This document shows, piece by piece, positions 1 through 64,000 of a stretch of 64,000 bases of DNA. The stretch is from NCBI GenBank assembly GCA_902592275.1, contig CACJDW010000002.1, positions 124,001 through 188,000 of the forward strand, read 5' to 3'. A program made the translations under genes and the position numbers. The DNA comes from an uncultured Pelagibacteraceae bacterium (GTDB taxonomy: Bacteria > Pseudomonadota > Alphaproteobacteria > Pelagibacterales > Pelagibacteraceae). The notes beneath the pieces were generated by a model. The model was not told the DNA's origin and searched no databases. It saw only the letters and a list, made by a program, of their open reading frames with translations. The stretch's first letter is position 1. Every line of letters begins with the position of its first letter.

Positions 1-34
1 TACTTCCAGAAAAAATAGAAATAAAGTAAACCAA

Positions 35-106
35 ATGAAATATATTATATTAGGTGCTGCCGCTGCTTGGGCTTTGTATATGGCTGACAAGTATTTATTC
101 TTTTAA
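35..106 (+). CDS. possible 23-residue membrane peptide
   Basis: A short open frame runs from ATG at 35 to TAA at 104-106 and encodes 23 residues, nearly all hydrophobic with one Lys near the start and a Asp-Lys pair near the end, as in a single membrane segment. Its stop codon shares one base with the ATG of the MFS gene (TAATG), which would allow coupled translation. No clear ribosome binding site precedes it, and random frames of this length are common in AT-rich DNA, so it may be only a leader or chance. Confidence 0.3.
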   Translation: MKYIILGAAAAWALYMADKYLFF

Positions 107-1275
107 TGAATAAAAATCTTTCGTTACTTATTTTAAGCCAGATTTTCGCTTTTACAGCTGCACCAGTCACCGTTTTTTTAAGTGGTATAATTGGTTCGAA
201 ATTTAGTCCAATAAAATCTTTAGCAACTCTTCCAATGGCTTTGTCGGTTGTTGGAATTGCGATATTCGCTTTTTTTGCTGCAAAGCTAATGAGTTTGATT
301 GGAAGAAAATTAGGATTTATTTATGCATCAATAGGTACATGCTTTGCATCTCTTTTAACTGCCTACTCTATAATAATAGAAAGCTTTGTCTTGTATAATT
401 TAGGATGTTTTTTAATTGGTGGAGGAATAGCTTTTAGTCATCAATACCGTTTTGCAGCAGTCGAGGTTGTAGATAAGGATTATGCGCCAAAAGCAATTTC
501 TATCATTTTATTAGCGGGAATAGGTTCGGCGTTTATTGGCCCTAATATTGCAAACATTTCGAAAGGATTTATTTCAGATCATATGTATGCAGGTTCTTAT
601 CTTGCTCTTGCAGCATTATCTATTTCATCAACAATATTTTTATTTTTTTTTCAGGAAACTAAAAAGACATCAGGCAATCAATATAAAACTGGAAGAAGTT
701 TTTTAGAACTTATGTCACAACCAAGATTTGTACAGGCACTTGTAGCTTCAGCTTTTGCTTATGCTGTAATGACTTTTTTAATGACAGCCACACCTATAAG
801 TATGCATTTGATGGAGAAAATAAGTTTGTCCAAGACTGGATTTGTTATTCAGCTTCATATAGCAGCTATGTTTTTACCTTCACTAGTTACTGGAAATTTA
901 ATTAAAAGGTTTGGTCATAGTAAAATTATGTATATGGGAGTTTTATTGTTTTTAGTCACAATTATTACCAGTTTATTTGAACAAAACTTTATTAATTATT
1001 TGATTGCTCTTATTTTTCTAGGTCTAGGATGGAATTTTTTGTTTATTTCAGGAACGAGCTTACTTGTTTTGTGTTACAGAGAAGAGGAAAAATTTAGAGC
1101 TCAAGGGTACAACGATTTTATCGTTTACACTATTCAAGCAGCAGCGAGTTTGTCTGCTGGGGTTTTTCTAAGCTTAACTAGCTGGAAAACTATGAATTTA
1201 ATATGTTTGATTTTTCTAATCATCATAGCTCTTTCTACTATAAGAGCTGATTTAAAAAAAAACCCCAGTAATTAA
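106..1275 (+). CDS. MFS permease (substrate unknown)
   Basis: Encodes a 389-aa integral membrane protein with about twelve hydrophobic segments separated by short loops, the size and layout of a major facilitator superfamily transporter. A cytoplasmic loop around residues 65-70 reads LIGRKLG, which fits the MFS loop 2-3 signature, and a longer charged loop near residues 185-200 separates the two six-helix halves. The stop codon lies inside a strong terminator stem shared with the convergent downstream gene. No neighbouring gene gives the substrate; a drug, sugar or organic-acid exporter or importer are all possible. Confidence 0.8.
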   Translation: MNKNLSLLILSQIFAFTAAPVTVFLSGIIGSKFSPIKSLATLPMALSVVGIAIFAFFAAKLMSLIGRKLGFIYASIGTCFASLLTAYSIIIESFVLYNLGCFLIGGGIAFSHQYRFAAVEVVDKDYAPKAISIILLAGIGSAFIGPNIANISKGFISDHMYAGSYLALAALSISSTIFLFFFQETKKTSGNQYKTGRSFLELMSQPRFVQALVASAFAYAVMTFLMTATPISMHLMEKISLSKTGFVIQLHIAAMFLPSLVTGNLIKRFGHSKIMYMGVLLFLVTIITSLFEQNFINYLIALIFLGLGWNFLFISGTSLLVLCYREEEKFRAQGYNDFIVYTIQAAASLSAGVFLSLTSWKTMNLICLIFLIIIALSTIRADLKKNPSN

Positions 1276-1291
1276 ATTACTGGGGTTTTTT
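1254..1291. terminator. bidirectional intrinsic terminator
   Basis: A near-perfect inverted repeat pairs 1261-1272 with 1276-1287 (core ACCCCAGTAA / TTACTGGGGT), preceded by a run of A and followed by a run of T. It therefore has a U-tract on both strands and can end both the MFS gene from the left and the binding-protein gene from the right. The MFS stop codon is within the stem. Confidence 0.85.
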
Positions 1292-1307
1292 GAATTAAGA
1301 TAAAAAA

Positions 1308-2498
1308 TTATCTTTGTTTTTTAGTTTTGAATTTTCCGCCTTTAACTTCTTGTTCTAAGAAAGAACCTTCAGCTTCACCAACTTCAGTAAAAGTTACTCC
1401 AGTAGCACCTTCGTAATTAATCTTTTTACCTTTTGCTAGTAAGTCTAAACCTTTCTTAAGTTCGCCTGGATAAATTTTAGTTCCAGGAGCGTTAGCAACA
1501 TCCATTACATGTTTTGCAATAGATGCTCTGTCAGCAGAGTTACCTGCTTGCATAGCAAGAACGATTAAAGCAGCTGCATCGTAAGATTCACCTGTGTAAG
1601 GACCAGAAGCTTCTACACCTCCAGCTTTTGCAACTTCAGCAAATATACCTGCACCTTTACCAGTAGAGCCTGGTAATGATCCAAATGATTTGCTTAAATC
1701 TTTTCCGAATGCATCAACTAAAGATTGACCAATCATACCATCTGATAAAATAAATCTATCAAATGCACCAGAGTCTAAAGAAGCTTGAATAATTCCTTTT
1801 CCTCCTTGGTCAAGGTAACCAATAACTGCTACAGCATCACCACCAGCAGATGCAAGAGTTGCTACTTCAGATGAGTAATCTGCTTTTCCATCTTCATGAG
1901 CAGTTACAGTTGTAACTTTAATACCATGAGCTTCAACTGCTGCTTTGTAAACATCAGCTAAACCTTTACCATAGTCATTGTTAGTATAAGTGATTGCAAC
2001 ACTTTTTACTTTTCTGTCTTTAGTTATGTCAGCTAAAATTTGACCACCTCTAGCATCTGATGGAGCAGTTCTAAAGAAATATCCATTATCATCTAGAGTT
2101 GTTAAACCCGGAGAAGTAGCTGAAGGTGAAATCATTACTACACCATTTGGTACAGCAACGTTAGTTGCAATAGCACCAGTTACACCTGAACAGTCTGCTC
2201 CCATAATTGCAGCTACACCACCTGAAATTAACCCTTCAGCTGCAGCTGTTGCCGCTGCTGAGTCAACACAAGTTGAGTCTGCTCTTACTGGCTCAATTTT
2301 TTTTCCACCTAATAGTGAACCTGAATCAGAAGCTTCTTTAAATGCAAGCTCTGCAGATGCTGCCATAGCTGGAGTTAGAGATTCAATAGGACCTGTGAAT
2401 CCTAGTATGATCCCCATTTTAATCGAATGTCCGTCTGCCATTACATTTGAACCAAAACTTGATACAAACATAAATACAGCGATAAATAGTTTTCTCAT
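1308..2498 (-). CDS. ABC transporter substrate-binding protein, LivK/Leu-Ile-Val type
   Basis: A 396-aa exported protein: an N-terminal signal peptide of about 22 residues (Arg-Lys then a hydrophobic stretch ending in VMADG) leads a periplasmic binding protein type 1 fold. The mature start (IKMGIILGFTGP) and the following segment with a predicted disulfide pair are typical of branched-chain amino-acid or amide binding proteins. No ABC permease or ATPase lies beside it, so it is either an orphan binding protein or serves a transporter encoded elsewhere. A purine-rich ribosome binding site (AGAGGAAG, minus strand) sits just before the ATG. Branched-chain amino acids, urea/amides or other small solutes are possible ligands. 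Confidence 0.85.
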   Translation of the reverse strand: MRKLFIAVFMFVSSFGSNVMADGHSIKMGIILGFTGPIESLTPAMAASAELAFKEASDSGSLLGGKKIEPVRADSTCVDSAAATAAAEGLISGGVAAIMGADCSGVTGAIATNVAVPNGVVMISPSATSPGLTTLDDNGYFFRTAPSDARGGQILADITKDRKVKSVAITYTNNDYGKGLADVYKAAVEAHGIKVTTVTAHEDGKADYSSEVATLASAGGDAVAVIGYLDQGGKGIIQASLDSGAFDRFILSDGMIGQSLVDAFGKDLSKSFGSLPGSTGKGAGIFAEVAKAGGVEASGPYTGESYDAAALIVLAMQAGNSADRASIAKHVMDVANAPGTKIYPGELKKGLDLLAKGKKINYEGATGVTFTEVGEAEGSFLEQEVKGGKFKTKKQR

Positions 2499-2511
2499 TA
2501 TCTTCCTCTAT

Positions 2512-2523
2512 ATTGTTAACAAT
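2512..2523. promoter_or_regulatory. 12-bp palindrome upstream of the binding-protein gene
   Basis: ATTGTTAACAAT is a perfect 12-bp palindrome lying about 14 bases before the start codon of the minus-strand binding-protein gene, between it and any promoter. Its place would suit an operator, but short palindromes are frequent in AT-rich DNA. Confidence 0.25.
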
Positions 2524-2635
2524 TTATAAAAAGTTAATTTAATTATGAATACGATTAAGATTCAATGACAAAATAGTGCTTAATATTATTGAATAAGCTC
2601 CTCTTTAAGGTATTTTTTAATACTATTGCTGAGTT

Positions 2636-3247
2636 TTAAAAATATTTTTTAAATTCTTCATTAATTCTAAGTATTTCTAGATCGACTAATCCACCAATAA
2701 CCAATTGTAGACCAACGATTAAGATAAATATTAAACCAACATAAGCTATCCAAATATGTCTTTGTATATAATTAGCCATATATGTTGCTAATGCACCAGT
2801 AAGAACTACTGATAAAACAAGTCCAAATATCATAAATCCAAAATAACCTTTTGCTGCAGCTACAACGCCAATAACGTTATCGAAACTAATCATGATATCT
2901 GCAAACAAAACTTTTCCAATACTACTTATGTAAGAAGGTTCTTTACTTTTTTTTGTGATAGGCTTTACTTTTTTAATGTCTAATAAATCTTTTCTTAAAT
3001 CGTTAACAATCCAAATTAATAATAAACCACCTAAAATTTTTATAAAATAAAATTCAAATAAAAAAGTCGCAAAAATTGCAAAAAATATTTTAAAAACAAA
3101 GGCCCCAATTACACCCCAAAGAATTATTTGTTTTCTATTTTTTGGAACAAAATTTGAAGCAATTGATCCAACAATTACAGCATTGTCAGCTGTTAATATA
3201 ATTGTGATAAAAATTATATTGGTTAATATTATGAGTTCTTCAATCAA
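2636..3247 (-). CDS. TerC/YjbE-family integral membrane protein
   Basis: A 203-aa protein with about six to seven hydrophobic segments. It carries the two intramembrane acidic motifs of the TerC family: ADNAVI at about residues 20-25 and FDNVIGV in the second half, with the repeated helical arrangement around them and a Lys-rich loop in the middle. TerC/YjbE proteins move metal ions, manganese in several studied cases, and some assist metal loading of secreted enzymes. The gene is alone, divergent from dctP; the ion is not shown by the sequence. Confidence 0.85.
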   Translation of the reverse strand: MIEELIILTNIIFITIILTADNAVIVGSIASNFVPKNRKQIILWGVIGAFVFKIFFAIFATFLFEFYFIKILGGLLLIWIVNDLRKDLLDIKKVKPITKKSKEPSYISSIGKVLFADIMISFDNVIGVVAAAKGYFGFMIFGLVLSVVLTGALATYMANYIQRHIWIAYVGLIFILIVGLQLVIGGLVDLEILRINEEFKKYF

Positions 3248-3347
3248 GATAATATTATAATAGTATAATCTGACAATTTTTCAATGAGACCATAATGATA
3301 ATTTTATTGATTTAATCTCTGAGAGATAATTAAATGATAATTTTAAA

Positions 3348-3354
3348 AAGGAGG
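3348..3354 (+). promoter_or_regulatory. strong Shine-Dalgarno site of dctP
   Basis: AAGGAGG ends four bases before the dctP ATG. It is one of the few full-consensus ribosome binding sites in this window, in keeping with high expression of a periplasmic binding protein. Confidence 0.8.
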
Positions 3355-3358
3355 ATAG

Positions 3359-4330
3359 ATGAAATTATTTAAATTATTTATATCTATAATTACGTCAGTA
3401 TTGTTATTTGCAAACGTTTCTTTAGCTGAAAAATGGGATATGGCACTTGCTTATGGTGCTGGAAACTTTCATTCTGCTAATGCAACAGAATTTGCAAAGA
3501 ATGTAACTGAAAAAAGTGGGGGAAAACTTACAATTGTTACTCACCCAGGGGGTTCATTATTTAAAGGTGGTGAAATTTTCAGAGCTGTAAGAACAGGTCA
3601 AGCACCTATTGGTGAAAGATTTATGTCTGCTCTTGGAAAAGAAGATCCTTTATATGAAATTGACTCATTACCTTTCTTAGCAACTACATATGATGATGCT
3701 ATGAAATTATATGAAGCTTCAAAGCCATATATTGTTAAGAGTTTAGATGAAAAAGGATTGGTATTTCTTTATGCAGTGCCATGGCCTGCACAAGGACTTT
3801 ACAGTAAAAAGCAAATTAAAAAAGTTGGTGATCTAAATGGATTAAAATTTAGAGCATACAACTCTGCAACAATTAGAATTGCGGAGTTAACAGGAATGGC
3901 ACCAACTAAAATTGAAGCAGCTGAAATTAGCCAAGCATTTTCTACAGGTGCCGTTGAAAGTATGATTACTTCTCCTACAACTGGAAAAAATAGTAAGATT
4001 TGGGAAAATGGTGTTAAATACTTTTATGATATAGCAGCATGGTTTCCAAAAAATATGATCATAGCTAATAAAGCAGCTTGGAATAAACTTGATAAAGCAA
4101 CTCAAGATCTTGTCATGAACCAAGCAGCAATTGCTGAAGAAAAGGGTTGGGAATTATCTAAACAAGGTAATACTGGAGACAAGAAAGCTTTAGCAGACGC
4201 TGGAATGGAAGTAGGCGAAGTTAATTCAGCTTTGAAAAAACATTTTGAAAAAGTTGGAGCAACAATGTCTGAAGAGTGGAAAGCAAAAGCTGGAGATAGA
4301 GGTGCTGCAGTTTTATCTGCTTACAAATAA
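3359..4330 (+). CDS. dctP: TRAP transporter substrate-binding protein DctP
   Basis: A 323-aa periplasmic solute receptor. A signal peptide of about 23 residues (MKLFKLF, hydrophobic core, cleavage near LAEKW) precedes a DctP-type body. The segment GLKFRAYNSATIRI (about residues 160-175) carries the Arg that usually clamps the ligand carboxylate, and the following stretch with QAFSTGAVE matches the family's conserved ligand-binding region. It is followed by dctQ and dctM, forming a complete TRAP system that imports an organic acid or similar solute using a Na+ gradient. A hairpin separates it from dctQ and probably raises the receptor-to-membrane-subunit ratio. The ligand is not determinable by eye. 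Confidence 0.93.
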   Translation: MKLFKLFISIITSVLLFANVSLAEKWDMALAYGAGNFHSANATEFAKNVTEKSGGKLTIVTHPGGSLFKGGEIFRAVRTGQAPIGERFMSALGKEDPLYEIDSLPFLATTYDDAMKLYEASKPYIVKSLDEKGLVFLYAVPWPAQGLYSKKQIKKVGDLNGLKFRAYNSATIRIAELTGMAPTKIEAAEISQAFSTGAVESMITSPTTGKNSKIWENGVKYFYDIAAWFPKNMIIANKAAWNKLDKATQDLVMNQAAIAEEKGWELSKQGNTGDKKALADAGMEVGEVNSALKKHFEKVGATMSEEWKAKAGDRGAAVLSAYK

Positions 4331-4341
4331 ATAGTCTTAAA

Positions 4342-4374
4342 AAAAAGGCCAACTTGTAGTAAGTTGGCCTTTTT
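4342..4374 (+). terminator. hairpin with U-tract between dctP and dctQM
   Basis: AGGCCAACTT (4346-4355), a 5-base loop and AAGTTGGCCT (4361-4370) form a perfect 10-bp stem, extended by A:T pairs and followed by TTTT. The dctQ start codon comes only about six bases later. It probably acts as a partial terminator or 3' stabilising hairpin for dctP mRNA within the operon. Confidence 0.8.
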
Positions 4375-4379
4375 GCTAA

Positions 4380-4868
4380 ATGTTTCAATCAATAAATAAT
4401 AATCTAAACAAACTTTACAAATTTTCAGGATATTTAGCTGCTTTTTTTTTAATACTTGTTGCAGTTTTTATTTTAATTGGAATTTCCTCAAGGATTTTTG
4501 GTTTTTACATAAGGGGTTTAGCTGAGTACTCAGGCTACTGCATGGCTGCAGCCTCTTTTTATGCTTTAGCTTTTACTTTTGTTGAGGGTGGACATATTCG
4601 AATTACTCTTTTCTTAGAAAAAGCCTCTTCATCTTTTAAAAGATTTTTAGAAATATGGTGTTTGATTGTAGCAACAATTTTTTCGGGTTATTTGACTTTT
4701 TACTTATGGAAAATGTTATTAATCTCTTATGATTTTCAAGAGAGAAGCGAAGGTGCAGATGAGATCTTAATTTGGATACCTCAAACTAGTGTAGCTATTG
4801 GATCTTTAATTCTTTTTATAGCTGTTTTACATAAATTTATTTTAACAATTTTAAGTAAGAATGACTGA
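4380..4868 (+). CDS. dctQ: TRAP transporter small permease DctQ
   Basis: A 162-aa membrane protein with four hydrophobic segments, the size and topology of the TRAP small subunit. The stretch RGLAEYSGYCMAAASFYALA (about residues 42-61) followed by GGHIRI is the typical DctQ conserved region. It sits between the dctP hairpin and dctM and overlaps dctM by 8 bases, so the two membrane subunits are translationally coupled. It partners DctM in the inner membrane. Confidence 0.9.
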   Translation: MFQSINNNLNKLYKFSGYLAAFFLILVAVFILIGISSRIFGFYIRGLAEYSGYCMAAASFYALAFTFVEGGHIRITLFLEKASSSFKRFLEIWCLIVATIFSGYLTFYLWKMLLISYDFQERSEGADEILIWIPQTSVAIGSLILFIAVLHKFILTILSKND

Positions 4869-6171
4869 AATATTTCTCATTATATTTTTCATAAGTGTAC
4901 TTTTATTTTTTCTTGGATCTGGCATCTGGGTAGCGATAAGCATGATAGGAGTTTCAACAATTGGAATGATGTTATTTACTTCAAGACCAGTTGGGGATGC
5001 CATGGCAACTACGATATGGGGGACCTCATCGTCATGGACATTAACAGCTTTACCATTGTTTGTTTGGATGGGTGAAATATTATTTAGGACCAAGTTATCT
5101 GAAAATTTATTTGCTGGACTATCACCATGGATGCAAAAATTACCTGGTGGATTAATTCATGTAAATGTTGTTGGTTGTGCACTTTTTGCTGCAATTTCGG
5201 GCTCTTCTGCTGCAACCGTTGCAACAGTAGGTAAGATGTCTATCCCAGAATTAAGAAAAAGAAAATATCCAGAAAAAATTTTGTTAGGCAGTCTAGCAGG
5301 TTCAGGAACTTTAGGGCTTCTTATCCCTCCTTCAATAATATTAATAATTTATGGAGTAACTGTTCAAGAGTCTATAGCAAAGCTGTTTATTGCAGGAATT
5401 ATTCCAGGGATAATGATTGCACTTATATTTATGTCTTACGTGATGATTTGGTCTTTAATAAATAAAAAAAGCATGCCAAAGTATGTGGAAAATTTTTCCT
5501 TCTTAGAAAAAATAAGAAAATCAAAACAATTATTACCAGTAATTATTTTAATATCAGCTGTGATTGGATCAATATACACTGGAGTTGCAACAGCAACTGA
5601 GGCCGCTTCTTTGGGTGTAGTAGGGGCTTTAATTTTATCTTACTTTCAAAAGAGCCTAACTATTGAGACATTTAAACAATCTTTGTTAGGAGCAACCAAA
5701 ACATCTTGTATGATTGCTTTTATTTTAGCTGGCTCAACATTTTTATCATTAGCAATGGGATTTACGGGTCTTCCAAGAAATCTAGCTATCTGGATACAAA
5801 ATATGGAGCTATCTCCCTATGTATTAATTTTTGTATTAATGATTTTTTATATAATTCTTGGAATGTTTCTTGATGGAATTTCAGCAGTAGTATTAACAAT
5901 GGCAATTATTGAACCAATGATTAGACAGGCTGGTTTTGATATGATTTGGTTTGGTATATTTTTAGTTATTGTAGTTGAGATGGCTCAAATTACTCCACCT
6001 GTAGGATTTAATTTATTTGTTTTACAAGGAATGGCTAACAAAGATATGGGATTTATTGCAAGAAGTGCTTTTCCATTATTTTTATTAATGATACTTGCAG
6101 TAATACTCGTTGTTATTTTTCCTGAAATTGCATTATGGATGCCTCAACAAATGGTTCAAAATATTAATTAA
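4861..6171 (+). CDS. dctM: TRAP transporter large permease DctM
   Basis: A 436-aa protein with about twelve hydrophobic segments, the normal DctM length. It contains the conserved loop ISGSSAATVATVGK (about residues 114-127), GSLAGSGTLGLLIPPS (about 145-160), VATATEAAS and the C-terminal ITPPVGFNLFVLQG, which form the Na+ and substrate pathway in this family. Its end overlaps by four bases the convergent TPR gene. Together with DctP and DctQ it completes a TRAP importer in the inner membrane. Confidence 0.94.
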   Translation: MTEIFLIIFFISVLLFFLGSGIWVAISMIGVSTIGMMLFTSRPVGDAMATTIWGTSSSWTLTALPLFVWMGEILFRTKLSENLFAGLSPWMQKLPGGLIHVNVVGCALFAAISGSSAATVATVGKMSIPELRKRKYPEKILLGSLAGSGTLGLLIPPSIILIIYGVTVQESIAKLFIAGIIPGIMIALIFMSYVMIWSLINKKSMPKYVENFSFLEKIRKSKQLLPVIILISAVIGSIYTGVATATEAASLGVVGALILSYFQKSLTIETFKQSLLGATKTSCMIAFILAGSTFLSLAMGFTGLPRNLAIWIQNMELSPYVLIFVLMIFYIILGMFLDGISAVVLTMAIIEPMIRQAGFDMIWFGIFLVIVVEMAQITPPVGFNLFVLQGMANKDMGFIARSAFPLFLLMILAVILVVIFPEIALWMPQQMVQNIN

Positions 6172-6653
6172 TATTTTGATTGTTTCGTTCCATCAATAAT
6201 TTCTTTTAATTCAGTGTACTCTTCACAATTACAACTTTCTAATACCTTTAATCTTTCTTTAGCTAAATCTAATCTATTTGTGACAACATATAATTCACCC
6301 AAATATTCATTTATCCCTACGTGATTTGGATCAATTTCTAAACCTAAAAGATAATACTTTTCTCCATTTTCAAAATCTCCAAGTTTCCTAGTTGTAAAAC
6401 CAAGATAGTTTAAAGTATCTGCTTGGAGTGGTTTTTTTTTGTTAGATTTGATTAACAAAGCTTGAGCTTTTTCATATCTTTTATTGGCTTTCTCTATTTT
6501 TCCTTTTTTTTCATATTTTTTAGCCGCTTTAATTAAAGTAACAGCCTGAGTATAATCTGATTTTACTTTACTAGTACTCTCTGATCCTGCGGAATATGAA
6601 TTTGTTGATAGTAAAACTAGAAACAAAAGTGAATAAAAAGTTTTTTTGATCAT
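6168..6653 (-). CDS. exported tetratricopeptide-repeat protein
   Basis: A 161-aa protein with an N-terminal signal peptide (KK, hydrophobic core, cleavage near SYSAG), then a Lys-rich helical stretch and about two to three TPR-like helix pairs (for example TLNYLGFTTRKLGDFENGEKY and the next unit beginning YLLGLEID). TPR proteins hold other proteins; no partner is indicated. The start ATG overlaps by four bases the end of pxpA on the same strand, so it is probably cotranscribed after pxpA. Confidence 0.75.
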   Translation of the reverse strand: MIKKTFYSLLFLVLLSTNSYSAGSESTSKVKSDYTQAVTLIKAAKKYEKKGKIEKANKRYEKAQALLIKSNKKKPLQADTLNYLGFTTRKLGDFENGEKYYLLGLEIDPNHVGINEYLGELYVVTNRLDLAKERLKVLESCNCEEYTELKEIIDGTKQSKY

Positions 6654-7423
6654 ATAAATTTTTTCATTTGGTTAAGTGGTTTTAATTGCAGTCCATTTTC
6701 TATTAAATTTTCCCTAATTGATTTTGCAGTAGATAATGAACTTTCATTATCCCCATGTATGCACACAGAGTCTATTTCACAAGGTATCTGCTTTCCACTG
6801 TGACAATTAAGTGACTGATTTTTAACCATATTTAATACGTGTTTTTTAGCTTCTTCTGGATCAATAATAAGAGCATGTGGTTTTTTTCTAGAAACTAAAT
6901 TCCCATCATCCTCGTAATTTCTGTCAGCAAATATTTCACAAGCTATGCGCATGTTTAGTTTTTTGGCTGCTTCTTCCATTTTAGATCCAGTAGGAACCAA
7001 ATAAATTAAATCTTTACTTATCTCTTTTATAGCTTTTGCTAAAGTAGTAGCTAAATCTATATCCTCACAAGCCATATTATTCAAAGCACCGTGTGGTTTT
7101 ATGTGAGTAACATTCTCTCCATGATCTTGAGCAATTTTTTGAAGAATTTCATATTGATCAATAATTAATTGCCTAATTTCATTAGGCAGAAGATTCATTC
7201 TTTGTCTTCCAAAATTTTCAGGGTCATTAAATGACGGATGCGCTCCAATACTAACACCATTTTTTTTTGAAATTTGAACTACTTGATTCATCGACTCATC
7301 ATCACCTGCATGATAACCACATGCGACATTTGCAGAATTAACTATTTCTAGTAAATCCGGATCATACTTACTTGAATGATGTTTTGATTTTTCACCTAAA
7401 TCGCAATTTATATTAATTTCCAT
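6650..7423 (-). CDS. pxpA: 5-oxoprolinase subunit A (LamB/YcsF family)
   Basis: A 257-aa LamB/YcsF family protein, full length for PxpA. Diagnostic stretches are INCDLGE at the N-terminus, ANVACGYHAGD (about residues 31-41), GAHPSFNDPENFGR (about 59-72), HIKPHGALNN (about 107-116) and CEIFADRNYEDDG. With PxpB and PxpC it forms the ATP-dependent prokaryotic 5-oxoprolinase, which opens 5-oxo-L-proline to glutamate. It is transcribed divergently from pxpBC across a 27-base gap instead of lying in one operon with them. Confidence 0.93.
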   Translation of the reverse strand: MEININCDLGEKSKHHSSKYDPDLLEIVNSANVACGYHAGDDESMNQVVQISKKNGVSIGAHPSFNDPENFGRQRMNLLPNEIRQLIIDQYEILQKIAQDHGENVTHIKPHGALNNMACEDIDLATTLAKAIKEISKDLIYLVPTGSKMEEAAKKLNMRIACEIFADRNYEDDGNLVSRKKPHALIIDPEEAKKHVLNMVKNQSLNCHSGKQIPCEIDSVCIHGDNESSLSTAKSIRENLIENGLQLKPLNQMKKFI

Positions 7424-7450
7424 AGTCTATAATGTTAAGTATAACATGAC
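7424..7450. promoter_or_regulatory. divergent pxpA / pxpBC intergenic promoter region
   Basis: Only 27 bases separate the two divergent start codons. TATAAT occurs at 7428-7433 on the plus strand and TATACT on the minus strand (complement of 7438-7443), either of which could be a -10 element; the matching -35 regions would fall inside the coding sequences. AT-richness makes these matches weak evidence. Confidence 0.35.
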
Positions 7451-8125
7451 ATGATAAAAAATATATCAAATCTTGGTGACGCAGCTTTGTACTGTGATTT
7501 TGGTAATGAAGTAAATAAATCAATTAATTCACAAGTTATAAAATATTTTAAAACTATTAAAGAAAAAAAATTTGAAGGGATAAATAATTTAACACCTTCT
7601 TATAATAAATTAATAATTTCTTATGATCTAAAAAAAACAAATTTTAAAGAATTAAAAAATTATGTTGAAAATATAAATCCCGAAGACTCAATAGATATAA
7701 ATTCAAAAAAATTAGAAATACCAGTTTGTTGTCATGAAAATTTTTCAATGGACATTAAAAGATTGGAACAAATATTAAAATTAAGTAGAGAAAAAATTTT
7801 AGAGAATTTTTTAAATAAGGAATATTTTTGTTACATGACAGGGTTTATTGCTGGCATGCCTTTTCTTGGTGATTTAGATGAGAATATGCGAGCTCAACGT
7901 TTAGAAACCCCAAGAGTAAAAGTGCCAAAGGGATCTGTTGCATTAACTGAGCAATTTGCAAACATTTATACATTTGAAAGTCCAGGAGGATGGAATATTT
8001 TAGGAAATACCCCTTTGGATATTTTTGATAGTTCAAAAGAAGACAAACCAAATCTAATTAACCCAGGAGACACAGTAATTTTTAAGGAAATTACTTTAGA
8101 TCAGTATAAAAATTATAATGAGTAG
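7451..8125 (+). CDS. pxpB: 5-oxoprolinase subunit B (KipI-like)
   Basis: A 224-aa protein of the KipI/allophanate hydrolase subunit 1 family. The C-terminal domain carries GFIAGMPFLGDL (about residues 135-146), the LETPRVKVPKGSVALTEQ segment and the SPGGWNILGNTP motif (about 178-189), all typical of this cyclophilin-like fold. It overlaps pxpC by 8 bases. It works with PxpC and PxpA in ATP-dependent hydrolysis of 5-oxoproline. Allophanate hydrolase is less likely because no biotin or amidase domains are near and pxpA is adjacent. Confidence 0.9.
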   Translation: MIKNISNLGDAALYCDFGNEVNKSINSQVIKYFKTIKEKKFEGINNLTPSYNKLIISYDLKKTNFKELKNYVENINPEDSIDINSKKLEIPVCCHENFSMDIKRLEQILKLSREKILENFLNKEYFCYMTGFIAGMPFLGDLDENMRAQRLETPRVKVPKGSVALTEQFANIYTFESPGGWNILGNTPLDIFDSSKEDKPNLINPGDTVIFKEITLDQYKNYNE

Positions 8126-9062
8126 CAATTATCTAGATATAATCAGACCTGGAATTAATACCACCTTTCAAGATAAAGGCAGGGATCATCTTTATCATAT
8201 TGGTATTCCGTTTAGTGGCGCTATGGATAATAGAAATTATCTTATAGCTAATAAACTTGTTAATAATAATTTAGATTCTGCAGTGATAGAGTTTGCTTAT
8301 CAAGGTCCTCATATAAAATATTCAGGAGAAAAAATTAATTTTGCTATTACTGGGGATGTAATTTTTTTGATTAAAAAAAAAGATACTGAAATTGAGGGCA
8401 AATGTTACGAAAGTTATCTAATTGAAAATGGGGATGAGATTAATATCATTTCTACAAATAAATCAGTTTATGGATATTTAGCATTAGGTGGAGAGTTCGA
8501 TTTAAAATTTCAATGGAATAGTTGTTCTATAAATACGAAAGCAAATATTGGATCTAATGATGGAAAAAAATTAGATGTAGGGCAAAGAATTAATTTAAAA
8601 AAAATAAATTCAAATAAAGATATTAAAAAAACTAATTACATTAATACTAAAATAGAAAACATTAGGGTGATCAAAGGTACTAATTTTGATTACTTTTCTG
8701 AAGAAGGTAAAAAAATATTTTATGAAAAGGAATTTACAGTATCGAAACTTTCAGACAGAATGGGTATGAGACTAGAGGGACCTAAAATAGATAATGTTGT
8801 GAATACCAACATAAAATCAGAGGGTTTGATTAAAGGTGTAATCCAAGTACCGGCAGACGGAAATCCAATTATAATGCTTTCAGATCATGGTACTATTGGT
8901 GGTTATCCAAAAATTGGAGTTGTGGCTAGTGTCGATTATGACCGATTAGTACAGATGTGCCCTGGTTCAAAAATAAAATTTAAAGAGATTAATTTATCTG
9001 ATGCAGAGACTTTATTTAAGTTATATGAAATGGAAACTCAAAATTTACTATCACAAATTTAA
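8118..9062 (+). CDS. pxpC: 5-oxoprolinase subunit C (KipA-like)
   Basis: A 314-aa KipA/allophanate hydrolase subunit 2 family protein. Family marks are RPGINTTFQDKGR near the N-terminus, GIPFSGAMDNRNY (about residues 33-45), SKLSDRMGMRLEG (about 209-221) and DGNPIIMLSDHGTIGGYPKIG near the C-terminus. Its stop shares one base with the start of the EamA permease gene, so pxpB, pxpC and the permease are one unit. The permease may handle 5-oxoproline or glutamate, which is inference from position only. Confidence 0.9.
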   Translation: MSSNYLDIIRPGINTTFQDKGRDHLYHIGIPFSGAMDNRNYLIANKLVNNNLDSAVIEFAYQGPHIKYSGEKINFAITGDVIFLIKKKDTEIEGKCYESYLIENGDEINIISTNKSVYGYLALGGEFDLKFQWNSCSINTKANIGSNDGKKLDVGQRINLKKINSNKDIKKTNYINTKIENIRVIKGTNFDYFSEEGKKIFYEKEFTVSKLSDRMGMRLEGPKIDNVVNTNIKSEGLIKGVIQVPADGNPIIMLSDHGTIGGYPKIGVVASVDYDRLVQMCPGSKIKFKEINLSDAETLFKLYEMETQNLLSQI

Positions 9063-9934
9063 TGAATTTTTTATCAAAAATACCAGGTCCTTTTTTAGTT
9101 TTTTTAGGAGCTTGTGCACTAAGTTTTGGAGGTTTAATTGTTAAGTCTTTTGACGGATCTACACTTTGGCAAATATTATTTTGGAGATCACTTTTCTTTA
9201 TTGGAGTAATTACAATTTTTTTAATCTTAACTTACAAAGGAAAAATTTTTAGTGCTCTTTATAAATCTGGAATTCCAGGTTTATTTGGAGGTATAATTTT
9301 ATCCATTGGATTTGCTAGCTATGTATTTGCTATGTATGAAACAACAGTAGCTAATGCAAACTTTATAATTCAAACTCAAGCTTTGTTTTTAGCAATTTTT
9401 GGTTATGTATTTTTAAAAGAAAAAATTTCAAAAATTACATTAACTTGCATTATTACAGCAGTAGCTGGTATCATTTTAATGTTGGGAAGTTCACTAACAC
9501 CAGGTCAAATGACTGGAAACTTAGTTGCATTTATTATGCCGATATCATTTGCAATCTTAATTTTAATTGTCAGAAAATATCCAAAAGTTGACATGATACC
9601 TTTACAATTGGTTGCTGGAATTTTTGCAACACTAATAGGTTTGTTTATGTCACCGAGTATTTTAGTTTCAACAAATGATATTTTTTTGGGTTTTATTGCA
9701 GGATTTTTTCAAGTTGGACTTGGATTTATACTTATAACAATTGGAGCAAGATCAACTCCTTCAGCATTTGTTGGAATCATTATGTTAACTGAAGCTGTTT
9801 TAGGACCCATGTGGGCATGGATGTTTGCAAACGAAAACCCACCACTTACTGTACTTTTTGGGGGAGCCGTAGTTATAACAGCAGTAGTTATACAGTTTTT
9901 GTCTCCATTACTTGTTAAAAAACTAGCCAAATAA
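9062..9934 (+). CDS. EamA-family (DMT) permease
   Basis: A 290-aa protein with ten hydrophobic segments in two repeated halves, the drug/metabolite transporter layout; each half ends in the EamA pattern (for example FLKEKIS near residue 120). It starts on the last base of pxpC. Transported solute unknown; the operon suggests an amino-acid-like compound of the 5-oxoproline pathway. It ends about 38 bases before the glycine riboswitch. Confidence 0.85.
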   Translation: MNFLSKIPGPFLVFLGACALSFGGLIVKSFDGSTLWQILFWRSLFFIGVITIFLILTYKGKIFSALYKSGIPGLFGGIILSIGFASYVFAMYETTVANANFIIQTQALFLAIFGYVFLKEKISKITLTCIITAVAGIILMLGSSLTPGQMTGNLVAFIMPISFAILILIVRKYPKVDMIPLQLVAGIFATLIGLFMSPSILVSTNDIFLGFIAGFFQVGLGFILITIGARSTPSAFVGIIMLTEAVLGPMWAWMFANENPPLTVLFGGAVVITAVVIQFLSPLLVKKLAK

Positions 9935-9972
9935 ATTTCACATAAACATTCTAAATGTGTTATAAATTTATA

Positions 9973-10127
9973 TACGGGAGAGACTACTTTTGTAGCGCCG
10001 AAGGAGCAACCACCCCGGAAACTCTCAGGCAAAAGGACCGTACATATTAACTCTGGAAAGAGAATTATTCTCGCCGAAGGAGCAAATCTCTCAGGCACCA
10101 AGACAGAGGGGGCAAAAAAGAGTTAAT
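9973..10127 (+). promoter_or_regulatory. tandem glycine riboswitch controlling gcvTHP
   Basis: Two glycine aptamers in series. Aptamer 1 has P1 formed by TACGG (9973-9977) and CCGTA (10038-10042) and the conserved core GCCGAAGGAGCAA at 9997-10009. Aptamer 2 has P1 CTCTG (10051-10055) with CAGAG (10104-10108) and the same core at 10073-10085. Both carry the CTCTCAGGCA segment. Expression platform: ATTAACTCT (10046-10054) is perfectly complementary to AGAGTTAAT (10119-10127), the sequence directly before the gcvT ATG that holds its ribosome binding site. Because CTCT is shared with P1 of aptamer 2, glycine binding should free the ribosome site, giving an ON switch at translation. The aptamers are certain; the mechanism is inference. 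Confidence 0.95.
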
Positions 10128-11231
10128 ATGGAAATAAAAAAAACATCACTTAATAAACTTCATCAAAGTAATAACGCTAAGTTTGTTGAATTTGCTGGCT
10201 ATGAAATGCCTATTCAGTATAGCAAAGGTATTATTGAAGAGCATAAATTCACAAGATCACATTCTGGAATATTTGATGTATCTCATATGGGTCAGCTATT
10301 CATATATGGTAATGAAAGTTTAACAGAAGAATTAGAAAAAATTTTTCCATTAGATTTAAAAAATTTAAAACAAAACTGCTCTAAGTATAGTTTTTTAATG
10401 AATGAAGATGCTGGAATTTATGATGATTTAATCATTACTAAAATTGAGGAAGGATATTTAATTATCTTAAATGCTGCATGCAAAGATAAAGATTTTGAGA
10501 TTTTATCTAATTTACTAGACTCGAAATTTAAAATGAATTTAGATAACACTAGATCTTTGATAGCAATTCAAGGACCCAAGTCTGTTGAAATTTTAAACTC
10601 AATTGTAAATGGGGTTGATCAACTAAATTTTATGACAGGAAATTGGTTCGATTCTGATAATCAAAAATTATTTGTCACAAGATCAGGTTATACAGGGGAA
10701 GATGGATTTGAAATTTCAATTTCTAACGATAAAGCTGAAAAATTCGTTGAAAATTTAATAAAAAAGGGAGCACAACTTATAGGACTTGGGGCAAGAGATA
10801 CCTTGAGATTAGAAGCTGGATTATGTTTATATGGTCACGAATTAGATATTAATAAAACACCAGTTGAGGCAAACCTTAGATGGGCAATCTCAAAATCTAG
10901 ACTATCAAATGGAGGTTTTATTGGATCGAAAAAAATTATGAACCAAATGCAAGATGGAGCAAGCCAAATAAGAGTAGGGATTAAGCCCGAAGGTAGATTG
11001 ATTGCTAGAGAAAAAACTAAAATATTTGATGATACAGATACACAAATCGGTGAGATAACTAGTGGCACATTTGGACCAAGTGTAAATGGTCCTATAGCGA
11101 TGGGTTATGTTAATAAAGAGTTTTCAAAAGTTGATACTAAAATTTTGCTTGAGGTAAGAGGGAAAAAACATCCAGCAAATGTTTGCGCATTACCATTTTA
11201 TAAAAAAAATTATGTGAAAGGAGTAAATTAA
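10128..11231 (+). CDS. gcvT: glycine cleavage system T protein (aminomethyltransferase)
   Basis: A 367-aa aminomethyltransferase of normal length. Motifs include [10 protein letters not shown] at about residues 22-31, [11 protein letters not shown] (about 46-56), the tetrahydrofolate-site region with [13 protein letters not shown] (about 184-196) and [20 protein letters not shown] (about 220-239), then the GcvT C-terminal barrel. It transfers the methylene group of glycine to tetrahydrofolate. It is the first gene after the glycine riboswitch and shares one base with gcvH (TAATG). Confidence 0.96.
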
Positions 11232-11611
11232 TGAGTGAAGTAAAATTTTCAAAAGAACATGAGTGGATTACTTTAGAGGGAGATGTAGCCACAATAGGAA
11301 TTACAAAACATGCAACAGAAATGCTTGGAGACATCGTTTTTGCAGAACTTCCTGAAAAAGGATCTAATGTTGAAAAAGATGGTACTGCAGGAGTGGTAGA
11401 ATCCACGAAAGCTGCTAGTGATGTTTATACTCCAGTTAGTGGTGAAGTAGTAGATACTAATCAAGCTATTGTAGATGATCCTTCTAAAATTAATGAAGAT
11501 CCAGAGGGTTCAGCATGGTTTTTTAAACTTAAAATGAAAGATCAATCCGAAATGGACAGTCTTATGAACAAAGAAGAATACGATAAATTTGCAAAGGAGA
11601 GTGCTAGCTAA
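11231..11611 (+). CDS. gcvH: glycine cleavage system H protein
   Basis: A 126-aa lipoyl carrier. KEHEWI near the N-terminus, [15 protein letters not shown] (about residues 24-38) and [20 protein letters not shown] (about 55-74) are diagnostic; the Lys in ESTKA is the lipoylation site. It shuttles the aminomethyl group between the P, T and L proteins. It starts on the last base of gcvT and ends on the first base of gcvP, so all three are coupled. No L protein gene is in the window; the shared lipoamide dehydrogenase must lie elsewhere. Confidence 0.96.
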
Positions 11612-14481
11612 TGTTACATAATTCTCAAAAAGATTTTTTAAAAAGGCACATTGGACCTTCAGATGAAGATCAAAATAAAATGCTTAAGGAACTTAATTAC
11701 AAATCACTTGATGATTTAATCAAAAGTACAGTTCCAGAAAAAATCCAATTGAAAGATGAATTAAATATTGGTGAGTCTAATTCAGAATATGAAGCATTAA
11801 GAAAATTAAAAGCAATTTCAAAAAAAAATCAAATTTACTCTAACTTTATAGGAATGGGTTATTATGGAACTTACACACCATACGTAATTCTAAGAAATAT
11901 TTTAGAAAATCCAGGTTGGTATACTTCTTATACACCTTATCAACCCGAGGTAGCTCAAGGAAGATTAGAAATGCTGCTTAATTTCCAACAAATGATAGTT
12001 GATTTTACAGGAATGGATATTGCAAATGCGTCCTTATTAGATGAAGGAACAGCGGCTGCAGAAGCAATGGGATTAAGTCATAGATTAAATAAAAAAGATA
12101 GTAATTTAGTTTTTGTCTCAGAAAATTGTCACCCACAAACAATCGATGTAATTCAAACAAGAGCAGAACCAATGGGATTAAAAGTATTTGTTGGTAATGA
12201 AGATGAAGTATTAGACCAATTAAAGGAAGATTTAGTTTGTGGTATATTACAATATCCGGGAACTTTAGGAGATATAAAAGATCCTAGTGAAGCAATAAGT
12301 AAAATTCATAAAAAAAATGGTAAAGCAATATTAGCTTGTGATTTATTAGCACTTGCTAAATTAAAAACACCAAGAGAACTAGGAGCAGATATTGCTGTAG
12401 GAAGTTCTCAAAGATTTGGAATTCCAATGGGTTACGGTGGACCTCATGCAGCCTTCTTTGCAACTAAAGATGAATATAAAAGATCTATGCCAGGAAGAAT
12501 TGTAGGGGTCTCTGTTGATAGACATGGAAACAAAGCTTACAGATTATCATTACAAACTAGGGAACAACATATAAGAAGAGACAAAGCTACAAGTAATATT
12601 TGTACTGCCCAAGCTTTGTTAGCAATTGTTTCAGCTGCATATGCCATTTACCATGGACCAGATGGAATTAAAACTATTGCTGAGAGAGTTTCTCAATTAG
12701 CTAAAAATTTTGCAGATAAATTGAAACAATCTGGATATGAAATTTATTCAGATCATTTCTTTGACACAGTTACAATTGTAACAAAAGATAAAACAGATCA
12801 AATTTATAAAAATGCTTTAGATCAAAAGGTAAACATTAGAAGAGTAAATTCTGAAATGTTGGCAGTTTCTTTTGATGAAAAGAAAAATGTTTATAGAGTA
12901 AATCAATTGTTGAAAATTTTTAATGCAGCTGAATCAATTAAAAAAGAAGACCCAACAGTAAGTTTACCTAATTTACCAAAAAATTTATTAAGAACTTCAA
13001 AATATTTAGAACATCCTGTTTTTAATTCATATCATTCAGAAACTGAGATGCTTAGATATTTAAAAAAGTTAGAAGATAAAGATATAGCTTTAAATAGAAC
13101 TATGATTGCACTTGGTTCATGTACTATGAAATTAAACGCTACTGCAGAAATGATACCTATTTCGTGGAGAGAATTAGCAGAGCCTCATCCATTTGTACCT
13201 ATTGAGCAGATGGAAGGATATAGAGATTTATTCACTGATCTTAAAAATTGGCTAAGATCAATTACAGGTTTTTCTGGTGTTTCGCTTCAACCAAATGCAG
13301 GCGCCCAAGGTGAATATGCAGGATTAATGGTGATTAGAAAGTATCATTTAGAAAGAGGTGAAGAAAATAGAAACATATGCTTAATACCAAGCTCAGCACA
13401 TGGAACCAATCCTGCTAGCGCACAAATGGTAGGAATGAAAGTTGTCGTTGTTGATTGTGATAAAGAAGGAAATGTTGATTTTGAGGATTTAAAGAAAAAA
13501 GCAGAAATGCATTCTGAAAATCTTGGAGCATTAATGGTCACTTATCCGTCTACTCACGGAGTATTTGAGGAAAAAATTACAGATATATGTGAGTTAATTC
13601 ATAAACATGGTGGCCAAGTTTATATGGATGGTGCAAATTTAAACGCGCTTGTTGGTATAGCAAGACCTGGAAATTTTGGTCCAGATGTTTGTCACATAAA
13701 CTTACACAAAACATTCTGTATTCCACATGGTGGTGGAGGACCAGGAATGGGACCAATTGCATGTAAAAGACATTTACAAGTTTATTTGCCTAATCATCCA
13801 GTTGTTAAGGACTGTGGACCTGCTACAGGAATAGGAGCAGTTTCAGCAGCACCTTGGGGAAGCTCAAGTATTTTATCAATTTCCTGGATGTATATTAAAA
13901 TGATGGGTTCTGAAGGTTTAAAATTAGCTACTCAAATTGCAATACTAAATGCAAATTATATAGCTCATAGACTTAAAGATCATTACCCAATTCTTTATAA
14001 AGGTTCAAACGGCAATGTAGCTCATGAATGTATTATTGATATTCGATCAATTAAAACTGAAACAGGGATTACCGAAGAAGACATAGCTAAAAGATTGATC
14101 GATTATGGTTTTCATGCACCAACAATGTCATGGCCAGTAGCAGGCACAATGATGATTGAACCAACTGAAAGTGAAAGTTTGTCTGAACTAGATAGATTTT
14201 GTGATACTTTGATTAGCATTAAATCTGAAATAGATATGATCAAGTTAGGAAAATTTGATAAAGTTGATAATCCAATTAAAAATGCACCTCATACAGATAT
14301 TGAATTAGCTTCAGATGAATGGAGTCATAAATATTCAAGAGAGCAAGCTGCTTATCCTGCAAAATTCTTAAAAGCAAATAAATTTTGGCCTCCAGTTGCA
14401 AGAGTTGATAACGTATACGGAGATAAAAATATTTTTTGTACTTGTCCAAGCATGGATGAGTTTAAAGAAGATGCAGCATAA
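11611..14481 (+). CDS. gcvP: glycine dehydrogenase (decarboxylating), P protein
   Basis: A 956-aa single-chain P protein, the fused form with both halves (bacteria may split it into two subunits). The PLP-binding Lys is in HINLHKTFCIPHGGGGPGMG (about residues 694-713). N-terminal FLKRHIGPSDEDQ, FIGMGYYGTYTP and GSSQRFGIPMGYGGPHAAFF in the first half and GSCTMKLNA in the second are conserved. It decarboxylates glycine and loads the aminomethyl group onto GcvH. Last gene of the riboswitch-controlled operon; the next gene starts six bases later and may be read through. Confidence 0.97.
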   Translation: MLHNSQKDFLKRHIGPSDEDQNKMLKELNYKSLDDLIKSTVPEKIQLKDELNIGESNSEYEALRKLKAISKKNQIYSNFIGMGYYGTYTPYVILRNILENPGWYTSYTPYQPEVAQGRLEMLLNFQQMIVDFTGMDIANASLLDEGTAAAEAMGLSHRLNKKDSNLVFVSENCHPQTIDVIQTRAEPMGLKVFVGNEDEVLDQLKEDLVCGILQYPGTLGDIKDPSEAISKIHKKNGKAILACDLLALAKLKTPRELGADIAVGSSQRFGIPMGYGGPHAAFFATKDEYKRSMPGRIVGVSVDRHGNKAYRLSLQTREQHIRRDKATSNICTAQALLAIVSAAYAIYHGPDGIKTIAERVSQLAKNFADKLKQSGYEIYSDHFFDTVTIVTKDKTDQIYKNALDQKVNIRRVNSEMLAVSFDEKKNVYRVNQLLKIFNAAESIKKEDPTVSLPNLPKNLLRTSKYLEHPVFNSYHSETEMLRYLKKLEDKDIALNRTMIALGSCTMKLNATAEMIPISWRELAEPHPFVPIEQMEGYRDLFTDLKNWLRSITGFSGVSLQPNAGAQGEYAGLMVIRKYHLERGEENRNICLIPSSAHGTNPASAQMVGMKVVVVDCDKEGNVDFEDLKKKAEMHSENLGALMVTYPSTHGVFEEKITDICELIHKHGGQVYMDGANLNALVGIARPGNFGPDVCHINLHKTFCIPHGGGGPGMGPIACKRHLQVYLPNHPVVKDCGPATGIGAVSAAPWGSSSILSISWMYIKMMGSEGLKLATQIAILNANYIAHRLKDHYPILYKGSNGNVAHECIIDIRSIKTETGITEEDIAKRLIDYGFHAPTMSWPVAGTMMIEPTESESLSELDRFCDTLISIKSEIDMIKLGKFDKVDNPIKNAPHTDIELASDEWSHKYSREQAAYPAKFLKANKFWPPVARVDNVYGDKNIFCTCPSMDEFKEDAA

Positions 14482-14487
14482 TAATTA

Positions 14488-15726
14488 ATGAAAATTGCTG
14501 TTGTTGGTTCAGGCATTTCCGGATTAAGTGCTGCTTATTATTTATCTAAAAAACATCACGTAGATCTTTTCGAGCGAGAAGATCATTTTGGTGGACACTC
14601 ACATACAATAGATATTTTTTTTGATGAAAAAAAAGTTTCTGTAGATATTGGTTTTATTGTTTTTAATTTTCAAACATATCCAAATTTAATTAATTTTTTT
14701 AAAGAAAATGATATTCAAATTGAAAAAAGCAATATGTCTTTTTCAGTTTCAGTAGATAATACAAACTTTGAATATTGTGGAAAAGGGTTGAGTGGAATTT
14801 TCTCTAATAAATCAAATTTGTTTAACATAGAGTTCTTAAAAATGTTTTTTGATATAATTAAATTTTATAAAAAAAGTGATCAAGTAAATGTATCAAATGA
14901 TAAAATTACTTTAGGTGAATATTTAAAAATTAATAAACTATCAAAAACATTTGTTGATTATCATATAATACCAATGGTATCTGCAATTTGGTCTATGCCT
15001 CCTTATGAAGCGAGCAAGATGCCAATTAGTTTTTTTCTTAGATTTTTCCAAAATCATGGTTTGTTTAAATTAAAAAATAGACCGCAGTGGTACACAGTAA
15101 CTAACAGAAGCAGAACTTATGTTAGTAAAATACTTTCTCAAATAAGTGGTGAACACTACAAAAATTACAAAGTTACAAGAGTTAAAAGAAAATCATCAGG
15201 ATTAGACCTATACTATGGTGGAGAAAGCGAATTTTTTGATTATGATAAAGTAGTTTTGGCAACACATGCTGATGAAGCCTTAAAGTTAATTGAAAATCCA
15301 ACTGAGGATGAGAAAAATATTCTTTCGAATTTTAGTTACAAAGAAAATATAGCTTACATACATACAGATCAGCGGGCCATGCCGAAGAATAAAAAAGCTT
15401 GGTCTTCTTGGAATTCATCAATAGATGACAAGAATTTAGAGAAAAATTCAATAACCTACTGGTTAAATTTATTACAAAATTTAAAGTGTGATGAAAATAT
15501 TTTCTTAACATTGAATCCTTACTTCAATATTGATGAGAAAAAAATATTGAGAAAAGTAAAATTTACACATCCATATTACGATCAAAAAGCATTAGATGCT
15601 CAATCAGAGCTTATTAAAATACAAAATCAAAAAGATTTACTTTTTTGTGGTAGTTATTTTGGTTACGGATTTCATGAAGATGGAATAAAATCATCTATTG
15701 AAATGCTGAAAAACCTTAATGATTAG
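14488..15726 (+). CDS. FAD-dependent oxidoreductase of the Cfa/DUF1365 cluster
   Basis: A 412-aa flavoprotein of the amine-oxidase type. The Rossmann motif VVGSGISGLSAAYYL with a downstream acidic residue (residues 4-18) and GGHSHTID (about 35-42) mark FAD binding; the C-terminal FCGSYFGYGFHEDG completes the FAD site. This type is nearly always beside DUF1365 and a cyclopropane-fatty-acid-synthase-like enzyme, as here, and is thought to act in making modified membrane fatty acids. It overlaps the DUF1365 gene by 8 bases. It starts six bases after gcvP but belongs by content to the cluster that follows. Confidence 0.85.
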   Translation: MKIAVVGSGISGLSAAYYLSKKHHVDLFEREDHFGGHSHTIDIFFDEKKVSVDIGFIVFNFQTYPNLINFFKENDIQIEKSNMSFSVSVDNTNFEYCGKGLSGIFSNKSNLFNIEFLKMFFDIIKFYKKSDQVNVSNDKITLGEYLKINKLSKTFVDYHIIPMVSAIWSMPPYEASKMPISFFLRFFQNHGLFKLKNRPQWYTVTNRSRTYVSKILSQISGEHYKNYKVTRVKRKSSGLDLYYGGESEFFDYDKVVLATHADEALKLIENPTEDEKNILSNFSYKENIAYIHTDQRAMPKNKKAWSSWNSSIDDKNLEKNSITYWLNLLQNLKCDENIFLTLNPYFNIDEKKILRKVKFTHPYYDQKALDAQSELIKIQNQKDLLFCGSYFGYGFHEDGIKSSIEMLKNLND

Positions 15727-16483
15727 TTCTTGTATATATAATGGAAATGTAATCCATAAGAGATTTAAACCAAAAGAACATTTTTTTAAATATAAGGTAT
15801 TTTCACTTTTTATTGATCTATCTGAGTTAAATGAGCTTAATAATAAATTAAAATTTTTTTCTTTAAATAAATTTAATTTAATAAGTTTTTATGAAAAAGA
15901 CCACGGTGATCGTGATGGTTCATCTCTTTTTGAGTGGGTAAAAAAAAATCTAATTAGTAACGAAATCACAACAGATAATATAAAAGTTAAACTTTTATGC
16001 TATCCAAGAATATTAGGCTATGTTTTTAATCCACTTAGTATTTTTTTTGTATACGATAAAAATGATAATTTAATTTCTATATTGTATGAGGTTAAAAATA
16101 CATTTGGTGAGCAACACACATATGTTTTTAAAGTGGAGGGACAAAATAAATTAATTCAAAATAATTGCTCAAAGAAATTTCATGTTTCACCATTTATTGA
16201 AATGGATTGTAATTATTTTTTTAGGATATTAAATCCAGAGCAGAAGTTGTCAGTTGTAATTGATCAATATGATCAAGAAGGAAAAATTCTTTTTGCATCT
16301 CAAGATGGTGAAAGATCTGATTTGACAAGCAAAAACTTAATGAATTCTTATCTTAGACACCCTTTAATGACATTTAAAATTATCTCTGCGATACATTTTG
16401 AAGCGTTTAAATTGTGGATTAAAGGAATTAAATTTATTAAGAAAAAATTTAAAATTAAAAATAACATAACAGTAGAAAATTAA
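15719..16483 (+). CDS. DUF1365 protein
   Basis: A 254-aa protein of the DUF1365 family: SCIYNGNVIHKRFKPKEHFFKYKVF near the start (key residues H14, R16, P19, H22), the middle stretch YPRILGYVFNPLSIFFVYD (about residues 98-116) and EVKNTFGEQHTYV are family hallmarks. Biochemical function is unsettled. It lies between the FAD oxidoreductase and the Cfa-type enzyme and overlaps or abuts both, so it should act in the same lipid pathway. Confidence 0.87.
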   Translation: MISSCIYNGNVIHKRFKPKEHFFKYKVFSLFIDLSELNELNNKLKFFSLNKFNLISFYEKDHGDRDGSSLFEWVKKNLISNEITTDNIKVKLLCYPRILGYVFNPLSIFFVYDKNDNLISILYEVKNTFGEQHTYVFKVEGQNKLIQNNCSKKFHVSPFIEMDCNYFFRILNPEQKLSVVIDQYDQEGKILFASQDGERSDLTSKNLMNSYLRHPLMTFKIISAIHFEAFKLWIKGIKFIKKKFKIKNNITVEN

Positions 16484-17661
16484 TGTTTTTAAATAACGCC
16501 GCAGATAAATTAGTTTTTAAATTTCTTAATAAAATAAATTATGGTTATCTAGAGCTTACTACATATGATGGAAAAGTTTTAAAGTTTGGAAATCCAAATG
16601 AAAAATTGCATGCAAATATTTTAATCAAAAAACCAGATTTTAATTATAATTTAATTAGAGGAGGTAGTATTGGATTTGCCGAGAGCTACATGAGAGGTGA
16701 ATTTGAAACTAATAATTTATCAAATTTAATTGAATTAACTGCAAGAAACATAGAAGTTATATATAAATTCTCAGGCCTTCTTGATTTTCCAATAATTAAT
16801 TTTGTAAAAAATAAAATAATCAAAAATACCAAAAGTAGAAGCAAAGAAAATATTGCTAAACATTATGACCTAGGGAATGACTTTTTTTCTCTTTGGTTAG
16901 ATGACACACTTACATACTCCAGTGCTATTTTTGATGATAAATCGAAAAATCTTTCTGATGCTCAAAATAATAAATATCAAAAATTAATTGATCTAATTAA
17001 ACCAAATAATGGTGACAAAGTTTTAGAAATAGGATGTGGTTGGGGAGGTTTTGCTGAGTACTTAGGTAAAAAATACGATGTAAAACTAGACTGTATTACG
17101 ATATCAAAAAAACAATTTGAATACGCAAAAGAAAGAATTTTTAATTGTGGTTTAAACGAAAAAGTAAATATTGAAATAAAAGATTACAGAGATCTTAAAG
17201 GTAAATACAATTCAATTGCTTCAATAGAGATGATTGAGGCTGTTGGTCAAAATTATTTAGAGGGTTATTTTAAAACTATTAAAACTAACTTATCTGATGG
17301 CGGTAAAGCAGCTATTCAAGCAATTACAATCGATGATAGGTTGTTTGATAGATATAAAAATAAACAAGATTTTATTCAAAAATATATTTTTCCTGGTGGT
17401 TTTTTACCAAATAAAAATAGTATTAATCGTTATGTTTCTGATAATGGCTTAACTATAAATTCATACATTTCTTATGCTGACCATTATGCAAATACATTGG
17501 CTATATGGAGAAATGAGTTTTTAAAAAAATGGGATTTAATAAAAAATCAAGGTTTTGATTTAACATTTAAAAGAATGTGGGAGTTTTATCTTTCTTATTG
17601 TGAAGCTGGATTTAAGTCAAAAAATATTGATCTGATACAATTTTCAATGCAAAAAAAATAA
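16483..17661 (+). CDS. cyclopropane-fatty-acyl-phospholipid synthase-like methyltransferase
   Basis: A 392-aa SAM-dependent fatty acyl methyltransferase. HYDLGNDFFSLWLDDTLTYS (about residues 126-145) and the SAM motif VLEIGCGWGGFAEYLG (about 181-196) are diagnostic, followed by QFEYAKERI and SIEMIEAVGQNYLEGYF. Classical Cfa adds a methylene to unsaturated acyl chains of membrane lipids. In Rhodobacter a related protein in a similar cluster serves furan fatty acid synthesis (recalled family knowledge), so the product here could be cyclopropane, methylated or furan acyl chains. It starts on the last base of the DUF1365 gene. Confidence 0.88.
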   Translation: MFLNNAADKLVFKFLNKINYGYLELTTYDGKVLKFGNPNEKLHANILIKKPDFNYNLIRGGSIGFAESYMRGEFETNNLSNLIELTARNIEVIYKFSGLLDFPIINFVKNKIIKNTKSRSKENIAKHYDLGNDFFSLWLDDTLTYSSAIFDDKSKNLSDAQNNKYQKLIDLIKPNNGDKVLEIGCGWGGFAEYLGKKYDVKLDCITISKKQFEYAKERIFNCGLNEKVNIEIKDYRDLKGKYNSIASIEMIEAVGQNYLEGYFKTIKTNLSDGGKAAIQAITIDDRLFDRYKNKQDFIQKYIFPGGFLPNKNSINRYVSDNGLTINSYISYADHYANTLAIWRNEFLKKWDLIKNQGFDLTFKRMWEFYLSYCEAGFKSKNIDLIQFSMQKK

Positions 17662-17678
17662 AAATAATGGAGATATTT

Positions 17679-18227
17679 ATGCGACATATAAAAATAATTA
17701 AGTCAATTTCATTGATAATTTCATTATTCTTAATTACAAGTTGCTCAAATAATAGCGCTATGAAACCAGAAGACTTTAAAAACAAAGAACCAAGATTAAT
17801 TATTGAGGAATACTTATCTGGAAATGTTAAGGCTTGGGGCGTTCTACAAAATAGATCAGGAAAAGTTACAAGACAATTTTCTGCAGATTTAAATGGAACC
17901 TGGGATGGCAAGCAATTAATTCTTAAAGAAAAATTTAATTGGGATGATGGTGAAGTTCAAGACCGAGAATGGACAATAAATAAAATTGATGAGCACAATT
18001 ACGAAGGAACAGCAGGAGATGTTGTAGGTAAAGCAAAAGGATATTCTTACGGACCAGCGTTTAAATTTGAATATGTTTTATTGGTTCCAGTTAAAGGTAA
18101 AGAATTAAAAATAACTTTTGATGATTGGATTTTTAAACAAGATGATAGAGTTGCAATTAATAGAGCAACAATGACTAAATTTGGTTTTAAAGTAGCTGAA
18201 TTAACAGTTGTATTTGTAAAAGATTAA
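17679..18227 (+). CDS. DUF3833 lipoprotein
   Basis: A 182-aa protein of the DUF3833 family with a lipoprotein signal (MRHIKI, hydrophobic core, lipobox ITSC at about residues 22-25) and the conserved start of the domain MKPEDFKNKEP, then GVLQNRSGKVTRQF and FNWDDGEVQDREW. The ATG at 17679 is preferred to one 12 bases earlier because GGAG at 17669-17672 stands six bases before it. DUF3833 genes accompany Cfa/DUF1365 clusters; its lipid-related role is inferred. It may deliver or sense modified lipids at the membrane. Confidence 0.82.
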   Translation: MRHIKIIKSISLIISLFLITSCSNNSAMKPEDFKNKEPRLIIEEYLSGNVKAWGVLQNRSGKVTRQFSADLNGTWDGKQLILKEKFNWDDGEVQDREWTINKIDEHNYEGTAGDVVGKAKGYSYGPAFKFEYVLLVPVKGKELKITFDDWIFKQDDRVAINRATMTKFGFKVAELTVVFVKD

Positions 18228-18986
18228 CTATTTTTTTTGATATTTCGTTAGTTTTCCAACTAAACCAAAATAAATTTTACTCGGTAAAAAACTCAATAGT
18301 TTTAATGTAATTGTAAGTGATTTTGGAAAATGTATTTCAAATATATTTTTGTTAACTAAACCTTCATAAATTTGATCTGCAGCATACTCAGGAGTTTTTA
18401 AAAAAGGCATTTTAAAATCATTTTTATCTGTCATTGGTGTTTTAATAAACCCAGGAGACACTAAACAAACACGTACATTGTATCTTTTAAAATCAAAATA
18501 CAAACTTTCAGCTAAGTTATTTAATGCAGATTTAGATGGTCCATATCCAGTTGAATTAGGTAAACCTCTATATCCTGCAATTGACGAAACAATAGTAATT
18601 ATACCGTTTTTTTTATCTCTAAAGTATTGTTCAACTGCTTTGATGCTATTCACAGTTCCAAAAAAATTTACTTTAAAGACGTCTTCCATTTGTTCGACAT
18701 CTATATCTTTTTCTTTTTTGGGATCCCATGTTCCAGTTGAAAAAAAACAAATATCTATATTTTCATATTTGTTTTTAATTTCATTAAATACTTCTTTACA
18801 TTTTTCTTTATCTGTTACGTCTAAAGGAAAACCTGAAATATTTTCATAAGAATTTGAAAGCTCATTTAGTAATTCAGCTCTTCTTGCAGATATAGCAACA
18901 TTCCATCCTTTGCTTGCAAACTTAATTGCTAGAGCTTTTCCAATACCAGTACTACCGCCAGTAATCCAAATAGTTTTTTTACTCAT
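18228..18986 (-). CDS. short-chain dehydrogenase/reductase
   Basis: A 252-aa classical SDR. NAD(P)-binding TGGSTGIG at about residues 7-14, the SSIAGYRG serine (about 140), and the YGPSK tetrad (about 153-157) are intact. It is convergent with the DUF3833 gene (adjacent stop codons, no gap) and divergent from tspO. SDRs are often in the Cfa/FAD/DUF1365 cluster, so a step in lipid modification is plausible, but the substrate cannot be read from sequence. Confidence 0.85.
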   Translation of the reverse strand: MSKKTIWITGGSTGIGKALAIKFASKGWNVAISARRAELLNELSNSYENISGFPLDVTDKEKCKEVFNEIKNKYENIDICFFSTGTWDPKKEKDIDVEQMEDVFKVNFFGTVNSIKAVEQYFRDKKNGIITIVSSIAGYRGLPNSTGYGPSKSALNNLAESLYFDFKRYNVRVCLVSPGFIKTPMTDKNDFKMPFLKTPEYAADQIYEGLVNKNIFEIHFPKSLTITLKLLSFLPSKIYFGLVGKLTKYQKK

Positions 18987-18994
18987 TTTTTGTT

Positions 18995-19477
18995 ATGTAT
19001 ATATCTAGCATGTTTAAAAATAAATTTTTAACATTTATATTGTTTCTTGCTATTACATTCTCTGCTTCATTAATTGGCGGTTTAGCTACCGTTACATTTA
19101 AAGAGCCATGGTACTCATTACTAAATAAACCATCATTTAATCCACCGGATTGGATATTCGGACCTGTTTGGACCATCTTGTATACATTGATGACAGTTGC
19201 AATATGGCTTTATTGGCATACGAAAAATAGAGATATGAATACTGTTTATATTTATTTTATCCATTTAGTATTCAATACAACTTGGAGTGTAGTTTTTTTT
19301 GTTTTTCACAATATGGTTTTAGCTCTTTTAGTATTAATCATACTAATAGCATTGATAATCAATCTTATTTTAAGGTTTAAACGCGTCAAGATGTTGAGTG
19401 CCTACTTAATGATTCCATATTTACTTTGGTGTAGCTTTGCACTAATTCTGAATACAAGCTTAATTATGTTAAATTAG
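18995..19477 (+). CDS. tspO: TspO/MBR family membrane protein
   Basis: A 160-aa protein with five hydrophobic segments and the TspO hallmark NKPSFNPPDWIFGPVWTILY (about residues 43-62), which includes the porphyrin-binding loop; WSVVFF and the WCSFALILN-type last helix are also typical. TspO proteins bind tetrapyrroles and act in oxidative and light stress responses. Only 8 bases separate its start from the divergent SDR start; a start at the second Met (19010) is possible. Light or oxygen stress would suit the neighbouring lipid cluster. Confidence 0.88.
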   Translation: MYISSMFKNKFLTFILFLAITFSASLIGGLATVTFKEPWYSLLNKPSFNPPDWIFGPVWTILYTLMTVAIWLYWHTKNRDMNTVYIYFIHLVFNTTWSVVFFVFHNMVLALLVLIILIALIINLILRFKRVKMLSAYLMIPYLLWCSFALILNTSLIMLN

Positions 19478-19479
19478 AT

Positions 19480-20583
19480 ATGGATGACGTTGTAGTAATT
19501 GGTGGTGGAATTATAGGAGCGGCAACTGCTTATTTTTTATCCAAAGAAGGTAGAAAAGTAAAAGTTATTGAAAGAGACCCTACTTATAAAACAGCCTCAT
19601 TCCCATTATCTTTAGGTGGTTTTAGAAGACAATTTTTCCAAAAAGAAAATATTTTATTAGGAAAATTTGCAAGAGAATTTATTTTCCAAATACCAGAATT
19701 ATTAAAAACAGAAAAAAATCCTAATCCAACAGCTAGTATGGTAACCAATGGATATCTTTTAATGTTTGGTCCTGAACATGCTGAAGAACAATATAGAGCA
19801 TTAGAAAATCATAAAGAATGTGATGCAGGAACAAAAAATATTAAAGGGTCAGAATTATCAAAAGTTTTCCCTTATGTGAATAGTGAAGGAATAGAGACAG
19901 CAACTTATACAGATAATCAAAGTGAAGGATGGATTGATCCATTTATGTTTCATAGTGCTCTTAAAAGTAAAGCAATAGAGCTTGGAGCAGAATTTATTAA
20001 GGGTGAAGTAAAAAGTATTTCAGAAATAAATGCTAAAACAATCGTTTCTGCGGCTGGTTGTTGGACAAAGGAATTGTTAGAAGATATTCCTGTTGTTCCT
20101 CAAAAGCATACCGTGTTTAGAGTTAAATGCCCAACATATATAAAAGAGATGCCACTAAGTGGAGACTTAACAACGGGTGTTTATTGGAGACCAGAGGGTG
20201 GGGAATATTTAGCAGGATCACCTATTTCTGTATTTGATGCAGATGATTTGGAACCAGCTTGGAATGATTTTGAGGAATTAGTTTGGCCAGCTCTTGCTAA
20301 GAGAATACCAGCTTTTGAAGAACTCAAGTTAACTGGTGGATGGGCAGGTTACTATGATTGCAATAGATTAGATAATAATGCAGTTGTTGGTAAGCATCCA
20401 AAATATGACAATGTTTATATGGCTTCTGGATTTACAGGTCGGGGATTAATGCAGGCACCAGGTATCGGTAGAGCCTTAACTGAATTAATCACAACAGGGT
20501 CATACCAAACAATTGATATAAGTGATTTTGCAGTTGAGAGAGTTTTGGGTAAAACTGCCAGGCCAGAGCCCTACGTTCTATAA
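19480..20583 (+). CDS. FAD-dependent amine oxidoreductase (DAO family)
   Basis: A 367-aa protein of the D-amino-acid oxidase/sarcosine dehydrogenase superfamily. VVIGGGIIGAATAYFLSKEG (residues 4-23) binds FAD, SLGGFRRQFF (about 45-54) and the C-terminal GFTGRGLMQAPGIGRALTEL (about 325-344) are the usual DAO marks. Substrate is probably an N-methylated or secondary amino acid or amino acid. It starts two bases after tspO. Given the creatinase operon 10 kb away, sarcosine is one candidate substrate, but proline-like or hydroxy-acid substrates are equally open. Confidence 0.8.
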   Translation: MDDVVVIGGGIIGAATAYFLSKEGRKVKVIERDPTYKTASFPLSLGGFRRQFFQKENILLGKFAREFIFQIPELLKTEKNPNPTASMVTNGYLLMFGPEHAEEQYRALENHKECDAGTKNIKGSELSKVFPYVNSEGIETATYTDNQSEGWIDPFMFHSALKSKAIELGAEFIKGEVKSISEINAKTIVSAAGCWTKELLEDIPVVPQKHTVFRVKCPTYIKEMPLSGDLTTGVYWRPEGGEYLAGSPISVFDADDLEPAWNDFEELVWPALAKRIPAFEELKLTGGWAGYYDCNRLDNNAVVGKHPKYDNVYMASGFTGRGLMQAPGIGRALTELITTGSYQTIDISDFAVERVLGKTARPEPYVL

Positions 20584-20584
20584 A

Positions 20585-22030
20585 TTAAGTTCCACAAAAA
20601 GTTTGATATTTTTCGTTGCTCGATGGAGCAGGTGCTTGATATTCTTCAATATTATTTTGATTGTCGTAAGGATTTTTTAAAATAGCTAATAACTTTTTCA
20701 TTTTATCTAAACTTCCTTTGTCAGCTTCAGCTAAAGCTTCTTCTACTTTATGATTTCTAGGAATTACAATTGGATTATTTGATTTCATAAGTTTGTTTTG
20801 TTTTTCCTTAGTTGAATTATTTAACTCAGATCTTTTTTTCCATTCATTTTTCCAATTGATAAAATCATTATTTTTATAAATTTCATCAGAATTGATTTCC
20901 ATTAAATTACAAAAAGTATTTGTGTAATCAGCTTTATTTTTTTCCATCCAATTAAACAAATCATTAATTAATTTTTTATCATTTTGATCTTCACCAAATA
21001 GACCAAGTTTATCTCTCATCATATTTAACCATTTATCTTCATAAATATTTTGGAAATTATCTATTAAATCTGTTGCTAATTTAATTGCAGTATCTTCATT
21101 TTTATCAATTAGAGGAATTAAACATTCTGCAAATCTTGCTAAATTCCATTTTGTAATTGGTGGTTGGTTGGAAAAGGCATATCTTCCAAATTTATCGATT
21201 GAGCTAAATACAGTTTTTGGATCATAATGATCCATAAATGCACAAGGACCATAATCAATGGTTTCACCTGAAATTGCCATGTTATCAGTATTCATTACCC
21301 CATGAATAAATCCAACTCTCATCCAATTGATTACTAGCTGGCATTGTTTTTCCATTACAAGATTTAACAAGTCTAATGCTTTTGAATTTGATGTTTTAAT
21401 TTCTGGATAATGTCTGTTTATCGTGTAGTCGACTAAAGTATTTAAATTTTCAATGTTTTGAGTTGCAGCTATATATTGAAAAGTTCCAACTCTAAGATGA
21501 CTTGATGCAACTCTTGTTAATATAGCACCCTGTAAAAGATTTTCTCTTACAACTTTTTCTCCTGTTTTTACAACAGCAAGGCTTCTAGTAGTTGGAATAT
21601 TTAATGAATGTATCGCTTCACTGATAATGTATTCTCTAAGCATAGGTCCTAGTGCTGCTCTTCCATCACCACCTCTAGAAAAAGAAGTTCTTCCCGAACC
21701 TTTAAACTGAATGTCAAAACGATTATCATTGTTAACTAAATGCTCACCTAATAAAACTGCTCTACCATCTCCTAACATCGTAAAGTGTCCAAATTGATGG
21801 CCCGCATAAGCTTGCGCAATGGTATTAGTTTCTTCTGGTATAGAGTTTCCAGAAAATATTTCTGCTAATTTTTTTTTGTCTATTTTTGAAAAATCTAAAT
21901 TTAAAGTAGATGCTAGTTCCTCATTTAAAATTACTAATTCAGGGTCATGAACAGGAGTTGGTTTAATATTTTCTTTAAAAGTATTTGATAACTTTGAATA
22001 TGTATTATCAAAATGCCAACCAATGGTCAT
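20585..22030 (-). CDS. selO: SelO/YdiU family protein adenylyltransferase
   Basis: A 481-aa YdiU/SelO family protein. Motifs HQFGHFTMLGDGRAVLLGE (about residues 79-97), QFKGSGRTSFSRGGDGRAALGPM (about 108-130, key residues K110, S115, R118) and HGVMNTDNMAISGETIDYGPC (with the N and D of the active site) are intact. SelO is a pseudokinase-fold enzyme that transfers AMP to proteins and works in redox stress. The C-terminus ends in FCGT, close to the Cys motif of many members. Convergent with the DAO gene and followed upstream by formate dehydrogenase genes on the same strand with 5 bases between. Confidence 0.92.
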   Translation of the reverse strand: MTIGWHFDNTYSKLSNTFKENIKPTPVHDPELVILNEELASTLNLDFSKIDKKKLAEIFSGNSIPEETNTIAQAYAGHQFGHFTMLGDGRAVLLGEHLVNNDNRFDIQFKGSGRTSFSRGGDGRAALGPMLREYIISEAIHSLNIPTTRSLAVVKTGEKVVRENLLQGAILTRVASSHLRVGTFQYIAATQNIENLNTLVDYTINRHYPEIKTSNSKALDLLNLVMEKQCQLVINWMRVGFIHGVMNTDNMAISGETIDYGPCAFMDHYDPKTVFSSIDKFGRYAFSNQPPITKWNLARFAECLIPLIDKNEDTAIKLATDLIDNFQNIYEDKWLNMMRDKLGLFGEDQNDKKLINDLFNWMEKNKADYTNTFCNLMEINSDEIYKNNDFINWKNEWKKRSELNNSTKEKQNKLMKSNNPIVIPRNHKVEEALAEADKGSLDKMKKLLAILKNPYDNQNNIEEYQAPAPSSNEKYQTFCGT

Positions 22031-22035
22031 TTTAA

Positions 22036-24804
22036 TTAACTAACTTCAGCTTGATTTTCTTTTGCTTTAACTTCTGTTTTAAATTGATTAGAGATTTTTT
22101 GTACTTCAACAGAAGATACTTTGTATTCAGCACACATTGTTTCTTCATCTTTACCATGACCTGTAACCATATTAACCATATGCTCTGGGAAATGGAACGT
22201 AGTAAACACAATTCCTTCTTTAACTTTATCTGTAACCTCAACTTTAAGCGCAACCTCACCTCTACCTGAATAAAGTCTTCCAATATCACCAGTGTTTAAA
22301 TCTCTATGAGCCGCATCTTTAGGATGAATTAATAAAACATCTTCATCAACAATATTTATATTTTTTGTTCTTCTAGTCATTGTTGCTGCGTTGTAATGTT
22401 GTAAAACCCTACTTGTTGTTAAAATTAAAGGATAGTCTTTTTGATTAGCTTCTATTTCTGATGATTCTTTCCAATCAAAGTTTTTTAATCTGCCTTTACC
22501 TAATTTAAATGTTTCTGTATGTAAAATTTTTGTATCAGTTCCATCTTCTTGAACTGGCCATTGTAATCCAAATTTTCCAAGTCTCTCTCTAGTAACACCC
22601 TTAAAGAAAGGAACGATATCAGCAATTTCTGCTAGAACTTGATCTGCATCATAAGTTGGCTGATCAAATCCTAATTTCTGCATCATCTCAGTTACAATTA
22701 ATCCATCAGGTTTAGTACCTGGTAGAGGAGGTACAGCTCTGTTAACTCTTTGAATTCTTCGCTCAGTGTTTGTAAAAGTTCCATCTTTTTCTAAGAAAGT
22801 AGTACCTGGCAGAACAACAGTTGCTAATTTTGCTGTTTCACTCATAAATATTTCTTGAACAACTAAAAGTTCTAAAGAATTCATAGCTTCAATTACATGA
22901 GCACTATTAGGATCTGTTTGAACAATATCTTCTCCAATGATCCATAAACCTTTTAATTCCTTGTTTATTGCAGCTTCAAACATCTGAGGAATTTTTAATC
23001 CTGGCTTAGTTGGATGAGTTACTCCATATTTTTCTGTGTAGAATTCTTGATGTTTTTCATCAGCTACAGGAAAATATCCAGCACCTTGGTGTGGTTGACA
23101 ACCCATATCTGCTGCACCTTGAACATTGTTTTGACCTCTTAAAGGATTAACCCCGACACCTTTTCGTCCAATGTTTCCAGTAATCATTGCTAGATCTGCA
23201 ATTAACATTACAGTTTTAGATCCTTGTTCGTGTTCAGTAACTCCTAAACCATGGAACTCCATTGAATTTCTTGCAGTAGCATATGCTATTGCTGCTTCTT
23301 TAACTAATTGTTTATCTACACCAGCTACTTTTGCTAATTGATCAACATCTTGTCTTTCAATTTCTTTTAAGAAATTATCAAAACCTTCAGTTCTATCTCT
23401 AACAAAATCTGCATTATAAAGTTTTGATTTGATAATAAAGTGCAACATCATATTTAGAACTGCAACATTAGTTCCTGGTCTTAGTTTAATATGATAATCA
23501 GCAAGTTTCGCAAGTTCAGTTGTAACTGGATCAAGTACAATTAATTTTTTACCTTTCATAACTTGTTGTTTTATTTTTGCACCTGTTACAGGATGAGCAT
23601 TTGTTGGATTAGCTCCAATTACCAAAAATAAATCAGCATGATAAATATCTTCTGTGGAGTTAGTTGCTGCCCCAGTCCCAAAAGTTTGTTGCATTCCCCA
23701 AGCTGTTGGTGAATGACAAATTCTTGCACAACAATCTACACTGTTAGTTCCCACAGCAGCTCTAATCATTTTTTGAAAAACATAATTTTCTTCATTCGTA
23801 CATCTTGCAGAAGAAATTCCAGCAAAGGCATCTGGACCATTATCTTTTGTAATTCTGTTCATTTCTTTTTTAATAAAATCATAAGCTTCATCCCACGAAG
23901 CTTCTTCAAACTTTCCATTTCTTTTAATTAAAGGTGTTTTTAATCTGTCTGGATGATCATAAAAACTAAATGCATATCTTCCTTTAATACATGTATGACC
24001 TGCATTTACCTCTGTTTGTTTTGGAGTATCTATTGCAACAACTTTATCATCTTTTATTGATGCTTCTAAATTACATCCAACACCACAGTATGAACAAGTT
24101 GTTCTAACTTTTTTATCTACAGCTGCAGATTTAGATTGAAATACATCTGAGATAGCATCTGTTGGACATGTATGCGCACATGCTCCACAAGATACACATG
24201 AACTATCTCCAAACATCATATCATTGTCAGTTGTTATTCTAGACTCAAAACCTCGTCCGCTCATTGTTAGCACAAACGAACCTTGAATTTCATCACAAGC
24301 CCTGACACATCTTCCACAATTAATACAATTGTCTAAGTTCATTCTCATGTAATCATGAGAAGTATCTCTTGGAATTCCTTTATGTTGCTTAGGACTATTA
24401 TATCTGTGATCAGCAACCCCTAGGTCGTTTGCTACTGTTTGTAATTCACAATTATTATTTACCTCACAAGTATCACATTCCATTGGATGATCAGTTAAAA
24501 CTAATTCAACAATATTTTTTCTTAGACTTGTTAAAGCTTCATTCGAAGTAAAGATATGTTGGTTTTCAGCAACTGGAGTATGACAAGATGCAACCACTCT
24601 TGTTGGACCATCTTTTTCTAAAGCAACTTCCACAGAACAAACTCTGCAAGCGCCATAAGGAGCTAGGTTTGGATCATCACATAAAGTAGGTACTTTTTTT
24701 TCACCTACATAGCTTTTTACAAATTTTAAAATAGACGTGTGTTTAGGACCAATTTCGTATGGTTTTCCATCAATATAAGCAATTTTTCTTTTTTCTGAGC
24801 TCAT
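22036..24804 (-). CDS. fdsA: NAD-dependent formate dehydrogenase alpha subunit
   Basis: A 922-aa molybdenum bis-MGD enzyme. Order: N-terminal [2Fe-2S] domain (GACRVC, about residues 50-55), a NuoG-like CxxC..C region (CDTCEVNNNC), two [4Fe-4S] ferredoxin motifs (CINCGRCVRAC and CVSCGACAHTC), the catalytic-domain [4Fe-4S] site CSYCGVGC (about 238-245), then the Mo ligand Cys in VDCCARICHSP (about 363-373). The metal ligand is Cys, not selenocysteine. C-terminal molybdopterin-dinucleotide-binding domain is present. Oxidises formate to CO2 with NAD+ via the fdsB subunit. ATG overlaps the stop of fdsB by one base. Confidence 0.94.
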   Translation of the reverse strand: MSSEKRKIAYIDGKPYEIGPKHTSILKFVKSYVGEKKVPTLCDDPNLAPYGACRVCSVEVALEKDGPTRVVASCHTPVAENQHIFTSNEALTSLRKNIVELVLTDHPMECDTCEVNNNCELQTVANDLGVADHRYNSPKQHKGIPRDTSHDYMRMNLDNCINCGRCVRACDEIQGSFVLTMSGRGFESRITTDNDMMFGDSSCVSCGACAHTCPTDAISDVFQSKSAAVDKKVRTTCSYCGVGCNLEASIKDDKVVAIDTPKQTEVNAGHTCIKGRYAFSFYDHPDRLKTPLIKRNGKFEEASWDEAYDFIKKEMNRITKDNGPDAFAGISSARCTNEENYVFQKMIRAAVGTNSVDCCARICHSPTAWGMQQTFGTGAATNSTEDIYHADLFLVIGANPTNAHPVTGAKIKQQVMKGKKLIVLDPVTTELAKLADYHIKLRPGTNVAVLNMMLHFIIKSKLYNADFVRDRTEGFDNFLKEIERQDVDQLAKVAGVDKQLVKEAAIAYATARNSMEFHGLGVTEHEQGSKTVMLIADLAMITGNIGRKGVGVNPLRGQNNVQGAADMGCQPHQGAGYFPVADEKHQEFYTEKYGVTHPTKPGLKIPQMFEAAINKELKGLWIIGEDIVQTDPNSAHVIEAMNSLELLVVQEIFMSETAKLATVVLPGTTFLEKDGTFTNTERRIQRVNRAVPPLPGTKPDGLIVTEMMQKLGFDQPTYDADQVLAEIADIVPFFKGVTRERLGKFGLQWPVQEDGTDTKILHTETFKLGKGRLKNFDWKESSEIEANQKDYPLILTTSRVLQHYNAATMTRRTKNINIVDEDVLLIHPKDAAHRDLNTGDIGRLYSGRGEVALKVEVTDKVKEGIVFTTFHFPEHMVNMVTGHGKDEETMCAEYKVSSVEVQKISNQFKTEVKAKENQAEVS

Positions 24805-26459
24805 TAATTATCTTTCACCATATCATTTTTCATTTCATCACCAAAGTATTTTAGAATGTTCTGAATTGGAGTTGGGATTGCTCCACAAAGAGCACATAGG
24901 CATCCTTTTTGCATGGTAACCAACAATTCTTCTAGTAATTTTAAAGGAATTTTAGCTGTTTTCTTCTTAGCTTGATCAAACATTTCCTTACCCCTGTAAG
25001 ATCCAAGTCTTCCTGGGAAACATTTCCCACATGATTCTTCTGCTGAGAATTCAAACAAGTGATGAATATATTCAGCCATTGGAAAATCTTTTGGAATACT
25101 AACTACACTTGCGTGACCTAACATAAAACCTTTTGCAGTGAACTCTTGAAAATCTAAATTTAAATTTTCTATTTCACTTAAAGGAACAACACCACCTAAT
25201 GGACCTCCTATTTGAAATGCTTTAACAGGTTCTTTGTATCCACCACCAATTTCATTAAATATTTTTTTCATTGGCGTACCCATATCAATTTCATAAACAC
25301 CTGGGTTGTTAAAGAAACTATCTAAGCAAACTAATTTTGTTCCAGCTGATTTTTTATTTCCAACCGAAGAAAATTTTTCTGATCCATTTAATAAAATTCC
25401 AGTTGCAGCAGCCAATGTTTCAACATTATTAACCACAGTTGGTTTTTTATATAACCCTTCGGTAACAGGGAAGGGAGGTCTAACATCAACTTCTGCTCTT
25501 CTTCCTTCAATAGATGCAATCAAAGCTGTTTCTTCTCCACAAATATAAGCACCTTGACCAATACAAATTCCAAGATCAAAAGAAAAATCAGTTCCTAAAA
25601 TATTTTCACCTAGTAAATTTAATTTTTTAAGTTCATTGATACAGCCATTAATTGCTTCAATAGATTTAGGATATTCACCTCTAATGTATAAAACTCCTTC
25701 ATTACTTCCTATCACATAACCACAAATTACCATTCCAAAAATAACTTTTAAAGGTTGGTCCTCTAACAAGTATCTGTCTGAGAAAGCTCCAGAGTCACCC
25801 TCATCTGCATTACAGATAACATATTTTTTATCTCCTTTAGCTTTACTACAGAAATCCCATTTCATTCCTGTTGGAAAACCTGCACCACCTCTTCCTGTTA
25901 AATTTGAATCTAATAATGATTTTACTATTTCTTTTTTATCAGTTTTTAAAAATTTACTTAATTGATCTTTGAATTGGTCTGTTGATGATAATTTGTCATC
26001 CATTAAAAAACTTGTTGTTGCATAACTCTTAGAGAAAAATTTTTCTTGCTTAATTTCCTCACCTTTAATTATTTGGTCAATTTTTTCTATATCTTTGCCA
26101 GCATAATTTTCTCCATCATAATGGAAAGCATGATTTTCATAACAATGACCTAAGCAGAACATTTCTCCAACTTTGTCATCACCTAGTTTTTCTTTTAATT
26201 TATCTTTTAATTTGTCTTGAGTACCTGCGCACATGCATGCACTACCGTTACAAACAAAAGCTTTCTTTTCTCTATGAGAGGGTCTTAAAAACTCATAAAA
26301 GGATTCTGCACCATGAAGAGTTGAAACACCTAGGTTATGTTTTTTGGCAATTTCTTTAATATCTTGTGGATTATCGCTTAAGGTATTTTCTGAGATTTGC
26401 TTAAATAGGTTGTCTTTTAAGCCTATTCTGCCTGATAAATTACTTATATTTTTTGACAC
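24804..26459 (-). CDS. fdsB: formate dehydrogenase beta subunit, fused NuoE/NuoF type
   Basis: A 551-aa diaphorase subunit made of two parts. The first about 140 residues form a thioredoxin-like [2Fe-2S] domain (CNGSACMCAG and FCLGHCYENHAF, the FdsG/NuoE type). The rest is a NuoF-type domain: GRGGAGFPTGMKW (FMN), ADEGDSGAFSDRYLLE and the [4Fe-4S] motif ESCGKCFPGR with CLCALCG. It passes electrons from FdsA to NAD+. No separate fdsG gene is present, consistent with the fusion. It is followed by fdsA and preceded by fdhD 18 bases upstream. Confidence 0.93.
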   Translation of the reverse strand: MSKNISNLSGRIGLKDNLFKQISENTLSDNPQDIKEIAKKHNLGVSTLHGAESFYEFLRPSHREKKAFVCNGSACMCAGTQDKLKDKLKEKLGDDKVGEMFCLGHCYENHAFHYDGENYAGKDIEKIDQIIKGEEIKQEKFFSKSYATTSFLMDDKLSSTDQFKDQLSKFLKTDKKEIVKSLLDSNLTGRGGAGFPTGMKWDFCSKAKGDKKYVICNADEGDSGAFSDRYLLEDQPLKVIFGMVICGYVIGSNEGVLYIRGEYPKSIEAINGCINELKKLNLLGENILGTDFSFDLGICIGQGAYICGEETALIASIEGRRAEVDVRPPFPVTEGLYKKPTVVNNVETLAAATGILLNGSEKFSSVGNKKSAGTKLVCLDSFFNNPGVYEIDMGTPMKKIFNEIGGGYKEPVKAFQIGGPLGGVVPLSEIENLNLDFQEFTAKGFMLGHASVVSIPKDFPMAEYIHHLFEFSAEESCGKCFPGRLGSYRGKEMFDQAKKKTAKIPLKLLEELLVTMQKGCLCALCGAIPTPIQNILKYFGDEMKNDMVKDN

Positions 26460-26477
26460 AAATACCCTTTTATTAAT

Positions 26478-27317
26478 TTAGCCCACAATAACTTTTTTGT
26501 TATTTGTGTAAATATTAAAACTGTCCCTCTTTACGAAACCAACAAGGGTAATGTCAAATTTATTCGCTAAATCGATAGCTAGACTAGTTGGCGCACCAAC
26601 TCCTATCATTATACCTATATCCGTCATCAAGACCTTTTGAACCAATTCAAAATTTAGTCTGCCTGAGCATGTTATAAATTGGTTTTTTGGATCAATTTGA
26701 TTGTTCTTTAATGCACAACCAATAAGTTTATCTAGAGCATTGTGTCTTCCCACATCCTCTCTGACAGCAACTAATTCTCCATTGCTATTAAAAAGACCAC
26801 TTGCATGAATTCCACCTGTTTTACTGAATTCTGATTGGCCTTCTCTCAATATATCTGGTGATTTAACAATTACCTCTTTTTTGATTTTGGGTTCTGATGA
26901 ATTTGTTTTATTTTTTTTAATTATTTCTAGAGCATCAAGTGAAGATTTTCCACATACACCACACGATGAATTAGTTAAAAAATCTCTTTTTATTTTTGAA
27001 ATATTCACATTTTCAGAATTATTTAAAGTTGCTAATATTTTATTTTGAATATTGTATTGACCAACTTTATCTCCATAACCTTCTATTGAGTCAATATCAC
27101 CAATATTTGTTATAATTTGTTCATTATATAAAAATCCTCTTACAAGATCCTCATCATCACCTGGAGTTCTCATTGTTATAGATAAACTTTGATTTATCCA
27201 TTTATCAGTTTTTTTATACTTTAATGAAATCTCCAATGGTTCTTCAATTGAGATTAAATCATCTATATTTTCAAACTTGTTAGATGAATATTTTAAAACT
27301 TTGTATTTGGAATTCAT
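26478..27317 (-). CDS. fdhD: formate dehydrogenase accessory sulfurtransferase FdhD
   Basis: A 279-aa FdhD protein. RTPGDDEDLVRGFLYNE (about residues 49-65), the sulfur-carrying CxxC in SSCGVCGKSSLDAL (about 117-130), GGIHASGLF and AVREDVGRHNALDKL (about 184-198) are hallmarks. FdhD passes sulfur from a cysteine desulfurase to the Mo cofactor to activate formate dehydrogenase, which matches the next two genes on the strand. Confidence 0.95.
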   Translation of the reverse strand: MNSKYKVLKYSSNKFENIDDLISIEEPLEISLKYKKTDKWINQSLSITMRTPGDDEDLVRGFLYNEQIITNIGDIDSIEGYGDKVGQYNIQNKILATLNNSENVNISKIKRDFLTNSSCGVCGKSSLDALEIIKKNKTNSSEPKIKKEVIVKSPDILREGQSEFSKTGGIHASGLFNSNGELVAVREDVGRHNALDKLIGCALKNNQIDPKNQFITCSGRLNFELVQKVLMTDIGIMIGVGAPTSLAIDLANKFDITLVGFVKRDSFNIYTNNKKVIVG

Positions 27318-27321
27318 AAAA

Positions 27322-27798
27322 TTATTTTAATGGATAGTTTTTTTTTAATAAATATTTGTTAATTATAATTGCTAATAACAATATAATTATACAACCAAAA
27401 ATTATTGGATTAATTAAATAATCATAAGAGGCACTCCCAATAATAACTATAATTGGATTTCCACCAGCAGGTGGGTGGACAATATTAAATAAAATCATAA
27501 AAAAAACTCCTGCCCCAACAGCAATTGCAATACTGATATAAATAGGTAACGGAATATAGTTTACAAAAATTACTCCTACTAAAGCGGTTACCAAATGTCC
27601 AAAAAAAACATTCTTTGGTTGTGCAAATGGGCTTTCGGGAAAACCGAATAGTAAAACCATTGAGGAACCGAATGAAGCTGCAATAAAATATCCTAGTGTA
27701 CTTTTATAAGTAAGGACTGTTAGCACACCAATTGTGAATGCAGAAAAAAAACCTGCAATTAATGCTTTTTGCAATAATGGCTTTGTAATTTTGATCAT
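27322..27798 (-). CDS. HPP-family membrane protein
   Basis: A 158-aa protein with four to five hydrophobic segments and the family signature NIVHPPAGGNPIIV (about residues 105-118), which contains the HPP triplet, and FGFPESPFAQPKNVFFGH (about 50-67). HPP-family proteins have been linked to nitrite transport in photosynthetic organisms. It lies in the formate dehydrogenase operon, four bases before fdhD and directly after the IscU-like gene. Its role here, for example moving a small anion such as formate or nitrite, is inference. Confidence 0.85.
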   Translation of the reverse strand: MIKITKPLLQKALIAGFFSAFTIGVLTVLTYKSTLGYFIAASFGSSMVLLFGFPESPFAQPKNVFFGHLVTALVGVIFVNYIPLPIYISIAIAVGAGVFFMILFNIVHPPAGGNPIIVIIGSASYDYLINPIIFGCIIILLLAIIINKYLLKKNYPLK

Positions 27799-28197
27799 TT
27801 ATATTTTTAATGCTTTCGCAATAGTTCTTAAAGGTAAAAGCAAACACTCTTTCCTTGAAAGATTTTTTTTATCTAAAATTTCTTTAAAATCTTTCCAATG
27901 TTTTTCCATACTTACTTTTGCGTCCTCAAAAAGTTGCTCACCAACTTTTATAAATTTTTTAACATCATCAACTTTTTTTTCCTTAACTTTTCTGGATAAT
28001 AGACTGACTGATGCCTGACAATAAACACACGATTTACACTGATAACCCATATCTTTTACAACATCTTCTTTGACAATTAAGCTTATTTCCATCTCATCAC
28101 CACATAATGGATTTTTGTGTTTTGACTTATGAGTGTAGTTTTCAACAACTTTATTATTTTCGGTATGGGCTGCTATTTCTAAAATTCTTAAATCCAT
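27799..28197 (-). CDS. IscU/NifU-like iron-sulfur scaffold
   Basis: A 132-aa protein with the three Cys positions of IscU/SufU scaffolds: NPLCGDEM (about residues 29-36), CKSCVYCQASVS (about 54-65) and RKECLLLPLRT (about 116-126). The usual central motif is one Cys followed by S-x-A-S; here it is CxxCxxC, so two additional Cys are present. It abuts the HPP gene with no gap and heads the minus-strand formate dehydrogenase operon, suggesting a dedicated scaffold for the many clusters of FdsAB. It could instead have a regulatory or storage role. Confidence 0.8.
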   Translation of the reverse strand: MDLRILEIAAHTENNKVVENYTHKSKHKNPLCGDEMEISLIVKEDVVKDMGYQCKSCVYCQASVSLLSRKVKEKKVDDVKKFIKVGEQLFEDAKVSMEKHWKDFKEILDKKNLSRKECLLLPLRTIAKALKI

Positions 28198-28239
28198 TTA
28201 ATTTCTTTAATTCAACTTTGAATGTTTTATATTTTATAG

Positions 28240-28848
28240 ATGGATCATAACAATATTTTAGGCACTGTGCTAGCAGGCGGTAAGTCACAAAGATTTGGAG
28301 AAGACAAATCCCAAGTAAAGTTAGCTGGTAAATTGTTAATTGATCACATGTTGACTGAAATAATTGATGAATTTAAGGAACTCTTAATAGTATCAAATAA
28401 TAAAATTAATTTTCATAATTCAGAAAAAATTTCAATAATCGAAGATTTTGAAAAAGGTCTTGGTCCGTTAGGTGGAGTTTTATCAGCTATGAAATGGATA
28501 AAAGAAAATCAAAAAGACTTCAAATGGATAGCAACTTTCCCTGTTGATACACCTTTTTTTAAGAGACAAATACTAAAAGATTTTATTCAAAATATTAATT
28601 TCAATGAAAGCGATTTATTTTTCATTAAGTCAAACAACACACGACATAATATATTTGGCTTATGGTCGATTAATTTATTAGATAAGTTGGAGAAGGATCT
28701 AAAAAATGGAGAAAGAAAAGTAGAGTTGTGGGCTAATAATACTGGGGTAAAAATAATTAATATGGAGTTTTCAAATAATGATCCTTTCTTTAATATAAAT
28801 ACAAAAGAAGATTTAAAAAAAGCTGAAGAAATATTCAAAAATGATTAG
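28240..28848 (+). CDS. mobA: molybdenum cofactor guanylyltransferase MobA
   Basis: A 202-aa nucleotidyltransferase. LAGGKSQRFGEDKSQVKLAG (about residues 11-30) is the GTP-binding motif, LGPLGGVLSAM (about 74-84) and FPVDTPFF (about 101-108) the following family motifs. It attaches GMP to molybdopterin to make the guanine dinucleotide form required by formate dehydrogenase across the divergent gap. It overlaps moeA by 8 bases. Confidence 0.92.
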   Translation: MDHNNILGTVLAGGKSQRFGEDKSQVKLAGKLLIDHMLTEIIDEFKELLIVSNNKINFHNSEKISIIEDFEKGLGPLGGVLSAMKWIKENQKDFKWIATFPVDTPFFKRQILKDFIQNINFNESDLFFIKSNNTRHNIFGLWSINLLDKLEKDLKNGERKVELWANNTGVKIINMEFSNNDPFFNINTKEDLKKAEEIFKND

Positions 28849-30085
28849 TTACGAAAAATCAAAAACAATTTTAAAAAAAGCCAAAATTAAAATTAAAGAC
28901 GAAACTATAAAGAGTATAAATTCTCTAAATAGAGTAGTTTCTACCAATATTTATTCTAATATAAATTATCCAGCAGGGAACAATGCTGCATTTGATGGTT
29001 ACGCAATTAATTCAAAAGATACTAATGGATTAAAAAAAAAATTCCCAAAAAAATTTAAAATTATTGGTTCAATTGCTGCAGGAATGAAACCATTTAAAAA
29101 AAAAATAAAAAAATTTGATACTGTTGAAATAATGACTGGAGGAATTATCCCAAAGGGTTTCGATACAATTATTCCTATAGAACAAATAATTTTTGCACCT
29201 AATAAAAAATATATTTTAATCAACCAGAAAATAAAAAAATTTAGTCACGTCAGGTTTGCGGGTTCAGACTATAGAAAAGGAGAGGTTGTAATAAAAAAAA
29301 ATACAATTGTTCAACCAAATCATATTTTAGCTTTTAAAAGTTTAGGTATTAAACAAATTAAAGTAAAAAAAAGAATTAACATATTATTTTTTTCAACTGG
29401 AAACGAAATATCAAACAAAGACAATATTCCAAATTGGATGGTAAGAAATTCTAATACACACTATATAAAAAACTTAAATCAAAATTTTTTATTTAATTTT
29501 AAAAGTGGCAGTATATTAAGAGACAATCATCAAAATACTTTTAAACAAAAAATAAATAAATTAATTAAATCTAAAGATGATATAATTATTACGTCAGGTG
29601 CAGTGTCTGCAGGTAAGTTTGATTTTATACCTGATGTTGTTAAAAAATTTAAGTTATCAAGCTATTTTAAAAGTGCTGCAATAAGACCAGGAAAACCAAT
29701 AATGTTTGCAAAAATTAAAGGGAAAGAAAAGGCAATATTCGGACTCCCTGGAAATCCAATTTCTTCAGCTGCATGTTTTAGATTTTTTGTAATTCCATAT
29801 ATTTTAAATGCCTTAGGATTATCAGAAGAAAAATCAATTAAAGCTATTTTGACAAATAGTTTTGATAAAAAAAAGAATTTTACAAGATTTGTAAAAAGCC
29901 AATTAAGCACAACTAAAAATGGAAAACTAAATGTTGAAATTCTAAAAGGTCAAGAGTCTTTTAGAATTAAATCATTTGTAAAATCAAATATTTGGGTTTT
30001 GTTACCAGCAGGTAAATCAAAATTTAAAAAAGGGGATATCGTTGATTGTTTTTTCCCCAATCTTTCAAATCAAAATTTAGTTTAG
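28841..30085 (+). CDS. moeA: molybdopterin molybdenumtransferase MoeA
   Basis: A 414-aa MoeA protein. Motifs: NAAFDGYAIN (about residues 47-56), EIMTGGIIPKGFDTIIPIEQ (about 97-116), FFSTGNEI (about 183-190), ITSGAVSAGKFDFIP (about 250-264) and FGLPGNPISSAACF (about 297-310). It inserts molybdate into adenylated molybdopterin. Lys-rich relative to neighbours, with an Ile/Lys codon bias typical for AT-rich genomes. With mobA and fdhD it completes the late cofactor steps for formate dehydrogenase. Confidence 0.92.
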   Translation: MISYEKSKTILKKAKIKIKDETIKSINSLNRVVSTNIYSNINYPAGNNAAFDGYAINSKDTNGLKKKFPKKFKIIGSIAAGMKPFKKKIKKFDTVEIMTGGIIPKGFDTIIPIEQIIFAPNKKYILINQKIKKFSHVRFAGSDYRKGEVVIKKNTIVQPNHILAFKSLGIKQIKVKKRINILFFSTGNEISNKDNIPNWMVRNSNTHYIKNLNQNFLFNFKSGSILRDNHQNTFKQKINKLIKSKDDIIITSGAVSAGKFDFIPDVVKKFKLSSYFKSAAIRPGKPIMFAKIKGKEKAIFGLPGNPISSAACFRFFVIPYILNALGLSEEKSIKAILTNSFDKKKNFTRFVKSQLSTTKNGKLNVEILKGQESFRIKSFVKSNIWVLLPAGKSKFKKGDIVDCFFPNLSNQNLV

Positions 30086-30134
30086 AAACGTATTTTTGTT
30101 GTAGAAAATTCTATTTACAATTAGATTTCCGAAT

Positions 30135-31040
30135 ATGTTAGAGTTGAGAAATCCAAGAATTGCTATTCCTGTTGTACTTTTTGCTGGTCTCTTGTGGTCG
30201 TTTGGCCCATTAGTAGTTCGATACATGGATAATCCTCAATTGGTGCCTTGGCAGTACATTTTTGGCAGAGGTTTAACAATTTTCATCCTATTAAATCTTT
30301 ATTTATTTTTCGAGGAAGGAAAAAATTTTTACAAAAACTATTATAAAATAGGTTTATCTGGGGTAATTGGTGGATCTGGATTGGGAATCGCTATGATTAC
30401 GTTCATTTATTCAATTACAAATACTAGTGCAGCAGTTACTTTGCTTTGTTTAGCAGCAATGCCTTTTTTTACAGCATTATTAGCATTTTTATTTTTAAGA
30501 GAAAAAATTTCTCTCAATGTCTGGATATCAATAATAATTGCAACAATTGGTATCATTATTATGGCACTTGGAAACACTGGTGAAAAATCATTAATTGGTT
30601 TTGTGTTTGGTTTAACTTCCTCAATTGGTTTCTCAGTTTTTTCTGTAACGCTTAGATGGAGAAAAGAAACACCAAAATTTACAACTGTAGCTTTTGCTGG
30701 TTTATTTTGTTTTGTATTTGCAACAATTATGATTTTATCCAAAGACTTAGTTTTCTTTTCATCTAGCTATAACGGAGCTTTATTTTCTTTGCATGGGACA
30801 CTAGTTTGTTTTGGTTTAATTTTATATTCAATTGGATCTAAAGCGATACCAGCAGCAGAATTGACTTTATTATCTTTAACTGAAGTTGTAGGTGGAATTT
30901 TTTGGGTTTGGTTACCATTGTTTGGTATTAATGAAGTACCATCCACAAATACTATAATCGGTGGTTTTTTTCTTTTTGTATCTATATTTTATTACAGTTT
31001 AATAATGAGATGGAACAAAAGATATATAGCATTAAATTAA
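30135..31040 (+). CDS. EamA-family (DMT) permease of the creatinase operon
   Basis: A 301-aa protein with ten hydrophobic segments in two EamA repeats; the first half ends in FLFLREKIS at about residues 115-123. One base separates its stop from the start of creatinase, so it heads a four-gene operon. Position suggests that it moves creatine, a guanidino compound or an amino acid product, but EamA proteins are promiscuous and direction is unknown. Confidence 0.85.
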   Translation: MLELRNPRIAIPVVLFAGLLWSFGPLVVRYMDNPQLVPWQYIFGRGLTIFILLNLYLFFEEGKNFYKNYYKIGLSGVIGGSGLGIAMITFIYSITNTSAAVTLLCLAAMPFFTALLAFLFLREKISLNVWISIIIATIGIIIMALGNTGEKSLIGFVFGLTSSIGFSVFSVTLRWRKETPKFTTVAFAGLFCFVFATIMILSKDLVFFSSSYNGALFSLHGTLVCFGLILYSIGSKAIPAAELTLLSLTEVVGGIFWVWLPLFGINEVPSTNTIIGGFFLFVSIFYYSLIMRWNKRYIALN

Positions 31041-31041
31041 T

Positions 31042-32259
31042 ATGGAACGACCAGATTTTTTTGAACTTAAAAATGGTGAAAAAGTAAAATTACCTTTCAC
31101 AGATAAAGAATATAATGATCGAGTAAGCAAACTTAGATCAGTGATGGACCAAAATGGTCTCGATATGGTTATCTTAACATCTATGCATAACGTTGCATAT
31201 TACACCGGATTTATTTATTGCTCTTTTGGAAGACCATACGGATGTGTGATCACTCAAAATAAAATCTCAACAATTTCAGCTAACATTGATGCAAGTCAAC
31301 CATGGCGTAGATCTCATTGTGATAACGTTATTTATACTGATTGGAAAAGAGATAATTTTTTAAGAGCCATTGTTTCAATCATTGGAAGAGATGAACCTCC
31401 AAAAAATATTGGAATTGAAAATGATCATGTCACGTTAGATATGCGAGAAAAAATAGGGTCTATTTTTACTTTTTCTGTGTTTAGTGATGTTTCAAAAGAT
31501 TTAATGAAACTTAGAATGATTAAATCAAACGAAGAAATTGAGATCATTAGAAATGGTGCAAGAATTGCAGACATTGGTGGTGAAGAATTAGTTAAAAATA
31601 TTAGAGAAGATAATACGGAGATCGAAGTAGCAATTGCAGCAAGAGATAGAATGGAAAGAGAGATTGTTAAAAGTTATCCAGGCGCAGAGTACATGGATAC
31701 TTGGGTATGGTTTCAATCGGGTATCAATACAGATGGAGCTCACAATCCGAAGACTAATAGAAAATTAGTCAAAGGAGATATTCTATCTTTAAATACTTTT
31801 CCTATGATCTCAGGATATTACACCGCACTAGAGAGAACTTTGTTTTTGGACCATGCTGATGATGCTTCACTTAAAGCTTGGGAGGCAAATGTTAAAGTTC
31901 ATAAAAGAGGATTAGAATTAATTAAACCAGGTGTTAAATGTTCAGATATTTGTCATGAGCTAAATGAATTATTTGCCGAGCTTGGTTATCTTCAGTATCG
32001 AACATTTGGTTACGGACATTCATTTGGTATGCTTTCACACTTTTATGGAAGAGAAGCTGGTTTAGAATTAAGAGAAGATATTGATACTGTTCTTGAGGAA
32101 AATATGGTGGTGTCTATGGAGCCAATGATAATGATCCCAGAAGGTAATCCTGGTGCAGGTGGATATAGAGAACACGATATTTTGGTGATTGGTAAAGATG
32201 GAGCAGAGAATATTACAAAATTTCCTTTCGGCCCTGAGCATAATATTATAAAAAACTAA
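31042..32259 (+). CDS. creatinase (creatine amidinohydrolase)
   Basis: A 405-aa protein of the M24 pita-bread fold and the normal length of creatinase. Sequence features recalled from the Pseudomonas enzyme are kept: YCSFGRPYG (about residues 59-67), NIDASQPWRR (81-90), TWVWFQSGINTDGAHNP (about 220-236) with catalytic His at 234, and ALERTLFLDH with Glu 264. Metal-ligand Asp of M24 aminopeptidases is replaced in DILSLNTFP, as in true creatinases, so the peptidase reading is unlikely. It hydrolyses creatine to sarcosine and urea. Five bases separate it from the amidinotransferase gene. A related guanidino substrate cannot be excluded. Confidence 0.88.
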   Translation: MERPDFFELKNGEKVKLPFTDKEYNDRVSKLRSVMDQNGLDMVILTSMHNVAYYTGFIYCSFGRPYGCVITQNKISTISANIDASQPWRRSHCDNVIYTDWKRDNFLRAIVSIIGRDEPPKNIGIENDHVTLDMREKIGSIFTFSVFSDVSKDLMKLRMIKSNEEIEIIRNGARIADIGGEELVKNIREDNTEIEVAIAARDRMEREIVKSYPGAEYMDTWVWFQSGINTDGAHNPKTNRKLVKGDILSLNTFPMISGYYTALERTLFLDHADDASLKAWEANVKVHKRGLELIKPGVKCSDICHELNELFAELGYLQYRTFGYGHSFGMLSHFYGREAGLELREDIDTVLEENMVVSMEPMIMIPEGNPGAGGYREHDILVIGKDGAENITKFPFGPEHNIIKN

Positions 32260-32264
32260 TCTTT

Positions 32265-33380
32265 ATGAGCGAGAATAAAACTATTGTTAATAGTTGGAAT
32301 GAGTGGGATCCGTTAAAACACGTAATTGTTGGAAGAGCGGATGGTACTTGTATACCAGCACCAGAGCCTGCATTAGATGCAAAAGTTCCAGAAGACAGTG
32401 ATATGCGAGGTCAGTTTGGACCAAGAACCAAAGATACTGTCGATAAAGCAAATGAATTATTAGATAACTTTTCAAACATGCTTGAAAAAAGAGGCATTAA
32501 AGTTGATCGACCAACACCAATAGATTTTAATCAAAAAACATCCACACCAGATTGGGAAGCAGAAACCATGTTTGGCTGTATGCCTCCAAGAGATGTTTTG
32601 TTAACTGTGGGTAATGAAATTTTAGAAGCTACAATGAGTTACCGATGTCGTTGGTTTGAATATTTATGTTACCGACCACTTTTAAAAGATTATTATAATC
32701 AAGATCCTAACATGAGACACGAATCTGCTCCAAAGCCAAGATTAACTGATGCAGATTATAGAAAGGATTATTTATCAGATAAAATTGGTGTTCAAAAAAG
32801 ATTAGAGTGGACTGAGAAAAAATATTTTGTAACCACTGAAGAAGAACCATTATTTGATGCAGCGGACGTATTAAGATTTGGTAAAGATTTAGTTGTTCAA
32901 CATGGATTTACAACAAATTTAAAAGGAATTGATTGGCTAAAGAGACATTATAAAGATCACAGAGTTCATGCAGTTAACTTCCCAGGTGATCCTTATCCAA
33001 TTCACATTGATGCAACTTTTACCCCAATTAAAGAGGGTTTAATCATCAATAACCCACAAAGAAGACTTCCTAAGGAACAAAGAAAACTTTTTGAAGATAA
33101 TGGTTGGGAAATCGTAGACAGCGCACAGCCAGCACATAACGAACCACCACCATTATGTTATTCTTCAACATGGTTATCAATGAATGTTTTAGTTTTAGAT
33201 CCTAAAACTGTATGTGTGGAAAAAAGCGAAAAATACCAAGCTGAACAATTAGATAAATTAGGAATGGAAGTTATACCCGTAGAACTTAGAGATGCCTACG
33301 CTTTTGGTGGAGGTTTACATTGTTGTACTGCGGATGTTTACCGAGAGGGTGAACTTAAAGATTACTTTCCGAAACAATAA
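32265..33380 (+). CDS. glycine/arginine amidinotransferase family enzyme
   Basis: A 371-aa amidinotransferase. The catalytic triad of the arginine:glycine amidinotransferase family is visible: Asp in FDAADVLRFG (about residues 199-208), His in HIDATF (about 247-252) and Cys 353 in GGGLHCCTADVYR. NSWNEWDPLKHVIVGRADG at the start is the usual family opening. It would move an amidino group from arginine to glycine or another amine, giving guanidinoacetate or a relative. Beside a creatinase this either supplies the guanidino pool or, run in reverse or on another acceptor, helps dissipate it; direction is not shown. Three bases before the aldolase gene. Confidence 0.85.
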   Translation: MSENKTIVNSWNEWDPLKHVIVGRADGTCIPAPEPALDAKVPEDSDMRGQFGPRTKDTVDKANELLDNFSNMLEKRGIKVDRPTPIDFNQKTSTPDWEAETMFGCMPPRDVLLTVGNEILEATMSYRCRWFEYLCYRPLLKDYYNQDPNMRHESAPKPRLTDADYRKDYLSDKIGVQKRLEWTEKKYFVTTEEEPLFDAADVLRFGKDLVVQHGFTTNLKGIDWLKRHYKDHRVHAVNFPGDPYPIHIDATFTPIKEGLIINNPQRRLPKEQRKLFEDNGWEIVDSAQPAHNEPPPLCYSSTWLSMNVLVLDPKTVCVEKSEKYQAEQLDKLGMEVIPVELRDAYAFGGGLHCCTADVYREGELKDYFPKQ

Positions 33381-33382
33381 TT

Positions 33383-34432
33383 ATGGCAAAAATTAAAATA
33401 AAAAGAGAGCGAGTTAAATTCGCCTCTGATAATGTTTCTGGTGCTTGTCCTGAGGTATTAGATGCAATTTTAAAAGCCAATGAAGGGGATAGCACACCTT
33501 ATGGGAATGATCCAATATCTACAGAGTTACAAGACAAGTTTTCAGAAATATTTGAAAAGGAAGTAATTGTTTTTCCTACTGCCTCAGGTACTGCAGCTAA
33601 TGCTTTAGCTTTATCTACAATGACACCTTCGTATGGAAACATTTATTGTCATAAAATGTCTCATATTAATACTGATGAATGCGGTGCGCCTGAATTTTAT
33701 ACAGGAGGTGGAAAATTAATTCCTTTAACTGGAATAATGGGAAAAATAACTGCAGAAGAATTACACAATTCTATAGGTGGAAAGGGAATTGTACATCACA
33801 CCCAACCTTCATCAGTCAGTATCACTCAAGTGTGCGAAACAGGTGAAGTTTATCAATTAGATGAAATCAAAAAAATTGCAGAAGTTACTCATAAACATAA
33901 CTTAAATTTACATATGGATGGGGCTAGATTTGCTAATGCACTGGTATCTTTAGATGTAACTCCTGCCGAAATGACTTGGAAATCAGGCGTTGATGTATTG
34001 TCATTTGGCGCAACTAAAAATGGATGTTTAGCGGCTGAAGCAATTATATTTTTTAAGAAAGAATTAGTAGGGGATATCGCTTTTTTAATGAAAAGAGCAG
34101 GGCACTTGTTATCAAAAATGCGTTTTGTCTCTGCTCAACTAGATGCTTACATTTCAAACGATGTTTGGTTGAGAAATGCAAAGCATGCTAATGCTATGGG
34201 TAAAAAGCTAAGTGAAGGTTTAAGTAAGCATAATGATATTGAAATTGCTTACCCAACAGAGGCAAATGAAGTTTTTGCAAAATTTCCAAGAGAAAAAATA
34301 GAATATCTTAATTCCGAAGGTTATAAAATGAATCAAGAAGAATTAGATGGTAAAGCGGTAAGATTAGTTGCTGCTTGGAATACTAAAGATAGCGATGTTG
34401 ATGAATTGTTAAATACAATAAAAGCTAACTAG
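33383..34432 (+). CDS. low-specificity L-threonine aldolase
   Basis: A 349-aa fold-type I PLP enzyme. FASDNVSGACPEVLDA (about residues 13-28), FPTASGTAANALAL (about 65-78), LHMDGARFANALVSL (about 173-187) with PLP-contacting Asp, and SFGATKNGC (about 209-217) with the Schiff-base Lys. It splits L-threonine or allo-threonine into glycine and acetaldehyde, a glycine source. Two bases follow the amidinotransferase stop. It is the last gene of the operon; the next gene is convergent and overlaps by 8 bases. Confidence 0.9.
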   Translation: MAKIKIKRERVKFASDNVSGACPEVLDAILKANEGDSTPYGNDPISTELQDKFSEIFEKEVIVFPTASGTAANALALSTMTPSYGNIYCHKMSHINTDECGAPEFYTGGGKLIPLTGIMGKITAEELHNSIGGKGIVHHTQPSSVSITQVCETGEVYQLDEIKKIAEVTHKHNLNLHMDGARFANALVSLDVTPAEMTWKSGVDVLSFGATKNGCLAAEAIIFFKKELVGDIAFLMKRAGHLLSKMRFVSAQLDAYISNDVWLRNAKHANAMGKKLSEGLSKHNDIEIAYPTEANEVFAKFPREKIEYLNSEGYKMNQEELDGKAVRLVAAWNTKDSDVDELLNTIKAN

Positions 34433-34652
34433 GATTTTCTTTTAAAAAATCAATATATTTTATTACTTCATCGAATTTTTCGTCAGGAATATCTTTGTAA
34501 CTAGCATTAAATTTGCTCTTCACACAAATTGCAACATGAGCGTAGGGGTTTCTTCCTTTAGGGTGATTTGGGTGATCAGGTAATTGCCCCACTAAATAAT
34601 CGCCAGCTTCCTGAATAATTTTCCAGAGTTTACTTGCGTTTTCTTTGTTCAC
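34425..34652 (-). CDS. 75-residue protein of unknown function, intact copy at island edge
   Basis: A 75-aa protein, start GTG at 34652. The C-terminal stretch FNASYKDIPDEKFDEVIKYI resembles in pattern the ORF6C-like end of phage regulatory proteins, a weak recollection only. The first 19 codons after the start are repeated exactly at 44.2 kb, where a truncated copy starts with ATG. The left copy therefore seems to be the old gene, with its original upstream region now at 44.27 kb; the insertion changed its start codon from ATG to GTG and cut it off from its promoter. Function unknown. Confidence 0.65.
   Translation of the reverse strand: MNKENASKLWKIIQEAGDYLVGQLPDHPNHPKGRNPYAHVAICVKSKFNASYKDIPDEKFDEVIKYIDFLKENPS
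34594..34651 (+). repeat. 58-bp direct repeat, left copy (A)
   Basis: These 58 bases are identical to 44208-44265, 9614 bases away in the same orientation. They lie within the first 19-20 codons of the 75-residue gene. Identity stops one base before the end of the start codon (CAC here, CAT at the right copy) and at 34593/44207 on the other side. They mark the ends of the accessory region. Confidence 0.95.
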
Positions 34653-34669
34653 ACTTCACTAAATCTTGC

Positions 34670-34702
34670 TTTATCTCAAAATCCTCTAGTTTATTACCTA
34701 GT
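34670..34702 (+). repeat. 33-bp direct repeat, left copy (B)
   Basis: 31 of 33 bases match 44057-44089 in the same orientation (core ATCCTCTAGTTT and TTACCTAGT). It contains CTAG...CTAG spaced by 9 bases. It lies between repeat A and the tRNA gene, so pair B is nested inside pair A. Confidence 0.85.
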
Positions 34703-34745
34703 GTCCTATAAAATCCAATATTAATTAATTTTAACTATATTTAAT

Positions 34746-34822
<77 letters not shown>

Positions 34823-34846
34823 ATATTATACATTTTGATATTATGA

Positions 34847-37800
34847 TTATTTAATTGTGTCAACAATTGCTTTTTCTTTATTATTTAAACCATACAATTC
34901 ATAAATATAATTATTTAAATTACTTTCATTTTGCTCATTTGGAGCATTAATAAGTAAATCAACCATCTTTTCAATTTTAATTTTTTCATTGGAGCTGGGT
35001 TTTACAACTGGAAATTCTGAAATTGTATCTACTTTACACATATAACCTCCATCATCAAACATTCTCCCAACTTTTTTAAAATACCATTTATGAACATTAC
35101 TAGAATAAATTCCAACAAGATATTTTGCGTACTTATTGTCTGCAACAAAATTACAAGATGCTTCTAAAAAAATATCTTTATCAATTAATGAAAACTTCCA
35201 CCCACGATTCATATTCATCCATCCAACCTTTGTTTGATTAAAATCAGAAACAAAAGATGTTCCAGGTCTTTGTAGTACATACCATTCATACCTAATTCCT
35301 GTTTCTTGCTCATTCCTTCGGTTTAAATCCTCTTTGAAATTTAAAAGATATTTATATAGGGATTTATATTCTTTTTTGAAAGCTAACTCCGCTTCATCTG
35401 ATGCTCCATTTATACCTTCAGCATCTAATGGAAAATGCCACGGAATATATAAAAGATAATCTAATCCTTTATCATATGTATATTTATACATATTTTTACC
35501 TCTTACGATTTTCTTTATTAACAATTGATTTTTTTTATCCTCATTAATTAATTGTTTTCGTACTTTTTCATTTATTAAAAAAACACTATTAAGTCCTGTG
35601 GTAATACCACGACGGAATTTATTACGTGGAAGATCTAATTTATTTTTTATATTTTTTATTTTTGTAAGAAGTAAATTTTCATCTCCATGAGATATAGCCC
35701 AAGAACTAAGTAAATTTTCTCTTTTAAGAGTAATGTTTTCATTTTTTAATGTATTCTCAAAATTTTGATATTTATCAAAATCACTGATTTCACAAGCTTT
35801 AATTGTTTTACTTGAACCTTTTTTTAATAAAACTATTGATGTATCAACTGAAGCTTTTTTAAATATTTGCAAAGATTTAAAATCAATTAATTGAATAATA
35901 TTACATTTATCTAAAAAAAAATTTCTCAACAAGGAACCATATGCAGACTTTAACCATTTGTTTGAAGTTATATATGCAAGGCAACCTTTGTCATTAAGAA
36001 GTTCTCTTCCTTTCTCAAAAAATAAACAATATAAGTCAGCATTTCCTGTGAACACTTTATATTCATTTTTTAGATTACTTTTATAAAGACGATCTTTTAT
36101 TTTCTGTATCTGAACGTAAGGTGGATTTCCAACAATTAAATCAAATCCTTGTTTTTGATCGAAAACTTCTTGAAAAAAGATTTTAAAATCAAAGGAAACT
36201 TGCCCATCCATTATAGAGTTAAATTGAAAATCAATTTTTTTTTTTAATTCTAATTTCTTTTTAATATTAGTAGTTTGAAAATATTCATTTTTTAATAATG
36301 CAATTTCATCTTTTTTTTCAAATCCTAATAAATTTGACTCAAGGCTTAATAAGCTATCACCTTTAAAAATTTTATAATCTAAATTTGGAAGTGGTAGTAT
36401 TTTGTCATAATCCTCTTCATCAAGTATTAATGATAACCACAATCTCAATTTTGCTGTTTCGATTGCAGAATCCTCTATATCAACTCCATAAATAGAATTT
36501 CTTATAAAATTCCTTTTTAAAAGATAACTTGTTCTTTTTTTATCATTATAAAAATTGTTTAGACTCAAACGTATAGAAACACATAAATTCATTAATTCTA
36601 CAGGAAATTCACCAGATCCAATTGCTGGGTCACAAATCTTAATATTTTTAATTTTTTCATCAATCAGTTGATAGTTCTTTTTAATAAAATTATTTTGTTT
36701 AAAGTTATAAATATTTTTAACTAATTGATTGATTGTAGTTTTGTCATCACCACCAACTTCGTTAATTAAATAATTAATTAATGCTTCCTCACAAATATAT
36801 TTAGCTATCTTTCTTGGCGTATAAAATGTTCCTTTAGATTTTTTATCCTTGATATCTAATAGATTTTCAAAAACTTTTCCAAGCATCTCTGGATCTATTG
36901 CTACTTCTTTTTCTTCAGGATCTTCCTCTTGAATTGTAAAATTATACATTTCAAAATTATCTAATATTTCATTAATAAGTCCGTTTGATATTGTAATTTT
37001 TGTATCTAACCAATTATAATTTTTTATTGGATCAAATAGGCCACCATTTAAAAAAGGAATTTTTGTATCAAGTTTTGAATAATAATTTTCAGGCAGGTCA
37101 GTTGAAAATGCAACAAAAAGTGGCTCTAAAACATCATTGAAAAAGTTATCATATTTACAGTATTTTTTGTTAAACAAATTTCTTATAAAATTTTTATCAC
37201 CAGATCCCCATTTTTTAAAAACACTGTCTTCATTTTTTTTTATTCCAAGCCATCCTTTTTTTTGTAAAAAATAAATAAATACTAATTGTCCTAGTAATTT
37301 TTTAGAAAACTCTTCTATAGTGATTTTATTTTCTTCAAAAGTATTTTTTATATTTTTATCTTTTTTTATTAGATTTTCTAATTCATCATATAATTTTAAA
37401 TATAATTTTTTATATGTATTAAAGAAATCATCAGTAATTTTATCAACATTAAATGCACTTAATATATCTTCAATTTTTAAATTATCTTTTTGATTAGAAA
37501 GCAAATGCAATCTTTCAGCTGGAGTTACGCAGGACTCATTTTCTCCTAAAAGATAGGTATATCTTTTTGGAGCTGTTTCAACTTCTATAATGTTTCCCTC
37601 TTGGTCAAAATCAGAATATTTTGAGGAAAAAGTTAATCTATAATCACTTCCTTGATTGTCAAAAACCACGAGTACACCATGGCTAGAATATTGATCAATA
37701 AATTTAGTAACTAGATTTCTTAATTCTATTTTATTTTTATATATGTTTAAGTTTTTTGTTAATTTTAACTCAAATAAGGATACAGTTTTATTATCGTTTA

Positions 37801-37969
37801 AATTTAAATTTCCTAATTGGATAAAATCTAAAACTTTCTCATTATTAGTTTGTATTTTTTTTGGTTCTTTAAAATACTCAACATCTTTAAATATTTTTTT
37901 TGCAAGAGACTTCCAATCCTCTCTATCGTATTTTTTGTTTAGTATTTGTTTGATTTCTTGTTTTTGCAT
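34847..37969 (-). CDS. Eco57I/PglX-like adenine DNA methyltransferase
   Basis: A 1040-aa protein of the large N6-adenine methyltransferase type. TFYTPRKIAKYICEEAL (about residues 375) precedes motif I DPAIGSGEFPVEL (about 447-459) and the catalytic motif IV NPPYVQI (about 613-619). The C-terminal about 350 residues look like a TaqI/Eco57I-type DNA recognition region. The N-terminal about 150 residues include VSLFELKL, which might be a remnant of a D-ExK nuclease, but no clear partner Asp is assured. It overlaps the helicase gene end by none and starts one base before the helicase stop, so they are one operon. Likely the modification arm of a defence system. Confidence 0.88.
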   Translation of the reverse strand: MQKQEIKQILNKKYDREDWKSLAKKIFKDVEYFKEPKKIQTNNEKVLDFIQLGNLNLNDNKTVSLFELKLTKNLNIYKNKIELRNLVTKFIDQYSSHGVLVVFDNQGSDYRLTFSSKYSDFDQEGNIIEVETAPKRYTYLLGENESCVTPAERLHLLSNQKDNLKIEDILSAFNVDKITDDFFNTYKKLYLKLYDELENLIKKDKNIKNTFEENKITIEEFSKKLLGQLVFIYFLQKKGWLGIKKNEDSVFKKWGSGDKNFIRNLFNKKYCKYDNFFNDVLEPLFVAFSTDLPENYYSKLDTKIPFLNGGLFDPIKNYNWLDTKITISNGLINEILDNFEMYNFTIQEEDPEEKEVAIDPEMLGKVFENLLDIKDKKSKGTFYTPRKIAKYICEEALINYLINEVGGDDKTTINQLVKNIYNFKQNNFIKKNYQLIDEKIKNIKICDPAIGSGEFPVELMNLCVSIRLSLNNFYNDKKRTSYLLKRNFIRNSIYGVDIEDSAIETAKLRLWLSLILDEEDYDKILPLPNLDYKIFKGDSLLSLESNLLGFEKKDEIALLKNEYFQTTNIKKKLELKKKIDFQFNSIMDGQVSFDFKIFFQEVFDQKQGFDLIVGNPPYVQIQKIKDRLYKSNLKNEYKVFTGNADLYCLFFEKGRELLNDKGCLAYITSNKWLKSAYGSLLRNFFLDKCNIIQLIDFKSLQIFKKASVDTSIVLLKKGSSKTIKACEISDFDKYQNFENTLKNENITLKRENLLSSWAISHGDENLLLTKIKNIKNKLDLPRNKFRRGITTGLNSVFLINEKVRKQLINEDKKNQLLIKKIVRGKNMYKYTYDKGLDYLLYIPWHFPLDAEGINGASDEAELAFKKEYKSLYKYLLNFKEDLNRRNEQETGIRYEWYVLQRPGTSFVSDFNQTKVGWMNMNRGWKFSLIDKDIFLEASCNFVADNKYAKYLVGIYSSNVHKWYFKKVGRMFDDGGYMCKVDTISEFPVVKPSSNEKIKIEKMVDLLINAPNEQNESNLNNYIYELYGLNNKEKAIVDTIK

Positions 37970-40900
37970 TTAATTGTATGACTCTGAAATTATAATTTCA
38001 GGAATAGTTTCATCGTTTATTTTTTGCGTATTATTTATATCTTCCAAAGGAAATTTTTTAAGTATTCTCAATAGACCATCAATTGTTTGAGTAATTTTTA
38101 ATTTAGTCTTTTTTGATAAGTTTTTATGTCTATTTATTTCTCTTTGTAATTCTATAAATCTTGAGTCTCGAATACATTTTTTAGCCATAAGAATTTTTTC
38201 TTTCTCAACTAAATTAAGAAAATCTGCTCTAGAACATAAATCTAAAAAAGCTAAAGCCTGTTTGCTTTGAGGACCAAGAGTTGTGTTAACACCTTGATTT
38301 TCAGAAATTTTTTCATATTGTTCCTTTTCAAATTCTTTGAGAGCTATATCGACTTGTAAGTGATGATTTTTATGCAATTGAATTGCTTTTTCATCCTTTT
38401 TTGCTTTAAAAATTTTAATTGTTTCAACAAATGTTTTTGGATGAACATTTTTTTTTTCATCCACAAGATAAAATCCATTTCTCTTTTCACTTCTAATAAA
38501 AGAAATAGTACTATTTTTTAATAAATTATTTTTTCTTCCAACACGTTGTCTTTTAGACATGTTTAAAATTTTTCTATAGTAAATTTCATTATTTTTTTTA
38601 AATTCTCTTAAGTCCATCAGAAAAGAGAGTTTTTCATTTTTCTCCTCTTCAATATCTTTATCAAATATTCCAAAAGTTTTTGTTTCTTCAGCTTCATGAT
38701 AAATTTGACTATCTTCACCTAAAGCTTCATGAAATGATTGTAACTTTAAAAAAGCTTTTTGTTCTAATTTAATATCTCCTTCTACATTTGAGGTAGGAAA
38801 AAAATTAAACACATGAATTTTATCTGCTTTACTTCCAATTCTATTAACTCTACCTATTCTCTGTATCAATCTAGTTGAATTCCAAGGGGTATCATAGTTA
38901 ATTATAATATTGGATCTATGTAAATTAATACCCTCAGCTAAGACTTCCGTTGTTATTAATATATTATAATTATTTTCCTTCTCTCCATCAAAATTTTCGT
39001 CAAATTCTGTTTGTAGTTTGGATTTTAATTTGTGTCTATTAGATGCATCAATATTTAATATTTTTTCAAAACCATCTTTTTTAAGTCTATTTAATAAATA
39101 ATCAGTTGTTACTTTAGCCTCTGAAAATATCACAACTTTACCACCAGTGTTCAAAGGTTTTTTAAAAAGATTATTTTTTAAATTGTTAATTAATATTTCA
39201 TATTTTGGATCTTCTTTTACATCTTTCCATTGATCATATAATGGTTCTATAAGTTCATAATCTTGTTTTAATTTTTTTAAAAAATCCTTATTAAAATCTT
39301 CTGGTTTATAAATATCCCCTTTGCTATCGTCGTTTAATAATATTTTTTCTAATTCTTCTTCACGATCCTCTAGAACATATTCCGAAATATCAATACTTTT
39401 CAATCCTGGAAGAATAAATATTTTTTTATTTTCAAATTGTTTTATTTTAGATTTAAGTTTAATCAAAAAGTTATAAAGAGATTTTTTAAAAGCCTCGAAA
39501 CTACTATCGAGTCTTTTAACCAACAGTGTTTTCATTATGTCAGCAAGTGCAGAATATGCTACTTCAGGAATTTCATACTTTTTTCTTGCTTCTGGGTTTA
39601 AATTTTTAATTTCATCATAAATAACGTAGTTTAGCTTACTTATGATAATAAAAGTTTTGTCATAAAGCTCCTCAAGATTTTCCTCTAAAATATAAAAAAC
39701 TTTATTAGGCTTTCCCACTTTTGGAAAAATTATTTTTTGATCATCTAAATTCTTTTTATATTGTTCAATATTCATAAGGTCAGTTCTGGTTCTTCTGATC
39801 ATGATTTGAGATATAATTTTTTCTCTTATTGAACCGTATATATCTTTTACTTGTTCTTTAATTACTTGTTTATCTTGTTCTTTACTTAATGCCTTGTACT
39901 GCTTGATTTTTTGATTAAAAAAATAATCTATATTTGAAATTTCTAAGGTTGAATTCTTTCCATCTTGAAATAATAAAATTTGATTTTTAATATCCTCTGG
40001 AGAGTTATTTAATGGAGATGCTGAAATTAAGATAATTTTTTTCTCTAGAATTGAACCATCATCTAATTTAAAATTTGTTGGTGTTTTACACAATTTTTGT
40101 AATTCATTATAAGAGTCTGCTGTATTAGATCTAAATTTATGGGCCTCATCTACAATAATTAAATCAAATGATCTAGGATCATATGCTGGTTTTTCATATA
40201 ACCAGTGAAAACTTCTATTTGGTAAAAATAAATAGTTTGGCAATCCAAAATCTTTTAAAACTTTCTCCCAATCATCCCTAATTGTCTGAGGTGCAATTAT
40301 TAATGTCTTATTTATTTTTCCCTCATATTTATGAAGATCATAATTAAATAATTTTTTGGCAATTAAAGTTGCTATTATGGTTTTACCAGTTCCAACTACA
40401 TCTGATAAAAAAAAACCTCTATGTTTCTGTAAAAGCGAAAAACCTTCGTTAACAGCATCTGCCTGGTAATCTAATTTTTTATAGTTTGGAGGAAGATCGT
40501 TTATTGAACTTGGATCAAAATCAACACTTGATCCAAAGTATTCGATTAACATTTTATAATAAAGTTCATAAGGTGTAATACTGTCCGATAAATATGTTTC
40601 ATTGATTAATTTTTTAATATTTTCTTTAACTACCTCAGCTGGAAGAATTTCTATTGACTCATTCCATAATTTTTCAAATTCTTTTGATGCATAATTCACA
40701 TCATCATAATCTCTAAGCTCAACATTAAATTCATAATTAGATTCAGGTAAAGCCCCTATACCAGTAGCAGATAAATTCGATGAGCCAGTTATTACACTGC
40801 CTGAGTTATGTTTGTTAAATGGTTTTGGTTTAAAAATATATATCTTAGCATGAATATTTTTAGATGGATGGGCTGCAATTTCTATTTTTTTGGAACTAAT

Positions 40901-41245
40901 ATCTTTAATAAATTCCAAAATACCTTCTTCAGTTTCTTTATTGTATGGTGAATTTTGAATATCACTTTTAAGATCTTTGTTTAATTCCTCTAAAATTTTT
41001 TGTTCATTGGTTGCAAATTCTAATCCAATTTGATGATAATGTTTGATGGCTTTATCAACATTAATTCCAACAAGTATTCTTATTTTAGGAACTTTTTTTA
41101 AAAATTTTCTGATCTTAAAATATCCTGAAGCTCTTAAATATCCAACCAAAGCATCAAAATCGTTTACTTTGGTGTATTTAAAAATACCCTCAAATTTTTT
41201 ATAGAGAGTGTTATCACCTTGATTTGTAAAAAATTTTGTAGTCAT
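37970..41245 (-). CDS. PLD-nuclease/SNF2-helicase fusion protein
   Basis: A 1091-aa protein. An N-terminal phospholipase-D-like domain has HAK at about residue 131 and GSSNLSATG about 25 residues later, the HxK...GSxN core of PLD nucleases. A SNF2-type helicase follows: VVGTGKTIIATLIAKKLF (about 282-299), VDEAHKFRS (about 365-373), LISASPLNNS (about 408-417), and C-terminal ITTEVLAEGINL (about 760) and QRIGRVNRIG (about 793-802). The rest is charged and helical. Together with the downstream methyltransferase it forms a candidate ATP-dependent restriction or phage-defence pair. It resembles parts of DISARM (helicase, methylase, PLD) but drmA and drmB are absent. Confidence 0.87.
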   Translation of the reverse strand: MTTKFFTNQGDNTLYKKFEGIFKYTKVNDFDALVGYLRASGYFKIRKFLKKVPKIRILVGINVDKAIKHYHQIGLEFATNEQKILEELNKDLKSDIQNSPYNKETEEGILEFIKDISSKKIEIAAHPSKNIHAKIYIFKPKPFNKHNSGSVITGSSNLSATGIGALPESNYEFNVELRDYDDVNYASKEFEKLWNESIEILPAEVVKENIKKLINETYLSDSITPYELYYKMLIEYFGSSVDFDPSSINDLPPNYKKLDYQADAVNEGFSLLQKHRGFFLSDVVGTGKTIIATLIAKKLFNYDLHKYEGKINKTLIIAPQTIRDDWEKVLKDFGLPNYLFLPNRSFHWLYEKPAYDPRSFDLIIVDEAHKFRSNTADSYNELQKLCKTPTNFKLDDGSILEKKIILISASPLNNSPEDIKNQILLFQDGKNSTLEISNIDYFFNQKIKQYKALSKEQDKQVIKEQVKDIYGSIREKIISQIMIRRTRTDLMNIEQYKKNLDDQKIIFPKVGKPNKVFYILEENLEELYDKTFIIISKLNYVIYDEIKNLNPEARKKYEIPEVAYSALADIMKTLLVKRLDSSFEAFKKSLYNFLIKLKSKIKQFENKKIFILPGLKSIDISEYVLEDREEELEKILLNDDSKGDIYKPEDFNKDFLKKLKQDYELIEPLYDQWKDVKEDPKYEILINNLKNNLFKKPLNTGGKVVIFSEAKVTTDYLLNRLKKDGFEKILNIDASNRHKLKSKLQTEFDENFDGEKENNYNILITTEVLAEGINLHRSNIIINYDTPWNSTRLIQRIGRVNRIGSKADKIHVFNFFPTSNVEGDIKLEQKAFLKLQSFHEALGEDSQIYHEAEETKTFGIFDKDIEEEKNEKLSFLMDLREFKKNNEIYYRKILNMSKRQRVGRKNNLLKNSTISFIRSEKRNGFYLVDEKKNVHPKTFVETIKIFKAKKDEKAIQLHKNHHLQVDIALKEFEKEQYEKISENQGVNTTLGPQSKQALAFLDLCSRADFLNLVEKEKILMAKKCIRDSRFIELQREINRHKNLSKKTKLKITQTIDGLLRILKKFPLEDINNTQKINDETIPEIIISESYN

Positions 41246-41328
41246 AATTTAAACTAAATAAAATTATTTAATTTTAATTATAGCTAGTAATTTTAATAAA
41301 ATCATGAAAATTTATTAATATAAATATA

Positions 41329-42426
41329 ATGAAAAAAATTAGATATAGAAAAATTCTTTTTGAGAGATATTTAGTTTTTAAGGATTTAATACAATTAGAG
41401 TCAGATGCTTATGGTTATTGGCCTAATTATAGACCAATGAAATATTTTCATGATGACTGGGCAAAAAAAATTTTAAAATTAAATAAAGAAATAGAAAAGT
41501 TTCCCTCAAAACATAGATATGACCATCAATTTATTACTGAGTTATTAAAATATAACTTAAAAATGTATCGTAATGGAGAGTACTATTCGACAACTTTTTT
41601 GAAAACACTTATTCCCGTTAATTTAAATAAGAAATCACTTATAAATTTATTAAAGCATATAAAGTATTTTAGAGATGCAAGAATGGATACTTTAATGGGC
41701 TTTATAGTTATGAGAGCTAGGTTAGAGGAAATGATACTTAATTTGTTTTTTTTGTTTAAATCAAAAAATTTAATCAAATTAAAAAAATGGAATGATTTGT
41801 TTGTTTTGATTCATAAAATAAATTACTCAAATTATGATTATGAAATTGGTTTAAAAATTAGAAAAAGAGATAGAAAATTTAAAAATTTTTTAGAAAAGAT
41901 AATTAAAAAAGACAGTAAATTACACATCAATGATATGATTAAATTTGTAATAAGTAAAAAAACTTTAAAAGACGATTATCGCCCAAGCTTTTATGCCAGT
42001 GAAAAAGAAGCTATTGAAAATCAAAATAAATATTTAAGTAAAAAAGAAATTTTAAATTTAAAAAGATTTAGTAAATTTTTAGATTCAAGTAAAGATATAA
42101 GAAAATTTGGTAATTTCTCTTTGAAACCAATTGTAGAACTGTATTCGCTTCTAAGTGATGAATTACATCCTAATAATCTATTTTTGAGAAATATATTAAC
42201 CTCTACAAAATCAGATGTTGAGTTATCTATAATTCTTAAAGATCACATTCAGAAACTTTATAAATGTAGTGAATTTATTACAGATACTTCTGAAATAATT
42301 TACAAACAAAATATAGGTATTTTAGATTTTTTTATAAATAAGATAGATGGCTCAAAAAAAGATAAATTAATTTTAGATGGTTTTAATCAAAGTGTTCAAA
42401 ATAATTTAAATAAATTTAAAAAATAA
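41329..42426 (+). CDS. 365-aa mostly helical protein of unknown function
   Basis: Not recognised. It is Lys/Ile/Asn-rich, without signal peptide or membrane segment, and appears helical throughout. Near residue 270 is YSLLSDELHPNNLFLR, a pattern seen in HEPN-like DUF5677-type proteins where Tyr, Ser and HPN are conserved; the usual catalytic Arg of RxxxxH is not evident. It is divergent from the PLD-helicase with 83 bases between starts, in the defence island, so a toxin-like or accessory role is possible but unproven. Confidence 0.65.
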   Translation: MKKIRYRKILFERYLVFKDLIQLESDAYGYWPNYRPMKYFHDDWAKKILKLNKEIEKFPSKHRYDHQFITELLKYNLKMYRNGEYYSTTFLKTLIPVNLNKKSLINLLKHIKYFRDARMDTLMGFIVMRARLEEMILNLFFLFKSKNLIKLKKWNDLFVLIHKINYSNYDYEIGLKIRKRDRKFKNFLEKIIKKDSKLHINDMIKFVISKKTLKDDYRPSFYASEKEAIENQNKYLSKKEILNLKRFSKFLDSSKDIRKFGNFSLKPIVELYSLLSDELHPNNLFLRNILTSTKSDVELSIILKDHIQKLYKCSEFITDTSEIIYKQNIGILDFFINKIDGSKKDKLILDGFNQSVQNNLNKFKK

Positions 42427-42497
42427 TATTCCAAATTTCTTCTTTCGGTCATTATGATGACTTAATCTAGACATTAAATTATGTTCTTATAATTTTC

Positions 42498-42806
42498 ATG
42501 AAAATTAATGAAATTCATGAAGTTTCTAGGATAATATCTAAAGATTTAAGATTATTTATAGATCCAATTAGACTAATAGTTCCTTTATTATTTTCACACG
42601 CTAAAAACAAAAGGGATTTCTTTATTCTATTTGAGTTATCTAAATTTCAATCAATTAGAAACAATATATTAAATATAATCAAAAAAGACCAAGCTATCCC
42701 AATGAAACTTGAAGAGATAATAAGAAAAAGATCAAACAAAAGAATAATGAGTAAAATCAATATTTTATTAAAAAAAATTGATAATAATGAGGAGGTCAGT
42801 TTATGA
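42498..42806 (+). CDS. 102-aa basic protein of unknown function
   Basis: Not recognised. A 102-aa, Lys/Ile-rich, helical, basic protein. The region around residues 20-36 (IDPIRLIVPLLFSHAKN) is hydrophobic, but not clearly a membrane helix. Its stop overlaps by four bases the ATG of the next gene (ATGA), so the two are translationally coupled. Confidence 0.5.
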   Translation: MKINEIHEVSRIISKDLRLFIDPIRLIVPLLFSHAKNKRDFFILFELSKFQSIRNNILNIIKKDQAIPMKLEEIIRKRSNKRIMSKINILLKKIDNNEEVSL

Positions 42807-42994
42807 TTGATTACTTATTTTATTTGTGTGTTGATATTCTTGTATGGTTAGCAAAAGCTACAGGAACAACGTATGAATTTGTTAATATAGTAATATTTGT
42901 TTTAGGATATCCATTATTTGTAATAGCGTTGTTGCTAGTAATTTATTTTCAATATAAAAAAATTAAAAAAATAGAAAATAATTTTGATTTATGA
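42803..42994 (+). CDS. 63-aa membrane protein of unknown function
   Basis: A 63-aa protein with two hydrophobic stretches (about residues 3-18 and 26-48) and a short charged tail KKIKKIENN. A full ribosome binding site AGGAGGT (42790-42796) precedes the ATG by six bases, unusually strong for this window, and the gene overlaps the previous one by four bases. Strong translation signal supports reality. Function unknown; small membrane proteins in defence islands can be toxins or effectors, which is speculation here. Confidence 0.6.
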   Translation: MIDYLFYLCVDILVWLAKATGTTYEFVNIVIFVLGYPLFVIALLLVIYFQYKKIKKIENNFDL

Positions 42995-43154
42995 ATTTCT
43001 AATAGTATTTTTAATTAAACAATTTCTAAGTTTAATTAATTTAATTATAGAAATTTTACTTTTAGGTTATTTCCCTCTTTGGTTTATTAAAAAAATTAAT
43101 CTTTTAAAAAACATAATTCAGTCAAAAATAAAACACCAAAGAATGATTTACTGA
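42984..43154 (+). CDS. candidate 56-aa TTG-start membrane protein
   Basis: An open frame of 56 codons begins at TTG 42984, inside the last codons of the 63-aa gene, and ends TGA at 43152-43154. The product is hydrophobic for about 35 residues (LIVFLIKQFLSLINLIIEIL and on) and then Lys-rich, like a membrane anchor with a basic tail. No ribosome binding site is seen; translation would depend on coupling to the preceding gene. A frame of this length has a low but real chance in AT-rich DNA. Confidence 0.35.
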   Translation: MIYEFLIVFLIKQFLSLINLIIEILLLGYFPLWFIKKINLLKNIIQSKIKHQRMIY

Positions 43155-43170
43155 TTAAATGCATTGGATT

Positions 43171-43247
43171 TCAATCCTTTTCTATCGTATTCCGCTGTTT
43201 TTATTATCTCCCTTGTTGCGTAATTCGAACAAGCAGAAAAGGATTGA
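43171..43247. other. long hairpin in the island's 316-bp gap
   Basis: The 13-base arm TCAATCCTTTTCT (43171-43183) is perfectly complementary to AGAAAAGGATTGA (43235-43247), with a 51-base loop holding a second 6-bp stem (CTTGTT 43212-43217 with AACAAG 43228-43233). This is the main structure in the gap 42995-43310, apart from the TTG frame. It has no T-run, so it is not a terminator of the usual kind. It could be a small RNA, an mRNA leader structure for the downstream gene, or a recombination site. Confidence 0.55.
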
Positions 43248-43310
43248 GTCTATTACCAATTATAAACTTTTAACCTTAAAAAAATTAACTAACCTTAGGA
43301 GTTCTAATAC

Positions 43311-43496
43311 ATGGAAATAAACCGTGTCTGTAAGTATTGCCACGTGAATACATACATTGCATACGACAATTGTAGCCCCGTATACAAACAATCATTTAAA
43401 TTTGAAATAAAACCTGGAGAACACAACAGTTTAGTCTGGGATAAAATTATAAAAATTTTTAGAAAACATGGATACAAAGTGGAGCTCAAATCATGA
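43311..43496 (+). CDS. 61-aa Cys-containing protein of unknown function
   Basis: A 61-aa protein starting MEINRVCKYCHVN, with CxxC at residues 7-10 and another Cys at 21, which may bind zinc or iron. AGGAG at 43297-43301 lies nine bases before the ATG. Its stop overlaps the ATG of the next gene by four bases (ATGA), so the two are coupled. An opposite-strand frame of the same size is judged a shadow. Function unknown. Confidence 0.6.
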   Translation: MEINRVCKYCHVNTYIAYDNCSPVYKQSFKFEIKPGEHNSLVWDKIIKIFRKHGYKVELKS

Positions 43497-44053
43497 AGAG
43501 AGTTTTGCTTATTATTTTATTACATTTATCACTATTTTTTATTATATTTGCATATCAAGCCCAAGCCGAAGAAGAATGGACAATTGATACCTTCAAAGAT
43601 TTAACTTATGCAAGGGTTTATGGTGAAGTAACACATGGTGATAGTTTAAACTTTTTTATCTCAAGAAATGATGATTGTTTAAAAGTTTATAATAATTTTA
43701 CTTTCTATACTTATGAAAAGCCTGGTGACATTAAACAATTAATAGATAAGAACATCCCTATTAAATTAAATGGAACTGATTTAACCGCAAATGTAATGAG
43801 TGTTTCCCCTTTCTTAATGGGATACAGAGTGTCTTTTAGCCTTGGTACGTTTCCAATCAGAGATTACATCTACTTCTTAAAAGAATTTTATGATGAATTT
43901 CAAAAGTATGAGATTGAAATTGTTGATGGAATAGATTTCAAGGCAGCAAAATACTTTGATGTTAGAGTTAACAATTGGAAGTTAGATAATCTTGTTCCAT
44001 CTGTGCTAGAGGCACACAAGAGATGTAAAGAAATTAGCGATCTGGATAGTTAA
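43493..44053 (+). CDS. exported protein of unknown function
   Basis: A 186-aa protein with a clear signal peptide (MKRVLL, hydrophobic core, cleavage near AQAEEE) and an otherwise soluble body; two Cys are far apart (about residues 63 and 179). Expected in the periplasm or on the surface. Coupled to the 61-aa gene. It is inside the repeat-bounded region and has no recognised domain. Why an exported protein lies beside a defence-type pair is unclear. Confidence 0.65.
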   Translation: MKRVLLIILLHLSLFFIIFAYQAQAEEEWTIDTFKDLTYARVYGEVTHGDSLNFFISRNDDCLKVYNNFTFYTYEKPGDIKQLIDKNIPIKLNGTDLTANVMSVSPFLMGYRVSFSLGTFPIRDYIYFLKEFYDEFQKYEIEIVDGIDFKAAKYFDVRVNNWKLDNLVPSVLEAHKRCKEISDLDS

Positions 44054-44056
44054 TGT

Positions 44057-44089
44057 TTTATCTAAAAATCCTCTAGTTTTTTACCTAGT
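44057..44089 (+). repeat. 33-bp direct repeat, right copy (B')
   Basis: 31 of 33 bases match 34670-34702 in the same orientation. The first 12 bases are seen a third time at about 44275, directly upstream of the truncated gene copy. Confidence 0.85.
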
Positions 44090-44154
44090 TCGTATCTAAA
44101 ATTTATGAGTCTTAATGCGAATTATTTTTAATTAGTTTTTAATTATCCGCGTAA

Positions 44155-44194
44155 CTAGTGTGAAGTAGTGTGAGGTAGTGTCAGGTAGTGTGTA
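44155..44194 (+). repeat. four 10-bp tandem repeats near the right island edge
   Basis: Four units of the 10-base motif GTAGTGTGAG and variants (CTAGTGTGAA, GTAGTGTGAG, GTAGTGTCAG, GTAGTGTGTA) stand directly before CCACTAG and the right 58-bp repeat. Similar bases (CACACTTCACTA on the complement) are found just beyond the left repeat at 34650-34661. Such arrays can bind proteins, for example accessory factors of recombination. Confidence 0.7.
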
Positions 44195-44197
44195 CCA

Positions 44198-44266
44198 CTA
44201 GCACCCCAAATAATCGCCAGCTTCCTGAATAATTTTCCAGAGTTTACTTGCGTTTTCTTTGTTCAT
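44198..44266 (-). pseudogene. truncated copy of the 75-residue gene
   Basis: ATG at 44266-44264 starts 19 codons identical to those following the start codon of the gene at 34425-34652, then the frame leaves the match and stops at TAG (44200-44198) after 22 residues. The upstream 11 bases to the stop of the 155-aa gene suggest that these two formed an operon before the insertion. Confidence 0.75.
44208..44265 (+). repeat. 58-bp direct repeat, right copy (A')
   Basis: Perfect match to 34594-34651. It carries the original-looking ATG context of the truncated gene copy. Confidence 0.95.
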
Positions 44267-44277
44267 ACAGTTTAGTT

Positions 44278-44745
44278 TTATCTAAAAAATAAATTTTTTC
44301 TAATATCTATAATTTCTCTGATCTGTTTGTCTTTAATAGCATTCCAAGAAACAAATAAAGTACATAATTGATACAAGGCAAATATCTCATTTTTTTGATT
44401 TTGTGATAAATTACTATCTGCTTCAACATAGTTTTCAAAATAAGAAATTTTATTTCTTGCACAGTTTAAATAATATTTACAAGCATCTGTTACTGTAGCA
44501 GTTGACCACCAGTTAGAGTCTCTGAAAAGATTAGATATTTCTTGATAGAAAGAACTTGTTTCAGAAATAGTTAAATCTTTTTGAACATTTTCTGAAAATT
44601 GATCTAATTCAAATTGAATTAAAGCTAATATCTTTTTTTCGCTACTTCTCTTCACAAGTAGTTCAATGACATTTTTATATGACATTGATTGGATTTTATT
44701 CCAATTTTCAAAAAAATCATTTGGTGCTTTGTTGAGATCACTCAT
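44278..44745 (-). CDS. 155-aa protein of unknown function
   Basis: Not recognised. A soluble, helical 155-aa protein; it contains NWWSTATVTDACKYYLNCARNK in the middle (key residues W-W, C, C). The ATG at 44745 is preferred over a GTG 36 bases upstream, since neither has a clear ribosome site but ATG is the normal start. It lies 11 bases before the truncated gene copy and is probably part of the old chromosomal neighbourhood of the 75-residue gene. Confidence 0.6.
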   Translation of the reverse strand: MSDLNKAPNDFFENWNKIQSMSYKNVIELLVKRSSEKKILALIQFELDQFSENVQKDLTISETSSFYQEISNLFRDSNWWSTATVTDACKYYLNCARNKISYFENYVEADSNLSQNQKNEIFALYQLCTLFVSWNAIKDKQIREIIDIRKNLFFR

Positions 44746-44844
44746 ATTTTTTAAAATTTTTAAATTTACTATTGAAATCACACTAAATTAACTATGCCAA
44801 TATTAACAGTTTTAATTTTAAATTTTTAGTCTAGTGGAAATTAA

Positions 44845-46272
44845 ATGAAAAAATTATTTATATTTTTATTTATATTTTTAAATATTGTCAATTATTCCAA
44901 GTCAGACGATTTCTTTGAAGATATAACTTATCAAATATTAGAAAATCAACCTAGATTAAGTTATGGCGTGTCTGTTTCGGACGTAAACAATGATGGTAGC
45001 TTTGAATTTATAGTTACTGGATTTGGATTTAATAATTTAGCCTTAGCTCATAAAAAAGGTATTTTGTTTAATTCAATTGACCAAAGTATATTTGTAGACA
45101 AAAATCGTAAAACAATAGGAGTAGCATCTTGTGATATTGATCAAGATGGTTATGAGGAAATATATTTTTTAAACACAGACACTTATAGTGGAAACAAAAG
45201 ATATTCTGACAGATTATTAGATTTTGATGGAAATAAATTTTTCGATTTATTTGAATTAGAAATAAACCAGAAAAATTTAAATCTTACAGCAGGTAGATCA
45301 GTTGTATGTGTAGACAGAAATGGAAATGGAGCTTATGGAATATATGTTGCAAATTATGGAGGACCAACAAGATTTTATGAAAAAGATGGAAATGAAATAA
45401 TAGATAAAGCTTCGAAGCTAGGTATTGATAAAATTACTGGAGGAAGAGCAGTTATTTCAGGAAATATTTTATCTGGAAGATCAGATATTTTTGCTGCCAA
45501 TGAGAGAGGAGAGAATTTTTTATATTATAATAATAGTGGAAATTTTGTTGAACTTGCAAAAGATTATGCTGTTGATGATACATTTCAAAACGGGCGTGGA
45601 ACTGCGCTAAGCGATATTTATTATAGAGGTAGATTAGATATATTAACTTCAAATTGGGAAGGGCCTCACCGAGCATTTGTTTTAAAAAATGATAAGTTTG
45701 TAGACATAGCTGACAAACCATTTAGCGCCCCATCGAGAATTAGAACAGTAATCTCTGCTGATTTTGATAATGATGGTTATGACGAAGTATTCATGAATAA
45801 TATTGGTGAGCCAAATAAATTATTTAAGATTTTAGATAATGGTGAGTTTAAAGAAATAAATATTCAAAATGCTTTAGAAACTAACGGATTAGGAACAGGA
45901 GCTGCAGTAGCAGATATAGATGGTGATGGAATACTTGAACTTTTAATAGCTCATGGTGAGTCAGGTTATCAACCTTTAACTTTATACAAGGCAAATTCAA
46001 AAAATAATGATTATTTAAGAATAAAACCAATTAATATTTATGGAGCTCCGGCAAGGGGTGCCACAGTTACACTTATTTCAAATTTAAGAAGTCATTCCAA
46101 AACAATAGATGCAGGCTCGGGTTACTTGTGTCAAATGGAGCCAGTGGCACATTATGGAATTCGAAAAAATGAGAGAAATATTAAAATTTTGGTCACTTGG
46201 ACAAATGGTAAAGAAGATATTTTTGAAATTAAAAATTTAAATGAAACATTGGAAATTAAACAAAATAATTAA
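44845..46272 (+). CDS. exported FG-GAP/UnbV repeat protein (CRTAC1-like)
   Basis: A 475-aa exported protein with a signal peptide (MKKLFIF to about NYSKS) and repeated calcium-binding FG-GAP/VCBS units of the type D-x-N-x-D-G (for example VNNDGSFEFIVTG, DIDQDGYEEIYF, DFDNDGYDEVF, DIDGDGILELL). The C-terminus has the ASPIC/UnbV-like domain with ARGATVTLIS and GSGYLCQMEPVAHYG, then IKILVTWTNGKE. Such beta-propeller proteins are extracellular or periplasmic and can bind glycans or proteins. Function here unknown. The next gene overlaps by 32 bases. Confidence 0.85.
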   Translation: MKKLFIFLFIFLNIVNYSKSDDFFEDITYQILENQPRLSYGVSVSDVNNDGSFEFIVTGFGFNNLALAHKKGILFNSIDQSIFVDKNRKTIGVASCDIDQDGYEEIYFLNTDTYSGNKRYSDRLLDFDGNKFFDLFELEINQKNLNLTAGRSVVCVDRNGNGAYGIYVANYGGPTRFYEKDGNEIIDKASKLGIDKITGGRAVISGNILSGRSDIFAANERGENFLYYNNSGNFVELAKDYAVDDTFQNGRGTALSDIYYRGRLDILTSNWEGPHRAFVLKNDKFVDIADKPFSAPSRIRTVISADFDNDGYDEVFMNNIGEPNKLFKILDNGEFKEINIQNALETNGLGTGAAVADIDGDGILELLIAHGESGYQPLTLYKANSKNNDYLRIKPINIYGAPARGATVTLISNLRSHSKTIDAGSGYLCQMEPVAHYGIRKNERNIKILVTWTNGKEDIFEIKNLNETLEIKQNN

Positions 46273-46972
46273 TCTTTTTATAAAAAAATTTTTGTTAATA
46301 ATATGTACTGCACTTTTAGTTTTGTCTTATAACTCAAGTTTAGAAGCACAAGAAAGAAATTATTATCAAGAATTAGTAAATGAGTGGAGTAAAATATTTC
46401 CAGATAGAAATAGAAACGCTGCTGGTCCAAAATTTTTTAAACATATATTAAATAAAGATATTACGTATCAAGAATTTGTAGAGTTTAATAAACTTTATTG
46501 TGCTGTATCTGGTTCTTTAATTGATCCTAACGCTGTACCTGAAAAAGTATATTTAAAAGAAGTCAACACAAATAAAAAAATTTGTGGGGATTACTACAGA
46601 TGCTGTATTCCATGTTCTTGTGATGTAATGAAATATTCAAAAGTTGAAAAAATGAAACATAAATTTAGAGATATCGAAAAAGAGTTTTATGTTTTAACAA
46701 TTAAAAACCCATGTGGTAAAAAAAATTTTCCAAAACAAGTAAATAGAGATTACTTTTGTGATGGTGAAAGTTTATCAAAAGATCAAGTTATAGAACTAAA
46801 TAATAGGCTGGTTATTGGCTTATTTCATAAAGCTAAATCTTGCGACAAATCTGAAATTGTCAAAATTGACAATCATCAGGTTACAGGTTTGTTTTGTGAA
46901 TTTAGAAACAATACGCCTGATGAAGAGTTGCAAAGTGGGATGGGAGATATTTTTATAAAATTGGCACGATAA
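46241..46972 (+). CDS. exported Cys-rich protein of unknown function
   Basis: A 243-aa protein with an N-terminal hydrophobic segment (FLLIICTALLVLSY, about residues 17-30) following Lys pairs, ending near SLEAQE, so it is probably exported. The body has many Cys, notably CCIPCSCD at about residues 122-129, plus Cys at about 87, 116, 163, 178, 205 and 224. The long overlap with the previous gene suggests that the real start could be a few codons later. Unknown function; the FG-GAP neighbour may be a partner. Confidence 0.65.
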   Translation: MKHWKLNKIINLFIKKFLLIICTALLVLSYNSSLEAQERNYYQELVNEWSKIFPDRNRNAAGPKFFKHILNKDITYQEFVEFNKLYCAVSGSLIDPNAVPEKVYLKEVNTNKKICGDYYRCCIPCSCDVMKYSKVEKMKHKFRDIEKEFYVLTIKNPCGKKNFPKQVNRDYFCDGESLSKDQVIELNNRLVIGLFHKAKSCDKSEIVKIDNHQVTGLFCEFRNNTPDEELQSGMGDIFIKLAR

Positions 46973-46982
46973 TTTAAGAAAA

Positions 46983-47720
46983 ATGAGTAAAGAAAAAAAT
47001 ATTAAAACGTATGAAATTTTTAAACAAGATAGATTTCTAAGTATTCTTGTTCATTTGTTGACTGGATTTGGAATTGTTGCTGGTTTCTTTGCTTTAATTG
47101 CTGTTATGAATAACAACCAAAAAGAGGCCTTTCTTTGGCTTGGGTGTGCATTTTTAATAGACAGTGTTGATGGGTCTTTAGCTAGAAAATTTAATGTGAA
47201 AAAAAATCTACCACATATTGATGGCAAAATGCTGGATAGTATAATTGATTTTTTTAACTATGTCATAATACCATCAATAATGATTTATTGGTTTAGGTAT
47301 GTACCAGACCAGTTTATTTTATTAATTCCTGTAATTTTGATTTTTATTTCTATTTATTCTTATGTGAATTTGAATATTTTAACAAAAGATAATTACTATA
47401 ACGGTTTCCCTGCTATTTGGAATGTAATTGTACTTTACTTTTATATCTTTGGCACTAGCCAAAATTTTAATCTGATATTTTTAATTTTATTAATATTACT
47501 TAAATTTTCTCCTTTAAAATGCATTCATCCTTTAAGAGTTAAAAAATTCAAAAGTTTATCAATTCTTTTTGCAATCTTTTGGTTCATTACTTCAATTTTG
47601 CTAATTTTAATAAAAGATTTGAATATTAACCCAGTATATGAGGTTTTCTTAATGTTGTTATGGGTTGTTTCAAATATTTATTTTATATCTGTAAGTATAT
47701 TTAAAACATTCAGAAATTAA
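46983..47720 (+). CDS. pcs: CDP-alcohol phosphatidyltransferase, phosphatidylcholine-synthase type
   Basis: A 245-aa membrane enzyme with about seven to eight hydrophobic segments. The CDP-alcohol phosphotransferase motif DGSLARKFNVKKNLPHIDGK continuing to MLDSIID (Asp 63, Gly 64, Ala 67, Arg 68, and the last two Asp) is present. Overall layout and the HIDGKMLDSIIDFFNYVI region match bacterial phosphatidylcholine synthase, which joins choline directly to CDP-diacylglycerol. A phosphatidylserine or glycerol phosphate type is less likely. Ten bases after the Cys-rich gene; convergent with the next gene. Confidence 0.8.
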   Translation: MSKEKNIKTYEIFKQDRFLSILVHLLTGFGIVAGFFALIAVMNNNQKEAFLWLGCAFLIDSVDGSLARKFNVKKNLPHIDGKMLDSIIDFFNYVIIPSIMIYWFRYVPDQFILLIPVILIFISIYSYVNLNILTKDNYYNGFPAIWNVIVLYFYIFGTSQNFNLIFLILLILLKFSPLKCIHPLRVKKFKSLSILFAIFWFITSILLILIKDLNINPVYEVFLMLLWVVSNIYFISVSIFKTFRN

Positions 47721-47728
47721 TTTATTTA

Positions 47729-48799
47729 TTAAGGGAGCCAGGAATTATAAAGTTTATTTTTTTTATCTATTGGAATTTCAATAATTTTATTTTGTCTAGA
47801 TGAGGCATAGACAGCAGTAACAAATTCTAAAGAATTTCTAGCATCTAATAAAGTTACTTCATCACTAGGAGATCCATCAAGTTTATTTGCAATTTCCTCA
47901 AACATACCTGCGTACCATGATTTTGGTTCCTTTACTTTTGATAGCACTTCATCTATTAGAGATTGAGTTATAGGAGCTCTTGGTAAAAATTCCCATTTAT
48001 CATCAGCTGGACTATATGGTTTATCTGGTGATGCACCAGACTCAGCTGTTAATCCCTCAAAACAAAATCGAAGTCTACTAGTATCATTTGCAGCTCCAAG
48101 TGTTATTGAGCTTGTAACCAATGTCCCATTTTTCATTTCAATAGAAAGAGCAGCACAATCCTCTACTTCAATATCATTTACTTTAGTCGATAGATTGGCA
48201 AAAACATTTGAAACAGGGCCTAGGATCATAGTAACTAAATCATGAATATGAATAGAGTGACTTAAAATTGCCCCACCTTGTTCACCTTCCCAAGTTCCTC
48301 TCCAAGGTTTTGAATAATAATCTTTACCTCTATTCCAATGAGTTTCTAAAGAAGCAACCAATGGTTTTCCAACCAAACCAGATTTGATTAATGCTTTTAA
48401 CTTTGAAAATCCAAGACCATATCGATATTGAAATACTGGGAAAATAATCTTACCTGTTGCTTTACTGATCTTTTCTAATTCATCTACCTCTTTAAGACTT
48501 GAAACCAATGGTTTTTCACAAATTACATGCTTTCCAGCTTCCATAGCTTTTTTACAAGCAGAAAAATGCAAATGGGGTGGGAGGCAAATATCAATGATAT
48601 CAATTTCTTTAACTTTTAATATATCGTCAAAATTTAGAGAAACTTTTGTCTCAGTATTTGATTTTAATATTTTATCAATAGCTTCCCGAGTTAAACCACA
48701 TAATGTGTGAACATTAAATCTCTCAGATACTTTTTGAAAATCTTCAAAATGTTTTGCTCCTATATTGGTTCCAATTATTGCTACTTGATATTTTTTCAT
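47729..48799 (-). CDS. Gfo/Idh/MocA-family oxidoreductase (second)
   Basis: A 356-aa NAD(P)-dependent dehydrogenase. An N-terminal Rossmann part with AIIGTNIGAKH (residues 6-16), CLPPHLHFSACKKAMEAGKHVICEKPLVSS (about 71-100, with the EKP motif) and the C-terminal dehydrogenase domain with GGAILSHSIHIHDL (about 174-187) fit the family. It probably oxidises a sugar or cyclitol. ATG overlaps the other dehydrogenase's stop by four bases (ATGA). Substrate unknown. Confidence 0.85.
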   Translation of the reverse strand: MKKYQVAIIGTNIGAKHFEDFQKVSERFNVHTLCGLTREAIDKILKSNTETKVSLNFDDILKVKEIDIIDICLPPHLHFSACKKAMEAGKHVICEKPLVSSLKEVDELEKISKATGKIIFPVFQYRYGLGFSKLKALIKSGLVGKPLVASLETHWNRGKDYYSKPWRGTWEGEQGGAILSHSIHIHDLVTMILGPVSNVFANLSTKVNDIEVEDCAALSIEMKNGTLVTSSITLGAANDTSRLRFCFEGLTAESGASPDKPYSPADDKWEFLPRAPITQSLIDEVLSKVKEPKSWYAGMFEEIANKLDGSPSDEVTLLDARNSLEFVTAVYASSRQNKIIEIPIDKKNKLYNSWLP

Positions 48800-49806
48800 T
48801 CTTTTTCAGCTTGTTCTTGAGCTTTAATAGCAAGTTCCATTGAAAGATAAGTAAGATCTTGAGGACATGCAGTTTCTGTTCTGTTTAAAACATCATTAAT
48901 TAAATTACTGAAGTAGGGTAGCTTAACATTAGAACAATCAACATGTTTTACCTCATCATTATTTACTAAATATAAATGATTACCTTTTTCTGATTTTGCT
49001 AAGTCTGTATATTTTCTTATTTCAATAAAACCTTTGTCTCCAAGGATTAACAATCTTCCATCTCCCCAAGTTGGAAGGGCATCTGGAGTAAACCAATCCA
49101 GGCGAATATAACCATGCCCACCATTACCAGTAAGGTTAACCTCACCAAAATCTTGAAAACCAGGCATATCTTTCTTTGTCGTATTTTCTGCTAATGCATG
49201 GTTGATTTTTGCTTGCTTTGAGCTTGTAAAAACTAAAAATTGATGAATTTGGTGAGAACCAATATCGGTAATAATTCCTCCATAACTTTGACGATTATAA
49301 AACCAATCAGGTCTTTCATAGTTTCCTTGCCTATGTGGACCTATACCAATTGTTTGTTTTACTTTTCCTATTTTGCCTTCATTCACTAATTCTTCAGCTT
49401 TAGCAACTGCAGCAACGTGAAATCTTTCAGAAAAATTTATAGACCAGATCTTTCCAGTTTCTTTAACAGTGTTTTTCAAATTATTTAACTGATCTAAGGT
49501 AGTACAGCCTGGTTTATCTACCATAACATCTTTCCCAGCTTTTAAGGCATCTATTGAATGACCAGCTCTATCTACAGGTATCGAAGATATTAAAATCATA
49601 TCAATAGACGGATCATTTAATATTTCCTCTTTATTTTCTTTTCTTTTAATATTTGGATATTTTTTATTAAATTCTTGAAGAGTTAAAGGGTCCCCATCTG
49701 TCCAGAAATAATTACAGCTACAACCTTCTTTAATCATTTCATCTAGCATATCGAAAATATGACCATGATCTATTCCAATTACTCCAAGGTTTAATGTTTT
49801 TTTCAT
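48796..49806 (-). CDS. Gfo/Idh/MocA-family oxidoreductase (first)
   Basis: A 336-aa dehydrogenase of the same superfamily but different branch: LGVIGIDHGHIFDML at the start instead of the usual GxGxxG, ALKAGKDVMVDKPGC (about residues 87-101, with DKP for EKP) and GGIITDIGSHQIHQFL (about 175-190). Probably acts on a sugar-like compound in the same path as the neighbour. Three bases after the PhyH gene. Substrate unknown. Confidence 0.82.
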   Translation of the reverse strand: MKKTLNLGVIGIDHGHIFDMLDEMIKEGCSCNYFWTDGDPLTLQEFNKKYPNIKRKENKEEILNDPSIDMILISSIPVDRAGHSIDALKAGKDVMVDKPGCTTLDQLNNLKNTVKETGKIWSINFSERFHVAAVAKAEELVNEGKIGKVKQTIGIGPHRQGNYERPDWFYNRQSYGGIITDIGSHQIHQFLVFTSSKQAKINHALAENTTKKDMPGFQDFGEVNLTGNGGHGYIRLDWFTPDALPTWGDGRLLILGDKGFIEIRKYTDLAKSEKGNHLYLVNNDEVKHVDCSNVKLPYFSNLINDVLNRTETACPQDLTYLSMELAIKAQEQAEKE

Positions 49807-49809
49807 TAA

Positions 49810-50634
49810 CTAGTAAGAACCTTTTTGTTTTGAACCTTTATAAAAAATTTCTTGCAAGTAATCATTTTCTTTTTTTCGAAGTAAAATACTTTCTTCACTC
49901 ATTAAAGCATTAGTTCTATTTATTATTTCATGATGATGATATTTATCCTTTCCTCTTGCAATTTGAACACTATTTTTACCTAAGGTTTGTTTTACGTTTG
50001 TGCCTATATAACTTTGAATAACAAATCCTATTCTTCTATCATTACTCTTATTTATTCCTGACCCGTGCACTACTCTTGGGTGATGCAAAGACATTTGACC
50101 AGCTTTTAGTTCTATAGATTTAACTTCGTCTTCAGGTACATTTTCAACTGTTTGTCCTCGAGTAAGCAAGTTGCCTTCATTAAATTTCTCATTGTGATCT
50201 TTAATATTTAAATGTGATTTAGGCCACATTTTCATACATCCGTTGTTTTCGTTCGAATCTGTTAATGCTACCCATGCTGTGACCCAATTGTGTGGTTCTA
50301 ATCCAATGTATTTTGCATCTTGGTGATAACTTACAAAACCTTGCTCGTTAGGGTTTTTAATAAATAAAGTAGTGCTACAAACCAAGATGTTTTTTCCAAT
50401 AATACTTTCTACTGCATCTAAAATTTTTGAATTATGAACGATCGAATCAAGTTTTGGTGAAATTAAATGCACATTATATCTTCCTGACTTATCTATTTCA
50501 TTTGGCATTTTTTTTTCAATCAATTCTATTTCTTCTCTTGCCTCTAATGCTTCACTACTAGACAAAACTTCAATAGGGGATATGTATCCTTGATCTTCAT
50601 ACTGTTTAAGTTGATTTGATGATAGATAAGTCAT
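49810..50634 (-). CDS. phytanoyl-CoA dioxygenase (PhyH) family protein
   Basis: A 274-aa Fe(II)/2-oxoglutarate dioxygenase. The metal-binding HxD lies in VSYHQDAKYIG (about residues 104-114), and the distal His and 2-oxoglutarate Arg are in HHPRVVHGSGINKSNDRRIG (about 183-202). It begins a three-gene operon with two Gfo/Idh/MocA dehydrogenases; in other bacteria such sets degrade sugar, cyclitol or osmolyte-like compounds. The exact substrate is unknown. Confidence 0.85.
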   Translation of the reverse strand: MTYLSSNQLKQYEDQGYISPIEVLSSSEALEAREEIELIEKKMPNEIDKSGRYNVHLISPKLDSIVHNSKILDAVESIIGKNILVCSTTLFIKNPNEQGFVSYHQDAKYIGLEPHNWVTAWVALTDSNENNGCMKMWPKSHLNIKDHNEKFNEGNLLTRGQTVENVPEDEVKSIELKAGQMSLHHPRVVHGSGINKSNDRRIGFVIQSYIGTNVKQTLGKNSVQIARGKDKYHHHEIINRTNALMSEESILLRKKENDYLQEIFYKGSKQKGSY

Positions 50635-50681
50635 ATTATTTTGAAAAGATTATATGAGCTCAACTATTTCTTCAATAATTT

Positions 50682-51128
50682 ATGGCCGAAGTATTTAAAT
50701 TAGGAATTACTGCTAACAACAATCAACCCATTAAGGAAGTAAATTCAATTGAGGTTTTAGCAAATAAAGGAATAGTAGGTGATCGACATTTTCATGATTT
50801 TAATGATCCTTACAATCAATTATCTTTAATAGAGTCTGAAAATATTGATGAATATAATATTAAATTTGGGCTCGATATACCTTACATCAATTTTAGAAGG
50901 AATGTTGTTACAAAAGGGATTCAGTTAAACGATTTAATTGGAAAAAAATTAAAGGTAGGAAATGTTGAATTAGAGGGAATTGAATTATGTCGACCGTGTC
51001 GACATTTGACTGAAATGCTTGATCAAAAAAATATCCTTAAAGAATTTATGAGAAAAGGTGGACTTAGATGTCAAATATTATCGTCTTCAAAAATTACCGT
51101 AGGGGATAAAATTAAATTGTTAGATTAG
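50682..51128 (+). CDS. MOSC-domain protein
   Basis: A 148-aa stand-alone MOSC domain: GIVGDRHFHDF (about residues 30-40) near the N-terminus and the Cys pair in ELCRPCRHLTEML (about 104-116), which is the usual sulfur/Mo cofactor site. It resembles YiiM-like proteins in size. May serve a molybdenum hydroxylase or sulfur carrier reaction; no Mo enzyme is next to it. Divergent from the PhyH operon by 47 bases. Confidence 0.85.
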   Translation: MAEVFKLGITANNNQPIKEVNSIEVLANKGIVGDRHFHDFNDPYNQLSLIESENIDEYNIKFGLDIPYINFRRNVVTKGIQLNDLIGKKLKVGNVELEGIELCRPCRHLTEMLDQKNILKEFMRKGGLRCQILSSSKITVGDKIKLLD

Positions 51129-51165
51129 ACAAGTCATATCAAATTCTATATATGCATAAGATTAA

Positions 51166-51810
51166 ATGAACAGACAAAAAAAACTAATCATTGCTTGTGA
51201 TGGAGAATCAGCAAGTGGTAAAAGCACAGCTGCCAAACTTATATCTAAAAAATACAAATTACTTCTAATAAATTCAGGACTTTTATATAGGTATGCTAGC
51301 AAGCTAATAATCAAACACAAACCTAAAAATCAAATTACATTTGTAAAAAATAAATTTAAAAATATTTCTTATAAAAAAATCTCAAAACAAAATTTACATT
51401 CAGAGCAAATCAGCAATCATGTAGCTGGTTTAGCAAAAATAAAAAAAATTAGAGAAATTGTTAACAAAGTACAAATTTCCATAATTAGAAAAAATAAAAG
51501 AATATGTGTTGAAGGAAGAGATATTGCCAGTAAAATATTATCAAAAAACCCCAAGTATGATTTAGCATTTTATTTTAAATGTAGTTTAGATGTTGCAAGT
51601 TATAGAAGGTGGTTAGATGTTAAAAAGAAATTACCATTAAAAGAGGTAAAAAAGTCTTTAAAAAAACGTACTTTAACTGACAAAAACAGAAAGCACAGCC
51701 CACTAATTAGAGTTAAAGACTCTATTTTGATTAGATCAGATCAGCTGACAAAAAAACAAGTTCTGTCAAAAATGTCTAGCTATATAGACAGGTTGAATAA
51801 TATAAATTAA
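51166..51810 (+). CDS. cytidylate-kinase-like protein
   Basis: A 214-aa P-loop kinase. DGESASGKSTAAKLIS (about residues 12-27) is the Walker A, INSGLLYRYAS (about 35-45) the NMP-binding motif and CVEGRDIASKILSKNPKYDL (about 116-135) the cytidylate kinase marker; YRRWLDVKKK and DKNRKHSPL follow. A shorter insert than in E. coli Cmk and many Lys. Likely the cell's CMP/dCMP kinase. Its end overlaps by four bases the convergent MFS gene. Confidence 0.8.
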   Translation: MNRQKKLIIACDGESASGKSTAAKLISKKYKLLLINSGLLYRYASKLIIKHKPKNQITFVKNKFKNISYKKISKQNLHSEQISNHVAGLAKIKKIREIVNKVQISIIRKNKRICVEGRDIASKILSKNPKYDLAFYFKCSLDVASYRRWLDVKKKLPLKEVKKSLKKRTLTDKNRKHSPLIRVKDSILIRSDQLTKKQVLSKMSSYIDRLNNIN

Positions 51811-53105
51811 TTATTTTGTTGTTGATAATTTGGTTCTTCAATCGGTTTTGTATCAGGATCTAATTCTAAACCGGCTGGTGTTATAGTAGCTGGTACCGGA
51901 GTAAAGGTTGAGTCTGGATTTTCAACAGTATCTCTGACTCTCATTCTATATAAACCAAAACTTCCAATAATTGCATGGGTAATAATTAAAAAAATAAATA
52001 AACCATTTAAACCAAACCATTCCATAAATATAGAACACAAAATAGGACCACTAATTGCACCTACACCAAAGATCAACTGCAAACCACCTCCAGCTGCCAC
52101 GAATTTTGATTTAGGAACGAAGTCATTTGTATGAGCAAGGTTTAGTGAAAACAAAGGAAGACATAAACTTGAATACAATCCTACAGCAATAAAAAATATA
52201 ATTTTTCTAAAAGCAAACTCGTCCATGTAATAAATATTTTGAATAGGATCATTTGAAGTTAGAATTGAAACAAAAGCTAAAAAGGAACTTCCAAAAGTTG
52301 TAATTACGATTACCTTTCTTCTGTCAAATGTATCTGAAAAATAACCTATTGGCCCTTGACCAATCACTCCTGCAATTGTTGCAATAAATAAAAGTATCGA
52401 TGTTTCAACCAATGTAAATTTTGCAAGTGTTGCATAAACAGATATTAAAGAAAAGAATGCTGCATGAATTATACCAGTAAAGAATGAACTCAATGAACCT
52501 AGTGGTGAAATCTTATATAATTCTTTAATACTTATTGTTTCTATTTTTTTAAATTTAGGTGCTGGTCTTTTTGTTAACAAAATAGGAACAAGCGCAATAG
52601 AAAGTAAAATAGAAACTAAAATAAATGGTTCATAATCATCTGGTTTACTGACATTAAGCAACAACATACCTACAGCTAATCCAAAATAGATTACCATCAT
52701 ATAAGCAGATAATAGTTGTCCTCTATTTTTATTAGTTGCTCTATCGTTTAACCAGCTTTCTGTAACCACATAACAACTAACTAAACTTATACCTGTTATG
52801 AACCTGCTAATTGTCCACATGAAGGGATTTACATAAACAACAGCAACTAAAGCACTTAAAGATGCAAGCGAAGCGAATGCAGCAAATACTCTTATGTGAC
52901 CAACTTTTGAAACAAAATTAGGAGTAGTTCTCGAGCCCACAAAGTAACCAACATAATATCCAGACATAAAGATACCAGTTGTAAAAACACTGAAATCTTC
53001 AAGCACTGATCGAATACCCATAATTTGCATTTGCAAACCATGAGCAATCATCATTACCCCTATCCCTATAAATAGAGCCCAAGACTTTTTTACTTCTTTT
53101 TGCAT
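51807..53105 (-). CDS. MFS permease, YcaD-like
   Basis: A 432-aa protein with twelve hydrophobic segments and the loop GYFSDTFDRRKVIV (about residues 260-273) in the second half, the usual MFS loop. A C-terminal tail of about 35 residues is hydrophilic and Pro-rich (PATITPAG, DPDTKPIEEP). Substrate not indicated. Transcribed after the EamA and gsh genes, 30 bases after the EamA stop. Convergent with the kinase gene. Confidence 0.85.
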   Translation of the reverse strand: MQKEVKKSWALFIGIGVMMIAHGLQMQIMGIRSVLEDFSVFTTGIFMSGYYVGYFVGSRTTPNFVSKVGHIRVFAAFASLASLSALVAVVYVNPFMWTISRFITGISLVSCYVVTESWLNDRATNKNRGQLLSAYMMVIYFGLAVGMLLLNVSKPDDYEPFILVSILLSIALVPILLTKRPAPKFKKIETISIKELYKISPLGSLSSFFTGIIHAAFFSLISVYATLAKFTLVETSILLFIATIAGVIGQGPIGYFSDTFDRRKVIVITTFGSSFLAFVSILTSNDPIQNIYYMDEFAFRKIIFFIAVGLYSSLCLPLFSLNLAHTNDFVPKSKFVAAGGGLQLIFGVGAISGPILCSIFMEWFGLNGLFIFLIITHAIIGSFGLYRMRVRDTVENPDSTFTPVPATITPAGLELDPDTKPIEEPNYQQQNN

Positions 53106-53135
53106 TTGTAATTTCTAAGTTTAAATAATTGCTGG

Positions 53136-54011
53136 CTAAGTAGTTTTGGTTTGTGTTTTTTTTATGGCCAGTAAAGAATGAATTGCTATCGTAATAATGA
53201 TAACGATACCTCCATAGATAGTCTCGTTAGATGGTTGTTCTTTAATAACCATCCAAACCCATATTGGTCCAAGGATAGTTTCTAGTAGGAAAAATAGATT
53301 AACTTCAGCTGCAGTTATAAACCTTGGTGCTATGGTGACTAAAACAAATGGAATAGCTACACACATCACACACATTAAGGGTATATAAAAAAGATCATTT
53401 CCAACTAATGTAAAGTCTTTAACAAAGAAAAAGGCAAAAATTGCTACACACGATTTTCCAATTACAGCAGCAGGAACTAAATCAATAGTTTTAGCATATC
53501 TCGCAATGTTAGCATTACAAGCTAATCCAAAAGAAGTGATTAAACCAAACATATCTCCATAAAAATTGCCAAGACTTAAAGAGTCGTAAAAAATATAAAC
53601 ACAAGCAATAAAGGTAATTATTATAGCGACCCAAGTTTTATTATCTGGTTTTTCTTTTAAGAAAATAGCTCCTAAGATTGCTGATAGCATTGGCGCAAGA
53701 GCTACCATTAATAAAGTATTTGCTACATTAGTGTTTTGGATTGAGATAATAAAAGTAATATTACAAATAGAAAAACTAATTACATAAAAAATACCTGGGT
53801 AACCAATTTTAAACAAAGCTTTTAAGAAATTATTTTTATAAAATAAAAGAAGACCAACTAAAACTACTAAAAATGGTATTGCCCCTCGGTAAAAAAGCAT
53901 TCCCCAAGTATCAATATTTGATAATCTAATTAGTAAAGAATCTGGAGTTATAAACATAACTCCTATAAAAGCCATCAGTGAACCTTTTTGCTGATTGGTT
54001 AAATTGTTCAC
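53136..54011 (-). CDS. EamA-family (DMT) permease downstream of gshB
   Basis: A 291-aa ten-helix DMT protein, two repeats, with FLKEKPDNKTW at about residues 117-127. It overlaps gshB by four bases (ATGA), so it is cotranscribed with gshA and gshB. Possibly exports glutathione, a cysteine compound or another gsh-linked metabolite; this is inference. Confidence 0.82.
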   Translation of the reverse strand: MNNLTNQQKGSLMAFIGVMFITPDSLLIRLSNIDTWGMLFYRGAIPFLVVLVGLLLFYKNNFLKALFKIGYPGIFYVISFSICNITFIISIQNTNVANTLLMVALAPMLSAILGAIFLKEKPDNKTWVAIIITFIACVYIFYDSLSLGNFYGDMFGLITSFGLACNANIARYAKTIDLVPAAVIGKSCVAIFAFFFVKDFTLVGNDLFYIPLMCVMCVAIPFVLVTIAPRFITAAEVNLFFLLETILGPIWVWMVIKEQPSNETIYGGIVIIITIAIHSLLAIKKTQTKTT

Positions 54012-54934
54012 GCTTTAAGCTCTTTCCAAAAAGTTTTAGCTAAATTTTTTCCTGATAGATCATAAAGTGTTTTAAGTCCAGTTGGAGATGTAACATTTAT
54101 ATCTCCATTGAGTTTTTGATCGATAAAATCAATTCCTGCAAAATAAATATTTTCTTTTTTTAAATCTTTTGCAATTAGTTTTGAAATTTTAATTTCTTTT
54201 CTTGTTAATTTTATATTGGTTGGTTTTGCTCCTTTACTCATATTACTTAAAATTGAACCCTTCTTTGGAACCCTTGAAATTGCACCACATACTTTCCCAT
54301 TAATAATAAAAACCCTTTTGTCTCCTTTACTTATTTTAGGAAGAAATTTTTGGCACATGATATGATCATGTTTTTTTATAAATTTATTTACTAATTTTGA
54401 ATTAAATCTAGTTATTAAATGAATATCATTTCCACTGAAACTATGGATGGGTTTTAAAATGACTTTTTTGTTCTTTTTAAAAAATTTTTTTATTTCATCC
54501 ATATTTTGAGTAAAAATAGTAGCTGGCATGTATTTTTGATATTTAGATGAATATAATTTTTCAGAAATATTCCTTACAGAAGTAGGGTTATTAATTATTT
54601 TAACTTTAGTCTTAATTGTATCCAAAATGTATGTTGTTGAAATATACTCAAGATTAAATGGTGGATCTTGACGAATAAGAATAAATTTACATTTTGTTAA
54701 GTCTAGATTTTGTTTTTTTGTGATTTTGTAGAATTTTTTATTACTGTAATTAAATTTAATAAAAAAACCTTTAGCTGTAACTTTCGAATTAACAACCGAT
54801 AAGTCTTTTGGATCGTAATAGAAAATTTTATATTTTTTGTTTTGAATTTCGTTTGCTAAAAAAACACTTGTATCTGTTAAAGGATTTAGTTTTGAAGGAT
54901 GGTTTCCTTGAACAGCAACAATTTTACTTATCAT
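54008..54934 (-). CDS. gshB: glutathione synthetase
   Basis: A 308-aa ATP-grasp ligase of the prokaryotic GshB type. IRQDPPFNLEYISTTYILD (about residues 88-106) is the typical Arg/Asp-Pro-Pro motif, NNPTSVRNISEKLYSSKY follows, then ATP-grasp parts VILKPIHSFSGNDI (about 155-168), QKFLPKISKGDKRVFIINGK (about 194-213) and FAGIDFIDQKLNGDINVTSPTG. It adds glycine to gamma-glutamylcysteine. Overlaps gshA by 11 bases on the upstream side. Confidence 0.92.
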   Translation of the reverse strand: MISKIVAVQGNHPSKLNPLTDTSVFLANEIQNKKYKIFYYDPKDLSVVNSKVTAKGFFIKFNYSNKKFYKITKKQNLDLTKCKFILIRQDPPFNLEYISTTYILDTIKTKVKIINNPTSVRNISEKLYSSKYQKYMPATIFTQNMDEIKKFFKKNKKVILKPIHSFSGNDIHLITRFNSKLVNKFIKKHDHIMCQKFLPKISKGDKRVFIINGKVCGAISRVPKKGSILSNMSKGAKPTNIKLTRKEIKISKLIAKDLKKENIYFAGIDFIDQKLNGDINVTSPTGLKTLYDLSGKNLAKTFWKELKA

Positions 54935-56219
54935 ACAATTCGTCTAAATTTTCGTTTTTTGAAAATTTACTAATCATATGATCTGCGTTTGTTGTCTTAT
55001 TATCAATTACTTTTTGTAGATGGTTTAGGAATACAGTCTCGTTATTACCTTTTTTACTTAAAACATCTCTATTCTCTAAACCTTTTCTTGAAAGATCTAA
55101 AAGTGTAGATGACCAATAAAGAAGATCTTTACCCATTAATTGAGTATTAAATCCCTTTTGTGGCGCCTCTAGATAAGCGTTAATTATTTTATCGTTGTCC
55201 CATGTTGAAATTAATTCATGAACTTCGTCTAAATTTCCATAAAGCATACCTATATTGAAAGCTGGTCCTGCACATAAACAATCCCAACCACAGGTATCCA
55301 TTGATCTTAATTCAATATATTTCTTAACTCTGTTTTCAGTAAATATTGTGCTTAAGTGCGTTGTTAAGTCTGCTTCAGCTGGAAGTCTATTTCCAATTTC
55401 TTGGATTTTTCCTTCCATAAAATCTTTAAAAATATATTTCCTTCCTGAAATATACTGATCTTTATGTTGTATGAATAATATAGGAAAATTAATTACAAAA
55501 TCTGCATATTTTTCAAAATTCATATTTTCAAAATATAATTTAGGTAATCCACCTCTAGAAGTACTTTGCCATACTTTAGATCTATAAGATAAATAGTTGC
55601 TATTTTTTTTCTCCACAATTGAGGAATTCGCAAACAAAGCAATAGCAATAGGCACAATAGAATTTGCTACTCTGAACTTTTTAATAAAATCTTCTTCCGA
55701 ACTATAATCTATATTTAGTTGTGTACCACATGTTCGATACATCATGTCCAAACTAAGTTCGCCACCCAGAGGCATATCCTTAGTCATCAATTCATATCGT
55801 TGTTTAGGATTGTTTGGGATTTCACTTAATTTAGATATTGGATCGAACCCTGCACTAACAATTTTAATATCTAATTTTTTTGTAACTTGTTTTAATTCAA
55901 ACAAATAGTCTTGTGACTCTGCACAAGCTTCGTGCATATGGTTTAATTGATCTCCTGATAATTCTATCTGATTGCCTGGTTCAAGCGTTATATTTTTACC
56001 ACCTTTATTAAGCGCAATAATATTTTCTTTTTCAAAAACTGGATTCCAGCCAAATTCAAGCAGGGCTGTAAACATTTCTTTTATTTTTGAATAATCAATT
56101 CTTTTATCGTCCGAATTATTAAATAAAAACTTTTCATGCTCTATCCCAATTTTGAAATTTTTAGGTTCCTTAATACCTGATTTAAAATAGTTTATAATTT
56201 TTTCTTTTGAATCAATCAT
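54924..56219 (-). CDS. gshA: glutamate-cysteine ligase, plant/alphaproteobacterial type
   Basis: A 431-aa GCS2-type ligase. FKIGIEHEKFLF (about residues 22-33), EPGNQIELSGDQ (about 79-90), DMMYRTCGTQLNIDY (about 160-174) and RSMDTCGWDCLCAGPAFNIG (about 305-324) are typical of the plant-like bacterial class. It makes gamma-glutamylcysteine, the first step of glutathione synthesis. First gene of the gshA-gshB-EamA unit. Confidence 0.92.
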   Translation of the reverse strand: MIDSKEKIINYFKSGIKEPKNFKIGIEHEKFLFNNSDDKRIDYSKIKEMFTALLEFGWNPVFEKENIIALNKGGKNITLEPGNQIELSGDQLNHMHEACAESQDYLFELKQVTKKLDIKIVSAGFDPISKLSEIPNNPKQRYELMTKDMPLGGELSLDMMYRTCGTQLNIDYSSEEDFIKKFRVANSIVPIAIALFANSSIVEKKNSNYLSYRSKVWQSTSRGGLPKLYFENMNFEKYADFVINFPILFIQHKDQYISGRKYIFKDFMEGKIQEIGNRLPAEADLTTHLSTIFTENRVKKYIELRSMDTCGWDCLCAGPAFNIGMLYGNLDEVHELISTWDNDKIINAYLEAPQKGFNTQLMGKDLLYWSSTLLDLSRKGLENRDVLSKKGNNETVFLNHLQKVIDNKTTNADHMISKFSKNENLDELYDK

Positions 56220-56248
56220 GCGCTGTAAGTAGTGATTTATACCTAAAT

Positions 56249-56806
56249 TTAAAGATAATAATAAGGCTCTTTTGCGAATATTTTTTTAACTAATGGCTTA
56301 AAATCATCTAAAGTCATACTTTTGTAATCAGGGTCAAAAGAGCATTGGTCATATTTTTCACAAAAATCTATGGTGTCTTGATAATACTTGTGGTCTTTAA
56401 ATTTATCTCTTGCATTTCTATCACCACCTAAATGATGAGCACTGTAGTAAGTTTGAAAAAGACCATGATGAAGAACAATCCAATAAGTTCTTTCTGAAAC
56501 ATAAGGTCTTAGTATAGATGCAGCATATTGAGAATGATTCATTGGCGCTAGATCATCTCCAATATCATGTAGTAAAGTTGCAACAACCATTTCATCACTT
56601 TCTTTATTTTTAAAAGCTCTTGTTGCTGCTTGTAAGGAGTGTTCTAGTCTAGTGATTTTATAACCTTCTAAGGTAGTAGTTTGTTTTGATAAATAATTTA
56701 AAACTCTCTCAGCTGTTTGTCTTTCAAAGTTTTTCTCAAATTTTTCAAGAAGCTCATAATCTTCCTTAGTTCCATTTTTCATTTCAGTAAAATTTACTGT
56801 TTTCAT
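56249..56806 (-). CDS. HD-domain protein
   Basis: A 185-aa HD-superfamily protein: LEHSLQAATRAF (about residues 56-67) provides the first His, VVATLLHDIGDDLAPMNH (about 78-95) the HD pair, and VLHHGLFQTYYSAHHLGGDRN (about 117-137) further metal ligands. This subgroup resembles PhnZ/MIOX-like oxygenase HD proteins, though hydrolysis of phosphates is also possible. Four bases follow purF on the same strand. Substrate unknown. Confidence 0.75.
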   Translation of the reverse strand: MKTVNFTEMKNGTKEDYELLEKFEKNFERQTAERVLNYLSKQTTTLEGYKITRLEHSLQAATRAFKNKESDEMVVATLLHDIGDDLAPMNHSQYAASILRPYVSERTYWIVLHHGLFQTYYSAHHLGGDRNARDKFKDHKYYQDTIDFCEKYDQCSFDPDYKSMTLDDFKPLVKKIFAKEPYYYL

Positions 56807-56809
56807 AAT

Positions 56810-58291
56810 TTAATTGTTTGATCCTGTGCTTAGTAAAGATAATTGAGTTATTTTATTATCTCCTAATTCATCCACTAATTTAACGGGATATTCACCCGTG
56901 AAATAATGATCTGTTAATTGAGGATATGTTTCGTTTCTTTTTTCAAAACCAATTGCTTTATACAATCCTTCAATTGATAAAAATCTCAAAGTTTTAGCTC
57001 CAATATATTCACAAATTTCATCATTTGTTTTATTTGCTGCTAATAATTCTTTTTTTGTAGGTGTATCTACACCATAGAAATCTGGATATCTTATTTCAGG
57101 ACATGCAATTTTAACATGAACTTCTTTTGCACCAGCATCATAAAGCATTTTAACAATTTTATAAGATGTGGTTCCTCGAACAAGAGAGTCATCAATTAGA
57201 ATAATTTTTTTATCTTTAATTGTTGTTTGATTAGCATTTAATTTTAGTTTAACACCCAAGCTTCTAATTTTTTGGCTTGGTTCAATGAAAGTTCTTCCAA
57301 CATAATGGTTTCGAATTAATCCATGCTCAAAATTCATTTTTAATTCTTGAGAAAAACCCATAGCTGCGGCATTTCCTGAGTCTGGAACCGGAACCACTAT
57401 ATCAGCATCAGTGTCATTTTCTTTTGCAAGTTCTCTACCGATATTTTTTCTATGTTCGTATGCTGTTTTTCCTCCTATTAAACTGTCTGGTCTTGAAAAA
57501 TAAATATATTCAAATACACAAGGCCTAACTTTTTTAGCAGGGAAGGGTTTAATACTTATAAGTTCATTATTTTCAATTAAAACTATTTCACCATTTTCAA
57601 CTTCTCTTAAAAATTTTGCACCAATTATATCAAATGCACAAGTTTCAGACGCTAAGACATAACTATTTCCAAGTTTACCGATTACTAGTGGTCTAATTCC
57701 ATAAGGATCTCTAACCCCAATTAGTGAGTTTTGAGTTAACATCACTAATGCATACCCACCTTGGATTTGAAAAATTGCATCAATTACTTTGTCAATTGTT
57801 TTTGGTCTTTTTGATTTAGCAATTAATTGAACAATCGTTTCAGTATCTGAAGTAGTGTAAAATATAGCTCCATCTTCAACTAGTTTATTTCTCAAAGCAA
57901 TTGAATTAGTAAGATTTCCATTATGTGCAACTCCAATACCACCTGCATTAGTATCAGCAAAAAAAGGCTGTATATTTCTTAATATATTGTTTCCAGTTGT
58001 GCTGTATCTGTTATGGCCAATTGCATAATTTCCCTTAAGATTATTTAACACTTTTTCTTTGTTGAAATTATCACCAACTAAACCAAATCTTTTTTCAGAA
58101 TAATATTTTTCACCATCAAAAGTAACTATACCACAGCCTTCCTGACCCCTGTGTTGTAGAGCATGAAGGCCAAGTGCAGTTAGAGCTGAAGCATCCTTTG
58201 AGTTGCTAATGCCAAAAACCCCGCATTCTTCCTTCAATCTTGGATTATAGTTCTTTAATTTTTTCTTTAGAATCTTGATATGTTTTTTCAT
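56810..58291 (-). CDS. purF: amidophosphoribosyltransferase
   Basis: A 493-aa PurF. The glutaminase nucleophile Cys is in KEECGVFGI after a 22-residue N-terminal stretch; HNRYSTTGNNILRNIQPF, AHNGNLTN and SDTETI follow, and the PRPP motif ILIDDSLVRGTTSYK (about residues 365-379) is intact. First step of purine synthesis. The start given overlaps cvpA by 47 bases; TTG four codons before the Cys is a possible later start, and the N-terminal stretch may be a propeptide or untranslated. Confidence 0.92.
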   Translation of the reverse strand: MKKHIKILKKKLKNYNPRLKEECGVFGISNSKDASALTALGLHALQHRGQEGCGIVTFDGEKYYSEKRFGLVGDNFNKEKVLNNLKGNYAIGHNRYSTTGNNILRNIQPFFADTNAGGIGVAHNGNLTNSIALRNKLVEDGAIFYTTSDTETIVQLIAKSKRPKTIDKVIDAIFQIQGGYALVMLTQNSLIGVRDPYGIRPLVIGKLGNSYVLASETCAFDIIGAKFLREVENGEIVLIENNELISIKPFPAKKVRPCVFEYIYFSRPDSLIGGKTAYEHRKNIGRELAKENDTDADIVVPVPDSGNAAAMGFSQELKMNFEHGLIRNHYVGRTFIEPSQKIRSLGVKLKLNANQTTIKDKKIILIDDSLVRGTTSYKIVKMLYDAGAKEVHVKIACPEIRYPDFYGVDTPTKKELLAANKTNDEICEYIGAKTLRFLSIEGLYKAIGFEKRNETYPQLTDHYFTGEYPVKLVDELGDNKITQLSLLSTGSNN

Positions 58292-58790
58292 TAGGAAATT
58301 CTTTTATCAGATAACTACTACCTTTTTCTAAATATGGAAAGACGTATGATTTGTCAAAATTTATTGGCCATTTATCATAATTATAAACGATATGAACACC
58401 CGAAAAGATACAAACAGAAATAATGTAGGCTCTTATAAACCCAAAAAAGAATCCAAAAGTCTTATCTAAGCCACCGATTCCTGTATATCTGACCGCTTTA
58501 CTGATTCCTTTATTAATTAATAAAACTAAAAAGATTACAACTATAAATATTATTATTCCCAAACCAACATCGAGCACATATTCATTATCAATTATGTTTT
58601 TTACATATGGCTTAATTCTTGGAAATAGAATTAATGTAATTATGTATGCTAGCAACCATTTAGCCATTGAAAGGATACTTAAAATGAAGCCCTTTTTATA
58701 ACAATTAATTAAAGAAAGGATTGTTAAAATTAAATAAATTAAATCAATAATTGATATTGGTTTATAAAAATCTTTTATGATTTCTAACAT
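58245..58790 (-). CDS. cvpA: CvpA family membrane protein
   Basis: A 181-aa protein with four hydrophobic segments and the CvpA signature KGFILSILSMAKWLLAYIIT (about residues 34-53), plus GGLDKTFGFFFGFIRAYIIS (about 106-125). CvpA is commonly encoded just before purF, as here. It starts where the RND-type gene ends (shared base). Role in colicin V release and stress is known for the family; the precise job is not. Confidence 0.87.
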   Translation of the reverse strand: MLEIIKDFYKPISIIDLIYLILTILSLINCYKKGFILSILSMAKWLLAYIITLILFPRIKPYVKNIIDNEYVLDVGLGIIIFIVVIFLVLLINKGISKAVRYTGIGGLDKTFGFFFGFIRAYIISVCIFSGVHIVYNYDKWPINFDKSYVFPYLEKGSSYLIKEFPNEKTYQDSKEKIKEL

Positions 58791-61186
58791 TAAGATGATT
58801 TGCTAAAAGGTTTAATAATTAAAATTAATGCAGGAAGTAGTGTTAATACTGATATCATAGCCAATAGCATAGCTAGGCCAGTAAACACACCAAAATAAAT
58901 TGTTGGGATAAACTTTGATAATACCAAAATTGAAAATCCAAAAACAATCGTAATTGAAGTGTTTAATATAGCAACCCCAACAGTTGAATGACAAGTTTTT
59001 AATGTTTTATTATAATCTTTTATTTTATTAAACTCTTCTTTAAATCTGTAAATATAGTGAATGCTGTTATCTACAGCAATTCCTATTGTAATTGCTGCAA
59101 TAGTTATAGTCATCATATCTAAAGGTATTCCTAACAATCCAATTATTCCCAGTATAAAAAAAGCAGCAATAAAATTTGGAACAACGCCAATTAATGAAAG
59201 TTTAATGTTTCTAAATAAGATTATGAACATTGAAAATATTCCAATCATCACCAATCCTAATGTTAATATTTGAGATTTAAACAAACTTTGTAATAAATTA
59301 TTAAATAATATTAATACACCTGCTAATTTATAATCTTTTTCTTCTAAACCAAATTTATCTTTTAGATCAAAATTAATTTTGTTAATTAAATCATTTCTTC
59401 TTAAATCTTTCTGGGAGTCTATAATTCTTAAACTAATTCTAGCCTCATTATCTTTAATTGAAAGATAGGGATCAATGATTTCAGTTTTAATGCTCTCAGG
59501 AATTTTAGAGTAAAGTACTCCCATTTCTAAAGTGCCTAAAGGCTTATTATTATTTAATTGAGTAGCTACTTCTATAATTGATGAAAAAGATAGAACTTTA
59601 CCAATTTCTGGTAAGCTATCTAAGTAATTATGAACAGATGCAATCAGATCAATTTTATCTTTGGTAAACCAATATTTTTCATCATTAGTATCTTCTTCAT
59701 CACCCCAATCGTCAAACTCTTCATCTTCTTCAGATTTTTTTACCTTCTTTTTCTCAGGAAATTTTATAATAACTTCTAAAGGAGTGGTTCCACCTAGCTC
59801 CTCATCTATAAGCTTCATACCTTTGTAAATTTCAGTATTCTTATCAAAGTAATTTATAAAACTATTTTCAACTTCAAGCTTACTTATTCCAATAATACTG
59901 AATATTATAACTATTCCAGTTACTAAGAAGATAGAGTTTTTATTATTTATAGAAACTAAACTAAGTAAATTCGTGATTTTAGATTTCTGTTCTTTTTTAA
60001 CTGAAATATTATTTGTGGGTGCAAAGTTTAAAAGGGTAGGCAGTAAAGTAAAAGTAATGATAAATGATGTAATTAACCCAAAAGTCATCATCCAGCCAAA
60101 ATCAATAATAGGTTTTATTTCACTAAAAATTAAAGATAAGAAAGCGAAAATTGTCGTTAGAACAGTATAAAGAATCGGCCAAAACATTTTTGAAGTTGTT
60201 AAGGAAATAATTTCAAAATTATTTTTTGATGGAAAATCTTTTTTAAGCTGAAGAAATCTTGTGCTCATATGAATATTCATTGCCATTGTTAGAATTAACA
60301 TCAGTGCAATAAAATTTGATGAGATGACTGTAACTTTCCATCCTAGCAGTCCAAGTAATCCCATCATTATTATCACAGAAAAAAGACAACTACTTATAGG
60401 AACCACAATCCAAAGAGGGTTTCTAAAAACAAACCATAAAGTAGCAATTATAAATAATAGAACTCCCAAACCAAAAACAATTATATCGCTTTTGATAAAA
60501 GTCATCATATCATCAGCAATCATTGGTATTCCTCCTAGATAAATCTTTCCAACATCATAATAACTCTGAATAACCTGTCTAATTTCTAAAATATTCTGGT
60601 GGTTTTGTTTTTTGATTTGATCTTTAATTAGTTCAACTTCTTGTTTTGATTTATTTTCTATATCTTTTAATTTTTGAGACTGTTTAATGTTAACGATAAT
60701 TCCACTAGTTTTACCATTTTCGCTGATGACAAAATTTCGAAAAACAGGACTATTTAAAATTTCTTTAAAACCTCGATCTCTATCAACATCTTCATCTTTT
60801 AATGTTTTAAAGTTTTCTAGTCTTTCTTGAAGGGGTGCTTCTGAATTATTCAAAAGTGGAATATCTAATAATGTGATCACGCTATGGACCCAATTGAGGC
60901 TCTGAATTTTATATTTTAAACTTAATAAATTATTAATTGACGAGTCAGTTACCATCCCTTCATTTGGTGTGTAAGTAAGAATTAAAAATTCCTTAGATCC
61001 ATATCTTTCAGAGACTTCTTTCAAATATGCTAAATCTGGGTCTCCCTCTATTAATAAGGTTTCTGATGAAGCATCTAGCCTAAAATTTTTTGAATAGTAT
61101 CCAAAACTTAAAATAGCAATAATTAACAACACAAATATTGCTTTGGGATTTTTAAGGATAATGTTTTGATAAATATGAGCTATCAT
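58790..61186 (-). CDS. RND/MMPL-family membrane protein
   Basis: A 798-aa protein with two six-helix halves and a large soluble loop in each half, the layout of MMPL/HpnN-like RND exporters for lipids. First half helices around residues 215-385, second around 630-795; a very acidic insert (EEDEEFDDWGDEE, about residues 487-499) is unusual and may bind a cation or partner. It lies between dnaB and cvpA on the same strand. Substrates of relatives include hopanoids and other lipids; not shown here. Confidence 0.82.
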   Translation of the reverse strand: MIAHIYQNIILKNPKAIFVLLIIAILSFGYYSKNFRLDASSETLLIEGDPDLAYLKEVSERYGSKEFLILTYTPNEGMVTDSSINNLLSLKYKIQSLNWVHSVITLLDIPLLNNSEAPLQERLENFKTLKDEDVDRDRGFKEILNSPVFRNFVISENGKTSGIIVNIKQSQKLKDIENKSKQEVELIKDQIKKQNHQNILEIRQVIQSYYDVGKIYLGGIPMIADDMMTFIKSDIIVFGLGVLLFIIATLWFVFRNPLWIVVPISSCLFSVIIMMGLLGLLGWKVTVISSNFIALMLILTMAMNIHMSTRFLQLKKDFPSKNNFEIISLTTSKMFWPILYTVLTTIFAFLSLIFSEIKPIIDFGWMMTFGLITSFIITFTLLPTLLNFAPTNNISVKKEQKSKITNLLSLVSINNKNSIFLVTGIVIIFSIIGISKLEVENSFINYFDKNTEIYKGMKLIDEELGGTTPLEVIIKFPEKKKVKKSEEDEEFDDWGDEEDTNDEKYWFTKDKIDLIASVHNYLDSLPEIGKVLSFSSIIEVATQLNNNKPLGTLEMGVLYSKIPESIKTEIIDPYLSIKDNEARISLRIIDSQKDLRRNDLINKINFDLKDKFGLEEKDYKLAGVLILFNNLLQSLFKSQILTLGLVMIGIFSMFIILFRNIKLSLIGVVPNFIAAFFILGIIGLLGIPLDMMTITIAAITIGIAVDNSIHYIYRFKEEFNKIKDYNKTLKTCHSTVGVAILNTSITIVFGFSILVLSKFIPTIYFGVFTGLAMLLAMISVLTLLPALILIIKPFSKSS

Positions 61187-61207
61187 TCAAGCTCTTTATA
61201 TTGGAAT

Positions 61208-62626
61208 TTAACTTAATTGAGTATCCTTAAATTTTGTAAATCTTTCTTCAAATTCAAGAGTTACATTACCAATAGGACCATGTCGTTGTTTTCCAATTAT
61301 AATTTGTGCTAAATGTGCAACTTCATTCATTTTTGCTTGCCACTCTGCATGCTCAACAGTTGCCTCTCTTGGTTCTTTTCTAGAAAGATAGTATCCTTCT
61401 CTATAAACAAACATTACAACATCAGCATCTTGTTCAATAGAACCAGATTCTCTTAAATCTGCCAATTGAGGCTTGTGATCATCTCTCTGTTCTACTTGTC
61501 TAGATAATTGCGAAAGAGCTACCACAGGAACTGACAGTTCTTTGGCTATCGCTTTAAGTCCTTGAGTAATTTGTGATATTTCTTGAACTCTTCCATCTTT
61601 ATTAATTGTAGTTCCTCTCATTAATTGGATGTAATCAACTACAATCATATCGAGACCAAAAAGCCTTTTAATACGTCTCGCTCTATTGCTTAGAGCAGCA
61701 ATGCTTATTGCCGGAGTTTCATCTATATAAAGTGGCAGTTCTGAGATATTTTTTGATGTTTCTAAAAACTTATCAAATTGATCGTCAGATATTCTTCCTC
61801 TTCTAATATCATTAGAACTTATTCTTGCTTGCTCAGAAATAATTCTAGTTGATAACTGTTCTGAGGACATTTCCAGTGAAAAAAAAGCTACAGATGATTT
61901 CTTTCCACTCTCTTGTAGTTTTTGTGCAGCGTTAAATGCAATATTTGTTGCGAGTGAGGTTTTACCCATAGAAGGTCGACCAGCAATTATAATTAAATCT
62001 GATTGGTGTAAACCACCAAGCTTATCATCCAAATCTCTTAAACCAGTTGGTACACCTACGATTCCCTCTTCATTCTTATAAGCCGCTGAAGCCATCTCAA
62101 TTGTTTGTTTCATAGCTTCATCAAATTTTACTAGGGAAGAATTGAAAGATCCTTTTTCAGCTAAATCAAACAATAATCTCTCAGAACTTTCGATTATAGA
62201 TTGACCGCTAGTATCAAGGTCATTTATTTTTGCACTATCAATAGTTTGTTCAGAAATTTTTATTAATTCTCTTCTCACAAACATATCATAAATTATTTTT
62301 GAATACTCTATTGCCTGCCTAACCGATGTAGAAAACTTTGTAATCTTAACTAAATATTCTGGAACATTTAAATCATCTTTTTCATCTTCAAAATAATTTT
62401 TTAATGTAATTGGGTTAGCTAACATTCCTTTGTAGATAAGACTTTCAACTGCTTCAAATATTTTTTGATGCATTGGATCAAAAAAATTAACACTAGAAAT
62501 TATTGTATTTATTTCATCAAATATATCATTACTTACAAGGATAGATCCTATGACAGCTTGTTCGGCCTCAATATTATTTGGCAATTCTTTAAATTGATCT
62601 TTGACTATACTTAAATTGTTTTCCAT
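61208..62626 (-). CDS. dnaB: replicative DNA helicase DnaB
   Basis: A 472-aa DnaB. N-terminal NIEAEQAVIGSIL (about residues 18-30), Walker A IIAGRPSMGKTSLATNIA (about 207-224), ISSNDIRRGRI, VVDYIQLM (about 323-330) and QLADLRESGSIEQDADVVMFVYRE (about 378-401). It unwinds DNA at the replication fork. It lies after rplI on the same strand with 67 bases between. Confidence 0.96.
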   Translation of the reverse strand: MENNLSIVKDQFKELPNNIEAEQAVIGSILVSNDIFDEINTIISSVNFFDPMHQKIFEAVESLIYKGMLANPITLKNYFEDEKDDLNVPEYLVKITKFSTSVRQAIEYSKIIYDMFVRRELIKISEQTIDSAKINDLDTSGQSIIESSERLLFDLAEKGSFNSSLVKFDEAMKQTIEMASAAYKNEEGIVGVPTGLRDLDDKLGGLHQSDLIIIAGRPSMGKTSLATNIAFNAAQKLQESGKKSSVAFFSLEMSSEQLSTRIISEQARISSNDIRRGRISDDQFDKFLETSKNISELPLYIDETPAISIAALSNRARRIKRLFGLDMIVVDYIQLMRGTTINKDGRVQEISQITQGLKAIAKELSVPVVALSQLSRQVEQRDDHKPQLADLRESGSIEQDADVVMFVYREGYYLSRKEPREATVEHAEWQAKMNEVAHLAQIIIGKQRHGPIGNVTLEFEERFTKFKDTQLS

Positions 62627-62693
62627 AAAAATAATTTATATGAAAATTAATTAAATCAAATTGTATATTAATGCTGGGGAAAAGAATGTATAA

Positions 62694-63152
62694 TTATTGA
62701 ATTGTATCAGCTGGAGAAACGTTAATTGTAATTTCAGCATCAACTTCTGAGTGTAAAGAAATTTTAACTTTAAATTTTCCTAAAGCTTTTATTTCTTCAA
62801 CTGGTTGTATCATTGAAGGCTTTATATCAATTTTGTTTTCTTCTTGAATAAGTTTTGAAATTTCAGTTGGTTTAACTGAACCATATAATTCATTATTTTC
62901 TGTACTTAGTTTTTTGACAGAATACTCTTTACCATTTATTTGCTCAGCAATTTGAGAGGCTTCTTTTTTCTTTTCGTTATCTTTTATAGATAACTCAGCT
63001 TTAATTTTTTCAACTTCTTTTATATTTTCTTTTGATGCATAAAGAGCTTTTTTATTGGCAATTAAAAAGTTTCTAGCAAAACCTCTTTTTACATCTATTA
63101 CTTCACCAATAGATCCAATTCTTTTTACGTTTTCTAATAATATTACTTTCAT
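62694..63152 (-). CDS. rplI: 50S ribosomal protein L9
   Basis: A 152-aa L9: VILLENVKRIGSIGEVIDVK at the N-terminus and GFARNFLI (about residues 24-31) are the L9 signature, followed by the long helix rich in Lys/Glu and the C-terminal domain with GSVKPTEIS. Starts two bases after rpsR ends. Confidence 0.96.
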   Translation of the reverse strand: MKVILLENVKRIGSIGEVIDVKRGFARNFLIANKKALYASKENIKEVEKIKAELSIKDNEKKKEASQIAEQINGKEYSVKKLSTENNELYGSVKPTEISKLIQEENKIDIKPSMIQPVEEIKALGKFKVKISLHSEVDAEITINVSPADTIQ

Positions 63153-63153
63153 T

Positions 63154-63426
63154 TTATAACAAGGCTAAGTTTCTAGCTCTTTTAATTGAAAGAGATAGCT
63201 CTCTTTGTTTCTTTTGAGATACATTTGTAATTCTTGAAGGTAAAATCTTACCGTTTTCAGATACATATTTTTTTAAAAGTTTAATATTTTTATAGTCTAC
63301 TTCTGGAGCACCTTTTACTGACAATGGACAGTTTTTTTTAAATTTATATTTATTTGGTTGGAAAATACTCAATTTTGCAAAGTTACTCTGTTTACCTTTT
63401 TTATTTCCACTTTGTCTTTTTGGCAT
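63154..63426 (-). CDS. rpsR: 30S ribosomal protein S18
   Basis: A 90-aa S18 with the conserved [20 protein letters not shown] (about residues 44-63) and [25 protein letters not shown] (key residues R, K68, K69, R76, R79). An N-terminal basic extension is present. Its ATG shares a base with the rpsF stop region. Confidence 0.96.
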
Positions 63427-63779
63427 TAGTTTTTATCACTTTCTTTTTTTTCACTATCTTCTTTTTTTCCAAAATAGTTTGTTTTTAAGTCAAATTTTTT
63501 TACTCTAACTGTTAGATATCTTAGTAATTTTTTATCTATAGCTTCATTTTTTTCTAATTCATCAATAACATTACCTCTACCCTTTATTTTAAAGTGTATG
63601 TAACTCCCTTTTTTATTCTTTTTAATCAGATAGGATAAGTTTAGTAATCCCCAGTTTTCAGTTTTAACAACTTCACCATCATTTTTTTCAACAATTTTAG
63701 AATACTTTTCTGTTAATTGCTTTAATTCACTTGGTGAAGTATCTTGCCTGGCAATAATAGTATGTTCGTATAAATTCAT
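63426..63779 (-). CDS. rpsF: 30S ribosomal protein S6
   Basis: A 117-aa S6: [19 protein letters not shown] at the start, [26 protein letters not shown] (key residues N43, L47, Y50, K53) and [16 protein letters not shown]. The C-terminal tail is charged. First gene of the rpsF-rpsR-rplI unit, with a candidate promoter upstream. Confidence 0.95.
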
Positions 63780-63811
63780 TTAAGTTCTTTAATAAAAAGT
63801 GAGGATATACT

Positions 63812-63839
63812 ATTATAAAAGTTCAATTACAATAGTTAA
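63812..63839 (-). promoter_or_regulatory. candidate promoter for rpsF
   Basis: On the minus strand, TTAACT (complement of 63834-63839) and TATAAT (complement of 63812-63817) are 16 bases apart, 33 bases before the rpsF ATG. Only the -10 is full consensus. Lies in the 87-base divergent gap between rpsF and fabD. Confidence 0.4.
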
Positions 63840-63866
63840 AAAGGCAAAAATATTAGTTTTTTTTAT

Positions 63867-64000
63867 ATGTTTTCAGTAATTTTTCCAGGTCAGGGATCTC
63901 AAATAGTGGGAATGGGTAAAGAGCTTTATGACAAATTTAATATAGTAAAAGACTTATTTAAACAGGCTGACGATGTGTTAAATTTTTCCATTTCTAAACT
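63867..64000 (+). CDS. fabD: malonyl-CoA:ACP transacylase FabD, N-terminal part
   Basis: An open frame begins ATG at 63867 and runs off the window. It reads MFSVIFPGQGSQIVGMGKEL, the standard FabD N-terminus with the oxyanion GQGSQ motif, followed by YDKFNIVKDLFKQADDVL. About 44 codons are visible; the catalytic GHSLGE part is outside. Divergent from rpsF. Confidence 0.9.
   Translation, partial: MFSVIFPGQGSQIVGMGKELYDKFNIVKDLFKQADDVLNFSISK

Follow-up and report, generated by a model that had tools for sequence, protein, structure and literature searches.

Two full-length open reading frames abut on the minus strand of the window, the 64,000-nt stretch of SAR11 DNA analysed here. The stop codon of the first, HEL, ends at 37970 and the ATG of the second, MT, starts at 37969, so that the coordinates and strand of both bear out the adjacent stop and start described for this pair in an earlier note. 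The locus comprises the following features.

34594..34654, no strand: left 61-bp direct repeat, the 5' part of a small minus-strand gene; bounds the island
34746..34822, minus strand: tRNA-Met(CAT), inside the island
34847..37969, minus strand: MT, 1040 aa, Eco57I-class N6-adenine methyltransferase that includes a target recognition region of its own (ORF; Pfam; AF2 model, mean pLDDT 84)
34850..36109, minus strand: MT region after NPPY, residues ~621-1040, holding the exchangeable target recognition domain (TRD; MT region comparisons)
37535..37969, minus strand: MT N-terminus (residues 1-145), with a PD-(D/E)XK-like order of secondary structure; putative HEL-docking region
37970..41245, minus strand: HEL, 1091 aa, PLD nuclease domain plus SNF2-family ATPase (ORF; Pfam; AF2 model, mean pLDDT 82)
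38711..40531, minus strand: SNF2 ATPase core of HEL, residues ~239-845, Walker A ~285-289, DEAH 366-369 (Pfam, alignment, fold search)
40661..41245, minus strand: PLD-like nuclease domain of HEL, residues ~1-195 (Pfam; alignment of 73)
41329..42426, plus strand: 365-aa ORF, divergent from HEL, island passenger
44208..44268, no strand: right 61-bp direct repeat, 98% identical to the left; bounds the island

The island between the two repeats measures ~9.6 kb, is AT-richer than its left flank and is missing from a close sibling genome, in keeping with the island location proposed in the earlier note. A stretch related to the island tRNA-Met(CAT) (87% over 103 bp) occurs elsewhere in the genome. 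At the limits used, the 365-aa, 102-aa and 167-aa ORFs matched nothing in Pfam, PADLOC or NCBIfam, and the loci compared contained no relative of them, which argues against the suggestion that the 365-aa gene is a member of the system. Two SAR11 genomes have relatives of a 186-aa ORF upstream of HEL, and at the island site the sibling G184, for which HEL gave no match, carries DNA like this ORF region, indicating that the 186-aa ORF belongs to the variable region.

HEL matches the Pfam families PLDc_2 (4.7e-8), SNF2-rel_dom (8.8e-8) and Helicase_C (8.4e-19). All 73 aligned HELs share H132, K134 and GSSN 154-157 of the PLD domain, as well as G285, G287, K288 and T289 of Walker A and the DE-H residues (366, 367 and 369) of the ATPase core. 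These domains and residues agree with the PLD-SNF2 helicase fusion previously read from the HAK, GSSN and SNF2 motifs. In the fold search, the HEL matches were filled by the ATPase core, leaving its PLD and C-terminal regions hardly covered. PDB sequence searches with the pair returned general helicase and methylase relatives only.

MT matches Eco57I (2.2e-42) and MmeI_Mtase (2.2e-10), with TaqI_C below threshold. D447, P448, GSG 451-453 and NPP 615-617 are invariant in 59 of 59 MTs and, together with the Eco57I match, confirm the methyltransferase motifs DPAIGSGEF and NPPY recognised earlier. The MT model gave fold matches to CamA, BrxX/PglX, MmeI and LlaGI/LlaBIII, and as a whole also to BpuSI, although residues before ~140 were barely covered. 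According to Pfam, PADLOC and these fold matches, MT combines a methylase and a TRD in a single chain, a type IIG trait, and PADLOC labels it type IIG (577 bits). In the AF2 model, residues 1-145 are predicted to form an α-helical element, three strands, a second α-helical element and a further strand, an order that, in our reading, matches the PD-(D/E)XK fold. D59, E67 and K69 are present in the window MT, but the acid-acid-K set occurs in just 5 of the 59 MTs, so these residues do not form a conserved active site, and the region is apparently mostly non-catalytic. The MT of G278, a candidate form lacking the N-terminal region, was rejected, its sequence being cut at a contig end.

For the analysis of gene pairing, genomes were searched with HEL alone as an alignment query, which found 572 relatives, and the best 80 were kept; a single-protein query against the genome contigs confirmed no relative. 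Among these best 80, 75 loci had room, and MT accompanied HEL in 74 of them (blastp recovered 73, and tblastn L081); the MT start lay at most 30 bp from the HEL stop in 52 of 73. Pairing was also observed in 12 of 13 viral loci. Of 10 Pelagibacterales genomes in which HEL is clear, 9 have the pair and the other is cut at a contig end. Two exceptions, L088 (genome) and L234 (viral), have HEL without a recognised MT. The pair is seen in the same form across many bacterial phyla. The earlier note had proposed that a repeated neighbourhood of PLD-helicase, methylase and 365-aa gene would define a module: the pair does repeat, but the 365-aa gene is no conserved partner. The RhuM, DUF1016 and KilA-N genes, which are those seen in type I restriction-modification operons, are embedded in the loci of relatives.

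A methylase, a specificity domain, an SF2 motor and a nuclease are encoded together at this locus, the combination that marks an ATP-dependent restriction-modification system in the broad sense. Given the recurrent pairing, the compact ATP-dependent restriction system proposed previously is the best reading, and HEL-MT would be a two-subunit system of this kind with a probability of about 0.7. The host, a SAR11 ocean bacterium, would then carry a two-gene DNA-defence system.

The viral contigs, counted by eye, bear on whether MT acts alone. Among the MTs with the N-terminal region, 15 of 16 adjoin a HEL of at least 507 bits, and among the 36 MTs without it, 2 have a HEL near 400 bits; L255 has the MT N-terminus and no HEL. 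The p-value of a Fisher test on counts entered by eye (contig-edge rows L270 and L274 left out) is not relied on, the rows being non-independent. MT might be a self-contained type IIG enzyme, comprising a PD-(D/E)XK cutter, methylase and TRD, with HEL as only an accessory remodeller or backup nuclease. The PADLOC call, the D59/E67/K69 set and the MmeI and BpuSI matches of the whole model all speak for this, but the scarcity of the acid-acid-K set, as against the invariant PLD residues of HEL, and the nearly constant presence of HEL beside MTs with this N-terminus render it unlikely.

The two subunits co-vary unevenly. Across 65 loci, the Mantel r between HEL and the MT regions, from the N-terminus to the TRD, was 0.87, 0.61, 0.47 and 0.18, and 0, 0, 0 and 1 of 999 shuffles, respectively, were as high. 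HEL similarity therefore tracks the MT N-terminus and hardly the target-recognition end. Where HELs are near-identical, the MTs are mostly alike up to NPPY, and then drop to 20-41% identity. With HELs at least 80% identical, MT identity was clearly lower after NPPY than before in 24 of 26 pairs, which overlap and hence are not independent. In three Prevotellaceae pairs with 99% HEL identity, the MTs are 92-95% identical before NPPY and 23-29% after, and the lowest 40-column HEL identity is 0.93-0.95. In more distant pairs, HEL also has weak stretches, with a lowest 40-column identity of 0.40 at 81% overall. The N-terminal co-variation is not strict, since some close HELs have MTs differing over their whole length: L113/L114 (HEL 97%, MT 41% before NPPY), likewise L113/L121, L019/L020 (91% and 48%) and L127/L129 (83% and 38%).

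In 5 of the 80 genome loci (the best 80 of 572) and in 3 of 15 viral loci, MT is followed by TRD fragments on the opposite strand. Inverted repeats are present in all 8 of these loci, and a Resolvase-type (serine) recombinase follows in 6. No spare TRD copy was found in the 64,000-nt window. TRD exchange alone fits a phase-variable methylase too. The pair could accordingly be an epigenetic regulator, in which selection acts on methylation by MT, and HEL gives access to the DNA or strips off bound proteins, but the invariant PLD nuclease residues and the embedded RhuM, DUF1016 and KilA-N genes make this quite improbable. In its favor, Prevotella intermedia has two 'type IIG' genes downstream of a SNF2/RAD54 helicase, one of which, expressed alone, yields m6A at GGYGAB (PMC5608340), a case set beside HEL-MT by description only.

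Several known systems resemble HEL-MT in part. In type ISP enzymes (LlaGI and LlaBIII), the motor, N6-methyltransferase and TRD also work as one machine, and MT aligns to their methylase-TRD half. However, they are single nuclease-ATPase-methyltransferase-TRD polypeptides with an N-terminal PD-(D/E)XK domain, whereas HEL-MT consists of two ORFs with a PLD domain and no Type_ISP_C match in Pfam. SauUSI, a PLD, SF2 ATPase and TRD protein that translocates and shreds DNA, and CglI/NgoAVII share a PLD nuclease worked by an SF2 ATPase (PMC7913695). SauUSI differs in its own modified-base TRD and its lack of a methylase domain; in CglI/NgoAVII, the PLD and a B3 TRD share one subunit and the ATPase is on another. 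Where SauUSI has an E following HxK(x)4, the HELs carry R, L, K, Y or I, a difference that counts against a two-subunit restriction system. Type III loci with DUF4391 and HKD-Snf2 (PADLOC C3a139) share a ~1090-aa PLD-SNF2 protein, which forms a lineage neighbouring the HEL clade; C3a139 scores 434 bits on L059 versus 145 on L079 of the paired clade, and the partners are DUF4391, Mod and Res (Pfam check in L059 only).

DrmD and HmaA are among the best PADLOC and NCBIfam matches for HEL, and DrmMI and PglX score on MT. DISARM class 1 (DrmD, DrmMI, DrmA, DrmB and DrmC; PMC12458937 for part of the gene content) shares the SNF2 helicase, PglX-like methylase and PLD nuclease, but in HEL the PLD is fused to the helicase. 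BREX-Related Type-2/Hma has an HKD nuclease and Swi2/Snf2 helicase fusion with an N6-methyltransferase (PMC12839542), as in HEL-MT, but is built on a DUF499 ATPase. In the 84% complete assembly of the host, DUF499, MZB/DUF1998 (control positive in 8 of 14) and PglZ (control positive in 2 of 14) gave no match. The earlier note's statement that drmB, pglZ and a PD-(D/E)XK nuclease are absent holds to this extent for the first two, but must be amended for the third in view of the MT N-terminus. HEL scores 157 bits against NCBIfam DrmD (cut-off 610) and does not classify as DrmD. In a quick tree with long branches, the HEL clade is separate from DrmD, HmaA and the type III-linked HKD-Snf2 proteins; outside it fall two DrmD-scoring rows, seven HmaA-labelled rows (six near a DUF499 match, L190 labelled by likeness only) and, on a long branch, L184, the sole HKD-like helicase found beside a DUF499 gene (a methyltransferase-sized ORF adjoins). 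The MT profile matched no ORF in 15 DUF499 loci, some of which are cut by contig ends. Despite the shared components, these scores, absences and the separate clade leave a stripped-down DISARM, BREX or Hma relative, using those mechanisms with its missing partners elsewhere in the genome, as the least probable explanation. Among the open-access papers listed, none was recognised as defining the HEL-MT pair, the nearest being PMC12839542 and PMC5608340.

As a two-subunit restriction-modification system, HEL-MT may work as follows. MT would use its exchangeable C-terminal TRD to bind a DNA motif and would methylate an adenine within this motif, protecting the host. At unmethylated sites, as in phage or plasmid DNA, MT would recruit or license HEL, perhaps via its N-terminal region, in a physical complex. 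HEL would then hydrolyse ATP as an SNF2-type double-strand DNA motor, translocate, and cleave through its PLD domain, probably acting as a dimer like SauUSI; such methylation-sensitive cleavage would restrict phages. MT probably aims HEL, and exchange of a single block of the MT gene can probably change the target. There is an even chance that the pair represents a distinct restriction-modification class, in which a PLD-SNF2 motor nuclease without its own specificity is aimed by a type IIG-derived methylase, the mostly inactive PD-(D/E)XK-like N-terminus serves as the docking platform, and natural TRD swaps, as well as inversions by serine recombinases, shift the targets of modification and of cleavage in concert.

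The analysis sets a recurrent two-gene module apart from the many proteins labelled 'type IIG' methylase or 'SNF2-related protein'. It also yields a testable explanation for how a single motor nuclease could be directed to many targets. Provided that this is correct, the sites cut by the HEL motor could be predicted from the methylation motifs of the MTs, and the loci with inversions would act as a switch for phase-variable defence. SAR11 bacteria carry such modules on small, variable islands.

The earlier note had described an adjacent stop and start, and the two genes are indeed intact minus-strand ORFs that abut, in a source genome assembly of 1.15 Mb (84% complete).

37970-41245, minus strand: HEL, 1091 aa, PLD nuclease and SNF2 ATPase fusion
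34847-37969, minus strand: MT, 1040 aa, Eco57I-class N6-adenine methyltransferase with a target recognition domain (TRD) in its C-terminal part

Pfam places a PLD domain at the HEL N-terminus followed by a SNF2 ATPase, and finds an Eco57I methylase core in MT with a weak TaqI_C match in the C-terminal region, confirming both the fusion and the Eco57I-type partner proposed from the sequence. The AF2 models have mean pLDDT values of 84 (MT) and 82 (HEL). In fold alignments, the MT model matched CamA best (Z 31.5, 4.1 Å, 544 residues), with BrxX second (Z 27.4, 3.8 Å, 683 residues), and also aligned with MmeI (Z 25.2, 4.2 Å, 672 residues), LlaGI (Z 24.7, 6.0 Å, 554 residues) and LlaBIII (Z 24.5, 6.2 Å, 581 residues). 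The remodellers ISWI and INO80 aligned with the HEL core over about 400 residues (Z about 26, 3.1-3.5 Å).

Among 397 Pelagibacterales genomes, a clear HEL (over 250 bits) and MT (E 1e-30 or better) were each found in 10. Nine carry both, adjacent in seven and divided over contig ends in G305 and G224, where the pieces indicate adjacency; the unpaired cases, G275 (HEL) and G278 (MT), are each cut at a contig end. G305 belongs to the same genus group as the window genome, and its HEL is 76% identical to that of the window. A query with HEL alone gave 572 loci, the best 80 of which come mostly from Bacteroidota, and also from Verrucomicrobiota, Cyanobacteriota, Acidobacteriota, Pseudomonadota and others. 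The repeated pairing of helicase and methylase that the earlier note had anticipated is borne out here: MT follows on the same strand in 74 of the 75 best-80 loci with downstream room (73 by blastp, L081 by tblastn), its start within 30 bp of the HEL stop in 52/73. The sole exception is L088, which has a HEL and no recognised MT.

On viral contigs, 13 of 15 loci carry a HEL scoring at least 284 bits, and MT adjoins it or lies one gene off in 12 of these (10 downstream, 2 upstream), no MT being recognised in the remaining one, L234. A search from the MT side, overlapping this set in contigs and tallied by eye, covered 52 viral loci. Where MT possesses its N-terminal region, a HEL scoring at least 507 bits is present in 15/16 (the exception is L255). 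The 36 loci whose MT is devoid of this region include two with a HEL near 400 bits, six with a distant HEL (256-289 bits), one with a weak match (73) and 27 with no HEL match, a count inflated by contig edges (L270, L274), short upstream sequence in a few more, several near-identical prophage copies and shared contigs.

A 57-row tree, built by a quick method with SH-aLRT support only, gathers the paired HELs into a single group of 26 rows (SH-aLRT 98). Next to it come some of the distant pairs and the HKD-Snf2 proteins linked to type III systems; outside it fall seven HmaA-labelled rows and two rows with DrmD scores, the helicases of Hma/BREX-Related (DUF499) and DISARM systems. The deep order is unsure, because some branches are long. 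HEL relatives at E 1e-20 occur in 20 of 397 other genomes of the phylum sample: that of G423 lies inside the paired group, G467, G625 and G718 hold more distant helicase-MT pairs, G749 has a Type_ISP_C methylase as the partner, and most of the other 15 apparently have a type III layout (Pfam check in one, L059). The MT profile matched no ORF in 15 DUF499 loci, some of them truncated, and HEL matches there stayed at 143 bits or below. Under PADLOC, MT would be classed as type IIG, and no close model exists there for HEL. PMC12839542 describes an HKD-Snf2 helicase together with an MTase and DUF499. According to PMC5608340, a SNF2/RAD54 helicase of Prevotella intermedia lies upstream of a pair of 'type IIG' genes, one of which accounts for m6A at GGYGAB. 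No paper defining the two-gene unit was found among the open-access papers searched.

The pair lies in an island of about 9.6 kb, bounded by direct repeats whose sequence matches the 5' portion of a small gene on the minus strand.

34594-34654: left 61-bp repeat, 5' portion of the small gene, reading open with a GTG start
44208-44268: right 61-bp repeat, short fragment of the same gene's 5' part

The sibling genome G833 has a single repeat copy at the site and no insert. The Pfam scan of island ORFs revealed no integrase. The island holds an extra tRNA-Met, to which another stretch of the genome is 87% similar over 103 bp. One related copy each is present in G833, G184 and G026, at other sites. 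In four other SAR11 loci (L018, L020, L021, L024), tRNA genes of Leu, Val, Ser and Thr types lie about 220 bp or less from HEL-MT. We take the island to resemble tRNA-carrying integrative islands (tycheposons). In the sibling loci L223 and L226, a 60-140 bp stretch occurs in repeated copies at the same genomic site, which suggests successive cassettes between repeats. A window stretch of about 3 kb (44734-47720), encoding an FG-GAP/UnbV protein and neighbours, is likewise absent in G833.

Accessory families were compared over the best 80 of 572 loci, with Pfam run on one member each. A RecF/SMC-like ATPase family (single-linkage), a putative optional third component, occurs in 24/80 loci, often directly 3' of MT (e.g. 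L075:16869-18824), and an XRE-type family in 12, mostly 5' of HEL. RhuM, DUF1016, KilA-N or Schlafen-AlbA genes lie between or near HEL and MT in some relatives. None of these was found in the window.

HEL identity correlates with that of the MT N-terminal part at 0.87, dropping to 0.18 for the TRD. In seven close pairs, the MTs resemble each other up to about NPPY, frequently with a short loss of identity right ahead of that motif, and differ beyond it, identity returning at the very end in two; this is cassette exchange. The HELs of the closest pairs contain no comparable divergent block, and HEL itself therefore probably lacks a recognition domain. As counter-cases, L113, L019/L020 and L127/L129 combine close HELs with MTs that differ over the whole length.

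An opposite-strand TRD fragment lies 3' of MT in eight loci (5 of the best 80 genome loci, 3/15 viral), a count for which some loci end too soon beyond MT; none was found in the window. Inverted repeats of about 30-306 bp occur at all eight, and Pfam identified TaqI_C in 2/2 fragments and Resolvase in 3/3 recombinases tested. In six (L120, L125, L128, L132, L137, L238), a Resolvase-type serine recombinase follows, and specificity is likely phase-variable. L235 and L242, and in addition to the eight L314 (Prevotella nigrescens, 47-bp inverted repeat), have the fragment and repeats, but no recombinase was recognised immediately after them.

Across 73/73 aligned HELs the PLD residues do not vary, whereas the MT N-terminus, PD-(D/E)XK-like in element order, has the acid-acid-K set in just 5/59 MTs, the window MT included, which argues that the conserved nuclease of the pair is the PLD of HEL rather than the MT N-terminus. 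From this conservation, the co-variation of HEL with MT and the TRD exchange, we infer that MT would modify DNA and aim the system, and that HEL would cut DNA driven by ATP.
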